Positions 1 to 44,281 of a DNA stretch of 44,281 bases are shown piece by piece; positions within the stretch are counted from its first letter, which is position 1, and each line of letters starts with the position of its first letter. Source of the stretch: Candidatus Nitrosocaldus sp. (GTDB lineage: Archaea; Thermoproteota; Nitrososphaeria; Nitrososphaerales; Nitrosocaldaceae); the NCBI GenBank assembly GCA_025054855.1, contig JANWZS010000016.1, positions 1 to 44,281 on the forward strand, given 5' to 3'. A program made the translations under genes and the position numbers. The notes under the pieces were generated by a model. That model ran no database searches and had not been told where the DNA came from. It saw only the letters and a program-made list of their open reading frames with translations.

Positions 1-95
1 TTGTAGCCTATGAGCCCTGCTACTGCATGCCTGAACTCTGTATCCTTATCAAGCATATCCAAGAGCGTCTTCTTCAGCTCCTCCTTCTTCTGCAT
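1..95 (-). CDS. Partial CDS, N-terminus only (possible DUF3782-like protein)
   Basis: An ATG at 95 opens a frame that runs off the left edge of the window, so only about 31 residues are visible. They begin MQKKEELKKTLLDML and continue with an EFRHAVAGLIGY stretch. A charged helix followed by 'FR-AVAGL-G' resembles the start of archaeal DUF3782-type proteins (predicted PD-(D/E)XK family), but this rests on memory of the motif and too little is present to be sure. A TATA-like stretch (rc CCTTATATTACC, about 117-128) lies roughly 27 bp upstream of the ATG, which supports a real leaderless start. Confidence 0.5.
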   Translation of the reverse strand, partial: MQKKEELKKTLLDMLDKDTEFRHAVAGLIGY

Positions 96-273
96 GTACA
101 GGAGTAGGAGCAAGAGGTAATATAAGGTATGGGACTGGTAGTGAATAATGGTCGTGTTGATATGAATAACCATGATCGGTCATATAATTGGCATTAGAGC
201 ATATAGCCTACATCAGCAGCAGCGGCGGTTACCCCATCTACCGCTCATCATCCCATATACGTAACGTATGAGA

Positions 274-966
274 TCATCTAGCGAGATGTTGGAGCATACC
301 AGTTACGATCTCCCTGATCCTCTCATACCAGTTGCTTGCCTTGACTATACCGCTTGCCACCAGCACTCCCCTTGAGCCCAACCGTATTGCAGCACTCGCA
401 TCCCTACCATCCACTATCCCTGCACCACATATCACCCTGCTCCTCAACCCCAATCCAGCTACTCTCTCTATGGAGCCAGTTATCACCTCAGGCCTGCTCC
501 TGCTCACAGCATTCCCACTCCCTATCAACTCTGGTGGCTCTATGGCTATGTAGTCTGGCTCAAACCCTGCTATAGCATCTATCTCATCGGGCTCTCTAAC
601 GCATACTATGGATAGCATACCGTGTGAACGTAGCATACTAACTATGCTCCCTATCTCCTTCAATGTCAGCCTATGCTCGCTATGGTTCACAAGAGAGCCC
701 TTGATGTTGAAGGTCTTCAGCACTGATGCTACATTGTAGCCAGTCGTGCTACCCTCAACCCTGTCATCTACATGCTGTGCTATAACTGGTATGCTCACAT
801 GCTCTGCTATCCATGCCAGTGCAGGGTTAGGTGGTGCCAATGCTATGCTATCAGGTATGTTGAGGTCCCTCGCAACTCTCTCAGCCTCTAGAGCAAGTGC
901 TAGGCATCTCCTCCCACTGGCCTCCATGTAGTTCTTTAGGTTAATGATCAGGATTGGCTCTCGCAA
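274..966 (-). CDS. tpiA: Triosephosphate isomerase (archaeal short form)
   Basis: Interconverts dihydroxyacetone phosphate and glyceraldehyde 3-phosphate in the cytoplasm. The 230 residues match the shorter archaeal TIM family. Visible hallmarks are the N-terminal substrate-binding Asn-Lys (INLKNY), the catalytic His region (NHSEHR, about residues 94-99), the catalytic Glu segment (AIEPPELIGSG) and the C-terminal phosphate-binding glycines (GVLVASGIV). The start overlaps the 3' end of the upstream fbp gene by 26 bp, so the two are almost certainly co-transcribed and probably translationally coupled. Together they carry triose phosphates to fructose 6-phosphate. A 6-bp inverted repeat (ATACGT/ACGTAT, 257-269) lies just downstream of the stop. 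Confidence 0.96.
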   Translation of the reverse strand: MREPILIINLKNYMEASGRRCLALALEAERVARDLNIPDSIALAPPNPALAWIAEHVSIPVIAQHVDDRVEGSTTGYNVASVLKTFNIKGSLVNHSEHRLTLKEIGSIVSMLRSHGMLSIVCVREPDEIDAIAGFEPDYIAIEPPELIGSGNAVSRSRPEVITGSIERVAGLGLRSRVICGAGIVDGRDASAAIRLGSRGVLVASGIVKASNWYERIREIVTGMLQHLAR

Positions 967-2077
967 CCTGCCTCTTCTCTTCCTCCACTGCCTTTGCCTT
1001 GAACCTCTCCCTCAACCTCTTCATCCTTGCCTCGTAGCCCTTGTTGTACTCCAGCTCCTCAGGCACCAGAGTGGCAGGGTGTATGAATCCCTGTGCTCTC
1101 ATTGCCAGTGCCCTCTCAACCGCTACACTCCTTATGTAGTCCCAGTCTGGCGTACTGAACCCATCGAACGGTTCGGTCAGTATGCCGTTGTGCATGCTGA
1201 ATACCGCTGCACTGACTATGGGTATGGAGTAGTTCAGACTCGCTGCCGTATTCAATCTCACTGGCATGAGCGGGAGATGGTGGCTCCCTCTCGTGTTGCC
1301 AGCAACGAAGTGCGGGTTGCTGAACGCACTGCATGCCTCCTCAGTGGCAGGGAACGATCTCTGAGTCCTCACTATTGCTATAGGATCGTCCTTGCCAACG
1401 TATGTACCTGCTATGTTATGCAGCCTATCCGTACTCGCACTGACTATGGGCTCGCCCTTCTTGCTGTATACGCTCTCGACCACGTACCTTGCAGGGTACA
1501 TGAGCGCTGCCTCCAGTTCAGGCTTATCCTCCCATAATCTGAGCTCTGCCACATCCCCAGTCAGAACATCCATGACATTGAATACCACACCTTCAGCCAG
1601 ATCAGGGTTTATTATTATGCCTGTGTTGCTCAGGCTATCTACGAACATCTTGTAGAAGGGGAGGTTGAATGCCCCTGGCTCGGTCTTGTCAGCAGCAAAC
1701 ATCACGAACGCTTCATTGGCCCGCTCTTCGAACTCCATCTCGGCCACTCCTGGACCCATGCCCTTCACATTCCCTGAGAATGAGTCCTTGAGTAGGTCCT
1801 GTCCAGCACCGTACAGCCCCTGTGCCTTTGCCACCTTCGTTCCCTCGATGAATGCATCCCATGCAAGTTGGTGTATCCTCGCATTCCCCACACCATGCGT
1901 ATGACTCATAAGCATGTGTATATCATCACCTGAGAACCCAACATAACAGTCTATGAAGAGTTTACCCTTCTCAGCCATGACGAACTCCTCGACACGCTTG
2001 AGGAGCGCACTGCTCGGTCTTGTGTGCCCTCCAACCCCTCCTATATCCGCCTTTATGGCTGATAGTGTTATCTTCAT
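941..2077 (-). CDS. fbp: Bifunctional fructose-1,6-bisphosphate aldolase/phosphatase
   Basis: Condenses DHAP and GAP to fructose 1,6-bisphosphate and dephosphorylates it to fructose 6-phosphate, making this an essentially one-way gluconeogenic enzyme of archaea and deep bacteria. The 378 residues begin with the family signature MKITLSAIKADIGGVGGHTR. The metal and substrate segments SHTHGVGN, FNLPFYKMF, STDRLHNIAGTYVGKDDP and GFSTPDWDY are present, and the length is normal. The ATG at 2077 lies about 28 bp after a TATA box (TTAAATATTT, 2101-2110), so the mRNA is probably leaderless. tpiA follows with a 26-bp overlap. Confidence 0.97.
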   Translation of the reverse strand: MKITLSAIKADIGGVGGHTRPSSALLKRVEEFVMAEKGKLFIDCYVGFSGDDIHMLMSHTHGVGNARIHQLAWDAFIEGTKVAKAQGLYGAGQDLLKDSFSGNVKGMGPGVAEMEFEERANEAFVMFAADKTEPGAFNLPFYKMFVDSLSNTGIIINPDLAEGVVFNVMDVLTGDVAELRLWEDKPELEAALMYPARYVVESVYSKKGEPIVSASTDRLHNIAGTYVGKDDPIAIVRTQRSFPATEEACSAFSNPHFVAGNTRGSHHLPLMPVRLNTAASLNYSIPIVSAAVFSMHNGILTEPFDGFSTPDWDYIRSVAVERALAMRAQGFIHPATLVPEELEYNKGYEARMKRLRERFKAKAVEEEKRQVARANPDH

Positions 2078-2100
2078 GCGCTAGTGTATGCATGGCTAGG

Positions 2101-2110
2101 TTAAATATTT
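2101..2110 (-). promoter_or_regulatory. TATA box of the fbp-tpiA operon
   Basis: An AT-only decamer reading AAATATTTAA on the minus strand is centred about 28 bp upstream of the fbp ATG, the spacing expected for a leaderless archaeal transcript. Confidence 0.6.
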
Positions 2111-2144
2111 ATCCAGATTAAGCTAGGATATAGCCAGTAAGTGA

Positions 2145-3167
2145 TCAGATCAGCCTTATACCCTTCCCTCTCCTACTCTCCCTCAGTGCGTATAGGTTGT
2201 AGTACTTGCCCTCCCTAGAATCCCTGTAGTTCCATGCATGCTTGCTGAGCCTCAGTTCCCTGAACGACTGCTTGAACTGCTCTGGTAACGCATCGTAGAC
2301 CCACTTACCTACAACTATCTGCCAGGGCTTTGCGAGTTCCACTATCTTTGCCGTTATGCTCATAGTGTATCCGAGGAGGTCCAGCGTGCCCCCAAGCCTC
2401 ACTATCTGATTCTCCCCAAGGTCTATGCCTATCTTTATCCTCAACTCTGGGTATCCATACTCCCTGAGCGTCTGGTTCACAGCATACCTCGTTATGTTAA
2501 GCATCGCTCTCGCACAGTTCACCACCCTCGTACATGCCTCACCAACATCACTACCTACTGGGAAGAATGCTATGACACAGTCCCCTGCATATTTGAGTAC
2601 ATAACCATGGTACGCTGCTATGAGGTATGACATCTCCTGCATGAATACCTTGATCAGATTGGCTAGCCTATCTGCAGGTAGATGCATGCTCATCGCTGTA
2701 GAGTCGACTATATCAGCATAGAGCACTATGACATCCAGCTTCATGTTCATATGGCTCTCAAGGTAACGCTCGGATGGTGTTATCATGCTATCGAACCTCA
2801 GCCCATCCTTGAGCATCTTCTTGATCCTTGCCTGGCTCTCAACTATACTTGAGTAGAGGTGCTTCGTGCTAGCATCTATACCATGTATGGGTTGCTTTAT
2901 CATCTCATCGAATACGATCTTGAGTGCATCCTCGGAGATGAACGTGCCAGTCTGCCTATCCAGATACCCACTCCCTCCATCGACGACCTTACGCTCATAC
3001 CTCTTTGGGTCCAACCTTATGACGAACTCGAGCCTATCCTCACCCCCCTTGCTGCTCCTGATCACCTTCTCCAGCGTAAACTCTGGCCAGCTCTCCTTCC
3101 TGCTCCTGTTCTTGCTCAACATCCTATGCCTTCTGCTAGGTTCTTCCCCTTTATACTCTGCTGTCAT
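2145..3167 (-). CDS. Class III adenylate/guanylate cyclase-like protein
   Basis: The 340 residues comprise a basic N-terminus, a weakly recognisable region (about 30-130) and a class III cyclase homology domain (about 145-300). Expected function is cAMP (or cGMP) synthesis from NTP. Metal-binding aspartates are visible in ADIVDST (D152) and KYAGDCVIAFF (D196). The adenine-specifying Lys/Asp pair appears as K192 and D263. The segment normally reading T-V-N-x-A-A-R reads TMSITAK, so the transition-state Asn and Arg are replaced by S270 and K274, and activity may be altered. There is no transmembrane segment. It starts 17 bp after the rpo12 stop and is probably co-transcribed with it. Confidence 0.85.
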   Translation of the reverse strand: MTAEYKGEEPSRRHRMLSKNRSRKESWPEFTLEKVIRSSKGGEDRLEFVIRLDPKRYERKVVDGGSGYLDRQTGTFISEDALKIVFDEMIKQPIHGIDASTKHLYSSIVESQARIKKMLKDGLRFDSMITPSERYLESHMNMKLDVIVLYADIVDSTAMSMHLPADRLANLIKVFMQEMSYLIAAYHGYVLKYAGDCVIAFFPVGSDVGEACTRVVNCARAMLNITRYAVNQTLREYGYPELRIKIGIDLGENQIVRLGGTLDLLGYTMSITAKIVELAKPWQIVVGKWVYDALPEQFKQSFRELRLSKHAWNYRDSREGKYYNLYALRESRRGKGIRLI

Positions 3168-3184
3168 CGATTACCAACCATTCG

Positions 3185-3373
3185 TCATACAGCCTTTACA
3201 CGCTTTGCTATCGGCGGTCTGACCTTCCTGAATATCCTGAAGCCACAGATACACTTCAGCTCTGGCAGAGTCCTAAGTTCTTCAGATGTTGTCTTTGTGC
3301 CACACCTTATACACTCGTATGTAACTATACCACCACCCTGCTGCTGGTTTGAATCCTCCAGACCACCAGCCAT
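3185..3373 (-). CDS. rpo12: RNA polymerase subunit Rpo12 (RpoP), zinc ribbon
   Basis: Small zinc-binding subunit of archaeal RNA polymerase, homologous to eukaryotic Rpb12. The zinc ribbon is YECIRCG...LKCICGFRIF, followed by the basic tail KVRPPIAKRVKAV. I chose the ATG at 3373 (MAGGLED, 62 aa) over an in-frame ATG 42 bp upstream because a TATA box (rc GATTAAATTG, 3395-3404) lies about 27 bp before it. Even so the N-terminus is some 15 residues longer than the roughly 48-residue family norm, and a start nearer the zinc ribbon (VTYECIRC) is possible. The cyclase gene follows after 17 bp. Confidence 0.88.
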   Translation of the reverse strand: MAGGLEDSNQQQGGGIVTYECIRCGTKTTSEELRTLPELKCICGFRIFRKVRPPIAKRVKAV

Positions 3374-3394
3374 ATCCACGATGGATTGTGAGAT

Positions 3395-3404
3395 CAATTT
3401 AATC
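3395..3404 (-). promoter_or_regulatory. TATA box for rpo12-cyclase
   Basis: GATTAAATTG on the minus strand, about 27 bp upstream of the chosen rpo12 ATG. It decides the start of rpo12. Confidence 0.5.
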
Positions 3405-3472
3405 GTTATTAACAAGATATATGGAGATGGTAGGAATGGATAAATAAAGAAGTATTATGGAATCGAGTGGCA

Positions 3473-3790
3473 TCACTGTAGTAAGACCTCTATTATTACC
3501 TCATCAGGTATCTTCAGCCTCATCAGCTGCTTCATAGCTCTATCATCTGCAGCAAGATCTATTATCCTCCTGTGTATCCTCATCTCCCACTTGTCGAATG
3601 TATGGGTGCCTTGCCCGCTTGGTGCCTTCCTTGTCACTACGTTGAGCCTCTTTGTAGGCAGTGGTACTGGGCCCTTCACCCTGACTCCAGTCTTCTCCCC
3701 TATCGCCTTTATCTCGGAGCACATCTGCTCCAACTTTGCCAGATCCGTGCTTGCCAGCTTTATCCTAGCCTGTTGGACCATTATGACCAC
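3473..3790 (-). CDS. rps10: 30S ribosomal protein S10 (uS10)
   Basis: Component of the small-subunit head. The archaeal S10 pattern is clear: ARIKLASTD, VRVKGPVPLPTKRLNVVTRKAP, THTFDKWEMRIHRRIID and the C-terminal IPDEVIIEVLL. The full frame is 105 aa. A start at the internal ATG of MVQQARIK (residue 4) is also plausible. It follows the EF-1alpha stop by 11 bp, the usual tuf-rps10 pair of archaea, and is presumably translated from the same mRNA. Confidence 0.97.
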   Translation of the reverse strand: MVIMVQQARIKLASTDLAKLEQMCSEIKAIGEKTGVRVKGPVPLPTKRLNVVTRKAPSGQGTHTFDKWEMRIHRRIIDLAADDRAMKQLMRLKIPDEVIIEVLLQ

Positions 3791-3801
3791 TCTGCCTATG
3801 A

Positions 3802-5133
3802 TTAGACCTTGGCTGCGACCTTCTCTACCGTGTACTTCTCTGTTATCTCCTCAACTATCCCCGCTGCTATGGTTGTGCCCATATCCCTCAGTGCAAACCT
3901 GCCAAGCTCGGGGAACTCCTTGAATGGCTCTATGCATAGTGGTCTTACAGGTCTTATCTTCACTATGGCAGAGTCACCGCTCTTCAGGAACTTTGGACTC
4001 TGCTCAACCACATTCCCCGTCCTGGGATCGATCTTGGATACGAACTCAACCAGTGTTGCTGCAACCTGCGCTGTATGTGCATGGAGTACTGGTGTGTACC
4101 CTGGGGCAATTGCAGTTGGGTGGTATATCACTATGACCCTTGCCTTGAACTCCCTTGCTACCGTTGGAGGGTTATCTGCTGGTCCTACAACATCCCCCCT
4201 CTTTATCTGCTTCTTATCAACACCCCTAAGGTTGAAGCCTATGTTATCCCCTGCTATAGCCTCCTGCATGGGTGTGTGATGGGTCTCTATGCTCCTAACC
4301 TCACCTATCGCACCTTCAGGCATGACTATGACCTTGTCACCAACCTTCATCTTCCCAGTCTCAACCCTGCCAACTGGCACAGTTCCAACACCAGTTATGG
4401 AGTATACATCCTGTATGGGTAGCCTCAGAGGCTTGTTTATGGGCTTCTCTGGCTCAATGAACTCATCGAGAGCCTGTATTAGAGTTGGACCGTCGTACCA
4501 GGGCATCTTATCAGACTTCTTCACAACGTTATCCCCAGTCCAGCCAGATGTTGGTACGAACCTTATCTTCTGTACGTTGTATCCTATGCTCTTCAGGAGG
4601 TTTATCACCATAGCCTTGACCTCCTCATACCTCTCCTTGCTGTAGTTGACTGATGTGTCATCCATCTTGTTTATGCATACAGCGAGCTGACCAACGCCTA
4701 GAGTCCTTAACAGGAATGCATGCTCCCTTGCCTGTCCACCGGGCTCAACGGCAACCTCCGTCTCACCCTTCTTCGCTGATACTACTAGTATGGCACAATC
4801 TGCCTCCGATGCTCCAGTGATCATGTTCTTCACAAAGTCCCTGTGCCCTGGAGCGTCTATCAGTGTGTAGAAGTACTTGTTGGTCTCGAACTTCTGGAAT
4901 GCTAGGTCTATAGTGATACCCCTCTCCCTCTCATCCTTGAGCCTGTCGAGTACCCAGGCGAACTTGAATGTGTCTCCCTTGCCAGTCTTCTCAGACTCCT
5001 TTGCATACTCCTCTATCGTCCTCTGGTCTATCAACCCTAGGTCGAAGAGCAGCCTGCCTACCAGCGTTGACTTGCCATGGTCAACATGTCCTGTAACTAT
5101 TAGATTCAGATGTGGTTTCTTGCTACTACTCAT
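3802..5133 (-). CDS. tuf: Translation elongation factor 1-alpha
   Basis: GTPase that delivers aminoacyl-tRNA to the ribosome. G motifs are intact: GHVDHGKST (G1), the threonine-containing switch I segment ERGITIDLAF, DAPGHRDF (G3) and NKMD (G4). The beta-barrel domains follow, with typical EF-1alpha segments QDVYSITGVGTVPVGRVETG and PLCIEPFKEFPELGRFALRDMG. I start at MSSSKKPHLN (5133, 443 aa) because a TATA box (rc GCAAATAAAG, 5155-5164) sits about 27 bp upstream. The longer frame from 5166 would include the promoter. It is divergent from ppdK and co-oriented with rps10. Confidence 0.97.
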   Translation of the reverse strand: MSSSKKPHLNLIVTGHVDHGKSTLVGRLLFDLGLIDQRTIEEYAKESEKTGKGDTFKFAWVLDRLKDERERGITIDLAFQKFETNKYFYTLIDAPGHRDFVKNMITGASEADCAILVVSAKKGETEVAVEPGGQAREHAFLLRTLGVGQLAVCINKMDDTSVNYSKERYEEVKAMVINLLKSIGYNVQKIRFVPTSGWTGDNVVKKSDKMPWYDGPTLIQALDEFIEPEKPINKPLRLPIQDVYSITGVGTVPVGRVETGKMKVGDKVIVMPEGAIGEVRSIETHHTPMQEAIAGDNIGFNLRGVDKKQIKRGDVVGPADNPPTVAREFKARVIVIYHPTAIAPGYTPVLHAHTAQVAATLVEFVSKIDPRTGNVVEQSPKFLKSGDSAIVKIRPVRPLCIEPFKEFPELGRFALRDMGTTIAAGIVEEITEKYTVEKVAAKV

Positions 5134-5154
5134 ACAGGTTAAGTGGGGCAAGGG

Positions 5155-5164
5155 CTTTATTTGC
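5155..5164 (-). promoter_or_regulatory. TATA box of tuf-rps10
   Basis: GCAAATAAAG on the minus strand, about 27 bp before the EF-1alpha ATG. It faces the ppdK promoter within a 107-bp divergent spacer. Confidence 0.55.
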
Positions 5165-5210
5165 ATTTCTATTTGAGGGTACGATCATGAAGGCACTGCA
5201 TGATGTAAAC

Positions 5211-5219
5211 TTAATAAAT
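5211..5219 (+). promoter_or_regulatory. TATA box of ppdK
   Basis: TTAATAAAT centred 26 bp upstream of the ATG at 5241. It supports a leaderless start there rather than at the in-frame ATGs at 5112 or 5187. Confidence 0.6.
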
Positions 5220-5240
5220 GACTGCCTTGGTGGCTCTACC

Positions 5241-7865
5241 ATGCATAAGCGAGTAGTGTTCTTCGATGAAGGTAAGGGATTGGGTAAGAGGCTGCTGGGA
5301 GGCAAGGGAGCAGGGCTTGTAGAGATGACCATGCTTGGACTACCCGTACCTCCAGGGTTCACGATAACCACTGAGGTATGCAAGGCATTCTACGCAAATG
5401 GTAGGGAGCTCCCAGATGGGCTCATGGATGAAGTCAGGCAGGCGATACATAGACTTGAGCAGTTGACTGGCAAGGGCTTCGGTAGCAGCAGCAACCCATT
5501 GCTTGTATCTGTGAGATCTGGGGCAGCCATATCCATGCCTGGGATGATGGATACTATACTCAACCTAGGCCTGAACGATGATACCGCTAGGGCACTCATG
5601 GCAAGGACAGGGAATTCAAGGTTCGTATGGGATGCGTACAGGAGGTTTGTGCAGATGTTCGGTAAGATAGTCCTTGGTATAGACGATAAACTCTTCTCCA
5701 CTGCGTTGGAGGAGATGAAGAGGAGCAGGGGTGTAATGCATGACAATGAGTTGGATGCTGAGGCACTGAAGCAGCTCACGTATGAGTTCAAGGCAATATG
5801 CAGGAGGCATGGGAAGGAGTTCCCAAGCGATCCATATGAGCAGTTGGAACTAGCAATAAAGGCTGTGTTCAATAGCTGGATGAGTGAGAGGGCAGTTGAG
5901 TATAGAAAGTACTACAAGATAACCCCAGATATAGCTGATGGCACTGCAGTGAACGTTGTTACCATGGTATTTGGGAACATGGATGAGAGGAGTGCTACAG
6001 GGGTTGTGTTCACAAGGAGCCCAGAGAATGGAGAGAAGAGGCTCTACGGTGACTTTCTGGTCAATGCTCAGGGTGAGGATGTGGTAGCAGGGATAAGGAC
6101 CCCTGAGCCCATAGAGAACCTTGCCAGGGTGATGCCTGATACTTACAGGCAACTGGTTGAGATATGCGATAGGCTCGAGAGGCACTACAGGGAGCCTCAG
6201 GATGTAGAGTTCACGATAGAGAGCGGGAGGCTGTACATACTCCAGACGAGGGCAGCAAAGATGAACGCAGTAGCAAGCGTGAAGTGCTCAGTCGATATGG
6301 TCAAGGAGGGTATAATAAGTAGGGAGGAGGCCCTGCTGAGGGTCAATGCGGATGACCTGGAGCAGGTACTGCACAGGAGGGTAGACCCGAAGGCAGGTGT
6401 TAAGCCCATAGCAACAGGTATAGGGGCATCACCAGGAGCAGCGAGTGGCAAGGTTATACTGGATACGAAGAGGGCCATAGAGTATGCCAGCAATGGTGAG
6501 CAGATAATACTGGTGAGGGAGGAGACGAAGCCAGAGGATGTACCAGCATTCTTCAAGGCAGTGGGCATACTCACGAGCAAGGGGGGCAAGACCAGCCACG
6601 CTGCCGTAGTAGCAAGGGGCATGGGTAAGCCATGCATAGTAGGATGCTCAAGCATAGTTATAGATGAGGAGCATAGGAGGTTCACGGTGGATGGGGTAGC
6701 CGTTAAGGAGTATGATACGATAACCATAGATGGTGCAACTGGGAAGGTATACTTGGGCAGTGTGCCTATGGTCGAGCCAGAGTTGAGTGGTGAGTTGAGG
6801 GAGTTGCTCTCATGGGCTGAAGGGGTTAAGAGGTTGGGTGTTAGGGCAAACGCAGATACGCCAGAGGCAGCATCCATGGCAAGGGCATACGGGGCAAAGG
6901 GCATAGGTCTGTGCAGAACTGAGAGGATGTTCAACTCCAGCGATAGACTTCCAATATTCGTGAGGATGATAATGGCTAGGAGCAGGGAGGAGAGGATGAG
7001 TGCGCTGGAGGAGTTGATGCCCCTGCTCAAGTCAGATGCCAAGAGCATCCTCAGGGTGATGGAGGGCTACCCCGTGACGATAAGGCTTCTAGACCCGCCA
7101 TTGCATGAGTTCCTGCCAAGGCTTGAGGACCTTATGAGGGCTGCCTATGAGGGCAAGGATGCGGGTGCGCAGGTTATGCTTCAGAGGGTGCGGGAGCTCG
7201 CTGAGGTGAACCCGATGATGGGGCAGAGGGGTGTTAGGCTTGGCATAGTGTACCCAGAGATATACGAGTACCAGATGAGAGCGATACTCGAGGCTGCTGC
7301 TGAACTCATCAAGGAGGGTGTGGAGGCTGAGCCCCAGATAATGGTCCCTCAAGTAGGCATAAGGGAGGAGTTGGAGGCTATAAGGCAGGTATTCCTGAGG
7401 GTCAAGGGTGAGGTGGAGGGCAAGTATGGCACCATGCTAGATGTGAAGTTTGGGACCATGATAGAGGTGGTGAGGGCATGCATGACTGCAGATAGCATTG
7501 CCAGCGTTGCAGAGTTCTTCAGCTTCGGCACGAATGATCTAACACAGGCAGTCTTCTCATTCAGCAGGGAGGATGTTGAGGGCAAGTTCCTTCCCCTCTA
7601 CATAGAGAGGGGTGTGCTGAAGAGCAACCCCTTCCAGACTCTGGATAGGGATGGTGTTGGTAGAGTGATGAGGATAGCGGTTGAGCATGGAAGAGCATCA
7701 AACCCAAGGCTTGAGATAGGGATATGTGGTGAGCATGGAGGAGATCCGAAGAGCATAGAGTTCTGCGATATTATAGGCTTGGATTATGTCAGTGCCAGCC
7801 CGCACAGGATACCGATAGCCATACTTGCTGCTGCACAGAGCGCAATAAGGCTCAGGAAGAATTAG
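5241..7865 (+). CDS. ppdK: Pyruvate, phosphate dikinase
   Basis: Interconverts pyruvate + ATP + Pi and PEP + AMP + PPi, here feeding gluconeogenesis. From MHKRVVFFDEG (chosen by the TATA box and by the family N-terminus) it is 874 aa, the usual length. The ATP-grasp domain (GKGLGKRLLGGKGAGLVEM, SVRSGAAISMPGMMDTILNLGLN), the swivelling phosphohistidine domain (GGKTSHAAVVARGMGKPC, H453) and the PEP/pyruvate barrel (VRANADTPEA, SFGTNDLTQ, GICGEHGGDPKS) are all present. Oddity: the C-terminal motif normally GLxYVSCSPFRVP reads GLDYVSASPHRIP, so the conserved proton-donor Cys is Ala852. Confidence 0.95.
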   Translation: MHKRVVFFDEGKGLGKRLLGGKGAGLVEMTMLGLPVPPGFTITTEVCKAFYANGRELPDGLMDEVRQAIHRLEQLTGKGFGSSSNPLLVSVRSGAAISMPGMMDTILNLGLNDDTARALMARTGNSRFVWDAYRRFVQMFGKIVLGIDDKLFSTALEEMKRSRGVMHDNELDAEALKQLTYEFKAICRRHGKEFPSDPYEQLELAIKAVFNSWMSERAVEYRKYYKITPDIADGTAVNVVTMVFGNMDERSATGVVFTRSPENGEKRLYGDFLVNAQGEDVVAGIRTPEPIENLARVMPDTYRQLVEICDRLERHYREPQDVEFTIESGRLYILQTRAAKMNAVASVKCSVDMVKEGIISREEALLRVNADDLEQVLHRRVDPKAGVKPIATGIGASPGAASGKVILDTKRAIEYASNGEQIILVREETKPEDVPAFFKAVGILTSKGGKTSHAAVVARGMGKPCIVGCSSIVIDEEHRRFTVDGVAVKEYDTITIDGATGKVYLGSVPMVEPELSGELRELLSWAEGVKRLGVRANADTPEAASMARAYGAKGIGLCRTERMFNSSDRLPIFVRMIMARSREERMSALEELMPLLKSDAKSILRVMEGYPVTIRLLDPPLHEFLPRLEDLMRAAYEGKDAGAQVMLQRVRELAEVNPMMGQRGVRLGIVYPEIYEYQMRAILEAAAELIKEGVEAEPQIMVPQVGIREELEAIRQVFLRVKGEVEGKYGTMLDVKFGTMIEVVRACMTADSIASVAEFFSFGTNDLTQAVFSFSREDVEGKFLPLYIERGVLKSNPFQTLDRDGVGRVMRIAVEHGRASNPRLEIGICGEHGGDPKSIEFCDIIGLDYVSASPHRIPIAILAAAQSAIRLRKN

Positions 7866-7874
7866 GATGGAGGA

Positions 7875-8279
7875 TTGAGTGATAAGGACAATGATATAGG
7901 TATCAGGGATCTACTGCAGGCTACTGCTACGATCCTAGCAGGTTTATTGATACTCATAGGTTTCCTTAGCAATATTGATGGAAGTGAGAGGGATATCCTG
8001 ATCACATTATTCTCATGGAGCGTGCTCTTCTTCGTTATTACATTGGTGATAGTAGTAGTATCAGTAAGACTCCCAAATCCTAACCATATAGCCAAGTTCT
8101 TCTTTTCGCTTGGACTCATAGCACTATCAGCAACAGTACTGACAAGGATAGGTTTTATTCAGGCAACCACTCCAGAGGAAGATATGTTGATCGTGGTTAT
8201 ATTCATCGCTATAATATCACTCTCTGCAGTATTCCTGTATAAGAAGCTCTTTCATAGATTCAGACACCTGGGGCATTAG
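7875..8279 (+). CDS. Small polytopic membrane protein, unknown function
   Basis: The 134 residues contain four predicted transmembrane helices: ATILAGLLILIGFL, LFSWSVLFFVITLVIVVV, FFFSLGLIALSATVL and MLIVVIFIAIISLSAVFLY. The C-terminus is basic (KKLFHRFRHLGH). The start is a TTG (7875) directly after a purine-rich GGAGGA and only 9 bp past the ppdK stop, so it is probably read from the ppdK transcript. The close Shine-Dalgarno spacing makes the exact start uncertain. I recognise no family and no catalytic motif. Confidence 0.65.
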   Translation: MSDKDNDIGIRDLLQATATILAGLLILIGFLSNIDGSERDILITLFSWSVLFFVITLVIVVVSVRLPNPNHIAKFFFSLGLIALSATVLTRIGFIQATTPEEDMLIVVIFIAIISLSAVFLYKKLFHRFRHLGH

Positions 8280-8399
8280 GTGTGATCGATGACCATTCTA
8301 CACCTGCCTGCTAATCTATGGCATTGCCGTGATATCATCTTGCTTCAGCAGACATTCAGATGCTTACTGCCGTATTATAACAACGACGACTAGCATACA

Positions 8400-9368
8400 T
8401 CATTCATCGTTCACCATTGCGTATGGGGTCTTTGTTAGATAGACATTCCTATGTTCATCTTCCCTAACCTCTATATCTCTAAAGAGTTCTGGATGTATTA
8501 TCCTTGCTAGTATCTCTAGGCCTCTAACTATCCTAGGGCTTGGCCTGCTGAAGTACGCATTGGCATCAACCACATACACCTGCCTGTTCTTCACTGCCCT
8601 TAGACTGAACCACTCTTTATTCTCCTCAACCTTGTAGAACTCTCTCAACGCCTTATCGACATCGAAGCCGCAGGGCATGAAGACTATGATATCTGGATCC
8701 GCATCGAGAACCTCATCCCACTCCATCCTCCTAGATGGCTCGCCCCTTCTGCTTACACAGTTCACAGCATTCACGAGTTCGACCATCTGGGGTACCCAGT
8801 GCCCTGCACTGAAGAATGGCTTCAACCATTCTATGCATAGAACCCTTGGGCTGGAATCTGCAGTCATTGCTCTAGCACTTATAGCATCTATCCTTGCCCT
8901 TAGAGAGTTGACGAGCGTTACACCACGTTCCTCAACACCCAACTCCCTTGCAAGTTGAACTATGCTCTCAAGGACCCCATCTAGGTCGTGAGGGTCAAGC
9001 ATTATCAGTTTGGGTTGATAACCTAGTGCCCTCCTTGCTCTAGCGATCTCATTCAGGTATGGGGAGCAGACCTCGCATATGCCTTGAGCAACTATAACAT
9101 CTGGGCTCAACCTCTTCATTAGCTGATCATCAACAACGTATATATCCTTGCCATTGAGCACCAGCTCCCTTATCTTTGCATCTATCTCCTCACTGCTCAT
9201 GCACGATGCATCAAAACTGCTCCTGACGACCTTTGGCTTGGTGAGCGCCTCTGGAGGATAATCGCACTCATGCGTAACACCGACTATGCTATCCCCCAAG
9301 CCAAGAGCATACAGCATCTCCGTCGCACTGGGCAGGAATGAGCATATACGCATATACCTGTTATTCAT
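8400..9368 (-). CDS. BtuF-like cobalamin/helical-backbone metal-binding protein without signal peptide
   Basis: The 322 residues show the periplasmic-binding-protein-like fold of BtuF/FhuD proteins: RICSFLPSATEMLYALGLGDSIVGVTHECDYP at the N-terminus, then DVIVAQGICEVCSPY, the linker helix and CIEWLKPFFSAGHWVPQMVELVNA. There is no signal peptide or lipobox, so the product is likely cytoplasmic, like the many archaeal 'cobalamin-binding' homologues. It starts 9 bp after the threonine synthase stop and probably shares its mRNA. No BtuCD permease or ATPase is nearby, so the ligand is uncertain. The ATG at 9353 (MRICSF) is an alternative start. Confidence 0.8.
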   Translation of the reverse strand: MNNRYMRICSFLPSATEMLYALGLGDSIVGVTHECDYPPEALTKPKVVRSSFDASCMSSEEIDAKIRELVLNGKDIYVVDDQLMKRLSPDVIVAQGICEVCSPYLNEIARARRALGYQPKLIMLDPHDLDGVLESIVQLARELGVEERGVTLVNSLRARIDAISARAMTADSSPRVLCIEWLKPFFSAGHWVPQMVELVNAVNCVSRRGEPSRRMEWDEVLDADPDIIVFMPCGFDVDKALREFYKVEENKEWFSLRAVKNRQVYVVDANAYFSRPSPRIVRGLEILARIIHPELFRDIEVREDEHRNVYLTKTPYAMVNDE

Positions 9369-9377
9369 GACTGGTAT

Positions 9378-10727
9378 TTATCGCTTGTTGTATGATCTAG
9401 GCACTACAGCGAACCTCCTGCTGCTATCTGTATGGTACCTTATCACAAGGTTTGGGTCCTTCTGCCTACCCGTTAGTATGCCTACCACAACATCATCCCT
9501 CTTTATAATCTCCATCTCCCTCAACTTCTTTATGCCTGCTGGTACTGCGCCAGATGCCAACTCACAGTCGAAGCCGTTGAGCCCTACTACAGCCATGCCA
9601 TCGTACATATCCTCATCCCTGACCTGCTCAACCACACCATCGGTGAACTCCAATGCCCTCAAACCCTTCAGTAGGTTAGCTGGTTTGCCTATCTGGATGG
9701 CAGTTGCCTCGGTCCTAGGTCTTATATTCTGTTTATCCATGTATGCATAGTACTCCTCTATCAGTTCCATATCCACCTTGCCCTTATTCCATCTCAATAC
9801 CCTCTCACTGAACCTTCCGTTGTAGAGTGTGTAGAGCGTATTGGCACCCTCAGCATTTACTATGGCGAGTCTGGGTACCTTCTTTATCCAGCCCCACTCA
9901 TAAAGCTCCATGAGGCACTTGCCAGCACTGGATGTGTTGCCTAGAGCCCCTCCAGGGTATACCAGCCAGTCAGGAGGGTTCCAGTCTAGGTACTCTAGCG
10001 CCCTGTACACTATGGTCTTCTGCCCCTCGAGCCTGAACGGATTGACTGAGTTTACAACGTACGCATTGCTCCTCTTCGCCTCATTGAGCATTATCTGCAG
10101 TGCATCATCGAAGTTCCCATCCACCTCAACCACTTGGGCACCGAACTGCAGTGCCTGCCCAAGCTTCCCTACAGCTATCTCGCCTCTAGGCACGTATACC
10201 TCACACCCCATACCCTCGTTGGATGCGTACATGGCTGCAGAGGCGGATGTGTTCCCAGTGGATGCACACACTATCTTCCTAACATTGAGCATCTTGGCAT
10301 GGGTCAGCGCTGTAGCCATACCGTTGTCCTTGAATGAACCACTGGGATTGTAGCCCTCAGGCTGGAGGAAGAGACAGTCCTTATCCATACCAACGTACTC
10401 TGCAACCCTGCTCATCTTGAATGGCTTGGATAACCTCCCTTCAGCCCCATCCAGAGATGCAAGGTACCTTCTACACTCCTCATAATCCTCAGTATCTATC
10501 CCTGCAAAGTTTATCAGGTCCCTGAAGCGCCATACGCCACTCTCGTTGTATATGTTGTTCCCATGGTTCCTCCTTGCATAGAATACATCCTTCAGGCTTG
10601 AATCTGGTCTAGAGGAATACTTCACATCCAGTGCATGGCCCCTATCACATGCTATCCTGAACTCATTTATGGGGTACCTTAGCCTACATGATGGGTCTAT
10701 ACACTCCTGATAAGCCTCCATCCTCAT
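9378..10727 (-). CDS. thrC: Threonine synthase
   Basis: PLP enzyme converting O-phosphohomoserine to threonine. The 449 residues open with a short Cys-containing segment (YQECIDPSCRLRYP, CDRGHAL). The PLP lysine is in EGYNPSGSFKDNGM, followed by STGNTSASAAMYAS and the glycine-rich PLP phosphate clamp YPGGALGNTSSAGK. The ATG at 10727 lies about 29 bp after a TATA box (rc TTTATAAGTA, 10751-10760). The BtuF-like gene follows after 9 bp. Confidence 0.95.
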   Translation of the reverse strand: MRMEAYQECIDPSCRLRYPINEFRIACDRGHALDVKYSSRPDSSLKDVFYARRNHGNNIYNESGVWRFRDLINFAGIDTEDYEECRRYLASLDGAEGRLSKPFKMSRVAEYVGMDKDCLFLQPEGYNPSGSFKDNGMATALTHAKMLNVRKIVCASTGNTSASAAMYASNEGMGCEVYVPRGEIAVGKLGQALQFGAQVVEVDGNFDDALQIMLNEAKRSNAYVVNSVNPFRLEGQKTIVYRALEYLDWNPPDWLVYPGGALGNTSSAGKCLMELYEWGWIKKVPRLAIVNAEGANTLYTLYNGRFSERVLRWNKGKVDMELIEEYYAYMDKQNIRPRTEATAIQIGKPANLLKGLRALEFTDGVVEQVRDEDMYDGMAVVGLNGFDCELASGAVPAGIKKLREMEIIKRDDVVVGILTGRQKDPNLVIRYHTDSSRRFAVVPRSYNKR

Positions 10728-10779
10728 AACCCTAGTAAGGTATAGGCACTTACTTATAAAGCTAGGACCTCTACCTTGC

Positions 10780-10914
10780 CTATATCTTATGATACTGGAT
10801 GGTCAGAAGTTTTGGGCCAGACCTGAGATGGAAGTTTATACAGCATCTACACTCCCTCTCAAAGCACTCCCTATCTGATGTGTGATTACATATACCACAT
10901 TCGCAATGTGCCAT
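10780..10914 (-). CDS. Small Cys-rich (zinc-binding-like) protein, 44 aa
   Basis: A short gene between threonine synthase and the 118-aa gene, found by translating the minus strand by hand. It begins MAHCECGICNHTSDRECF and continues ECRCCINFHLRSGP. Seven Cys and three His fall within the first 28 residues, spaced C-x-C-x2-C-x7-C-x4-C-x-CC, as expected of a metal-binding knuckle. A strong symmetric TATA box (GATTTAAATC, 10937-10946) lies 27 bp before the ATG, so a leaderless mRNA is likely. I believe similar small Cys-rich proteins occur in thaumarchaea but cannot name a family, and the function is unknown. Confidence 0.7.
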   Translation of the reverse strand: MAHCECGICNHTSDRECFERECRCCINFHLRSGPKLLTIQYHKI

Positions 10915-10936
10915 GGTATATTATAACCATAGGATA

Positions 10937-10946
10937 GATTTAAATC
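10937..10946 (-). promoter_or_regulatory. Palindromic TATA box upstream of the 44-aa Cys-rich gene
   Basis: GATTTAAATC is self-complementary and sits 27 bp from the ATG at 10914. Confidence 0.55.
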
Positions 10947-10978
10947 TATAGTAAGATAATCCCTTGCATGACAGTTCT

Positions 10979-11335
10979 CTATATAACTATATAGTCAAGT
11001 GCTATGGCACTGGCAAGGAGGTCGTTATGCCTATAGCCTACTATGTAGCCGTTCTTTATCTCCGATGGCGCAACCCATCTGTTCGCTGAACTGAAGTACC
11101 TCTTGCTCCTTATCTCATTCTCTATATCCTCAAGATCCAGCTCCTTCTCAGTGACCTCGTTGGTCCTCAGGTTCCTTATTATGACCAGTACCTTCTTTAC
11201 CAGCACCCTATGCCCGAACTTGAATGCTGCTGGGTCCCTTGCATTCTCCACCACATCCAGCAGCTTCAGCTTGAACTCCCACCTGTTCAGTGCATCCCTG
11301 CTGGTTATGAGCCTCTCGTCTGTATAGTAGCTCAT
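10979..11335 (-). CDS. Hypothetical protein, 118 aa
   Basis: Soluble mixed alpha/beta protein with no motif I recognise. The middle is highly charged (TNEVTEKELDLEDIENEIRSKRYF) and the C-terminus is hydrophobic (LLASAIALDYIVI). A probable TATA box (rc CTTTTAAC, about 11358-11366) lies about 28 bp before the ATG, so it has its own promoter although it follows hjc by only 32 bp on the same strand. Coding is supported by the AGG/ATA-rich codon usage shared with the neighbours. Confidence 0.7.
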   Translation of the reverse strand: MSYYTDERLITSRDALNRWEFKLKLLDVVENARDPAAFKFGHRVLVKKVLVIIRNLRTNEVTEKELDLEDIENEIRSKRYFSSANRWVAPSEIKNGYIVGYRHNDLLASAIALDYIVI

Positions 11336-11367
11336 AAGATATAAGCAGGGGAAGGTGGTTAAAAGTT

Positions 11368-11979
11368 TTATTCGCTGGGTTCTGATGGATGCCCCTTCAC
11401 ACCCTCCTGCCAGGGCATGGTGAACCTATCCAGGGTAAGCATCATCCTACGATCATCCATGCTAGAGTCACCTGCACAAGTGTTCGCCCCATCCCCATCC
11501 AGGTGTATGTACAGGCTCCCATCGTACCTGCATGCTATGTATGCCCTGCTACTGCCCCTGCTCTTAACATGCGCCTGTATGCCAGCACCTACTCTACCAT
11601 CATCCCATAACCAGTAGTACTCCTGCAACGCTCTATGCTCATAGGTATACGCCTTCCTCCACCTCTTGCTCATGAACTTCAATGCCAGTATCGTGTACCT
11701 CCTCCTGTACCTAGAGAAGAGGTCCAGCCAGTTGATGCACCTTGCCACCTGCTCCATGGGCACCTTTATCGTATCAGTGCTTGTACTCTTCGCCTCTATG
11801 GCAAGCATTATACCCTTGCTATTGTTGACCGCTACCACATCCGGTAGGGCAACACTCGGCGAGCCTAGGCGTATCGCCCTCCATCCACTGCATGAGTTCA
11901 TCCTCTTCACGAGTTCGTACTCGAAGGTGTAGCCCCTCTGCCTCCTAGTCCTGTTGGTCCTTACACTATCCATCTTCAT
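11368..11979 (-). CDS. hjc: Holliday junction resolvase Hjc-like endonuclease
   Basis: Archaeal PD-(D/E)XK nuclease that cleaves four-way junctions in recombination and repair. The conserved pattern is present in order: RGYTFEYELVKRM (catalytic Glu), the Arg-Ser segment AIRLGSPSVALPDVVAV (catalytic Asp) and MLAIEAKSTS (E-x-K). Hjc is usually 120-150 aa. This one is 203, with a C-terminal extension of about 80 residues (WLWDDGRVGAG...) that I cannot assign. It begins 21 bp after the DUF35 gene stop, so those two form a probable operon. Confidence 0.85.
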   Translation of the reverse strand: MKMDSVRTNRTRRQRGYTFEYELVKRMNSCSGWRAIRLGSPSVALPDVVAVNNSKGIMLAIEAKSTSTDTIKVPMEQVARCINWLDLFSRYRRRYTILALKFMSKRWRKAYTYEHRALQEYYWLWDDGRVGAGIQAHVKSRGSSRAYIACRYDGSLYIHLDGDGANTCAGDSSMDDRRMMLTLDRFTMPWQEGVKGHPSEPSE

Positions 11980-12000
11980 CCTATCCCCCAGCCAGGGTAA

Positions 12001-12372
12001 TTAAGTGTTCGATGTACTAGCCTGGAATGACTTGAATACGTAGTAGGGCTCATCCCCCTCAATACCACACCCGACCATGAGCACAGGTGAACCCGTGCAG
12101 AGGTCCTTATCATCATCCATTATCCTACCGAAGAGTCTTATCCCATTCTCCAGCTCTATCAGTGCGAACCTAGCCTTCCTAATGTGCGACTCCGATACCA
12201 TGACTATCCTGCCCCTGATCTCATCCCTTGCTGGGTACATATCCACCCACTCCATATCCATGCCTAGACATATCCTGCATACAGGGTTCGGAGGCCATAC
12301 TACTGATGAGCATGATTTGCATCTTGCGATGGTAAATACGCCCTTGGCAAGCGAGGCTATGAACCTCTGCAT
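12001..12372 (-). CDS. Zn-ribbon/OB-fold protein (DUF35 family)
   Basis: The 123 residues from MQRFIASLAKG contain a rubredoxin-like zinc ribbon (ARCKSCSSVVWPPNPVCRIC, about residues 17-36) followed by an OB fold (RGRIVMVSES...LIELENGIRLFGRIM). DUF35 proteins usually accompany thiolases and HMG-CoA synthase and bridge acyl-CoA intermediates. No such gene is adjacent here, so the partner must be elsewhere. The ATG at 12372 lies 24 bp from a TATA element (12390-12402); the ATG two codons upstream is possible. The promoter region is divergent from the glycosylase gene. Confidence 0.82.
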   Translation of the reverse strand: MQRFIASLAKGVFTIARCKSCSSVVWPPNPVCRICLGMDMEWVDMYPARDEIRGRIVMVSESHIRKARFALIELENGIRLFGRIMDDDKDLCTGSPVLMVGCGIEGDEPYYVFKSFQASTSNT

Positions 12373-12389
12373 GAACATGGTAGGGGGAA

Positions 12390-12402
12390 AGGTATACTTA
12401 AT
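12390..12402. promoter_or_regulatory. Shared divergent TATA region (DUF35 gene / alkyladenine glycosylase)
   Basis: The element GGTATACTTAATC can serve as a TATA box in both directions. It is 24 bp from the DUF35 ATG on the minus strand and about 35 bp from the glycosylase ATG on the plus strand. A short (AGT)5 run follows at 12414-12428. Confidence 0.4.
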
Positions 12403-12432
12403 CTTAGAGTATGCAGTAGTAGTAGTAGTGAT

Positions 12433-13032
12433 ATGGTACTGGCAAGGGGGTTCTACAGCAGGGATACCCTAGAGGTTGCAAGGGACCTCCTTGGGAGGAT
12501 GCTTGTGAGGGTCATGGATGGCATAGTGCTATCTGGCATGATAGTAGAGGTTGAGGCCTACACGAGGGACGATCCAGCAAGCCATGCGTACAGGGGTATG
12601 ACTGCAAGGAACAGGGTGATGTTCGGCGAGGTTGGGCATGCGTATGTGTACTTCATCTACGGCAAACATTACTGCCTCAACATCGTAGCAAGGAGTAGGG
12701 ATGTGGAGGCTGGTGCAGTTCTCATCAGGGCTGTCGAGCCAGTGGAGGGTGTGGAGGTTATGATGGAGAGGAGGGGTAATGGGTTGAAGAGTAGGATGAG
12801 GTTGGAGATGCTCACGAGTGGGCCAGGGAGGTTGACCGAGGCTCTAGGTATAGATGCTAGGCACAACGGTCTAGATCTTACCGTTGGTGGTGAACTGTAC
12901 GTGGAGGAGGGCTATAGCATAAGCGATGATATGGTAGAGACCACTAGTAGGGTAGGTGTAGTCAAGGGCGCAGATAGGCCTTGGAGGTTCATCATCAAGG
13001 GCAACAGGTTCGTCTCAAGGGTCAGGGTGTGA
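12433..13032 (+). CDS. mpg: 3-methyladenine (alkyladenine) DNA glycosylase, AAG/MPG family
   Basis: Excises alkylated purines in base excision repair. The 199 residues show the full family pattern: FYSRDTLEVARDLLGRMLV, IVEVEAYTRDDPASHAYRG (catalytic Glu), MTARNRVMFGEVGHAYVYFIYGKHYCLNIV and the C-terminal R-V-G-V-V-KGADRPWRF. Length is normal. Its 3' end overlaps the convergent 114-aa gene by 11 bp. Confidence 0.95.
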   Translation: MVLARGFYSRDTLEVARDLLGRMLVRVMDGIVLSGMIVEVEAYTRDDPASHAYRGMTARNRVMFGEVGHAYVYFIYGKHYCLNIVARSRDVEAGAVLIRAVEPVEGVEVMMERRGNGLKSRMRLEMLTSGPGRLTEALGIDARHNGLDLTVGGELYVEEGYSISDDMVETTSRVGVVKGADRPWRFIIKGNRFVSRVRV

Positions 13033-13366
13033 TGTAGTTCACTATATCATAGTTGGGGTTGTTGGTATGGTAGTATCTTATGAGATCGTACATCATCCTG
13101 TTTATCCTCTCTATAAGCATAGAGTCCCTCATGTACCTCTTCCCCTCATACTCCATTATCTCGGATATCTCACCTATGCTCATAACACTGAGGTGTCTAG
13201 GGTAGGAGAACCTCATGCTGAACCTGTTAATGGTTATGTTCACATACCCATCCTTGTTGATGTACACCTTCTCAAAGTAGTCACTCATCATCCTCACTAT
13301 GGTTATGGAGTCCTCTCCCTTGCTTATGGAGTACTTGCTTCCTATTCTCATCGTTTCGTAGTACAT
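13022..13366 (-). CDS. Hypothetical protein, 114 aa
   Basis: Small soluble protein rich in Tyr, Met and Ile, with no recognised domain. The N-terminal half looks like beta strands (KYSISKGEDSITIVRM, KDGYVNITINRFSMRFSYP) and the C-terminal half is helical (LIERINRMMYDLIRYYH). A TATA-like stretch (rc TATTTACC, about 13384-13392) lies near 22-26 bp upstream. It overlaps the 3' end of mpg convergently. Confidence 0.65.
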   Translation of the reverse strand: MYYETMRIGSKYSISKGEDSITIVRMMSDYFEKVYINKDGYVNITINRFSMRFSYPRHLSVMSIGEISEIMEYEGKRYMRDSMLIERINRMMYDLIRYYHTNNPNYDIVNYITP

Positions 13367-13420
13367 AGCACTATATTCTATAATGGTAAATACAAATATT
13401 GCTATTGTATGGTACAGACA

Positions 13421-13450
13421 ACATAAAAGTATATAAAGAAGGCTTTATAA
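13421..13450 (+). promoter_or_regulatory. Two strong TATA-like elements without an assigned gene
   Basis: AGTATATAAAG and CTTTATAAGC lie close together in the spacer between two minus-strand genes. On the plus strand they point at an ATG at 13467 that opens a 55-codon frame (to 13634) antisense to the low-complexity tail of the VTT gene. On the minus strand they lie more than 55 bp before the 114-aa gene. Their product, if any, is unknown. Confidence 0.3.
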
Positions 13451-13478
13451 GCAGTTGCCCACTAGTATGTTGCTAATG

Positions 13479-14234
13479 TTATTGACCACGATCATCATCC
13501 CTATCCCTTCTATCGCTACTACCACTGCTACTGTCGCCACTACTACTACCACTGCTACTGCCATCAGACCCCTTACTGGAGCCATCGCCATCATCCCTCT
13601 CATCCTCACCAGAGTTCAGTGTCCAGGGGAATAGCCTGCCTATGATCCTGCCCCAGTCCACCCTGATCATGAAGTATACTGATAGGCCTATGAGCACTAC
13701 AGTTGCTATAAGCGATGCGTAGAAGAGCGGTGTATTCTCGTTACCCTCTACGTACTCCAGCAGGTTGAACCCAGCCCTGGTGCCCCATACAACAGCCTCT
13801 GATATCAGCATCTTCCCTGCAAAGAGGGATGTGAAGAACATGAACGGGTTGTACTTTGCCAGCCCAAGTGGTATGTAGACCAGATCATCTGGTATGGGTG
13901 TTGCTGCTGCTATGAACGATGCATACCATCCATACCTCTTGAGAAGCCTCTGCAGTGGCCTCATCCTTGCCCTGCTCTCCCTGCTTATGAACCTCCTCCC
14001 ATAATAGCTGCTGTAGAAGATTATCACCTTGGCTATGCTCGCACCCATGGCACTGGAGAATGCGAGTAGGTGTGGATCGAACTTTGGGTCTATGCTCATT
14101 ATGGCAAGTATGGGGAAGAAGGGTATCGGCACGAATATTATTATGCTTGCTACGAAGCTTATTGCGAAGAGTCCTATGTAGCCTAGGCTATCCGCAATTA
14201 CCAGGAGTGTATCTATTATATCTGATAATCCCAT
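13479..14234 (-). CDS. VTT (DedA/SNARE-associated) domain membrane protein
   Basis: The 251 residues contain about four to five membrane segments. Examples are LFAISFVASIIIFVPIPFFPILAIM near the N-terminus and ASLIATVVLIGLSVYFMI near residue 190. The VTT core is recognisable in YYGRRFI...RYGWYASFIAAATPIPDDLVYIPLGLAKYNPFMFF. The family comprises lipid scramblases/transporters. Odd: after the last helix there is a 45-residue tail of Ser, Gly and Asp (GSSSGSSSGDSSSGSS) encoded by AGY-type trinucleotide repeats (13514-13563). It follows proS by 22 bp and is probably in the same transcript. Confidence 0.85.
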   Translation of the reverse strand: MGLSDIIDTLLVIADSLGYIGLFAISFVASIIIFVPIPFFPILAIMSIDPKFDPHLLAFSSAMGASIAKVIIFYSSYYGRRFISRESRARMRPLQRLLKRYGWYASFIAAATPIPDDLVYIPLGLAKYNPFMFFTSLFAGKMLISEAVVWGTRAGFNLLEYVEGNENTPLFYASLIATVVLIGLSVYFMIRVDWGRIIGRLFPWTLNSGEDERDDGDGSSKGSDGSSSGSSSGDSSSGSSDRRDRDDDRGQ

Positions 14235-14256
14235 GCCTTCTCAAGCATCATCATCA

Positions 14257-15693
14257 TCAGTAAGCCCTTGCAAAGTACGCAATGCTCTTTGCACCCTTGC
14301 CACAGTATATGCATGATCCATCCTTGGCTACATCCTCCTGGTCGAACGGTATAACCCTTATATCTGCACCAGTCTCCTCCTTCATCCTTGCTTCGCACTC
14401 CCCTGAACCACACCAGTATGCCTTGACGAATCCATGCTCTATATGGGCCTTGAACTCATCGTAACTATCAGCGTGGAATGTGTGGCTCCTGAGGAACTCC
14501 TGGGCCCTCGAGTATAGGCTGTGCTGTATATCCTCAAGCACCTCTTCCACCATATCCAGCAGCCCTTCATCCCCCACCACTGCCTTACTACCAGTATCCC
14601 TCCTTGCCAATACAGCCTTGCCCTGCTTGACATCTCTAGGGCCTACCTCTACTCTCAGGGGGACACCCTTCAGCTCCCAGTCGTTGAACTTGTAGCCAGG
14701 GGTGTACTCCTCCCTATCATCCAGGTGTACCCTGAACCTCTCCCTCAGTAGCGTGTATATCCTCCTACACTTATCCAGCACCGCATCCTTGTCACTGTCG
14801 TAGAAGATGGGGATTATTATAACCTGTATGGGGGCTATCCTTGGGGGTAGCACCAGCCCCTTATCATCGCCATGCACCATAACCACAGCCCCTATAAGAC
14901 GCCACGAGATGCCCCAAGATGTCTGCCATGCATACTGCTCCCTCCCATCCCTGTCCAGGAACCTTATGTTGAACGGCCTTGAGAAGTTCTGGCCGAGGTT
15001 GTGCGATGTGCCCATCTGCAGTGCCCTGCCATCTGGCATCAACGCCTCCAGCGTCAGCGTGTAATCAGCACCAACGAACTTCTCCCTCTCGCTCTTGTAC
15101 CCTGCTATAACTGGTATGGCCAAGTACTCCTCCATAACCTCCCTGTATATGGAGAGCATCATCATAGCCTCCTGCTCAGCCTCCTCCCTGCTCGCATGCA
15201 CTGTATGCCCCTCCTGCCAGAGGAACTCAGATGTCCTGATCAGTGGCTTGGTAGACTTGATCTCGGCCCTCAGTGCTGTATTCCAGAAGTTGATCTTCAA
15301 TGGCAGATCCCTGTAGCTCCTCACCCACTTGGCGAATATCTCATACGCTAGGGTCTCCGATGTTGGCCTCAACGCCAGCCTCTCCCCGAGTTGGTTGTTG
15401 CCAGCATGGGTGACCCAGAACACCTCTGGCTTGAACCCCTCAAAGTGCTCAGCCTCCTTGCTCAGCAGGCTCTCAGGTATGAGTGTTGGGAGGAATGCGT
15501 TCTGATGCCCAGTCTCCTTGAACCGTCTATCCGCTATCTCCCTCAGCCTCTCCCATATCGCATAGCCGTATGGCTTGAGTACTATGAAGCCCTTGACTGG
15601 GGCATAATCGAGTATGTTGCTCTTCAGCACAACCTGTATGTACCACTCCCCGAACTCCTCACGCTTACTCACAGTAACCCCCAACTCGCTCAC
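14257..15693 (-). CDS. proS: Prolyl-tRNA synthetase (archaeal/eukaryotic type)
   Basis: Class II aminoacyl-tRNA synthetase charging tRNA-Pro. The 478 residues show KGFIVLKPYGYAIWERLR (motif 1 region), the RPTSETLAYEIFAKWVRSYRDLP signature, the motif 2 region RTSEFLWQEGHTVHAS, the anticodon-binding domain and a C-terminal zinc-binding module (CGSGECEARMKEETG...CIYCGKGAKSIAYFARAY) ending in the conserved Tyr. All are typical of archaeal-type ProRS. The start is GTG at 15693. A TATA box (TTTATATAAT on the plus strand, 15726-15735) lies upstream, leaving a short leader that contains GGAG. Confidence 0.97.
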   Translation of the reverse strand: MSELGVTVSKREEFGEWYIQVVLKSNILDYAPVKGFIVLKPYGYAIWERLREIADRRFKETGHQNAFLPTLIPESLLSKEAEHFEGFKPEVFWVTHAGNNQLGERLALRPTSETLAYEIFAKWVRSYRDLPLKINFWNTALRAEIKSTKPLIRTSEFLWQEGHTVHASREEAEQEAMMMLSIYREVMEEYLAIPVIAGYKSEREKFVGADYTLTLEALMPDGRALQMGTSHNLGQNFSRPFNIRFLDRDGREQYAWQTSWGISWRLIGAVVMVHGDDKGLVLPPRIAPIQVIIIPIFYDSDKDAVLDKCRRIYTLLRERFRVHLDDREEYTPGYKFNDWELKGVPLRVEVGPRDVKQGKAVLARRDTGSKAVVGDEGLLDMVEEVLEDIQHSLYSRAQEFLRSHTFHADSYDEFKAHIEHGFVKAYWCGSGECEARMKEETGADIRVIPFDQEDVAKDGSCIYCGKGAKSIAYFARAY

Positions 15694-15738
15694 TCACATC
15701 CCCTCTCCTTACCTGTCCTCTTACCTTTATATAATCTG

Positions 15739-16035
15739 CTAAGCAGTAGCAAGAGGCTCCCCCTTGCAGTATACCTGCCCCTTTATCCTGCTTATAAAGT
15801 TGGAGCATACATAGCACTCTATGAAGTTCACATCCCTCATCAGTACAGGGCACTCCACATACTCCTTCTTCATCCTTGAGAGCATCTTTGCGCTCAAGCC
15901 CTTTATCTTCAGCTTGCCCTTGTCATCCATCATCCCTAGGTCCCTCAACTCCCTCTTGCTCGCATCGGATATCCTTATGCTCTTCCCATCCTTCACCTGC
16001 ACCATGTACTTGTAATCTATCTCCCCCTCGCTCAA
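15739..16035 (-). CDS. Small Cys-containing hypothetical protein, 98 aa
   Basis: The frame stays open upstream to 16368, but that part overlaps the divergent phosphatase gene and its promoter and is not credible. I place the start at TTG 16035 (MSEGEIDYKYMVQVKDGKS), about 28 bp from a TATA box (rc ACTTATATT, 16059-16068). An ATG at MVQVKDGK is the alternative. The C-terminal part, VECPVLMRDVNFIECYVCSNFISRIKGQVYCKG, has four Cys arranged like a small metal or Fe-S site. Similar C-P-V...E-C-x2-C proteins occur in archaea, but I cannot name a function. Confidence 0.65.
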   Translation of the reverse strand: MSEGEIDYKYMVQVKDGKSIRISDASKRELRDLGMMDDKGKLKIKGLSAKMLSRMKKEYVECPVLMRDVNFIECYVCSNFISRIKGQVYCKGEPLATA

Positions 16036-16159
16036 TACACTGCTAAACGCATGGATGGAATATAAGTATTGATGATCTGTTGCATATGGTTTTGGTTGAT
16101 GTAATGATGCTCTTACATGCTTACACTTATATAGTCTGTTATTGATGCACATACCAAGC

Positions 16160-16798
16160 ATGCTTGTAGTCTTCGATGTGGAAGGGGTGCTGTACGATGC
16201 AGAGTACCTACCTATGCTTGCAAGGCTGGTAGGGAAGGAGAGGGAGGTGATGGAGATAACGCTCAGAGGCATAAGGGGTGAGATACCGTGGGAGGAGGGG
16301 CTGCTCAGGAGGATAGATGTGATGAGGGGGATAGAGTATGAGAAGGCTATGCAGATAGCGAATAGCATGCCCGTAATGAAGGGTGCCAGGGAGGTATGCT
16401 CCTACCTCAAGCGGATGGGCTTCAGGATAGTCGCCGTATCTGGAGGGTTCACGATAATAACCGATAGGCTCAAGGACGAACTTGCGCTAGATTACGTTGC
16501 TGCCAACGAACTCATATTCAGGGATGGGAGGCTTGTTGGTGTTGATATACAGGTGGATTCCAGAAAGGCCAATGCTATAGCCAAGATCATAAGGGAGTGG
16601 GGTGTGAAGAAGGAGCATATAACCGCTGTTGTGGATGGAGCGAACGATCTCACGCTATTCGATATAGCAGGGCTGAGGGTAGCGTTCAATGCACAGAATA
16701 TAGTGAAGGAGAGGGCAGATGTTGTGATAGATGAGAAGGACCTCTCCCTCCTGATCGGGGTTATAGAGAGGCACTACAGTGCGATGATAAAGCGATAG
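16160..16798 (+). CDS. serB: HAD-superfamily phosphoserine phosphatase (SerB/ThrH-like)
   Basis: Likely hydrolyses O-phosphoserine in serine biosynthesis. The 212 residues contain HAD motif I as FDVEGVLYD (nucleophile D6, with E8 in place of the usual second Asp, as in ThrH-type enzymes), motif II as VSGG, Lys in SRKANAIAKI, and motif IV as VVDGANDLTLF. The segment normally reading V-G-D-G-A-N-D has Gly changed to Val. The start at 16160 follows a TATA box (CTTATATA, 16126-16133) by about 30 bp. In-frame TTG 16142 and ATG 16145 are alternatives. Substrate assignment is by family only. Confidence 0.82.
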   Translation: MLVVFDVEGVLYDAEYLPMLARLVGKEREVMEITLRGIRGEIPWEEGLLRRIDVMRGIEYEKAMQIANSMPVMKGAREVCSYLKRMGFRIVAVSGGFTIITDRLKDELALDYVAANELIFRDGRLVGVDIQVDSRKANAIAKIIREWGVKKEHITAVVDGANDLTLFDIAGLRVAFNAQNIVKERADVVIDEKDLSLLIGVIERHYSAMIKR

Positions 16799-16860
16799 CC
16801 TGTTACAGTTAGAGGTAGTTAGTTAGTAGGTAGTATATTATCTGGTTGGGGGCGAGGAGG

Positions 16861-17676
16861 ATGGGGAGGATGGGGAGGATGAGGGAGAGGAGGGTGGAGG
16901 TCATACCCATTCCCATAGCAAAGGATGTCAGGATCTCCAAGGGGTGCGATCTTGCATCACTGATACTTGATGCCATCAGGGATAATGGGACTGACCTTGT
17001 GGATAGCGATGTTGTAGTGGTTACACAGAAGATAGTCTCGAAGGCAGAGAACAGGATGGTGCACCTAGCAGATGTTACACCATCTGAGCATGCCATCAGA
17101 ATTGCGATGGAGCAGGGCAAGGACCCTAGGGTAGTGGAGCTGATACTGAGGGAGGCTAAGAGGATAGTTGCAGTAAGCGGTGGAGTGATAATAACACAGA
17201 CACGGCATGGGTTAGTGTGCGCAAACTCGGGTGTGGATGGTTCAAATATAGAGGATGAGAGCCTTACCATGCTGCCCATCGACCCAGATGCATCGGCAAG
17301 GAGGATAAGGGATGGGCTCATGAGGGCTACTGGTAGGAGGGTTGCGGTGATAATATCCGATACATTCGGCAGGCCGTTCAGGGAGGGTCAGGTGAACGTT
17401 GCTGTAGGTGTGGCAGGGATCAAGCCCATGATGGACTATAGAGGGATGAGGGATATGTATGGCAAGGAGTTGAGGGTCACGAGCATAGCAGTGGCAGATG
17501 AGATAGCCTCTGCTGCAGAACTGGTCATGGGCAAGAGCAAGGGTATACCAGTGGCAATAGTCAGGGGGCTGGAGTATGCGCAGGATGAGCAGGCTTCAGC
17601 AAGGGATCTCATAAGGGAGGAGAGCAGGGATATCTTCCTAAGACTGGCACTGGAGCGCTGTGGAGAGGCAGGATAG
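16861..17676 (+). CDS. cofE: Coenzyme F420-0:L-glutamate ligase CofE
   Basis: Adds gamma-linked glutamates to F420-0 using GTP. The family pattern is clear: VIPIPIAKDVRISKGCDLASLI, DSDVVVVTQKIVSKAENR, ITQTRHGLVCANSGVDGSN, IISDTFGRPFREGQVNVAVGVAGIKP and DEIASAAELVMGKS. The N-terminus is encoded by a tandem ATG-GGG-AGG repeat giving three in-frame ATGs (16861, 16870, 16879). 16861 is chosen because a TATA-like TATATTA (16834-16840) lies about 24 bp before it. TTG 16846 is also in frame. F420 use is common in thaumarchaea. No other cof gene is in the window. Confidence 0.95.
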   Translation: MGRMGRMRERRVEVIPIPIAKDVRISKGCDLASLILDAIRDNGTDLVDSDVVVVTQKIVSKAENRMVHLADVTPSEHAIRIAMEQGKDPRVVELILREAKRIVAVSGGVIITQTRHGLVCANSGVDGSNIEDESLTMLPIDPDASARRIRDGLMRATGRRVAVIISDTFGRPFREGQVNVAVGVAGIKPMMDYRGMRDMYGKELRVTSIAVADEIASAAELVMGKSKGIPVAIVRGLEYAQDEQASARDLIREESRDIFLRLALERCGEAG

Positions 17677-17701
17677 CGATGATCACGAGCATTCCTTAGG
17701 T

Positions 17702-17743
17702 TGATGATGGGTGCATCTACCATCATCATCATCCATCACCCAT
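17702..17743 (+). other. Alternative hairpin region downstream of cofE
   Basis: TGATGATGG (17702-17710) pairs perfectly with CCATCATCA (17720-17728) around a 9-nt loop. Part of the 5' arm, ATGGGTG (17707-17713), can instead pair with CACCCAT (17737-17743). The two stems exclude each other. It lies in the 149-bp spacer after the cofE stop and could be a 3'-end structure. No poly-T run follows. Confidence 0.3.
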
Positions 17744-17797
17744 TCATGTAGGGATGAGATAACTTACTAACTGGAGTAGAAGACCATGTACAAAGGC

Positions 17798-17807
17798 AAA
17801 TATTTAA
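17798..17807 (+). promoter_or_regulatory. TATA box for the 172-aa gene
   Basis: AAATATTTAA lies 24 bp before the GTG at 17826. This decides for the GTG, since the nearby ATG is immediately followed by TGA. Confidence 0.55.
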
Positions 17808-17825
17808 CCGCCTTGAATTAACCAT

Positions 17826-18344
17826 GTGAATCAGGCTAGGAGCAGGCTGGGTGCTGGAAGAGGTATAAGTCCGAGGATGGCAGCACTCATAATACTCGCT
17901 GGTGTTGTAGCAGCAATAGTAGTGGTGAGCCTGATGATCTACAGTGAGAGGAGCAAGCAGGAGAACTACGCTATAGCGATACAGAGGCTCAACGTGGAGG
18001 CCAAGCAGATAACGGAGCATTACAACAACGAGTACGCATTATGGGAGAAGGGTCTCATAGATGATGCCGAGATGATAGAGATAACTGAGAGCGTGATGAT
18101 GAACCAGCAGAGGGTCATAAATATGATGAAGAGCCTAGATGTCCCTGATATATACAGGGAGGCGCACGAGTACAATGTAAAGTCCCTGGAGTATGAGTAT
18201 CAGAGCAATGAGCAGTTCAAGAGGTATCTGGAGAGCAGGGATGAGGAGGCGTACAAGAGGTCCCAGGAGCTCTTCCAGCTCTCATTCGAGTATGAGATGA
18301 AGGCCCTGAGCCTCTACAGGGGCAATGGGCTATTCATCCCCTGA
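17826..18344 (+). CDS. Membrane-anchored helical protein, unknown function
   Basis: The 172 residues have a short basic N-terminus, one transmembrane helix (MAALIILAGVVAAIVVVSLMIY, about residues 18-39) and an outside region of about 130 residues that is almost entirely helical and charged (YSERSKQENYAIAIQRLN..., AYKRSQELFQLSFEYEMKALS). No cleavage site follows the helix, so it probably stays anchored. The start is GTG at 17826. No family recognised. Confidence 0.7.
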   Translation: MNQARSRLGAGRGISPRMAALIILAGVVAAIVVVSLMIYSERSKQENYAIAIQRLNVEAKQITEHYNNEYALWEKGLIDDAEMIEITESVMMNQQRVINMMKSLDVPDIYREAHEYNVKSLEYEYQSNEQFKRYLESRDEEAYKRSQELFQLSFEYEMKALSLYRGNGLFIP

Positions 18345-18389
18345 TGCGGATGATAAACGTTAATTAGATACGCAGAGGGAAGCGATAAC

Positions 18390-18701
18390 ATGCTTGAGGA
18401 GTTGAGGAGGAAGGCCGTCTTCCAGAACACGGTAGATGTATGGATAGCGTTATGCGGTGAGAAGGGCAGGGAGTGGTACGATGTAGAGGGCTACAGGGCA
18501 TTCATAGGGCATCTCATGAAGAGCAATGTGAGGATGAACAGGTTCCCTCTATGCGTCAAGGAGACTGGGGGTTACGAGCGTAGCAGGGATAAGGTGGCAC
18601 TTCTAGAGGCTCTATCTACAATGAATACAAAGGATGCGCTTGTGTATGTCATCAAACTGGATGATAATACGCTCAAGATAATAAGGGGTTTCGGTACCTG
18701 A
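18390..18701 (+). CDS. Hypothetical protein, 103 aa
   Basis: Soluble small protein with one Trp-rich segment (VDVWIALCGEKGREWYDVEGY) and a basic centre. No motif recognised. It starts 45 bp after the preceding membrane protein and ends directly before a trinucleotide-repeat tract that separates it from the convergent solute-binding protein gene. Confidence 0.65.
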   Translation: MLEELRRKAVFQNTVDVWIALCGEKGREWYDVEGYRAFIGHLMKSNVRMNRFPLCVKETGGYERSRDKVALLEALSTMNTKDALVYVIKLDDNTLKIIRGFGT

Positions 18702-18702
18702 T

Positions 18703-18768
18703 CTACTACCACTACTACTACCACTGCCACCACCACCGCCGCTGCTGCTACTGCTACTGCTACTGCTA
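18703..18768. repeat. Degenerate trinucleotide (CTA/CCA/CTG)n tract
   Basis: About 66 bp of nearly pure NNY-type triplets (CTACTACCACTAC..., GCTGCTGCTACTGC...) lie between two convergent genes and end at the stop codon of the solute-binding protein gene. The same triplets appear inside several coding regions of this window. Confidence 0.8.
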
Positions 18769-21573
18769 CTACATGCCTGTGCCATTAAGATGCATCGAGC
18801 GCCTGAGTGATAGCAGTAATGCGAGCGTCAGAGTCACTGCAATGAAGAGCGTTACATACGCCATGGGGAACTCTGGCACGTATGTGAATGTGACCTCTGC
18901 CCTCTCGCCCTCACCGTTTATGTTATCCACTATCATGGTATAGTTGCCCTGAGCACCAAGCACGTAACTCTGTATACCCGTGGCATTCTTCCTTATGGTA
19001 TCAAGCATCTCCCCATCCTTGACCAGGATTAGATCATACTTTGCATCGCTGATGATTCTACCTTCACCATCCATTATGCGTACATCGAACCTCGACTCAC
19101 TGCCTACATCCGATGGATACCAGTCTATAGCGATCCTGTACTTGCCCGTGGTGCTAGAGGCTGTCAACTTGATGCTCCCAATGAACTCCCCTGTACCTAT
19201 TATGCTCGTAGCATACACATCTGGTCTGAGCGCCAGATCGCTTACAGCAAACACCTTCAACTCGTTGGTGCCCCTGGATAACCTGCCCGTATCGTTGCCT
19301 GCAAGCCTTATCTCGAACCTGCCATCGCTGGATGGTCTTATGCTACCGTCTACAACAACGTTACCGTTGGCATCCTTCATGAAGTAGTATATGCTGACAT
19401 CCCTGCTTGGATCTATGCCACTCCCTCCTCCCCCCTCTAACCTTACACTCCCAGTTATCACTGCCTCCTTGCCCCGCTCTATGGTCAGAGGGGCATCAAC
19501 ACTGCTTATCTTGGCGAGCATGGGCTGCTCGAAGACCCTCCAGCGGCCCTGCTCGAATGGGTATGTTGGATCCCTGAAGGCCTTTATCACTATGGTTCGT
19601 GCCTCTGGGTTGTAGCCCTCGAGGTAGAATGGGCCATTGCTTATCATAGCATGCCTCCTGGCATCTATCCAGTCTATGGATGCACTGTACCTAGAGTCAG
19701 CATCACTACTGCTCACCATATCCTTCAGTGCACTTGGTATGGAGTTGGATGATCTGAACTGGTTGAGTGCATCCTTGATGAGATTGGCATCATCAGCGAT
19801 TATAAGAGATAGCCATGGTACGTTCTTTGCATTTGCTTGAGAGCGTGAGAATGCTGCCTTGCCATCCATGACTACCCTCTCCATGGCAGCGTATATCTCC
19901 CAGGGCATGCTAGCCCATACACTAGCATAATCAGCGATATAGTTGGGGTCGAAGTGCCAGTAGTCAACGTAGACCTCTACAGTATCCTCATCCAGGAACC
20001 TTATGCCCTTGAACGTGCTCACAACCTTCTCTGCTGTGGATGTGTACTCTGGATCGTACGTTGCATCGTTCTCACCCTCCCTCGTGCCCCACTCGAAGAG
20101 GAAGTATACACTGTAGAGTATATCACTCCTATCCATCATGACACCATTGTGCCACTTGCTGTACTTGAGGTCGAGTGTGACCTTGCTCTTCGCCTTGATA
20201 CCATCACCAACCTGCCTCCACTGCTCAGCGTATGGGTCCCATACCAAGGCATTGCTTGGGACATCTAGAGCACCATCTGGCCCTCTAGTATCTACCTTCC
20301 ACGTTGCCCTAACAGGTATGACATCCCCCGTATGGGGGTTGAAGAATGTTGCTGGGTCTATTATCGCACTGGATACCCTGGTTGCGTACCAGTCTCTCAG
20401 CCCTGCCACGGGGTTCCATGAGCCCTGGTAGATCTGCTTCATCCCAACCTTCAGTACACCAGTATCTGTCTTTGCGTTTATGAGGCTGAACCTCCCTGTT
20501 ATACCTGCACCAAAGTCCTGGATCATACCATCTACACCCTTACGTACTACGTAGGGGTCTATGGTACTTGCTATGAATATCCTCACAGACTCTCTAACAC
20601 CTATATCTACACTCCTCCTCAGCAGTGAGTCCCTCTCATCCTTGGATGCGTACTTGCCAGTGAATATCCTCTGCGTGAGATCATCCAGCTCCTTATTCTC
20701 ATAGTTCCAGAATGCGTTATTCTGGAACCCAGGCATATTCGCAAACCATGGTGCATACATCTGTGCTGCAAGTGATGTATCATACCTTGTGAATGCAGAT
20801 CTGCCCCAGCCCTCAGTGTACAGATGCCATCTCTGCTCTCTAGGATCTGAGCCATAAACCTCGCTGAATGCCTTGTTCAGATCTCCGTATATCCTCTCTA
20901 CCGTGAAGCCCATCTTCTCAAGGTCCGATGCCAGTATCTCTCCCAGAGTCTTCCTCCTTGGATCATCTCCCCTTATGAAGAACTTGACCTGTATGGGCTT
21001 ATCGTTGTAGTACCACTTGCCATCAGCCCTCTTCGATGCACCAGCATCTGTGAGCGCCTCACTCACCATATCACTGGCTAGGGCTGGGTTGTACCTGAAC
21101 CCGAACGACTCTATGACATCTATGAGCACTATGTAGTCTGGGTCGAACTGGCCGAATGCGGAGTACATTGGTGCACCGAACCCCTTGAGTACCTCGTTCA
21201 CCACAAGATCCCTATCTATGAGGTAGTTCATAGCATACCTAACCTCCCTGATGGAGAATGGGTTCAACGTGCCATCTGCTGGTGCTGGGTTTATTAGCAG
21301 GCTCAACGATCCTCCCGGGGTATCGTATATCCTTATGCTGGGATCGTCCTTGAGGCTCTGTGCAAGGTCTAGGGGGAGCCTCCAGAAGTACGTATCCAGG
21401 TTCCCTGCCCTAACCTCATTGGTAGCAACATTCTCATCCAGATAGTGTATGAACCGAACCTCATCCACGTACGAGCCCTTGACCTGCTGTGCATACACAT
21501 GAGATGGCATGGAGAGTAGGAGTAATGCCATCAGTGATGCAGTGATTGCCTTGACATATATGCCCCTCTTCAC
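18769..21573 (-). CDS. Family 5 ABC transporter substrate-binding protein, apparently circularly permuted, membrane anchored
   Basis: Extracellular binding protein of the peptide/nickel (SBP_bac_5) family. From the GTG at 21573, about 30 bp after the TATA element CTCTATAAAG, it is 934 aa with a signal peptide (VKRGIYVKAITASLMALLLLSM, cleavage near VYA-QQ). A longer ATG frame starts at 21618. After the signal comes the half that is normally C-terminal (YVDEVRFIHYLDE...GNLDTYFWRLP, VRYAMNYLIDRDLVVNEVLKGFGAPM), then the half that is normally N-terminal (FFNPHTGDVIPVRATW, VTLDLKYSKWHNGVMMDRSDILYSVYF, NGPFYLEGYNPEARTIVIK). Ig-like segments and a C-terminal helix (MAYVTLFIAVTLTLALLLSL) complete it. 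No permease or ATPase is adjacent. Confidence 0.85.
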   Translation of the reverse strand: MKRGIYVKAITASLMALLLLSMPSHVYAQQVKGSYVDEVRFIHYLDENVATNEVRAGNLDTYFWRLPLDLAQSLKDDPSIRIYDTPGGSLSLLINPAPADGTLNPFSIREVRYAMNYLIDRDLVVNEVLKGFGAPMYSAFGQFDPDYIVLIDVIESFGFRYNPALASDMVSEALTDAGASKRADGKWYYNDKPIQVKFFIRGDDPRRKTLGEILASDLEKMGFTVERIYGDLNKAFSEVYGSDPREQRWHLYTEGWGRSAFTRYDTSLAAQMYAPWFANMPGFQNNAFWNYENKELDDLTQRIFTGKYASKDERDSLLRRSVDIGVRESVRIFIASTIDPYVVRKGVDGMIQDFGAGITGRFSLINAKTDTGVLKVGMKQIYQGSWNPVAGLRDWYATRVSSAIIDPATFFNPHTGDVIPVRATWKVDTRGPDGALDVPSNALVWDPYAEQWRQVGDGIKAKSKVTLDLKYSKWHNGVMMDRSDILYSVYFLFEWGTREGENDATYDPEYTSTAEKVVSTFKGIRFLDEDTVEVYVDYWHFDPNYIADYASVWASMPWEIYAAMERVVMDGKAAFSRSQANAKNVPWLSLIIADDANLIKDALNQFRSSNSIPSALKDMVSSSDADSRYSASIDWIDARRHAMISNGPFYLEGYNPEARTIVIKAFRDPTYPFEQGRWRVFEQPMLAKISSVDAPLTIERGKEAVITGSVRLEGGGGSGIDPSRDVSIYYFMKDANGNVVVDGSIRPSSDGRFEIRLAGNDTGRLSRGTNELKVFAVSDLALRPDVYATSIIGTGEFIGSIKLTASSTTGKYRIAIDWYPSDVGSESRFDVRIMDGEGRIISDAKYDLILVKDGEMLDTIRKNATGIQSYVLGAQGNYTMIVDNINGEGERAEVTFTYVPEFPMAYVTLFIAVTLTLALLLSLRRSMHLNGTGM

Positions 21574-21639
21574 ACCTGCTCCATACTCTGGCACGATATC
21601 TTTATAGAGTAAGGTCAAATTAAATATTGCTATCCGTAC

Positions 21640-22359
21640 ATGGAGAGGATAGGCAAGTCACTGCTGCTCAGACTCATACCCCACATGGATGGGCTCACCA
21701 GCATAGACGAGCTCTCATCACTTGCTGGGATCAGCAGGATGGTGTGCAGTGCCATGGTCGATGCTCTCATAGAGAATGGTATAGGTAGGATGATGGAGGG
21801 AGGGTATGGTGTGAGGTTCACTGCCAGAGACAGGATATCTGCTGTAACACTAGCCTTGAGACTAGGCTCTGGCATGGATGAGGTGTCGAGGGTACTGGAC
21901 TGGAGGGACTTTGAGATGATTGCTGCAGAGATGCTGGAGGAGAATGGTTACCGTACTATGAGGAACCTCAGGCTCACCTCAGGGAAGGGATCAGGTAAGG
22001 TAGCAGGGTCAGGGATGGGTTCATCCAGATCCAGGGTTGAGATAGATGTGGTTGGTGTGAAGAAGTACGTTGATGGCAAGGGTACCGCACTACTGCTTGA
22101 CTGCAAGCACTGGCAGTACATGAGCCCCTCTGAACTCGCAAGGATATGCGAGAGGCAGACTTACAGGGCAGTGAGATTCATGGATGAGAGAGGGCATGAT
22201 CTTGATGTTGATCATGCAGTGCCAGTTATAGTGGTGTTGAACGATACCCCATCCATGATCGATGGTGTGCCCATAGTTCCCATAGCAAGGCTGAGGGGGT
22301 TCCTGAACGAACTCTACTCCATGGATAACCTGCGTGTTGTAAGGCTAGATGAACGTTGA
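21640..22359 (+). CDS. Winged-helix plus PD-(D/E)XK nuclease-like (Mrr-type) protein
   Basis: The 239 residues start with a helix-turn-helix region (MDGLTSIDELSSLAGISRMVCSAMVDALIENGI). A restriction-endonuclease-like domain follows: WRDFEMIAAEMLEENGYRT, EIDVVGVKKYVDG (catalytic Asp), ALLLDCKHW (D-x-K variant of E-x-K) and RQTYRAVRFMDERG. Gly/Ser-rich residues separate the first helix and the Asp strand. DNA processing is likely, but the partner is unknown and no methyltransferase of a restriction pair is next to it. It is divergent from the solute-binding protein gene, and its 3' end overlaps the DUF2070 gene by 15 bp. Confidence 0.75.
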   Translation: MERIGKSLLLRLIPHMDGLTSIDELSSLAGISRMVCSAMVDALIENGIGRMMEGGYGVRFTARDRISAVTLALRLGSGMDEVSRVLDWRDFEMIAAEMLEENGYRTMRNLRLTSGKGSGKVAGSGMGSSRSRVEIDVVGVKKYVDGKGTALLLDCKHWQYMSPSELARICERQTYRAVRFMDERGHDLDVDHAVPVIVVLNDTPSMIDGVPIVPIARLRGFLNELYSMDNLRVVRLDER

Positions 22360-24090
22360 GATCATCATCGCTATGAATACCAGTACACTTGCAGATATGG
22401 ACATCTTCGTTACACTCATCGCTCTATCCAATGCATGCGAATAGTCCCTGAACTGGTCATCGCCCATGATTCTCACGGTCGCACTGGATACCCTCAACTC
22501 GTACCATGCATGTGATGCAGAGTCTACTGCACTCCTGCTCAGCCCAATAAGCATAGATGTGAGTGTATCTCTACTCGTTACGCTCCCCAAGGGGAAGTAG
22601 CCCATCCTGTTCCTTGCCCTGCCAGATGTGTAGTGAGTATCTGATGTGCACAAGACAGCATGCACTATGCTCGGTGCTAGTTGCTCCCTTATAGCCTGCT
22701 CCACATACATGCTCAGACCCTTCACTGCGTTGTTGGCATCTACCCATGCTATGACCAGACCAGCGTCCATGCCATCTGCACCATCGGGGAGCACAGCTAT
22801 AGCGCTCATGCCCGCAGGGCCCATATCACCACCATCATGCTCTGCCCTCGCTACACCGATCCTGAACCTGTACTGCTTCATACCAGTTAATGCATTTAAA
22901 GTTCTCTTACATGCATCCACCATATCATTGATCTCCTCATCGCTGAGATCATCGCCCATGCAGTTGTGCGTATCTATTATCAGCACGTCTCTGAACCCAT
23001 GCTCTGATGCATGATGCTCCACCTTATCCTTCACACTCCTCGGTATATCATCCATACCTCTTGATGATGATAGCAGGAGTAGTGCTACCCTCCCAAATGC
23101 CATACCAGTGACCCTAGCATCGTTGGTGTTAATGGTTATGGGTTCGGTGCATGTAAAGCCCTCCTCAACCCTGGTTTGGTGGGCAAGCGCATCAAGGAAC
23201 CTCTCGACCTCTCTCCTAGATGGTAGATTGGATGAGTGATCAGATATGCCATGCATCACAGCAGCAGTAGTACTGTACCTCGCATGTATATCGTAGGGGA
23301 GGTTGCTACCACCAACAGGGTAGAATGGTCCAGGGTGCAAGTCTGGAAGTATGATCGTATCATACCTCCATGAGCCTGATGCAGATCGATCCGATTCCCT
23401 CTTGAATGCGATGATCCTCGTGGTTATGGTTGATAGCTCTGCCCTGCTCTCCATCATACTCTCCATAAGCCTTGCATCCCTCTCGGTCCAGGCAAGTAGG
23501 TAGGCCTGGAGTAGTCTGAACGTACTCTCGACACCAGGTCTCCCGCTCCTATCTGCAAGTATGCACCATGCTATAACTATACCCATTATCGCTACGCTCG
23601 ATGCTATCGTTGGGGTATCAAGCATCTGAACAATGCCCTCGTAATGCATAAGCAGGAGTAGCACCGTGAACGGCATTATAGGGGCTATCAGGAGCGATCT
23701 CCTGAGCGATGCACCGAATACGGATGTGAATATGCATGCTCTAAGCCCTACTGCGAATATCATACCCTCTATGATGAGTGTATCATGCGCACCAAGCATG
23801 GAGAGTAGCACGCTGATGATCAGGATTGCGAGCCAAAGCATCGATGCGAACGCATTGGTATGATATACCTTGCTAGGCTTCGCCACTGGACTGTGCCTAA
23901 GGAGAAGGTGGTCTAGCCTGAATAGGAGTAACGCTACTCCAAGGGTCACGGGTATGATCAGAGGGTCTGCATCTACTATGTACGCTATAATACCTATGCA
24001 TGCAAGAGATATGATGAGGGAGGTTCTATACGATGAGGGGTTGATGAGCGTGAGGGAGAACCTCCTGTGTATCCTACTTACAGAATCCAT
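22345..24090 (-). CDS. DUF2070 family membrane protein
   Basis: The 581 residues comprise an N-terminal block of about six to seven transmembrane helices (residues about 20-180), a large soluble domain, and a final helix (MSISASVLVFIAMMISTFI). The soluble part has DUF2070-like signatures: ILPDLHPGPFYPVGGSNLPY, VLLLLSSSRGMDD, IIDTHNCMGDDLSD and CTSDTHYTSGRARNRMGYFPLG. These His/Asp-rich motifs suggest a metal-dependent enzyme, but no activity is known to me. It lies 41 bp after the Sec61beta gene on the same strand. Confidence 0.85.
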   Translation of the reverse strand: MDSVSRIHRRFSLTLINPSSYRTSLIISLACIGIIAYIVDADPLIIPVTLGVALLLFRLDHLLLRHSPVAKPSKVYHTNAFASMLWLAILIISVLLSMLGAHDTLIIEGMIFAVGLRACIFTSVFGASLRRSLLIAPIMPFTVLLLLMHYEGIVQMLDTPTIASSVAIMGIVIAWCILADRSGRPGVESTFRLLQAYLLAWTERDARLMESMMESRAELSTITTRIIAFKRESDRSASGSWRYDTIILPDLHPGPFYPVGGSNLPYDIHARYSTTAAVMHGISDHSSNLPSRREVERFLDALAHQTRVEEGFTCTEPITINTNDARVTGMAFGRVALLLLSSSRGMDDIPRSVKDKVEHHASEHGFRDVLIIDTHNCMGDDLSDEEINDMVDACKRTLNALTGMKQYRFRIGVARAEHDGGDMGPAGMSAIAVLPDGADGMDAGLVIAWVDANNAVKGLSMYVEQAIREQLAPSIVHAVLCTSDTHYTSGRARNRMGYFPLGSVTSRDTLTSMLIGLSRSAVDSASHAWYELRVSSATVRIMGDDQFRDYSHALDRAMSVTKMSISASVLVFIAMMISTFI

Positions 24091-24131
24091 CAGTACATCA
24101 TCACATCAACATCAGCAGCAGCGGCAGTGTA

Positions 24132-24305
24132 TCAGACGGGGAAGAGGATCTTTATGAGTATGGATATGCCTATCAGGCCAGAGGCCACAGCGAATACTAT
24201 CTCTGGTCTCACTTTGATGCCCTTGGTCTCATCCTCGAAGAACCTCAAGAGCCCAGCACTGGATGCTGGTAACGGTGCACCCTTCTTGCTCTTCCTGACA
24301 CTCAT
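24132..24305 (-). CDS. secG: Preprotein translocase subunit Sec61beta (SecG)
   Basis: Tail-anchored small subunit of the archaeal SecYE-beta channel. The 57 residues from MSVRKSKKGAPLPASSAGLLRFFEDETKGIKVRPE are the classic archaeal Sec61beta N-terminus, followed by one membrane helix (IVFAVASGLIGISILIKILF). The start at 24305 is chosen because a TATA box (rc GGTATTTATCC, 24328-24338) is 28 bp upstream. The in-frame ATG seven codons earlier is less likely. Confidence 0.93.
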   Translation of the reverse strand: MSVRKSKKGAPLPASSAGLLRFFEDETKGIKVRPEIVFAVASGLIGISILIKILFPV

Positions 24306-24375
24306 ACCAACTCTACCCCTCTCCAAGGATAAATACCTTACTGGTCATACCGTCTGTTAACAGATGTACTCACGT

Positions 24376-24822
24376 TCACTCATCCCCTCCTTCTTCCTCC
24401 CCCGCATCTACCTCCTTCACACCCCCCTTCCCCTTCTGTCCAGCATCCTCCTCATCGCCCCTGCTTCTCCTCTCCTTACCTCTCTCCATCTTCTTGGCCT
24501 CAACCCTCTCCCTACCCATCTTGTCAAGTATCTCAAGGTAGTAGAGGAGTAACCTTGCTATCTCCATCTGCCTTGATACATCGCTCTCCTGCTCAAGCAC
24601 CCTTGCCATGCTGTTCACTTTTGCAACTATGACGCTCCTTAGGTCATGGAGTGACTCTATTCTAGCCTCTTCAAGCACCGTCTCATTGCCACAGTTTATG
24701 CATATCAACCTGCCAGAGTACTTCACCTGTACACCCTTGCACTTGCTGCATGCCTCCCTCACCAGTGTCCCACCCTTCCTGAGCATCTCAGCAGCAGACT
24801 TCATGCTATCCCTGCTCAACAT
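24376..24822 (-). CDS. Zn-ribbon protein of the Sjogren/scleroderma autoantigen 1 (p27) family
   Basis: The 148 residues from MLSRDSMKSAAEMLRKGGTLV include a zinc ribbon, ACSKCKGVQVKYSGRLICINCGNE (about 24-47), as in archaeal relatives of the autoantigen p27. A helical region and a highly charged Lys/Glu/Gly-rich tail follow (KKMERGKERRSRGDEEDAGQKG). The start at 24822 is fixed by a TATA box (rc CTTTTATTTA, 24841-24850) 24 bp upstream. The longer frame to 24894 would translate the G-rich repeat upstream. Function unknown. Confidence 0.82.
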   Translation of the reverse strand: MLSRDSMKSAAEMLRKGGTLVREACSKCKGVQVKYSGRLICINCGNETVLEEARIESLHDLRSVIVAKVNSMARVLEQESDVSRQMEIARLLLYYLEILDKMGRERVEAKKMERGKERRSRGDEEDAGQKGKGGVKEVDAGEEEGGDE

Positions 24823-24857
24823 GTATCTCCACCATGCACCTAAATAAAAGCGATGAT

Positions 24858-24892
24858 CCCCATCCCAGCCCATCCCAGCCCATCCCATACCC
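24858..24892 (-). repeat. G-quadruplex-capable tandem repeat (GGGATGGGCT-like)
   Basis: Seven runs of three or more C on the plus strand (G on the minus strand), separated by 2-3 nt, arise from a 10-bp repeat. It lies just upstream of the TATA box of the p27-like gene, in the spacer shared with the divergent eIF1 gene. Confidence 0.6.
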
Positions 24893-24983
24893 ATCTCTAC
24901 TCAATGGCGATGCATCATCATAACCAGAGATGATCCGTCTAGCAAGGCTTAATAATGAGTACACATTAAATTCTTACATCAGG

Positions 24984-25289
24984 ATGTCTGTTATATGTAA
25001 GAGATGTGGACTCCCGCAGGATCTATGTGCCTGTGGTGAGTTGGAGAAGGAGGAGAGCAAGATAGTGGTAAGGTTGGAGAAGAGGAGGTTCAACAAGGAT
25101 ATAACGATGATAGAGGGCATAGGGAACCTGGGCGATATAGATAGGATAGTCAAGCATCTTAAGAGCAGGTTAGCGTGCGGTGGTACGGCGAAGGATGGGT
25201 ATGTCATGCTCCAAGGTGATCACAGGGATCAGGTGAAGAGGTACCTCATCGAGCTGGGGTTTAACGAGTCAGCGATAGAAGTCAGATAG
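24984..25289 (+). CDS. sui1: Translation initiation factor eIF1 (SUI1)
   Basis: Start-codon selection factor of archaea. The 101 residues begin with the small Cys-rich N-terminus typical of archaeal SUI1 (MSVICKRCGLPQDLCACG) and continue with the SUI1 fold: VVRLEKRRFNKDITMIEGI, VKHLKSRLACGGTAKDGYVMLQGDHRDQVKRYLIELGF. The ATG at 24984 is preferred over 24930 because the family begins at this Cys-rich segment and a TATA-like GCTTAATAAT (24947-24956) lies about 32 bp before it. The CPBP protease gene begins 4 bp after the stop. Confidence 0.95.
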   Translation: MSVICKRCGLPQDLCACGELEKEESKIVVRLEKRRFNKDITMIEGIGNLGDIDRIVKHLKSRLACGGTAKDGYVMLQGDHRDQVKRYLIELGFNESAIEVR

Positions 25290-25293
25290 TAAC

Positions 25294-26274
25294 ATGCAAG
25301 AGGATAGGAGCAGGAGTAGCGGTAGAGAGAGCCTATCGATAGCATGGAGGGTAATCCTCCTCATCCACATTGCCCTAACCGTGGCCATATCTGCCATGAT
25401 GTTCGTATCGTACCCCCTGGGTGCTTACCTTGTATTCCATACAAGCATGGGTACAGGGTATAGAGAGCCCCTGGATGGGTTCTACATCCTGATCCCGCTA
25501 CCAGTAAAGGTGGAGATGAGCATAAGCGTTGGTGATCTCTTCATCCTGCTCTGGTGCACCTACCTGCTGCTCTTCACCATACTCCTCCTCTCGCCCAAGA
25601 ATCTCTTCAGCGCTGTTGTAATATCTGTGCGTAATACTGCTGGTAACAGCAACGGTAGCAGTAGTAGTAATAGTAACAACCTGATAACTACCATAGCATG
25701 GTTCTCCATACTCGTTGCATCGTCCGTAGCAATAGATCTACTCCAGAGCCTCTTTGGTATAGAGACGGGTTCACTCGAGTATGATGATAGGTTGAGGCAC
25801 CTGGTCGATGCTACTGCTGCTCCACTGAGGGAGGAGCTTGGTTTCAGGGTGATACTCATAGGTATACCAGTGTACCTCTTCCTAGCAAGGCAGGGCTCTA
25901 CCCTGCTTAGCGTTCTATGGAGGCCATACGAGTACTCCACGCATAGGAGGAGTGTATACGTGCTGATAGTTGCAAGTGCGTTACTCTTCGGTCTAGCACA
26001 CGTACTCTTCAGCACAGGCTGGAGCTATGGCAAGGTGACACAGGCTACAGTTGGGGGCCTGATACTCGGATGGCTCTACTACAGGTACGGGCTCCACACA
26101 GCCATAATAGCACACTGGGCAGCAAACTACGTGCCTCTAACCTACCTCTTCGCAGTGGATGCCCTAGGCTCAGATGCCATGCTCAGCATGCTGGAGGTGC
26201 TACTTGTATCCAATGGTGTGGTTGCTATCCTATTGAGGCTGATGCCCTACCTGAAGAAGGCGGTCTATAGGTAA
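25294..26274 (+). CDS. CPBP family intramembrane metalloprotease
   Basis: The 326 residues form about seven to eight membrane helices. Conserved CPBP/Rce1 motifs are visible: PLREELGFRV (EExxxR, about residues 185-194), FGLAHVLF and the C-terminal HTAIIAHWAANY. These are the Glu and His residues of the glutamate-type intramembrane protease. An Asn/Ser-rich loop (NSNGSSSSNSNN) encoded by AGY/AAY triplets (25643-25680) interrupts the protein between helices. It sits 4 bp after eIF1 and is probably co-transcribed. Substrate unknown. Confidence 0.88.
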   Translation: MQEDRSRSSGRESLSIAWRVILLIHIALTVAISAMMFVSYPLGAYLVFHTSMGTGYREPLDGFYILIPLPVKVEMSISVGDLFILLWCTYLLLFTILLLSPKNLFSAVVISVRNTAGNSNGSSSSNSNNLITTIAWFSILVASSVAIDLLQSLFGIETGSLEYDDRLRHLVDATAAPLREELGFRVILIGIPVYLFLARQGSTLLSVLWRPYEYSTHRRSVYVLIVASALLFGLAHVLFSTGWSYGKVTQATVGGLILGWLYYRYGLHTAIIAHWAANYVPLTYLFAVDALGSDAMLSMLEVLLVSNGVVAILLRLMPYLKKAVYR

Positions 26275-26356
26275 GGTATATACTCAACAGATAATTAAGC
26301 ATATTGTATAAAATACTTGATCCACAATCTAATGTGTACAGGAGGGGAGGGTAGGC

Positions 26357-26893
26357 ATGGCGGTGATAGGCAAGGATGAGCTGACGAGGCTCATAGAGCG
26401 TTACAAGTGCATACACCCATTCAATCCCATGCTACTCGATGGGGATGGTTACATACTAACAGTGAAGGATGATGTCACACTGAACTACCTGGAGCATAGG
26501 AACGTGATATCACATGAGGTAGTCTTCACCCCTCCAAGCTACGTTGCCCATCTAACAGCGAAGAGCAGGTACGGTAGGCTAGGCCTCTCGTTCCTCAACG
26601 CTGCAAAGGTGCATAGCGGGTTCGTGGGGAGGATAGTGCTGGAGGTCGTGAACCTCAACAACGAGAGGAGGCCTATAACGATAAGGCATGGCGATCCCTT
26701 CATGCATATAGAGTTCATAGAGCGCATAGGTAGACCAAGCCCGTACGAGGGTGAGTACCAGTTCCAGTACATGAGCGATGATGAGGTAAGGATGTACATA
26801 TCCATACTGAAGGGCTTCGGCTCTGTATTCAACGTAGAGAGGCTTGAGGGGATAGCAGCAAGGAGGGTCATGCAGACCCAGCAGGGTTACTGA
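26357..26893 (+). CDS. dcd: dCTP deaminase / dUTPase superfamily protein
   Basis: Predicted pyrimidine deoxynucleotide enzyme. The 178 residues show the superfamily core: FTPPSYVAHLTAKSRYGRLGL (phosphate-binding Ser/Arg), VHSGFVGRIVLEVVNL (the LEL-type catalytic Glu of dCTP deaminases) and ITIRHGDPFMHIEFIE. The N-terminal Gly-Tyr-Asp segment typical of Dcd is not obvious, so dUTPase or bifunctional activity is possible. The ATG at 26357 is preceded by purine-rich GGAGGGG. Confidence 0.75.
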   Translation: MAVIGKDELTRLIERYKCIHPFNPMLLDGDGYILTVKDDVTLNYLEHRNVISHEVVFTPPSYVAHLTAKSRYGRLGLSFLNAAKVHSGFVGRIVLEVVNLNNERRPITIRHGDPFMHIEFIERIGRPSPYEGEYQFQYMSDDEVRMYISILKGFGSVFNVERLEGIAARRVMQTQQGY

Positions 26894-26971
26894 TCTATCT
26901 GATCGAGTGTTGTACTTAACCACCCCGATATGAATAATGTATTTAAGAGGCAGCAATCCTCTATAGTATAG

Positions 26972-27496
26972 ATGGGCAAGGGGGTGGACACTAACTACAA
27001 GAAATTCGCCTACAACTCAAATAATATCATCAAGATTGCCACTATATTACAGAAGTCCCTGAATAATGGTAAGTGCACAAGCGTTGAGATGAAGGAGGTG
27101 GGCAGGTATATAATGCATTACATGAGGATGAACCTTGAGGAGTGCATAAATGGTGTTGAGGGCATCATGGAGAATGTCAGGAGGAGTGATACTCTGGATG
27201 GGATACTCCATACCCTGCAGCGCATGATGCAGGATATCAAGAGCATACCGAGGGCATACGAGCAGATGATAGCAGAGAATGGGAGTGTAGATAAGTCCAT
27301 GCTCACCGCCCTCGTGAATGTAGACAATGAGATGACATCCAACCTGAAGCTCCTCAACAGCCACATCTCTAGCATAAAGGGCTCGTGTAGCGATAGCGAT
27401 ATCGAGGAGTTATCCTTCCTGGTTGGGGAGATAGAACTCAACATAAAGGAGAGGCACGAACTCCTAAAAAAATTAGAGCTTAAGGGCCAGCTTTAA
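26972..27496 (+). CDS. Helical hypothetical protein, 174 aa
   Basis: Almost entirely alpha-helical and soluble, with coiled-coil-like ends (IEELSFLVGEIELNIKERHELLKKLEL). There is no signal peptide or domain I recognise. A TATA box (TATTTAAG, 26940-26947) lies 28 bp before the ATG, so the leaderless start is well supported. The last 24 bp overlap the 3' end of the convergent tfb gene. Confidence 0.7.
   Translation: MGKGVDTNYKKFAYNSNNIIKIATILQKSLNNGKCTSVEMKEVGRYIMHYMRMNLEECINGVEGIMENVRRSDTLDGILHTLQRMMQDIKSIPRAYEQMIAENGSVDKSMLTALVNVDNEMTSNLKLLNSHISSIKGSCSDSDIEELSFLVGEIELNIKERHELLKKLELKGQL
27466..27472 (-). terminator. T7 run directly after the tfb stop codon
   Basis: Seven T on the minus strand follow the TAA of tfb immediately. 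Archaeal termination commonly occurs at such oligo-T runs. It lies inside the 3' end of the convergent 174-aa gene. Confidence 0.45.
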
Positions 27497-28387
27497 GCCC
27501 TTGTATCTGTTCCTTATTGTCACCTCAGTCACCCCTGCTGCCTCTGCCACATCCTTCTGGGTCTTGTTCTCTCCATGCATTACGCATGCCACGTACAGCG
27601 CTGCTGCAGCAAGGCCCATGGGATCCTTCCCTGCTGAGATCTTCGCCTCCTCTGCCCTCTTCAGTATCTCTATGGCTGTCCTCTTGGTCTTCTCAGTGAG
27701 CCCAGCCTTGCTTGCTATCCTGCTCACACACTTTATCGGATCTACAACTGGCATCTGCAGATCCAGTTCCCTTATGAGTAACCTGTAGCACCTTGCTATA
27801 TCCTTCTTCTTTATGTTGCTTGCATTTGCTATATCCTTAAGCGTCCTAGGGGTCTCCGTATCCCTGCATGCAGCGTAGAGCGCTGCTGCAACTAGTGCTG
27901 ATATGCTCCTACCCCTCACAAGCCCCTTCTCTAGAGCCTTCCTGTATATGTATGCGGCCTTCTCTATCACGCTCTCCCCAACTGCAAGCTTATCCTTCAG
28001 CCTATCGAGTTCAGAGAATGCCTGTCTGAAGTTCCTGTCAAGTGGCTCATGCACCTGGCTCCTGCTGTCCCATGTCCTCAACCTCTCTATGGTACTCCTT
28101 ATGGCTGTTGATAGTGGCTTACCAGAGGCATCCTTGTCTATGGGGCCTATGACAGTAGCAAGGCCCATATCATGCATCGCTAGACTCGTGGGTATGCCCG
28201 TTCTGCTCCTATCCTCATGCTCCTCCTTGCTGAATGCCCTCCACTCGGGGCCCAACTCCTCTATGCGCTCAGACACCACGTATCCACAGTTCCCACAGAA
28301 CATCTCCCCCGTTGCGTTATCTGTGACCAGCGGGCCTTTCCCACACCTTGGGCACTTGTCTGATAACAGTGTTCTATCCACCACCAT
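27473..28387 (-). CDS. tfb: Transcription initiation factor B (TFB)
   Basis: Binds the TBP-TATA complex and recruits RNA polymerase. The 304 residues contain the N-terminal zinc ribbon (CPRCGKGPLVTDNATGEMFCGNCG), the B-reader region (WRAFSKEEHEDRSRTG) and two cyclin repeats: VEKGLVRGRS-type helices in LEKGLVRGRSISALVAAALYAACR, and AGKDPMGLAAAALYVACV in the second. The C-terminal HTH (DVAEAAGVTEVTIRNRYK) reads the BRE. I use ATG 28387, about 22 bp after a TATA-like AATATAAG (28404-28411). The ATG ten codons upstream (28417) lies inside an inverted repeat. Confidence 0.97.
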   Translation of the reverse strand: MVVDRTLLSDKCPRCGKGPLVTDNATGEMFCGNCGYVVSERIEELGPEWRAFSKEEHEDRSRTGIPTSLAMHDMGLATVIGPIDKDASGKPLSTAIRSTIERLRTWDSRSQVHEPLDRNFRQAFSELDRLKDKLAVGESVIEKAAYIYRKALEKGLVRGRSISALVAAALYAACRDTETPRTLKDIANASNIKKKDIARCYRLLIRELDLQMPVVDPIKCVSRIASKAGLTEKTKRTAIEILKRAEEAKISAGKDPMGLAAAALYVACVMHGENKTQKDVAEAAGVTEVTIRNRYKGLKLALKL

Positions 28388-28415
28388 ATTGCTCACCACA
28401 AATCTTATATTCAAC

Positions 28416-28436
28416 ATAACTATAGGAGATAGTTAT
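28416..28436. promoter_or_regulatory. 8-bp perfect inverted repeat at the tfb promoter
   Basis: ATAACTAT and ATAGTTAT flank a 5-nt spacer. The repeat lies just upstream of the TATA element nearest the tfb start and beside a second TATA-like TTTAAATATA farther upstream. This position is typical of a transcription-factor operator. Confidence 0.45.
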
Positions 28437-28567
28437 ATTTAAATCTTACTATAAACTTTTATCCTACCTCTCTGCTTGGACTGCTTGATTATAAGGTTTA
28501 CTCAGATGATAATTAACAGATATGTTAAACAAAGAGTTGTGCCTATCAGCAATGAATATTAGAGGGG

Positions 28568-29140
28568 ATGGGTAGTCTGAATGAGTCCATGAGCGCTACC
28601 AGCGGGCTGAGGAGGGACCATGAGGTTATAATGAAGGTTCTGAGTGCCATGGACCTGCTGAGGATGCTGCTCAGACAGGGTAGGGAGGTGCCTGTGGACA
28701 TCATAAGGGATACCATAGACTTTGCCAAGAACTTCACGGATAGATGCCACCATGGCAAGGAGGAGGATGTGCTCTTCCCAGCGCTCAATGCTGCAGGTAT
28801 GCCAAGGGATGAGGGTCCAATAGCAGTGATGCTCAGGGAGCACAGGCAGGGTAGGGAGATACTGGAGAGGATAGAGGGTGCACTCGCAAGGTACATGCAG
28901 GGCTCCTCATCCATCGATGAGGTTATGGGAGGTATAGAGGATTACACAATGCTCATGCAACACCATATCTTCAAGGAGAACAACATACTCTTCAACATGG
29001 CAGATATGGTGCTTGCAGGCAGGAGGGATGAGTTGAACCAGGGGTACAGTAGGATAGAGCGTGAGGTTATGCGTGAGAGACATGGCTACTATGAGCGTAT
29101 GGCCGATGATCTACTGGGAAGGATGAACGCTATGAGGTAA
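28568..29140 (+). CDS. Hemerythrin HHE-domain protein
   Basis: Four-helix di-iron protein likely to bind O2, NO or sense redox/iron. The 190 residues show the HHE ligand pattern: RRDHEVI, CHHGKEEDVLFPAL (HxxxE), REHRQGREILERI and MQHHIFKENNILFNMAD (HxxxE). A helical tail (REVMRERHGYYERMADDLL) follows. It is divergent from tfb and lies 68 bp upstream of trpE on the same strand. GGGG precedes the ATG at 28568. Confidence 0.9.
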   Translation: MGSLNESMSATSGLRRDHEVIMKVLSAMDLLRMLLRQGREVPVDIIRDTIDFAKNFTDRCHHGKEEDVLFPALNAAGMPRDEGPIAVMLREHRQGREILERIEGALARYMQGSSSIDEVMGGIEDYTMLMQHHIFKENNILFNMADMVLAGRRDELNQGYSRIEREVMRERHGYYERMADDLLGRMNAMR

Positions 29141-29157
29141 AAAAGATAGCATATGCG

Positions 29158-29204
29158 CTCTCAGAGTATAATTTTGCCATAAGGTTTTTATATTATTATG
29201 AGAG
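29158..29204 (+). promoter_or_regulatory. trpE promoter with flanking inverted repeat
   Basis: The TATA box TTTTTATATTA (29185-29195) is flanked by CTCTCA (29158-29163) and TGAGAG (29199-29204), a perfect 6-bp inverted repeat 35 bp apart. This could be an operator pair for tryptophan repression. It differs from the TGTACA site of the euryarchaeal regulator TrpY. Confidence 0.35.
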
Positions 29205-29217
29205 AGTAGTGGTATGG

Positions 29218-30627
29218 GTGGACATCTTTGGAACTGATACCGTAAGGTTCAGGAGGATACATACATCATCACCCCCATTCGACCTCTTCAGCATGATCTA
29301 CAGCCATTCAGATCATGTATTCCTGCTCGAGTCCCTGACCGGACCAAGGGAGATGGCCGAGGTATCGATTATAGGCTTCAGGCCATATGCAAGGATATAC
29401 TCTGATGCACACAGGCTCTACGTTGATCGCCTGGATGGTAGCAGGGAGTCATACAGCCTTGAGGAGGTGGATGCCCTTGCATACATAAGGAGTGTGGTGC
29501 CAAGGGTCGGCGAGAGGAGGTTCAGGTACGTTGGTGGTGCGGTAGGGTATGTGTGCTATGATGCTATAAGGTACTGGGAGAGGCTGGATTCAAGGATGCT
29601 TGATAGCTACCCGTACATGGAGTTCTGCATATACAGGGATGGCATAATCTTCGATCACATAGGCAGGAGTGCCTACTACTTCTACATGGATGGGGGAGAG
29701 CAGTATGATGATATGCTGGGATGCATGGAGGATGCTGGAGGCTCTTCCAAGCATGATGACCGCTGCTATGCTAACCAACTCCATGGGTTCAGTAGCAGCG
29801 AGCCTAGGAGGAACATGAGCAAGGAGAGGTTCATGGGCATGGTTGAGAGGGCGAAGGAGTACATATACTCTGGCGATATATATCAGGTAGTGCTATCCAA
29901 GAGGTTCGAGTTCAGCATCAAGGGTGATGCCCTACCATTCTACTCCATGCTGAGGCACATAAACCCATCACCTTACATGTACTACCTCAAGGTTGGTGAG
30001 AGGTGTATAGTGGGCTCGAGTCCAGAGATGCTCGTTAGGGTCACTGGTGATACTGCTGAGACATTCCCCATAGCAGGTACCAGGAGGGTTGTGGATGATG
30101 AGCATGAGAACTCTAGGTTGAGGGATGAGATGCTCAGGGATGAGAAGGAGGTTGCTGAGCATACCATGCTCGTAGATCTCGCAAGGAACGATCTAGGCAG
30201 GGTCTGCAGATGGGGCACTGTCAAGGTAAACGAACTTATGGCAGTCAAGAGGTTCAGCCATGTGCAGCATATGGTCTCGCATGTTACAGGTACGCTGAGG
30301 GGTGACTGTGATGCTTATGAGGCGTTCAGGGCGGTGTTCCCTGCTGGCACGGTATCTGGAGCACCAAAGATCAGGGCCATGGAGATAATAGATGAGCTTG
30401 AGCCCGTTGCCAGAGGCCCCTATGCTGGTGCAGTGGGCTACTTCTCATCCAACGGCAACTGCGACTTTGCCATAGCGATAAGGTCCATGTTCATAAATGG
30501 TAGCGATGCCTATCTGCAGAGTGGTGCAGGGATAGTAGCCGATTCGATACCAGAGAATGAGTGGGCTGAGACCGAGCACAAGGCCGATGCACTCCTGGAA
30601 GCATTGAGGAGGGTGAATGCTGGATGA
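29218..30627 (+). CDS. trpE: Anthranilate synthase component I
   Basis: Converts chorismate and ammonia to anthranilate. The chorismate-binding domain is complete: YSGDIYQVVLSKRFEF, SPEMLVRVTGDTAETFPIAGTRR, VDLARNDLGRVCRWGTV, HMVSHVTGTLRGD and FPAGTVSGAPKIRAMEII. The N-terminal LLES motif (VFLLESLTG), needed for tryptophan feedback inhibition in the family, is present. GTG 29218 lies 28 bp after the TATA box. GTG 29209 is the alternative, giving 472 aa. It overlaps trpG by 4 bp. First gene of trpEGDCBA. Confidence 0.95.
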   Translation: MDIFGTDTVRFRRIHTSSPPFDLFSMIYSHSDHVFLLESLTGPREMAEVSIIGFRPYARIYSDAHRLYVDRLDGSRESYSLEEVDALAYIRSVVPRVGERRFRYVGGAVGYVCYDAIRYWERLDSRMLDSYPYMEFCIYRDGIIFDHIGRSAYYFYMDGGEQYDDMLGCMEDAGGSSKHDDRCYANQLHGFSSSEPRRNMSKERFMGMVERAKEYIYSGDIYQVVLSKRFEFSIKGDALPFYSMLRHINPSPYMYYLKVGERCIVGSSPEMLVRVTGDTAETFPIAGTRRVVDDEHENSRLRDEMLRDEKEVAEHTMLVDLARNDLGRVCRWGTVKVNELMAVKRFSHVQHMVSHVTGTLRGDCDAYEAFRAVFPAGTVSGAPKIRAMEIIDELEPVARGPYAGAVGYFSSNGNCDFAIAIRSMFINGSDAYLQSGAGIVADSIPENEWAETEHKADALLEALRRVNAG

Positions 30628-31229
30628 GGATAATCATAATAGACAACTACGACTCATTCACATACAACCTTGCACAGCAGATAGGGAGCATGGGTAGCAT
30701 CATGAATGTAGAGATCGAGCCCATGGTATTCAGGAACGATAGGATTACGGGGGGAGAGATACTCATGCTCGATCCAGATGCCATAGTCATATCCCCTGGA
30801 CCAGGGCATCCAGCGAACAGGAGGGACTTTGGGGTATCTGCGGATGTGATACTCAGCATGCATGATAGGCTACCTATACTTGGCGTGTGCCTTGGCCATC
30901 AGGGTATAGTGCACCTATTTGGGGGTAGGGTGGTCAGGGCTAGGACGCCTAGGCATGGCAAGACCAGCATGATAAGGCACGATGGGAAGGGTATATTCGA
31001 TGGCCTCACGAACCCTTTCAGGGCTACGAGGTACCACTCACTCGTTGCAGATCCAGCATCCATACCAAACTCACTCGAGGTTACAGCATACTCCCTTGAC
31101 GATGGTGAGATAATGGGTATTAGGCACAGGGAGCATATGCTATTCGGCGTGCAGTTCCATCCAGAGTCCATAATGACTGAGGATGGCAACAGGCTCATCA
31201 TGAACTTCCTATCCATGGTGAAGAGGTGA
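30624..31229 (+). CDS. trpG: Anthranilate synthase component II (glutamine amidotransferase)
   Basis: Class I amidotransferase that supplies ammonia to TrpE. The 201 residues start IIIIDNYDSFTYNLAQQIG. The oxyanion motif SPGPGHP, the nucleophile motif LGVCLGHQG and the catalytic His-Glu in VQFHPESIMTEDG are all present. The ATG overlaps the trpE stop (ATGA), so translation is coupled and stoichiometric expression is expected. Confidence 0.96.
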   Translation: MRIIIIDNYDSFTYNLAQQIGSMGSIMNVEIEPMVFRNDRITGGEILMLDPDAIVISPGPGHPANRRDFGVSADVILSMHDRLPILGVCLGHQGIVHLFGGRVVRARTPRHGKTSMIRHDGKGIFDGLTNPFRATRYHSLVADPASIPNSLEVTAYSLDDGEIMGIRHREHMLFGVQFHPESIMTEDGNRLIMNFLSMVKR

Positions 31230-31311
31230 TGTGCATTTGCAGGAAAGGGGAGGAGGGGGAGAGAGAAAGGAGGAGGGAGGCCATCCGTTGGGCTGCTATT
31301 GGTGGTGAGCC

Positions 31312-32382
31312 ATGGGCATGGATATCAGGGATGCTCTAAGGAAGGTGGTCGGGATGCATGATCTCACGTATGAGGAGATGAGTTCATGCATGGAGTACAT
31401 CCTGGCAGGGGGTGCGAGCGATATACTTGTAGCATCACTCCTCACTGCGCTGAGGATGAAGGGTGAGTCCATGGATGAGTTGAATGCAATGCTGGATGTG
31501 ATGCTCAGGCATGCTGTAAGGGTCAAGGTCAGTGGTCATGTCATAGATACTGCAGGGACCGGAGGGGATAACTCTGGCACGTTCAACATAAGCACTGCAG
31601 CAGCGTTCATAGCCTCGGCCTCTGGGGTGAGGGTGGCGAAGCATGGCAACAGAGCGGTATCGAGCATGAGTGGGAGCGCTGATGTACTCGAGTACCTAGG
31701 CTACGACCTCGATGCGAGTGCAGAGAGGGTTGGGGAGTGTATAGAGCGTATAGGTATTGGGTTCATATTCGCACCTAGATTCCATCCAGCGATGAGTAGG
31801 GTAGCACATGTGAGGAGGGAGATGGGCATAAGGACGGCATTCAACATAGTCGGTCCAGTATGCAACCCTGCCATGCCGAGGGCTCAGGTCGTTGGTGTGT
31901 ACTCTCCATCTGTGATGGAGAAGGTAGCAGGTATGCTGATGCATGCTGGAAGGGAGGAGTTCATGGTGGTGCATGCCATGGATGGTATGGATGAGTTCTC
32001 CAACACATGCATCAACAGGGTACTATGGTACAGGAGGGAGACTGGCAGGGTTCAAGCCATGGATATAGATCCTAGTGTACTGGGTATAAGTACTGCAAGT
32101 AGGGAGGATCTGATGGTCAGGAGCAGGGATGAGGCTGCCATGGTATTCCTCGATGTGCTGAATGGGAGGGCAAGGAGGGAGGTCATGGATGCTGTACTAC
32201 TCAACGCTGCAGCAGCGCTCATAGTCGGTAGGAGGGTGGAATCGTTCGATGAGGGTATAGAGACTGCAAGAGCAAGCGTGAGGGATGGTGGTGCGTATAA
32301 GAGGCTGAGGGAGCTCATAGCAGCATGTGGTAGCATAGGGAGGCTTGAAGAGGTTGAGGATATGGCCTCCAAGGGGCCTTGA
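31312..32382 (+). CDS. trpD: Anthranilate phosphoribosyltransferase
   Basis: Transfers phosphoribose from PRPP to anthranilate. The 356 residues contain DTAGTGGDNSGTFNISTAAAFIASA (PRPP-binding GTGGD), VAKHGNRAVSSMSGSADVLE, FAPRFHPAMSRVAHVRREMGIRTAFN and GPVCNPA. An 82-bp purine-rich spacer separates it from trpG, unlike the overlaps elsewhere in the operon. The ATG at 31312 (MGMDIRDAL) or the next Met may be used. Confidence 0.95.
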   Translation: MGMDIRDALRKVVGMHDLTYEEMSSCMEYILAGGASDILVASLLTALRMKGESMDELNAMLDVMLRHAVRVKVSGHVIDTAGTGGDNSGTFNISTAAAFIASASGVRVAKHGNRAVSSMSGSADVLEYLGYDLDASAERVGECIERIGIGFIFAPRFHPAMSRVAHVRREMGIRTAFNIVGPVCNPAMPRAQVVGVYSPSVMEKVAGMLMHAGREEFMVVHAMDGMDEFSNTCINRVLWYRRETGRVQAMDIDPSVLGISTASREDLMVRSRDEAAMVFLDVLNGRARREVMDAVLLNAAAALIVGRRVESFDEGIETARASVRDGGAYKRLRELIAACGSIGRLEEVEDMASKGP

Positions 32383-32419
32383 CGATGTGGCAGGAGGGAT
32401 GGGTGCAGGCGGGTGATGT

Positions 32420-33268
32420 ATGATGAAGGAGATGGCTGGGAAGGAGGAGGATGGGTCTTACCTTAGGAGGCTTGTAGGTGCAGCAAGGGACTCCATATCT
32501 AGAGGGCACTATAGGTTCGACTTCACTATGCATCATAGGATGATGAGCCTGAGTGATGCCATACGCTCATGCAAGGATAGAAATGCCATAATAGCGGAGG
32601 TGAAGTTCGCATCGCCGAGCATGGGCAGGATAAGGGAGTACACGAGCCCTCAGATGATAGCAAGGGAGATGGTGGAGGCTGGTGCCATAGCACTATCTGT
32701 CCTTACGCAACCCAACCAATTCCATGGCTCCATAGAGTACCTCATGAACATCAGGGTAGCGGTAGATGTGCCTCTACTCATGAAGGATATAATCATAAGC
32801 AGGGAGCAGGTGGATGCTGCATATAGGGCAGGGGCAGACTGCATACTGCTTATATCCTCCATATACAGGGAGGGGCTTGCGGATCATACTCTAGAGCAGG
32901 TGATAGGGATGGCGCATGATCGTGGGTTGGAGGTTATACTGGAGGTTCACGATAGGGAGGAGTTCGATCATGCGATGGGCACCGATGCTGATATCATAGG
33001 TATAAACAACAGGGATCTGAGGAGCATGCGTGTAGACCTGAGCACTACTGCAGAGATACTTGGTGCAAGGGGCGTTAGTAGTAGTAGTGGTAGTGGTAGT
33101 AGTAGCAGCAGTAACAGCAGCAAGACAATTATAAGCGAGAGCGGTATAAGTAGTGCTGAGCATATAAGGTACCTCAAGCGTTACGGTGTTCATGCCTTCC
33201 TCATAGGTACATCGATAATGGCCAGTGATAACATTAAAAACAAGGTAAGGGAACTTGTTATGGCATGA
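32420..33268 (+). CDS. trpC: Indole-3-glycerol phosphate synthase
   Basis: Closes the indole ring. The TIM-barrel signatures are present: [15 protein letters not shown] (catalytic Glu/Lys), [68 protein letters not shown] and [12 protein letters not shown]. Odd: an 18-residue Ser/Gly/Asn run ([18 protein letters not shown]), encoded by AGT/AGC triplets (33076-33121), sits just before the beta strand IISESGI in place of the usual short loop. The gene overlaps trpB by 4 bp. There is no fused TrpF domain. Confidence 0.95.
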
Positions 33269-34467
33269 GGCTCAAGCACTACCCGGTCGATGGTAAGTTT
33301 GGTAGGTTTGGGGGTAGATACGTGCCAGAGACCCTGATCCCTGCACTCAAGGAGTTGGAGGATGCGTACATGGATGCCAGGGAGGATAAGGAGTTCAAGA
33401 GGGATGTGGAGTACTACCTGAAGCACTACGCTGGTAGACCCACACAGCTATACCATGCTAAGAATCTGAGCAATGCTGCTGCTGGAGCAGAGATATACCT
33501 GAAGAGGGAGGACCTGCTCCATGGTGGTGCGCACAAGATAAACAATACCATAGGCCAGGCGCTTCTGGCCAAGCGCATGGGCAAGGAGAGGGTCATAGCG
33601 GAGACCGGTGCAGGGCAGCATGGCGTTGCCACTGCCATGGCATGTGCTGCCCTAGGTCTCAAATGCGAGATATACATGGGTGCAAAGGATGCAGAGAGGC
33701 AGAGGCTCAACGTATTCAGGATGGAGTTGCTTGGTGCAAAGGTGAACAGGGTCGAGGCTGGCTCACAGACCCTAAAGGATGCCATAAACGAGGCCCTTAG
33801 GGACTGGATAACCAACGTCAAGAGCACGTACTACCTCCTAGGCTCTGTGGTTGGACCCCATCCATACCCCATGATGGTCAGGGACTTTCAGAGCGTTATA
33901 GGCAGGGAGATAAGGAAGCAGTGCATGAGCATGCTTGGCAGCATGCCAGATGCCGTAGTGGCATGCGTTGGAGGGGGGAGCAACGCAATGGGTACCTTCT
34001 ACGAGTTCCTCGATAGCAAGGTGGATCTGTATGGGGTAGAGGCTGGCGGTCATGGGATTGAGAGCAAGGAGCACTCCGCAACGCTCTGTGCTGGCTCTGA
34101 AGGCGTATTGCATGGCATGCTCACCTACCTGCTCCAGGATGAGGATGGCCAGATAATGGATACGCACAGCATAGCAGCGGGATTGGACTACCCAGGCGTA
34201 GGGCCAGAGCATGCATTCCTCAAGAGCGTAGAGAGGGTCAAGTACGTGAGCATGACGGATGATGAGGCTGTGGATGCGTTCATCAAGCTCGCCAGATACG
34301 AAGGGATAATACCTGCACTAGAGCCTGCACATGCACTAGCATACGCTATGAAGATAGCACCAGAGTACGGCAGGGATGCAAGCATAGTGGTGACGTTATC
34401 GGGGAGGGGGGATAAGGATGTCGAGGTTGTGCAGCAGTACATAGCAGAGAGGTCAGTTGCTGGATGA
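33265..34467 (+). CDS. trpB: Tryptophan synthase beta subunit
   Basis: PLP enzyme condensing indole and serine. The 400 residues are of the standard TrpB1 type: [22 protein letters not shown], the PLP lysine in [47 protein letters not shown], the phosphate loop [15 protein letters not shown] and the C-terminal [14 protein letters not shown]. The ATG overlaps the trpC stop and the gene end overlaps trpA by 4 bp, as expected for a complex whose subunits are made together. Confidence 0.97.
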
Positions 34468-35327
34468 GTGGTAGTAGCAGTAGCAGCACTGGTGGTAGTG
34501 GCACAAGGAGCGATAACGCTATAGATAGGAGGCTCAGGGGGCTGATGGCAAGGGGGGAGCATGCACTGATAGGTTACATGGTTGCAGGGTATCCAGATGA
34601 GCATACATGCACCGATGTCGCTCTAGCGATGATAGATGGGGGTGTTGATATACTTGAGATAGGCATACCATTCTCCGACCCCATAGCAGATGGGCCTACC
34701 ATACAGAGGGCATCCTATATAGCACTGAGCAGGGGCATGACACCACGCAAGGCATTAGAGATGGCGAAGGTTATCAGGGGCTCATCCGATACACCCTTGG
34801 TTGCCATGACCTACTACAACATAGTGTACAGGATAGGCATGGAGAGGTTCGCCTCCATGGCGAGGGAGAGTGGGATAGATGGCCTTATACTCCCAGACCT
34901 TACGTATGATGAGGCTGATGATATGATAAGGGTTGCACATATGCATGGTATGGACCTCATCTTCCTTGTTGCACCGAATACGAGCGATGAGAGGCTTAAC
35001 ATGATAGCGAGTGTGAGCAAGGGCTTCCTCTACCTGGTATCTGTTTATGGCACTACTGGCGAGAGGGATAGGTTCCACGAGTATACGATGGATGCGATAA
35101 GGAGGGTCAAGGGGCTGATCATGGGTAGAGTGCCTCTAGCCGTTGGCTTTGGGATAAGCAGGAGGGAGCATGTGAGAGCCATGCTGGATGCTGGTGCAGA
35201 TGCGATAGTTGTTGGGAGTGCGTTCATAAACATGATCGAGAGGAGCAGGGAGGATAGTAAGGGTAGAATGCTGGAGGGTGTGAGGCAACTTACGTATGAA
35301 CTGAAGCAGGCGACCAAGCAAGTATGA
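34464..35327 (+). CDS. trpA: Tryptophan synthase alpha subunit
   Basis: Cleaves indole-3-glycerol phosphate to indole. The 287 residues have the alpha-subunit pattern: [33 protein letters not shown] (catalytic Glu), the catalytic Asp in [27 protein letters not shown] and [15 protein letters not shown]. The N-terminus carries about 18 extra residues of Ser/Gly/Thr ([16 protein letters not shown]), encoded by AGY/GGT triplets (34464-34502), before the conserved start of the barrel. Overlaps trpB by 4 bp. Last gene of the operon. Confidence 0.96.
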
Positions 35328-35629
35328 GTGCATGACGGAGTGTGCCTGTAGGCGGATGGATGGGAGTCGATGATGAGCATATTGGAGTGCCGATGGTGCT
35401 TATCATACATACATACATACCTGCCTGGTCTATCAGTGCTGACTGAATTGCCCTTCATACATACATACATGCATGGAGATGAAGGTTGTGATGTATGTGA
35501 TGACATGTGCTACCTACATCAATGAGTATAGAGCACTGATAATTTACTGTTGATGGATATCACTGCGCCGTAGCATGTAGCAAAACGTTTAACAAAAACG
35601 GTTAAAAGTGGTTTCAGGATTGGAACCTT
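35328..35629. other. 302-bp intergenic region between trpA and pyrG with (CATA)n repeats
   Basis: No credible gene. It contains (CATA)4 at 35404-35420 and (CATA)3CAT at 35456-35470, separated by about 35 bp, plus the pyrG TATA element GGTTAAAAGT (35600-35609), 26 bp before the pyrG ATG. A weak C/D-box-like pair (GTGATGA 35497-35503, CTGA 35536-35539) lacks a terminal stem and internal boxes and is not called. Confidence 0.6.
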
Positions 35630-37402
35630 ATGCAGGATAAGGTTACTTCAGGGATCAACAACAGCAACGCATCCAGTACAGGCACCCAGGCTAGGAGCAG
35701 GTACATATTCGTTACAGGGGGTGTGATGTCTGGTCTAGGAAAGGGTGTGGTCACAGCATCAATAGCAAAGCTCCTCCAGCTCTGCAACCTCAGGGTATCC
35801 TGCATGAAGATAGACCCTTACCTGAACGTAGATGCTGGTACCATGAACCCCATGATACACGGGGAGGTATTCGTTACAGAGGATGGGGGGGAGTGTGATA
35901 TGGATATCGGGGCGTATGAGCGCTTCCTGGACACGAACCTGAGCAGGGATCATAACATAACTACAGGCAAGGTATACTCCTCAGTGATAGAGAGGGAGAG
36001 GAAGGGTGAGTACCTTGGGCAGTGCGTGCAGATCATACCCCACGTCACTGATGAGATAAAGGCCAGGATAAGGGGACTTGCAGCGAAGCACATGCTGGAT
36101 GTGCTGGTGGTGGAGTGTGGAGGCACTGTAGGCGATATAGAGAGCCTCCCATTCCTTGAGGCCATGAGGCAGATCAGGCTCGAGGATGGTGCTGAAAACG
36201 TGCTATTCGTGCATGTTACACTTGCACCAGTGCTGGATGTGGTAGGAGAGGTCAAGACCAAGCCTACACAGCATAGCGTGCAGGAGTTGAGGAGGATAGG
36301 TATACAGCCAGATATAATAGCGGTGAGGAGCAGGGTTATTCTGGACGATGGTATAAAGAGCAAGATAGCGCTATTCGCCAATGTAAGCATGCGTGATGTG
36401 ATATCCTGCCATGATGTGGACTCGATATACGAGGTGCCAGAGGTGCTCCAGCAACAGGGCATAGTGGATAGGATAAGGCATAGGCTTGGGCTACCAGATC
36501 ATGGGTTCGAGTGGGGCTCGTGGAGGCAGGTTATGGACTCGTACAGGAGCCTCAGGGATGGGATAAGGATAGCGATGGTGGGCAAGTACGTGAAGTTGGC
36601 AGATAGTTACGTCAGCGTGAACCAGGCACTGAGCCATGCTGGTGCGATGCTGGGCTACAGGGTTAGGATAGACCATATAGATGCTGAGCTCTTCGAGCAG
36701 GATAGCAGGAACCTCAGCATGCTGGATGGGTACTCTGGCATACTAGTCCCTGGAGGGTTCGGGAGGAGGGGTAGCGAGGGGATAATAAGGGCGGCAGACT
36801 ATGCGAGGGTGAAGGATATACCCTACCTTGGTATATGCTTTGGGTTCCAACTGGCCATAGTTGCATTTGCCAGGAGTGTGTGCATGCTTGATGGTGCCAA
36901 CTCCACAGAGTTGGATGAGGATGCAAGGCATCCTGTAGTGCACCTTCTCCCAGAGCAGAGGGATGTGGTGAACCTAGGAGGCACGATGAGGCTAGGCACG
37001 CATGAGATAGATGTCAAGGATGGCACACTAGCGTACAGCATATACGGGAGCAGGAGGATATACAAGAGGCACAGGCACAGATACGAACTGAACCTTGAGT
37101 ACAGGGATATCCTTGAGAGGCATGGCATGATCTTCTCTGGCTGGAGTGATGGTGCTAGGAGGATGGAGATACTCGAGCTGCCAGATAGCAGGTTCTACCT
37201 CGCAGTCCAGTACCATGCGGAGTTCACCAGCAGGCCAGGGAGGCCAGAGGAGGCATTCTTGGCGTTTGTAAAGGCTGCTCTAGAGTACAGTGGGAGCAAT
37301 GAGAGGGCAAGGATGAGGAAGAGGGTGAGAGGTATACACTCACACCCATCACAGTCTCCACCACCAATATCCAAACCAAGGTCCAGAGCAAGGAAGGTAT
37401 AG
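35630..37402 (+). CDS. pyrG: CTP synthase
   Basis: Aminates UTP to CTP with glutamine. The 590 residues comprise the amidoligase domain (YIFVTGGVMSGLGKGVVTASIAKLLQ, KIDPYLNVDAGTMNP, EDGGECDMDIGAYERFLD) and a class I glutamine amidotransferase domain (ILVPGGFGRRGSEG, nucleophile Cys in LGICFGFQLAIVAFAR, catalytic His/Glu in VQYHAEF...PEEAFLAF). It is about 45 residues longer than usual: a 20-residue Ser/Asn/Thr-rich N-terminus (NNSNASSTGTQ) and a basic C-terminal tail rich in Arg, Pro and Ser. The leaderless ATG lies 26 bp after a TATA box. Confidence 0.96.
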   Translation: MQDKVTSGINNSNASSTGTQARSRYIFVTGGVMSGLGKGVVTASIAKLLQLCNLRVSCMKIDPYLNVDAGTMNPMIHGEVFVTEDGGECDMDIGAYERFLDTNLSRDHNITTGKVYSSVIERERKGEYLGQCVQIIPHVTDEIKARIRGLAAKHMLDVLVVECGGTVGDIESLPFLEAMRQIRLEDGAENVLFVHVTLAPVLDVVGEVKTKPTQHSVQELRRIGIQPDIIAVRSRVILDDGIKSKIALFANVSMRDVISCHDVDSIYEVPEVLQQQGIVDRIRHRLGLPDHGFEWGSWRQVMDSYRSLRDGIRIAMVGKYVKLADSYVSVNQALSHAGAMLGYRVRIDHIDAELFEQDSRNLSMLDGYSGILVPGGFGRRGSEGIIRAADYARVKDIPYLGICFGFQLAIVAFARSVCMLDGANSTELDEDARHPVVHLLPEQRDVVNLGGTMRLGTHEIDVKDGTLAYSIYGSRRIYKRHRHRYELNLEYRDILERHGMIFSGWSDGARRMEILELPDSRFYLAVQYHAEFTSRPGRPEEAFLAFVKAALEYSGSNERARMRKRVRGIHSHPSQSPPPISKPRSRARKV

Positions 37403-37699
37403 AACAAGTACGAGATTCCGGGCTTGATGGTCCGAAGGTAGCATACATACCATGAGCATGGCCGTACGTTGTCTCTGCTATACCACTCTATCTAGCATAT
37501 ACCATGGGTATCATCTAGAGCACTACAATCTGATTGGGCAGATGATCTGCCAGTATAGGGTTTACCAAAGGGCGCATGTCAGCATAACTACCTACACCTG
37601 CACCCTACGTGCAAGTTAATATCAACCTCCTATCTACTCCATGTATGTATATAGTGTAAGTAACGAATCTATTTATCGATCGATCTTGCTGGTTATGGT
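37403..37699. other. 297-bp intergenic region after pyrG
   Basis: No supported gene. A 55-codon frame from 37452 lacks promoter and similarity. The only clear signal is the TATA box CTATTTATCG (37669-37678), 26 bp before the downstream membrane-protein ATG. Confidence 0.5.
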
Positions 37700-38593
37700 A
37701 TGACGGGGGAAGATAAGAGTAACGCACAGGGGCAGTATAAGGTGAGGGCTACTGCACTACTCGGTGAACTCGAGGGGGTTGTGAATACCCATGATAGCAC
37801 GATACCAGTCATACTCCCATTCCTATCCATAATACTCAATGTTGCTGGGATAATAGCGTTGATAGCATTCATGACTATGAGCAATACCTCCTCTACCTAC
37901 TATAATACAGGCTATAATACAGGTTACTATATAGATGGTGAAGCGAGCGGTACGGATTATTATGGTAGTAGGGATGCTTATTCAACCACTCCTGTAGTTG
38001 ATACATCTACCGTAGGGGCTGTATGGATAATAGCGATTGCCCTAGCTTCAATGGCTGCGGTGATATACCTGATATACAGATGGATAGATGCCAGGAACAG
38101 GCACTTTGAGAGGACGACAAGGCTGTACACCATCGCTGCAGAGATCGCAGAGATTATAAGGCTAGATAGGGTAGCGCTAATAAAGAGCAGGTTAAACGAG
38201 CTACTCATAGTCAACGGCAATAAGAAGAACAATGCACTGCATATGGTCCTGGGTGCTATAGTACCATTCTACATGCTATACATAATGCACTTCATGAACA
38301 AGGACCTTGCGAGGCATAGCCAGCATGAGAGGCTGTTGCTTGCTGAGGTTATGGAGGATATGAAGGTGAAGGACCCAATGCTTGCCAAGGGCATACTGGA
38401 CTACAAGGGGGTTGAGGAGAGGAGTACGTTCCTGTACATAGTGCTTGGCGTAGTCACACTGGGCATATTCATGCTCTACTGGGCATACGCCATAACAAGG
38501 GATTACAATGCACATGTAACTAATCACAGGATCATGGACTATGAGATACTGCAGTCGCTGAGGAGGATCATAGACACGCACCTAACTAACTAA
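37700..38593 (+). CDS. Membrane protein with C-terminal DUF4234-like domain
   Basis: The 297 residues contain about four helices: TIPVILPFLSIILNVAGIIALIAFM, VGAVWIIAIALASMAAVIYLIY, MVLGAIVPFYMLYIMHFM and STFLYIVLGVVTLGIFMLYWAYAI. A Tyr/Thr/Ser/Gly-rich outside loop (TYYNTGYNTGYYIDG) joins the first two. The last section, VLGVVTLGIFMLYWAYAITRDYNAH, matches the DUF4234 pattern (LGIYxLYWxYKxxxD) by eye. The stop codon lies inside a (CTAA)n repeat. Function unknown. Confidence 0.75.
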   Translation: MTGEDKSNAQGQYKVRATALLGELEGVVNTHDSTIPVILPFLSIILNVAGIIALIAFMTMSNTSSTYYNTGYNTGYYIDGEASGTDYYGSRDAYSTTPVVDTSTVGAVWIIAIALASMAAVIYLIYRWIDARNRHFERTTRLYTIAAEIAEIIRLDRVALIKSRLNELLIVNGNKKNNALHMVLGAIVPFYMLYIMHFMNKDLARHSQHERLLLAEVMEDMKVKDPMLAKGILDYKGVEERSTFLYIVLGVVTLGIFMLYWAYAITRDYNAHVTNHRIMDYEILQSLRRIIDTHLTN

Positions 38594-38608
38594 CTAACTA
38601 ACTAACTA
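38582..38608. repeat. (CTAA)6 tetranucleotide repeat spanning a stop codon
   Basis: Six CTAA units followed by CTAG. The repeat contributes the last residues (LTN) and the TAA stop of the upstream membrane protein gene. A TAA occurs every 12 bp in each frame of the repeat, so slippage would still yield termination. Confidence 0.85.
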
Positions 38609-38804
38609 GCGAGGGCCAGCGCCTGTATCACATACCATCTCCATCAATAGCGTCTCTGTCTGGCAAGTATCTTGCACCAACCAACCCTTCCGCATCCCTA
38701 CACCCATATTACAGGATATTAATGCATACCAGTAATTTGGTTGGTTGCACTGGGGGCTCTCGCTACCGCTACCCTGACGCATTGACATCTGCCTCTACTG
38801 ATAC

Positions 38805-38828
38805 TCCTGTATAGAGGTCCATACAGGA
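38805..38828. promoter_or_regulatory. 8-bp perfect inverted repeat beside the methyltransferase promoter
   Basis: TCCTGTAT and ATACAGGA flank an 8-nt spacer. The right arm directly abuts the TATA box AATATAAAAATT (38828-38839) of the gene starting at 38869, so a bound protein would compete with TBP/TFB. Confidence 0.45.
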
Positions 38829-38868
38829 ATATAAAAATTGGAGATGGTTCACATCAATATGTACCTGC

Positions 38869-39435
38869 ATGGGGGATGAGATATACAGGCCAGCAGAGGA
38901 CACATTCATGCTTGCAGATGCTGTGGATGGGGTGCATGGCTGTTATGCGCTGGAGATAGGTACTGGTAGTGGTTACATCGCATCGATACTCAGCAAGGGG
39001 TTCAGGCTGGTTGTAGCGACAGATGTAAGCCTTGAGGCACTAATATATGCCAAGGAGAGCCATCCTGATAGCAGGAACGTTGAGTTCGTATGCTGCAGCA
39101 ATGCAGATCCGATAGCAGGCATATCGTTCGATCTGATAGCGATTAACCCTCCATATCTACCATCCCAGCGTATAGAGGATGTTGCTGTGGATGGAGGTGA
39201 GCAGGGTATAGAGGTTGCCATGGCCATGCTCAGGAGCGCCTCTAGGCTACTCAGTAGTGGTGGTAGGGTTATCATGGTCACCTCATCGCTTGCAGGGTAC
39301 GATCTCCTGCTCTCCTCACTGCATGGCATTGGGTTGGAGGGTAGGGTAACCGCAAGGAAGAGGTACGGGTTCGAGGACCTTATCCTGCTAGAGATCAGGC
39401 ATGCAGCTCAACCACATCGAGATCATCGAGCATGA
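38869..39435 (+). CDS. HemK/Mtq2-like class I methyltransferase (probable aRF1 glutamine methyltransferase)
   Basis: The 188 residues show a SAM-binding Rossmann fold (YALEIGTGSGYIASIL, VVATDVSLEALIYAK) and the amide-methyltransferase motif AINPPYLPSQ, with the N-terminal YRPAEDTFMLADAV typical of short archaeal and eukaryotic Mtq2 enzymes that methylate the GGQ glutamine of release factor 1. The G-x-G-S/T-G-Y-I motif and length fit that group. The 3' end overlaps the convergent TGS-protein gene by 41 bp. Confidence 0.87.
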   Translation: MGDEIYRPAEDTFMLADAVDGVHGCYALEIGTGSGYIASILSKGFRLVVATDVSLEALIYAKESHPDSRNVEFVCCSNADPIAGISFDLIAINPPYLPSQRIEDVAVDGGEQGIEVAMAMLRSASRLLSSGGRVIMVTSSLAGYDLLLSSLHGIGLEGRVTARKRYGFEDLILLEIRHAAQPHRDHRA

Positions 39436-40456
39436 AGTCCTTCCCAACCTTCACCACACCCCCTCTCCTCCACACCCTCGCATACCTGAACGCTCTGGCA
39501 AAGTCCTTGTGTATCCTCTCTGCAAGCTCTATTACCCTGGAGCCTCTGCGCAGTAAGAGTGGTTCATCGACTGGATCTGCGCCAACCTTCTTCGTGAAGA
39601 CCCTGATAAGCCCCAGATGCCTGAGCAGGTCGAGCATGAACTCATCCTTGTCACCCCTGAACTGGATGGCATCTACCCCTTCAATGGCTATACCATCTGA
39701 AGGCACGACGAATACTGCATCCTTGCTGACCCTCCCGAATATGGCATCCTCAACATCCTCCAGTGTGGTGCTTGTATGTAGTCTTATCACTGCATTCCTT
39801 ATGCCGTAGCTCTTGACCAGGTTGAAGACGCTCCCCTCATCGATCTTATCGGATCTACCCACTATCCTTATGCCTCCATGTGGGGTATACTCTATCTCAG
39901 CGCTCGATCCTGCCAGTATATTCAGGTTTCTTGCCTCGAACCACCTGCAGACATCATCCATGTACCTCCTAGAGTCTATGATTACTGCTATAGCATCTGC
40001 GTTCCTGGCTATGCTTATGAACTTGTCGAGCCTATCCTCTCCTATCATGTGATCCAGAGGTGTGAGCACCATCTGCACCCTTATGTTGAGTGCAGAGAAT
40101 ACACCAACCCTGGGCTTCATGAGCGCATCGTACATGCTTATGCCCAACCCTGTGAGCCTCCCGAATAGTGCTATGGATGAGTTCAGTGTACCAACCAGCG
40201 CTATCTGCAGTGAGCCCTCCTTCTTGACGGTCCACTCCTGCCTTGTACTACCCTTCCTCCTGCTCCTCCTATGCTCAACCTCCTCCTCGAGTGCTGCAAT
40301 CTGCCTCTTGATGCTCATCTCAAGCTTCTCTGTTGCTTTGTGCTTCGGCATAAGAGAGTAGAACTCCCTCAGAAGCCTGAGTTTGACCTCAGGATCTCTA
40401 GCGGCTATGGCCTCTGCCCACTTGGCCTTGGCCTCCTGAGTTAGGTTGGTGACCAT
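39395..40456 (-). CDS. DRG-like TGS-domain protein with degenerate GTPase domain
   Basis: The 353 residues are arranged like DRG/Obg-related proteins: an N-terminal helical region (LMPKHKATEKLEMSIKRQIAALEEEV), a central G-domain-like fold (about 80-280) and a C-terminal TGS domain (IRVFTKKVGADPVDEPLLLRRGSRVIELAERIHKDF...VWRRGGVVKVGKDFMLDDLDVVEL). The P loop, normally GxxxxGKS, reads GTLNSSIA (89-96), and the G3 D-x-P-G is replaced by L-T-P-L, so GTP binding is probably lost. The TGS domain and helical region suggest a ribosome- or RNA-associated role by analogy only. Confidence 0.78.
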   Translation of the reverse strand: MVTNLTQEAKAKWAEAIAARDPEVKLRLLREFYSLMPKHKATEKLEMSIKRQIAALEEEVEHRRSRRKGSTRQEWTVKKEGSLQIALVGTLNSSIALFGRLTGLGISMYDALMKPRVGVFSALNIRVQMVLTPLDHMIGEDRLDKFISIARNADAIAVIIDSRRYMDDVCRWFEARNLNILAGSSAEIEYTPHGGIRIVGRSDKIDEGSVFNLVKSYGIRNAVIRLHTSTTLEDVEDAIFGRVSKDAVFVVPSDGIAIEGVDAIQFRGDKDEFMLDLLRHLGLIRVFTKKVGADPVDEPLLLRRGSRVIELAERIHKDFARAFRYARVWRRGGVVKVGKDFMLDDLDVVELHA

Positions 40457-40539
40457 CCTCTTATCCTAATATACTGCGCCTATGATACTTATTAAAATAA
40501 CAGTACACCACCATCCATCTTATCATCACTAACAATAGG

Positions 40540-40557
40540 ACCATCATAGTTGATGGT
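40540..40557 (-). terminator. Hairpin downstream of the isocitrate dehydrogenase gene
   Basis: ACCATCA and TGATGGT form a perfect 7-bp stem with a 4-nt loop, beginning 3 bp past the stop codon. Only a weak T-rich stretch follows, so it may be an mRNA 3'-end structure rather than a terminator. Confidence 0.35.
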
Positions 40558-40560
40558 AGA

Positions 40561-41583
40561 TCATCTGCCGAGCATCTTCACTGCCCTTGCTGCTATCTCC
40601 TCAGCCATCCTGCTCGTAGTTGCATTCCCTCCAAGATCGTATGTGACATACCTGCCCTCGTTTATGACATCCCTAGTAGCATCGAATATTGCCCTTGCTA
40701 TATCCTTCTCCCCTAGGTACTCGAGCATCCATGCGCCAGAGAGTATGGTCGCCGTTGGGTTCATCTTGTTCAGGCCCTTGTACTTTGGGGCAGAGCCATG
40801 CGCTGGCTCGAACATAGCATAACTATCGCCGAGGTTGGCAGAGTACACGTTGCCTATGGAGCCTAGGTGTGCACTAGCAGTCTCAGATACAACATCCATG
40901 AAGAGGTTTGTACTTACCAGCACGCATCCGTTGAACCTCTCTGGGTTCTTGACCAACTGCTGGCACATGTTATCTATGTAGTACTCCTCGACCTGCAGAC
41001 CCTTGCTGGAGCATATGGATGTCACGGCATCTATGAATATGCCATCCGTCTCCTTGAGTATGTTCCTCTTCGTTATGGCTATGACCCTGCTGTAACCCTT
41101 CTCCAACGCTATCTCTGCTGCCTTCCTTGCTATCCTCTCGCACCCCTTGCGTGTTATCTTCCTTATCGCTATGGCAGCATCATCACCAACCTTGAACTCT
41201 ATACCAGCGTAGAGCCCTTCGGTAGCCTCCCTGACGCATATGAAGTCGAGTTGCTTTGCAGAGCGCTCATACGTCCTTATGGGCCTTATGTTTGCATACA
41301 GGTCAAACGTCTGCCTTAGCGTTACAGCAACGCTTCTGGGTGCCTTTGGCGATGGTATGGTGGTTGTTGGGCCCTTGAAGCATGCATTGCTCTCCCTGAG
41401 TATCTTCCATGTGCTCTCTGGTATGTACGATTCTCCATCATGCCTCTCCCACCACTCTGCCCCAGCCTCGCATGGTATCAACTCCACCGCTGTGTTGCAG
41501 CTCTTCAGGACCATGAGCATGGCATCTACCAGTTCTGGTCCAACCCCATCCCCCCTGATGACCGCAGCCTTTGGCACCTGCAT
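40561..41583 (-). CDS. icd: Isocitrate dehydrogenase (isocitrate/isopropylmalate dehydrogenase family)
   Basis: Beta-decarboxylating dehydrogenase, here probably oxidising isocitrate to 2-oxoglutarate. The 340 residues from MQVPKAAVIRGDGVGPELV include the substrate-binding loop SVAVTLRQTFDLYANIRPIR, ICVREATEGLYAGIE, the catalytic Lys region AITKRNILKETDGIF and FEPAHGSAPKYKGLNKMNPTATILSGAWML. The loop matches the short NAD-IDH-like group, while Lys-Tyr in HGSAPKY is the pair associated with NADP use in E. coli Icd. Cofactor is therefore uncertain, and isopropylmalate or homoisocitrate activity cannot be excluded. A TATA box (rc ATTAAATAC, about 41600-41608) supports ATG 41583 over 41592. Confidence 0.85.
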   Translation of the reverse strand: MQVPKAAVIRGDGVGPELVDAMLMVLKSCNTAVELIPCEAGAEWWERHDGESYIPESTWKILRESNACFKGPTTTIPSPKAPRSVAVTLRQTFDLYANIRPIRTYERSAKQLDFICVREATEGLYAGIEFKVGDDAAIAIRKITRKGCERIARKAAEIALEKGYSRVIAITKRNILKETDGIFIDAVTSICSSKGLQVEEYYIDNMCQQLVKNPERFNGCVLVSTNLFMDVVSETASAHLGSIGNVYSANLGDSYAMFEPAHGSAPKYKGLNKMNPTATILSGAWMLEYLGEKDIARAIFDATRDVINEGRYVTYDLGGNATTSRMAEEIAARAVKMLGR

Positions 41584-41630
41584 GCATCTCATTGATGAGT
41601 ATTTAATCCTATCTTGCCTATGGTTAGTGC

Positions 41631-42119
41631 TTACCTGCTCCTCAACTCCAGCCTTATACTCAGGCCATCCTCTATGGCAACCTTGCCTGGATCACTACCT
41701 ACGTTGAGGAACTCCTGCTGCCCCTTGCCCTTGACCCATATACTTGTATCGTAACCATCAGTACTCAAGCCCCATAGACTCAGCAGATCGAGCAGGGTGA
41801 ACCTTATTGGTCTAGAGTAGATCACATACACGTTCCCATCCTCCTTGGTATGCAGTGGTCTTATGCAGTCCTCATCCCTACCTATGTTCGCTGGTACCTC
41901 CACCGGTACACCATCTATGGTGACGCTCAGAGTAGCATGCAACTTGAAGGATAGGTCCTCGCTGGTTATGCACTGCTGTAGTGGTGGCTTGCCAGATATG
42001 AACTGGCTTATGATCAATGCTACACCAGTACCTACACCTAGAAGTATCACTGGCATTATGAGCTGCCATTTGGTCAGCCTCTTCTTATCCTCGCCTGGAG
42101 CCTTCCTCGGCTTCACCAT
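41631..42119 (-). CDS. Membrane-anchored extracellular protein with 'HAxLxIxxxG...IPANIG' domain
   Basis: From MVKPRKAPGEDKKRLTK (ATG 42119, 27 bp after the TATA-like ATTAATAC at 42141-42150) the product is 162 aa. One N-terminal helix (LIMPVILLGVGTGVALIISQFI) is followed by an outside domain: CITSEDLSFKLHATLSVTIDGVPVEVPANIG, CIRPLHTKEDGNVYVIYS and FTLLDLLSLWG. This pattern resembles archaeal and bacterial extracellular proteins with H-A-x-L, PANIG and LHTHD motifs. In this copy the second His of LHTHD is Lys, so a presumed metal site may be altered. Function unknown. Confidence 0.7.
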   Translation of the reverse strand: MVKPRKAPGEDKKRLTKWQLIMPVILLGVGTGVALIISQFISGKPPLQQCITSEDLSFKLHATLSVTIDGVPVEVPANIGRDEDCIRPLHTKEDGNVYVIYSRPIRFTLLDLLSLWGLSTDGYDTSIWVKGKGQQEFLNVGSDPGKVAIEDGLSIRLELRSR

Positions 42120-42154
42120 AGGTGAGTAAGGGAGTAGCATACATTAATACTTAA

Positions 42155-42164
42155 GTTTATTTAG
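42155..42164 (+). promoter_or_regulatory. TATA box of the tRNA-Ser gene
   Basis: GTTTATTTAG is centred about 29 bp upstream of the mature tRNA 5' end, divergent from the membrane-protein promoter at 42141-42150. Confidence 0.5.
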
Positions 42165-42188
42165 CCAGTGATGGGAGAGGAGTGTGAG

Positions 42189-42307
42189 GCCGGGGTGCCC
42201 TAGCCTGGTAGGGGGCAGGCCTGCTAAGTGGATAGTGTAAGCAGGTGCATGCGGTGAGTCTGTGGCCCGTATGGGCCGCACGGGTTCAAATCCCGTCCCC
42301 GGCGCCA
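42189..42307 (+). tRNA. trnS-GCU: tRNA-Ser (GCT) with a 30-nt intron
   Basis: The acceptor stem GCCGGGG/CCCCGGC has discriminator G (42304) and an encoded CCA (42305-42307). The D arm is CCCT/GGGG, the anticodon stem CAGGC/GTCTG, the anticodon loop CTGCTAA (GCT), the T arm ACGGG-TTCAAAT-CCCGT. A long variable arm (GGCCC-GTAT-GGGCC) identifies a class II tRNA, consistent with Ser. Exons are 42189-42226 and 42257-42307. A tyrosine recombinase gene starts 12 bp after the CCA, so the 3' half is the probable attachment site of an integrated element. Confidence 0.92.
42227..42256 (+). other. tRNA-Ser intron, canonical position 37/38
   Basis: A bulge-helix-bulge can be drawn. Exon CTGC (42221-42224) pairs with intron GCGG (42251-42254), flanked by 3-nt bulges TAA (42225-42227) and TGA (42255-42257). 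Cutting between the second and third nucleotide of each bulge restores a 7-nt anticodon loop. Confidence 0.8.
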
Positions 42308-42319
42308 TTATTAATTGGT

Positions 42320-43831
42320 ATGAGCGTGTACGGCGACTCAAGCGTGGACAACATTAAGAGAAATAGAAGAAATAGCGATAATATCAGCAAGATTAACATT
42401 AGCAGTAGTGGTAGTACCAACGATATCGGTAGCGATACCGGTGAGGAGACCATGCCAACTACAGAGACCAAGACCAACACCAATGTCAAGACCAGTATCA
42501 AGACCAATATCAAGACCAAGATAGATACAAAGACAGATACCAGTACCACTGCTGCTGGCGCTATCTACAACTACAGGAAGATCATAGACCTCTGGCTCAG
42601 GAAGGTATCCGAACTCCAACTCCAACCCTCCACCTCCAATCCGTACAATAAAGGGAATAAAGAGACTGTCACAGCGTTCATAAATGCACTACTCATCCAT
42701 GGCATAGGAGAGGGTAGAGTCAAGGACTATGCTCAGTTCTGCTATAGGATACATGTGATCATGCATGACCTGCATATCGAGAAGCCTCTGGCAGATCTAA
42801 CCAGGGAAGACGTGGATAAGATAGCAGGTGTCATGATCAACGGGAAGGGTTGGAGTTACTCTACAATCGCTATAGCATTACGTACATTGAAGCGCCTCGT
42901 GCATTACGCTAAGCATAAGGAGATAGCAGAAGGGGAGGGTTCATACTGCGAGGAGGTCAGGCATATACACCCAGATCGCTACAAAAGCAAGGCAATGAAG
43001 GAGGAGAAGGTCAAGGCAACAGATCTATTGACGAGAGAGGAGTTCCTCAGGCTAGTAGAAACGGTACCTAGAATAAGCAGGTACCCAGCTAGAGATAGAG
43101 CGTTGCTGTACGTCATGTACGAGTTCGCAGCTAGACCTTCTGAACTCCTGAACATGCGTGTGGGTAATGTTATCTTCCATGAGGGTTATGCTGAGATAAC
43201 AACGACTGGTAAGACTGGTACCAAGACCTTGACAGTCGTAATGTCATACAATGCGTTAAGGGAATGGCTTGAGCAGCATCCATTGAAGAATGATCCAGAC
43301 GCATACCTGTGGTATAGCAGGATAAGGGGAAGGATCTCATACGGAAGGTTACGTGAATTTGTTAAGCGGTTAGCAGTTGAGGCAGGGATAAGTCCAAGGA
43401 AGAGAGTCTGGCTATATCTGATAAGGCATACTGCATTGACGCATGTGGAGAAGCAGTTCGGTTCCTCCATTACCGAAATATACGGGAACTGGAGGAAGGG
43501 TTCACCAGTAAGGAACAGATACATTCATTTGGCAACCTCAGACCAGAGGGAAGCTGTGTTAAGGAAGTACGGATTGCTGAAGAAGGAAGAAGATAACAAC
43601 AGTAACAATAGCAGTAGTAGTAGCATAGTGGAAATGAAGCGCTGCTACAGGTGCAGTAACCTCAACGAACCTACAGCACGAATCTGCAGATACTGTGGTC
43701 TGATACTGGATCAGCGGTACGCTTTGCAACTTAAGAACGAAAGGGATCAGAAGATCAAAGAGTTAGAGGATAGGCTGGCAAGGATAACTGAGATTGTGGA
43801 GGAGTTGCTTCAGCGTAATCCTCCTTATTAA
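42320..43831 (+). CDS. Tyrosine recombinase/integrase with C-terminal zinc ribbon
   Basis: The 503 residues start 12 bp after the tRNA-Ser 3' end. A low-complexity N-terminus (Asn/Ser, then Thr-Lys-Asn repeats, about 35-75) precedes a SAM-like core-binding domain (about 90-200). The catalytic domain has Arg in FAARPSELL (R272), Lys in GKTGTK, LYLIRHTALTH (R369, H370; the first His of HxxR is Tyr), W391 and the nucleophile in RNRYIHL (Y401). A C-terminal zinc ribbon (CYRCSNLNEPTARICRYCG) and a coiled coil follow, separated by an AGY-coded Ser/Asn linker. It probably integrated an element into the tRNA. The reading frame extends upstream into the tRNA, but ATG 42320 is the credible start. Confidence 0.88.
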   Translation: MSVYGDSSVDNIKRNRRNSDNISKINISSSGSTNDIGSDTGEETMPTTETKTNTNVKTSIKTNIKTKIDTKTDTSTTAAGAIYNYRKIIDLWLRKVSELQLQPSTSNPYNKGNKETVTAFINALLIHGIGEGRVKDYAQFCYRIHVIMHDLHIEKPLADLTREDVDKIAGVMINGKGWSYSTIAIALRTLKRLVHYAKHKEIAEGEGSYCEEVRHIHPDRYKSKAMKEEKVKATDLLTREEFLRLVETVPRISRYPARDRALLYVMYEFAARPSELLNMRVGNVIFHEGYAEITTTGKTGTKTLTVVMSYNALREWLEQHPLKNDPDAYLWYSRIRGRISYGRLREFVKRLAVEAGISPRKRVWLYLIRHTALTHVEKQFGSSITEIYGNWRKGSPVRNRYIHLATSDQREAVLRKYGLLKKEEDNNSNNSSSSSIVEMKRCYRCSNLNEPTARICRYCGLILDQRYALQLKNERDQKIKELEDRLARITEIVEELLQRNPPY

Positions 43832-43939
43832 TTTCCCTACTTACTTCTACCTCAATGGTATGAGTTAGGGGTAGGATAGGGATAGGGGATAGGATAGGTC
43901 TCAGTAATAGCAGTCTTCTTCTTAGTTAGTTAATCTTAG
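43832..43939. other. Short G-rich repeat region after the integrase
   Basis: Contains overlapping GGATAGGG/GGGGATAGGA units (about 43866-43896) and TTAGTTAG repeats (about 43923-43942). No gene seen. Confidence 0.5.
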
Positions 43940-44110
43940 TTAGTTCGTCTTGGTCTTGGTCTTCTTAGTCCTAGTCTTTGTAGGCATGGTTATATTGGTA
44001 GTGGTCATAGTCGTGGTCTTCTTCAGTCCCTCAACTATTTTCCTTGCCTCTTCTATCTCTTCAGCAAGCATTCTTAAGAGTTCTTTGTCTGTCTTATCTG
44101 TAAGTTTCAT
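43940..44110 (-). CDS. Small Lys/Thr-repeat coiled-coil protein (element-encoded, uncertain)
   Basis: From MKLTDKTDKELLRML (ATG 44110; another in-frame ATG lies four codons upstream) the frame gives 56 aa: an acidic amphipathic helix (ELLRMLAEEIEEARKIVEGLKK) then a Thr/Met/Lys run ending in TKTRTKKTKTKTN. A TATA-like TTAGTATTAT (rc, about 44131-44140) is at a suitable distance. The Lys-Thr repeat resembles the N-terminal repeat of the neighbouring integrase. Coding is plausible but unproven. Confidence 0.45.
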   Translation of the reverse strand: MKLTDKTDKELLRMLAEEIEEARKIVEGLKKTTTMTTTNITMPTKTRTKKTKTKTN

Positions 44111-44136
44111 GTTCAAGTTCATCAGTAGATAATACT

Positions 44137-44231
44137 AAAGGAAAGGGGAGGAAGTAAGAGAAAGAGAAAAGAAGAAAGGGAGGAATGAAGAAAGAAGGAA
44201 GAAAGAAAAAGGGAGGAAGGGAGGAGGAAGA
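44137..44231 (+). repeat. 95-nt polypurine tract
   Basis: Ninety-three of 95 bases are A or G, the only exceptions being T at 44155 and 44186. The tract is AAAG/GGAAG-rich and non-coding in both directions beyond short frames. Confidence 0.8.
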
Positions 44232-44234
44232 TCG

Positions 44235-44267
44235 TCCTAGTCAGTCCAGTCCTAGTCAGTCCTAGTC
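44235..44267 (+). repeat. 15-bp tandem direct repeat at the window end
   Basis: TCCTAGTCAGTCC occurs at 44235-44247 and 44250-44262, followed by a partial TAGTC unit. It may continue beyond the window. Confidence 0.65.
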
Positions 44268-44281
44268 TTCTACTCTACTCT

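Follow-up and report, generated by a model that had tools for sequence, protein, structure and literature searches.

Evidence for natural circular permutation in OppA-type binding proteins of Candidatus Nitrosocaldus and its relatives

The gene at 18769..21573 on the minus strand of the window, the 44,281-nucleotide stretch of Candidatus Nitrosocaldus sp. DNA that was analysed (contig JANWZS010000016.1 of assembly GCA_025054855.1), raises the question of whether the two halves of its product, an SBP_bac_5 (OppA-type) solute-binding protein (SBP), have exchanged places and whether such a protein still serves a transporter. The mechanical open reading frame (ORF) begins at TTG 21618 and encodes 949 aa, and the in-frame GTG at 21573 opens a normal signal peptide, VKRGIYVKAITASLMALLLLSMPSHVYA; the stop lies at 18769. 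In the genome collection, Ca. N. tengchongensis and Ca. N. schleperae come closest among named relatives, with 79-80% identity. The divergently oriented neighbour at 21640-22359 (plus strand) has no Pfam match, and its sequence (EIDVVG...LLLDCK) resembles by eye a restriction-endonuclease-like fold. The next gene, at 22345-24090 (minus strand), encodes a full-length DUF2070 membrane protein and is unrelated to the SBP.

Ordinary SBP_bac_5/OppA proteins have the order A-B, while the window protein consists of a signal peptide, B, A, an Ig-like tail and a C-terminal anchor, all given here in minus-strand coordinates and in residues of the 949-aa frame. Signal peptide and short linker (21472..21573; ending SHVYA, then QQVKGS) were assigned by inspection, and their position directly ahead of segment B is conserved in relatives. 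Segment B (20461..21471; residues 50-386) is the canonically C-terminal part, corresponding to Pfam SBP_bac_5 position 146 to the end and to chain residues 317-722 of TkOppA, the OppA of Thermococcus kodakarensis (PDB 7fi3), in the Pfam and 7fi3 alignments. Segment A (19543..20460; residues 387-692), with the last residues NGPFYLEGYNPEARTIVIKAFRDPTYPFEQGR, is the canonically N-terminal part and was aligned to TkOppA chain 17-309. The new joint, at which the old C-terminus is fused to the old N-terminus (GRFSLINAKTDT / GVLKVGMKQIYQGSWNP), was located at 20455..20466 by profile alignment to 7fi3.

The Pfam profile SBP_bac_5 (PF00496) matched the window protein with positions 146-350 only, at residues 49-275 right after the signal peptide (E 3.4e-26). 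The score of 92.7 bits against a curated cut-off of 32.4 places the protein in SBP_bac_5 (cluster C); a single collinear match over the full profile, from 1 to 368 in one stretch as in the canonical order, does not exist for it. When searched against the PDB with phmmer, the protein matched TkOppA in swapped order, namely, query 395-689 on chain 17-312 with 94 bits and query 118-308 on chain 402-601 with 86 bits. A profile of 37 homologues matched the same chain more strongly, with chain 17-309 on profile 383-675 (181 bits), chain 317-590 on profile 33-283 (174 bits) and chain 662-722 on profile 310-370. Apart from chain 591-661, almost all of 7fi3 was covered; the cut site corresponds to a gap of seven residues in the chain, and the old ends are joined directly. 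Swapped ranges, a short gap at the cut and nearly complete coverage are together the signature of a circular permutation. The cut lies at Pfam position about 145, in the lobe-I loop that leads from strand 'NGPFYLEGY...IVIKAF' to strand 'YVDEVRFIHY'. With alignments far above chance level, the two halves are evidently genuine homologues in exchanged positions. This bears out the circular permutation of SBP_bac_5 that had been proposed for this DNA by a sequence-only reading, while the term 'lobe-level' used there is only approximate, as the moved unit is bounded by a segment boundary inside lobe I.

The swapped pair of Pfam matches that the same reading had suggested looking for with HMMER was found in relatives. 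These form a second set that is nearer to the Pfam consensus than the window family, and PF00496 matches them twice, in swapped order, within one ORF. In a relative of 716 aa, profile 146-362 (129.6 bits) is followed by profile 4-146 (98.7 bits).

The window genome is an assembly of 42 contigs, so that the swapped order might be thought to stem from misassembly or from an annotation joining two neighbouring genes. The frame has, however, no interruption and encodes a single signal peptide and a single anchor, and the same order is present in independent assemblies of the genus as well as in over 100 further genomes and other phyla. Among the genomes of the genus that were examined, the permuted protein is collinear, including the single-contig genome G001, and G003 has it as two contig fragments. 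Misassembly and gene fusion were rejected because the order is conserved across many independent genomes, and we give an artefact practically no chance. The rearrangement is to all appearances a clean circular permutation.

An AlphaFold2 model of the window protein, computed with 22 sequences, reached a mean pLDDT of 76 (moderate confidence). With this model, Foldseek, which is bound to sequence order, returned 7fi3 first, but aligned only 317 columns with a TM-score of 0.38 on the target. The next matches were other OppA/NikA/DppA-class proteins, for which the sequential alignment covers one part only. The 317-column match agrees with the predicted permuted fold but is no proof of it. The fold of the window protein should match that of OppA.

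The permuted order is widespread. A profile of permuted members had a match in 110 of the 124 good genomes of the class, a survey of thaumarchaeal homologues in which nearly always one full-length copy was found. Within the phylum Thermoproteota, any match to the profile was present in 148 out of 223 genomes across its families, and those listed are nearly all end to end. About ten records of Spirochaetota, including Rectinema subterraneum, have the permuted order as well, while a search of a plasmid collection for relatives returned none. The sequence-only reading had considered the order as possibly lineage-wide in archaeal anchored SBPs. This was right and even too modest concerning its spread, which covers a phylum and reaches the Spirochaetota; still, the order is not a property of all such proteins, as canonical and permuted SBPs coexist within the same genomes.

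A profile of 484 positions, built from 16 Thermoproteota SBPs with the canonical order, was joined to itself and searched against all ORFs. Ordinary-order proteins aligned from about 1 to 483. Proteins of group I followed one continuous path that starts at position 182, wraps and ends at 182 again (194 bits for L203, over residues 52-580). For the window family, a doubled profile of its own gave the same wrapping, with start and end near the A/B joint. A partial and non-random census, comprising all PF00496 matches of 29 genomes and further relatives, counted 60 distinct ORFs in canonical order and 52 that have their cut at the A|B loop; two were cut near position 400 and one between about 212 and 249. 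The SBP_bac_5 proteins L285:4398-6752 and L286:7713-9719 are rotated at another site, after GW.PDYLDPDNY, and contain a C-terminal segment, then A and then the remaining B. Compared with L206 (G239), likewise of group III and with its cut at the A|B loop, L285 (G228) is 55-58% identical and mutually rotated, residues 130-533 corresponding to 336-733 and 543-784 to 79-320. The third cut site has a single example, L280:653-2662, with a signal peptide, a CARDB-like domain (by eye), B from 'FADKRVREAF', A and the initial portion of B up to LGFNFNY. Besides the A|B loop, there are, by these alignments, evidently at least two further cut sites.

These rotations also bear on the idea that segment A was recruited from a different, merely analogous gene, which would make the protein a fusion, a caveat that was raised for the permuted binding protein Tp0684 (PMC4990184). 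Segment A of the window protein is indeed unrecognised by Pfam alone. It nevertheless matches, together with B, adjacent ranges of one TkOppA chain at the 181 and 174 bits given above, group I forms one wrapped alignment on the doubled canonical profile, and L285 and L206 are rotations of each other. Recruitment is thus very improbable, and circular permutation remains the preferred reading.

The history of the permutation was followed in trees for which the permuted proteins were first rotated into canonical order. The SBP tree comprised 26 permuted rows, four canonical-order family members and four outgroup rows; TkOppA is partial in it and represented by the residues aligned to the family profile only. 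L215 and L270 (f45), which have canonical order, were placed inside the permuted clade with full support and TkOppA in the same subclade, while canonical L255 of G390 was found near the base on a long branch. A topology forcing all permuted rows together was rejected with a delta lnL of 110 and p-AU of 2.7e-86, this group having been tested after the tree was seen. The tree of OppB and OppC is immune to the rotation of the SBP, and f45 operons were nested among permuted ones there as well. Groups I and II form one permease clade in this tree, and the group III operon (L206) lies in the other, canonical clade. Given the position of canonical f45 members, and probably also of Thermococcus OppA, inside the permuted clade, a reversal is indicated. 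The simplest reading of the trees would be that groups I and II go back to one ancient permutation, which was later reversed at least once, and that group III was permuted independently.

We therefore consider it probable that SBP_bac_5 proteins of the Thermoproteota are a hot spot of recurrent and reversible permutation. One ancient event, associated with a permease with long OppC, would have led to the archaeal OppA clade that includes the window protein. Canonical f45, perhaps also Thermococcus OppA and G390, would then be due to reversal, and a separate permease lineage would have undergone its own permutation at the same loop and a second one at a different loop (L206/L242 versus L285/L286), with a further cut in L280. 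In spirochaete genomes (L048, L049, L050, L051 and L056), a permuted SBP is accompanied by OppB, OppC and two ATPases and is nested in the archaeal clade, suggesting that the whole operon may have passed from archaea to spirochaetes.

Across the two orders, L215 shares 32-36% identity with L220 and L250. In group I, the C-terminal tail is similar to that of a canonical protein, L203 581-679 aligning with L202 537-636 at 34% identity. The core was thus rotated, while signal peptide and tail remained unmoved, and a tail domain that is still C-terminal suggests internal duplication and loss rather than fusion of whole genes. The A-B core would have been duplicated internally, after which the first A and the last B would have been lost. 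The termini of OppA are close together in lobe I; they would have been joined by a short linker, so that the core would now begin and end at the lobe-I loop. Intermediates in the form of tandem duplicates (A-B-A, B-A-B, A-B-A-B) were sought among the ORFs of the fetched relatives, and none was found.

Concerning its role, the spirochaetes and most relatives whose flanking sequence is long enough have the permuted SBP gene beside OppB and OppC, usually along with two ATPases of the OppD/F type. It is usually the first gene of an OppB-OppC-OppD-OppF operon in relatives. One such operon was annotated with Pfam and contains BPD_transp_1 permeases as well as ATPases with ABC_tran and oligo_HPY; in L160, the frames of SBP and OppB abut (the stop-to-stop frames overlap). 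From this operon context, the permuted SBP is probably the functioning binding component of an ABC importer for oligopeptides. The window genome itself contains exactly one PF00496 protein, the window SBP, one OppB/OppC pair on C22 and one OppD/OppF pair on C2, both unlinked to the SBP gene. Its permease belongs to the same clade as the operon-encoded ones in the OppB+OppC tree.

This separation of SBP gene and permease, which holds for the Nitrosocaldus and Nitrosopumilus-like genomes examined, could also be taken to mean that the protein is real but no longer part of a transporter, e.g. a sensor or surface adhesin, and its anchor and Ig-like tail would suit such a function. It is an improbable explanation, since in almost all other cases the permuted SBP gene comes first in an oppBCDF operon and since the single PF00496 protein, OppBC pair and OppDF pair of the genome are related to those operons. 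Peptide capture for the cell's Opp importer is the most likely role of the window protein by this analogy. The peptide as ligand is deduced from TkOppA, the structure of which was solved with a pentapeptide according to the title of 7fi3. The permuted SBP, held at the cell surface by its C-terminal membrane anchor, would bind small peptides, dock to the unlinked permease and deliver them to the cell's sole OppB/OppC with OppD/OppF ATPases. Taken together, the window gene very probably encodes a naturally circularly permuted cluster-C SBP of the OppA type that is surface-held by its anchor and would feed peptides to this single importer.

The OppC proteins of the permease lineage with permuted SBPs (L107-L126, L158-L171) measure 450-640 aa from stop to stop, compared to 266-307 aa for those of ordinary operons; in the members checked, the additional part precedes the BPD_transp_1 domain. 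A rule by which a permuted SBP goes with a long OppC was weakened by canonical-order L215/L270 and L269, which are also long (439-506 aa), and by permuted L206, which is shorter (357 aa). OppC length thus tracks the permease lineage and not the order of the SBP.

The Ig-like segments and membrane anchor described by the sequence-only reading are present. The Ig-like tail domain (19198..19542; residues 693-807) is kept in most permuted homologues up to about residue 807. According to comparison with homologues and within the own genome, the second Ig-like segment (18880..19197; residues 808-913) is genus-specific with a similar stretch at five other places. The sequence ends with VPEFP, a transmembrane segment (TM) and RR (18772..18879), which may be an archaeosortase signal. 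No match was obtained with the NCBIfam CTERM models, although this end is visible in the window protein. The last about 130 residues (18772-19197), comprising Ig-like stretch and VPEFP-TM-RR, recur at the five places mentioned (C11, C4 and C41), and C41 carries an exosortase-family gene (PF09721), which hints at anchoring by a system of the archaeosortase type.

Most permuted proteins end in a TM, with or without a Ser/Thr linker, and the permutation might therefore be regarded as an adaptation to C-terminal membrane tethering, as the authors of the work on cluster-B Tp0684 wondered for their protein (PMC4990184). However, the canonical-order L215 ends in a comparable Thr-rich linker and TM, and many permuted members of the Nitrososphaera type and from spirochaetes end without TM. 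Tethering is thus an unlikely reason.

A whole lineage of archaeal transporters, among them those of almost all ammonia-oxidising archaea (AOA) sampled, would use a permuted SBP, and standard annotation shows such a protein as a partial match to SBP_bac_5. Domain-coverage filters and order-dependent structure searches under-call such importers, which bears on claims of organic-nitrogen use by AOA. The pairs of opposite order provide a natural experiment on the origin and the reversal of a permutation and on a possible influence of the order on docking to OppBC. To our knowledge, circular permutation is rare in evolution and only isolated cases, such as Tp0684, exist among ABC binding proteins. 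No report on circularly permuted cluster C or Opp-type SBPs was found in the open-access literature searched. A permuted ABC binding protein as such is already known from Tp0684; the recurrent and reversible pattern is the part that would surprise specialists.

Among known systems, pentapeptide-bound TkOppA is the closest solved homologue of both window halves. It is oligopeptide-binding and of the same family on the tree, but has the order A-B, while the window protein has B-A with an additional Ig-like tail and VPEFP anchor. With OppA, DppA and NikA (PF00496, cluster C) it shares a segment B above the Pfam cut-off, structural matches of the same class and the OppBCDF context in relatives; it differs in the swap at Pfam position about 145 and the resulting lack of a collinear full-length match. 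Tp0684 (TpMglB-2) of Treponema is likewise an ABC binding protein with natural circular permutation, a glucose-binding lipoprotein with functional ligand binding according to crystal structure and binding assays, for which 'cluster Bc' was proposed (PMC4990184). Its permuted part is only 13% identical to EcMglB (PMC4990184), and it has the cluster B sugar-binding fold and another cut point. The window protein does not belong to cluster Bc with its MglB-like fold, as the listed structural and sequence matches are of cluster C, and its family is archaea-wide, has several cut sites and shows strong sequence homology in each half.
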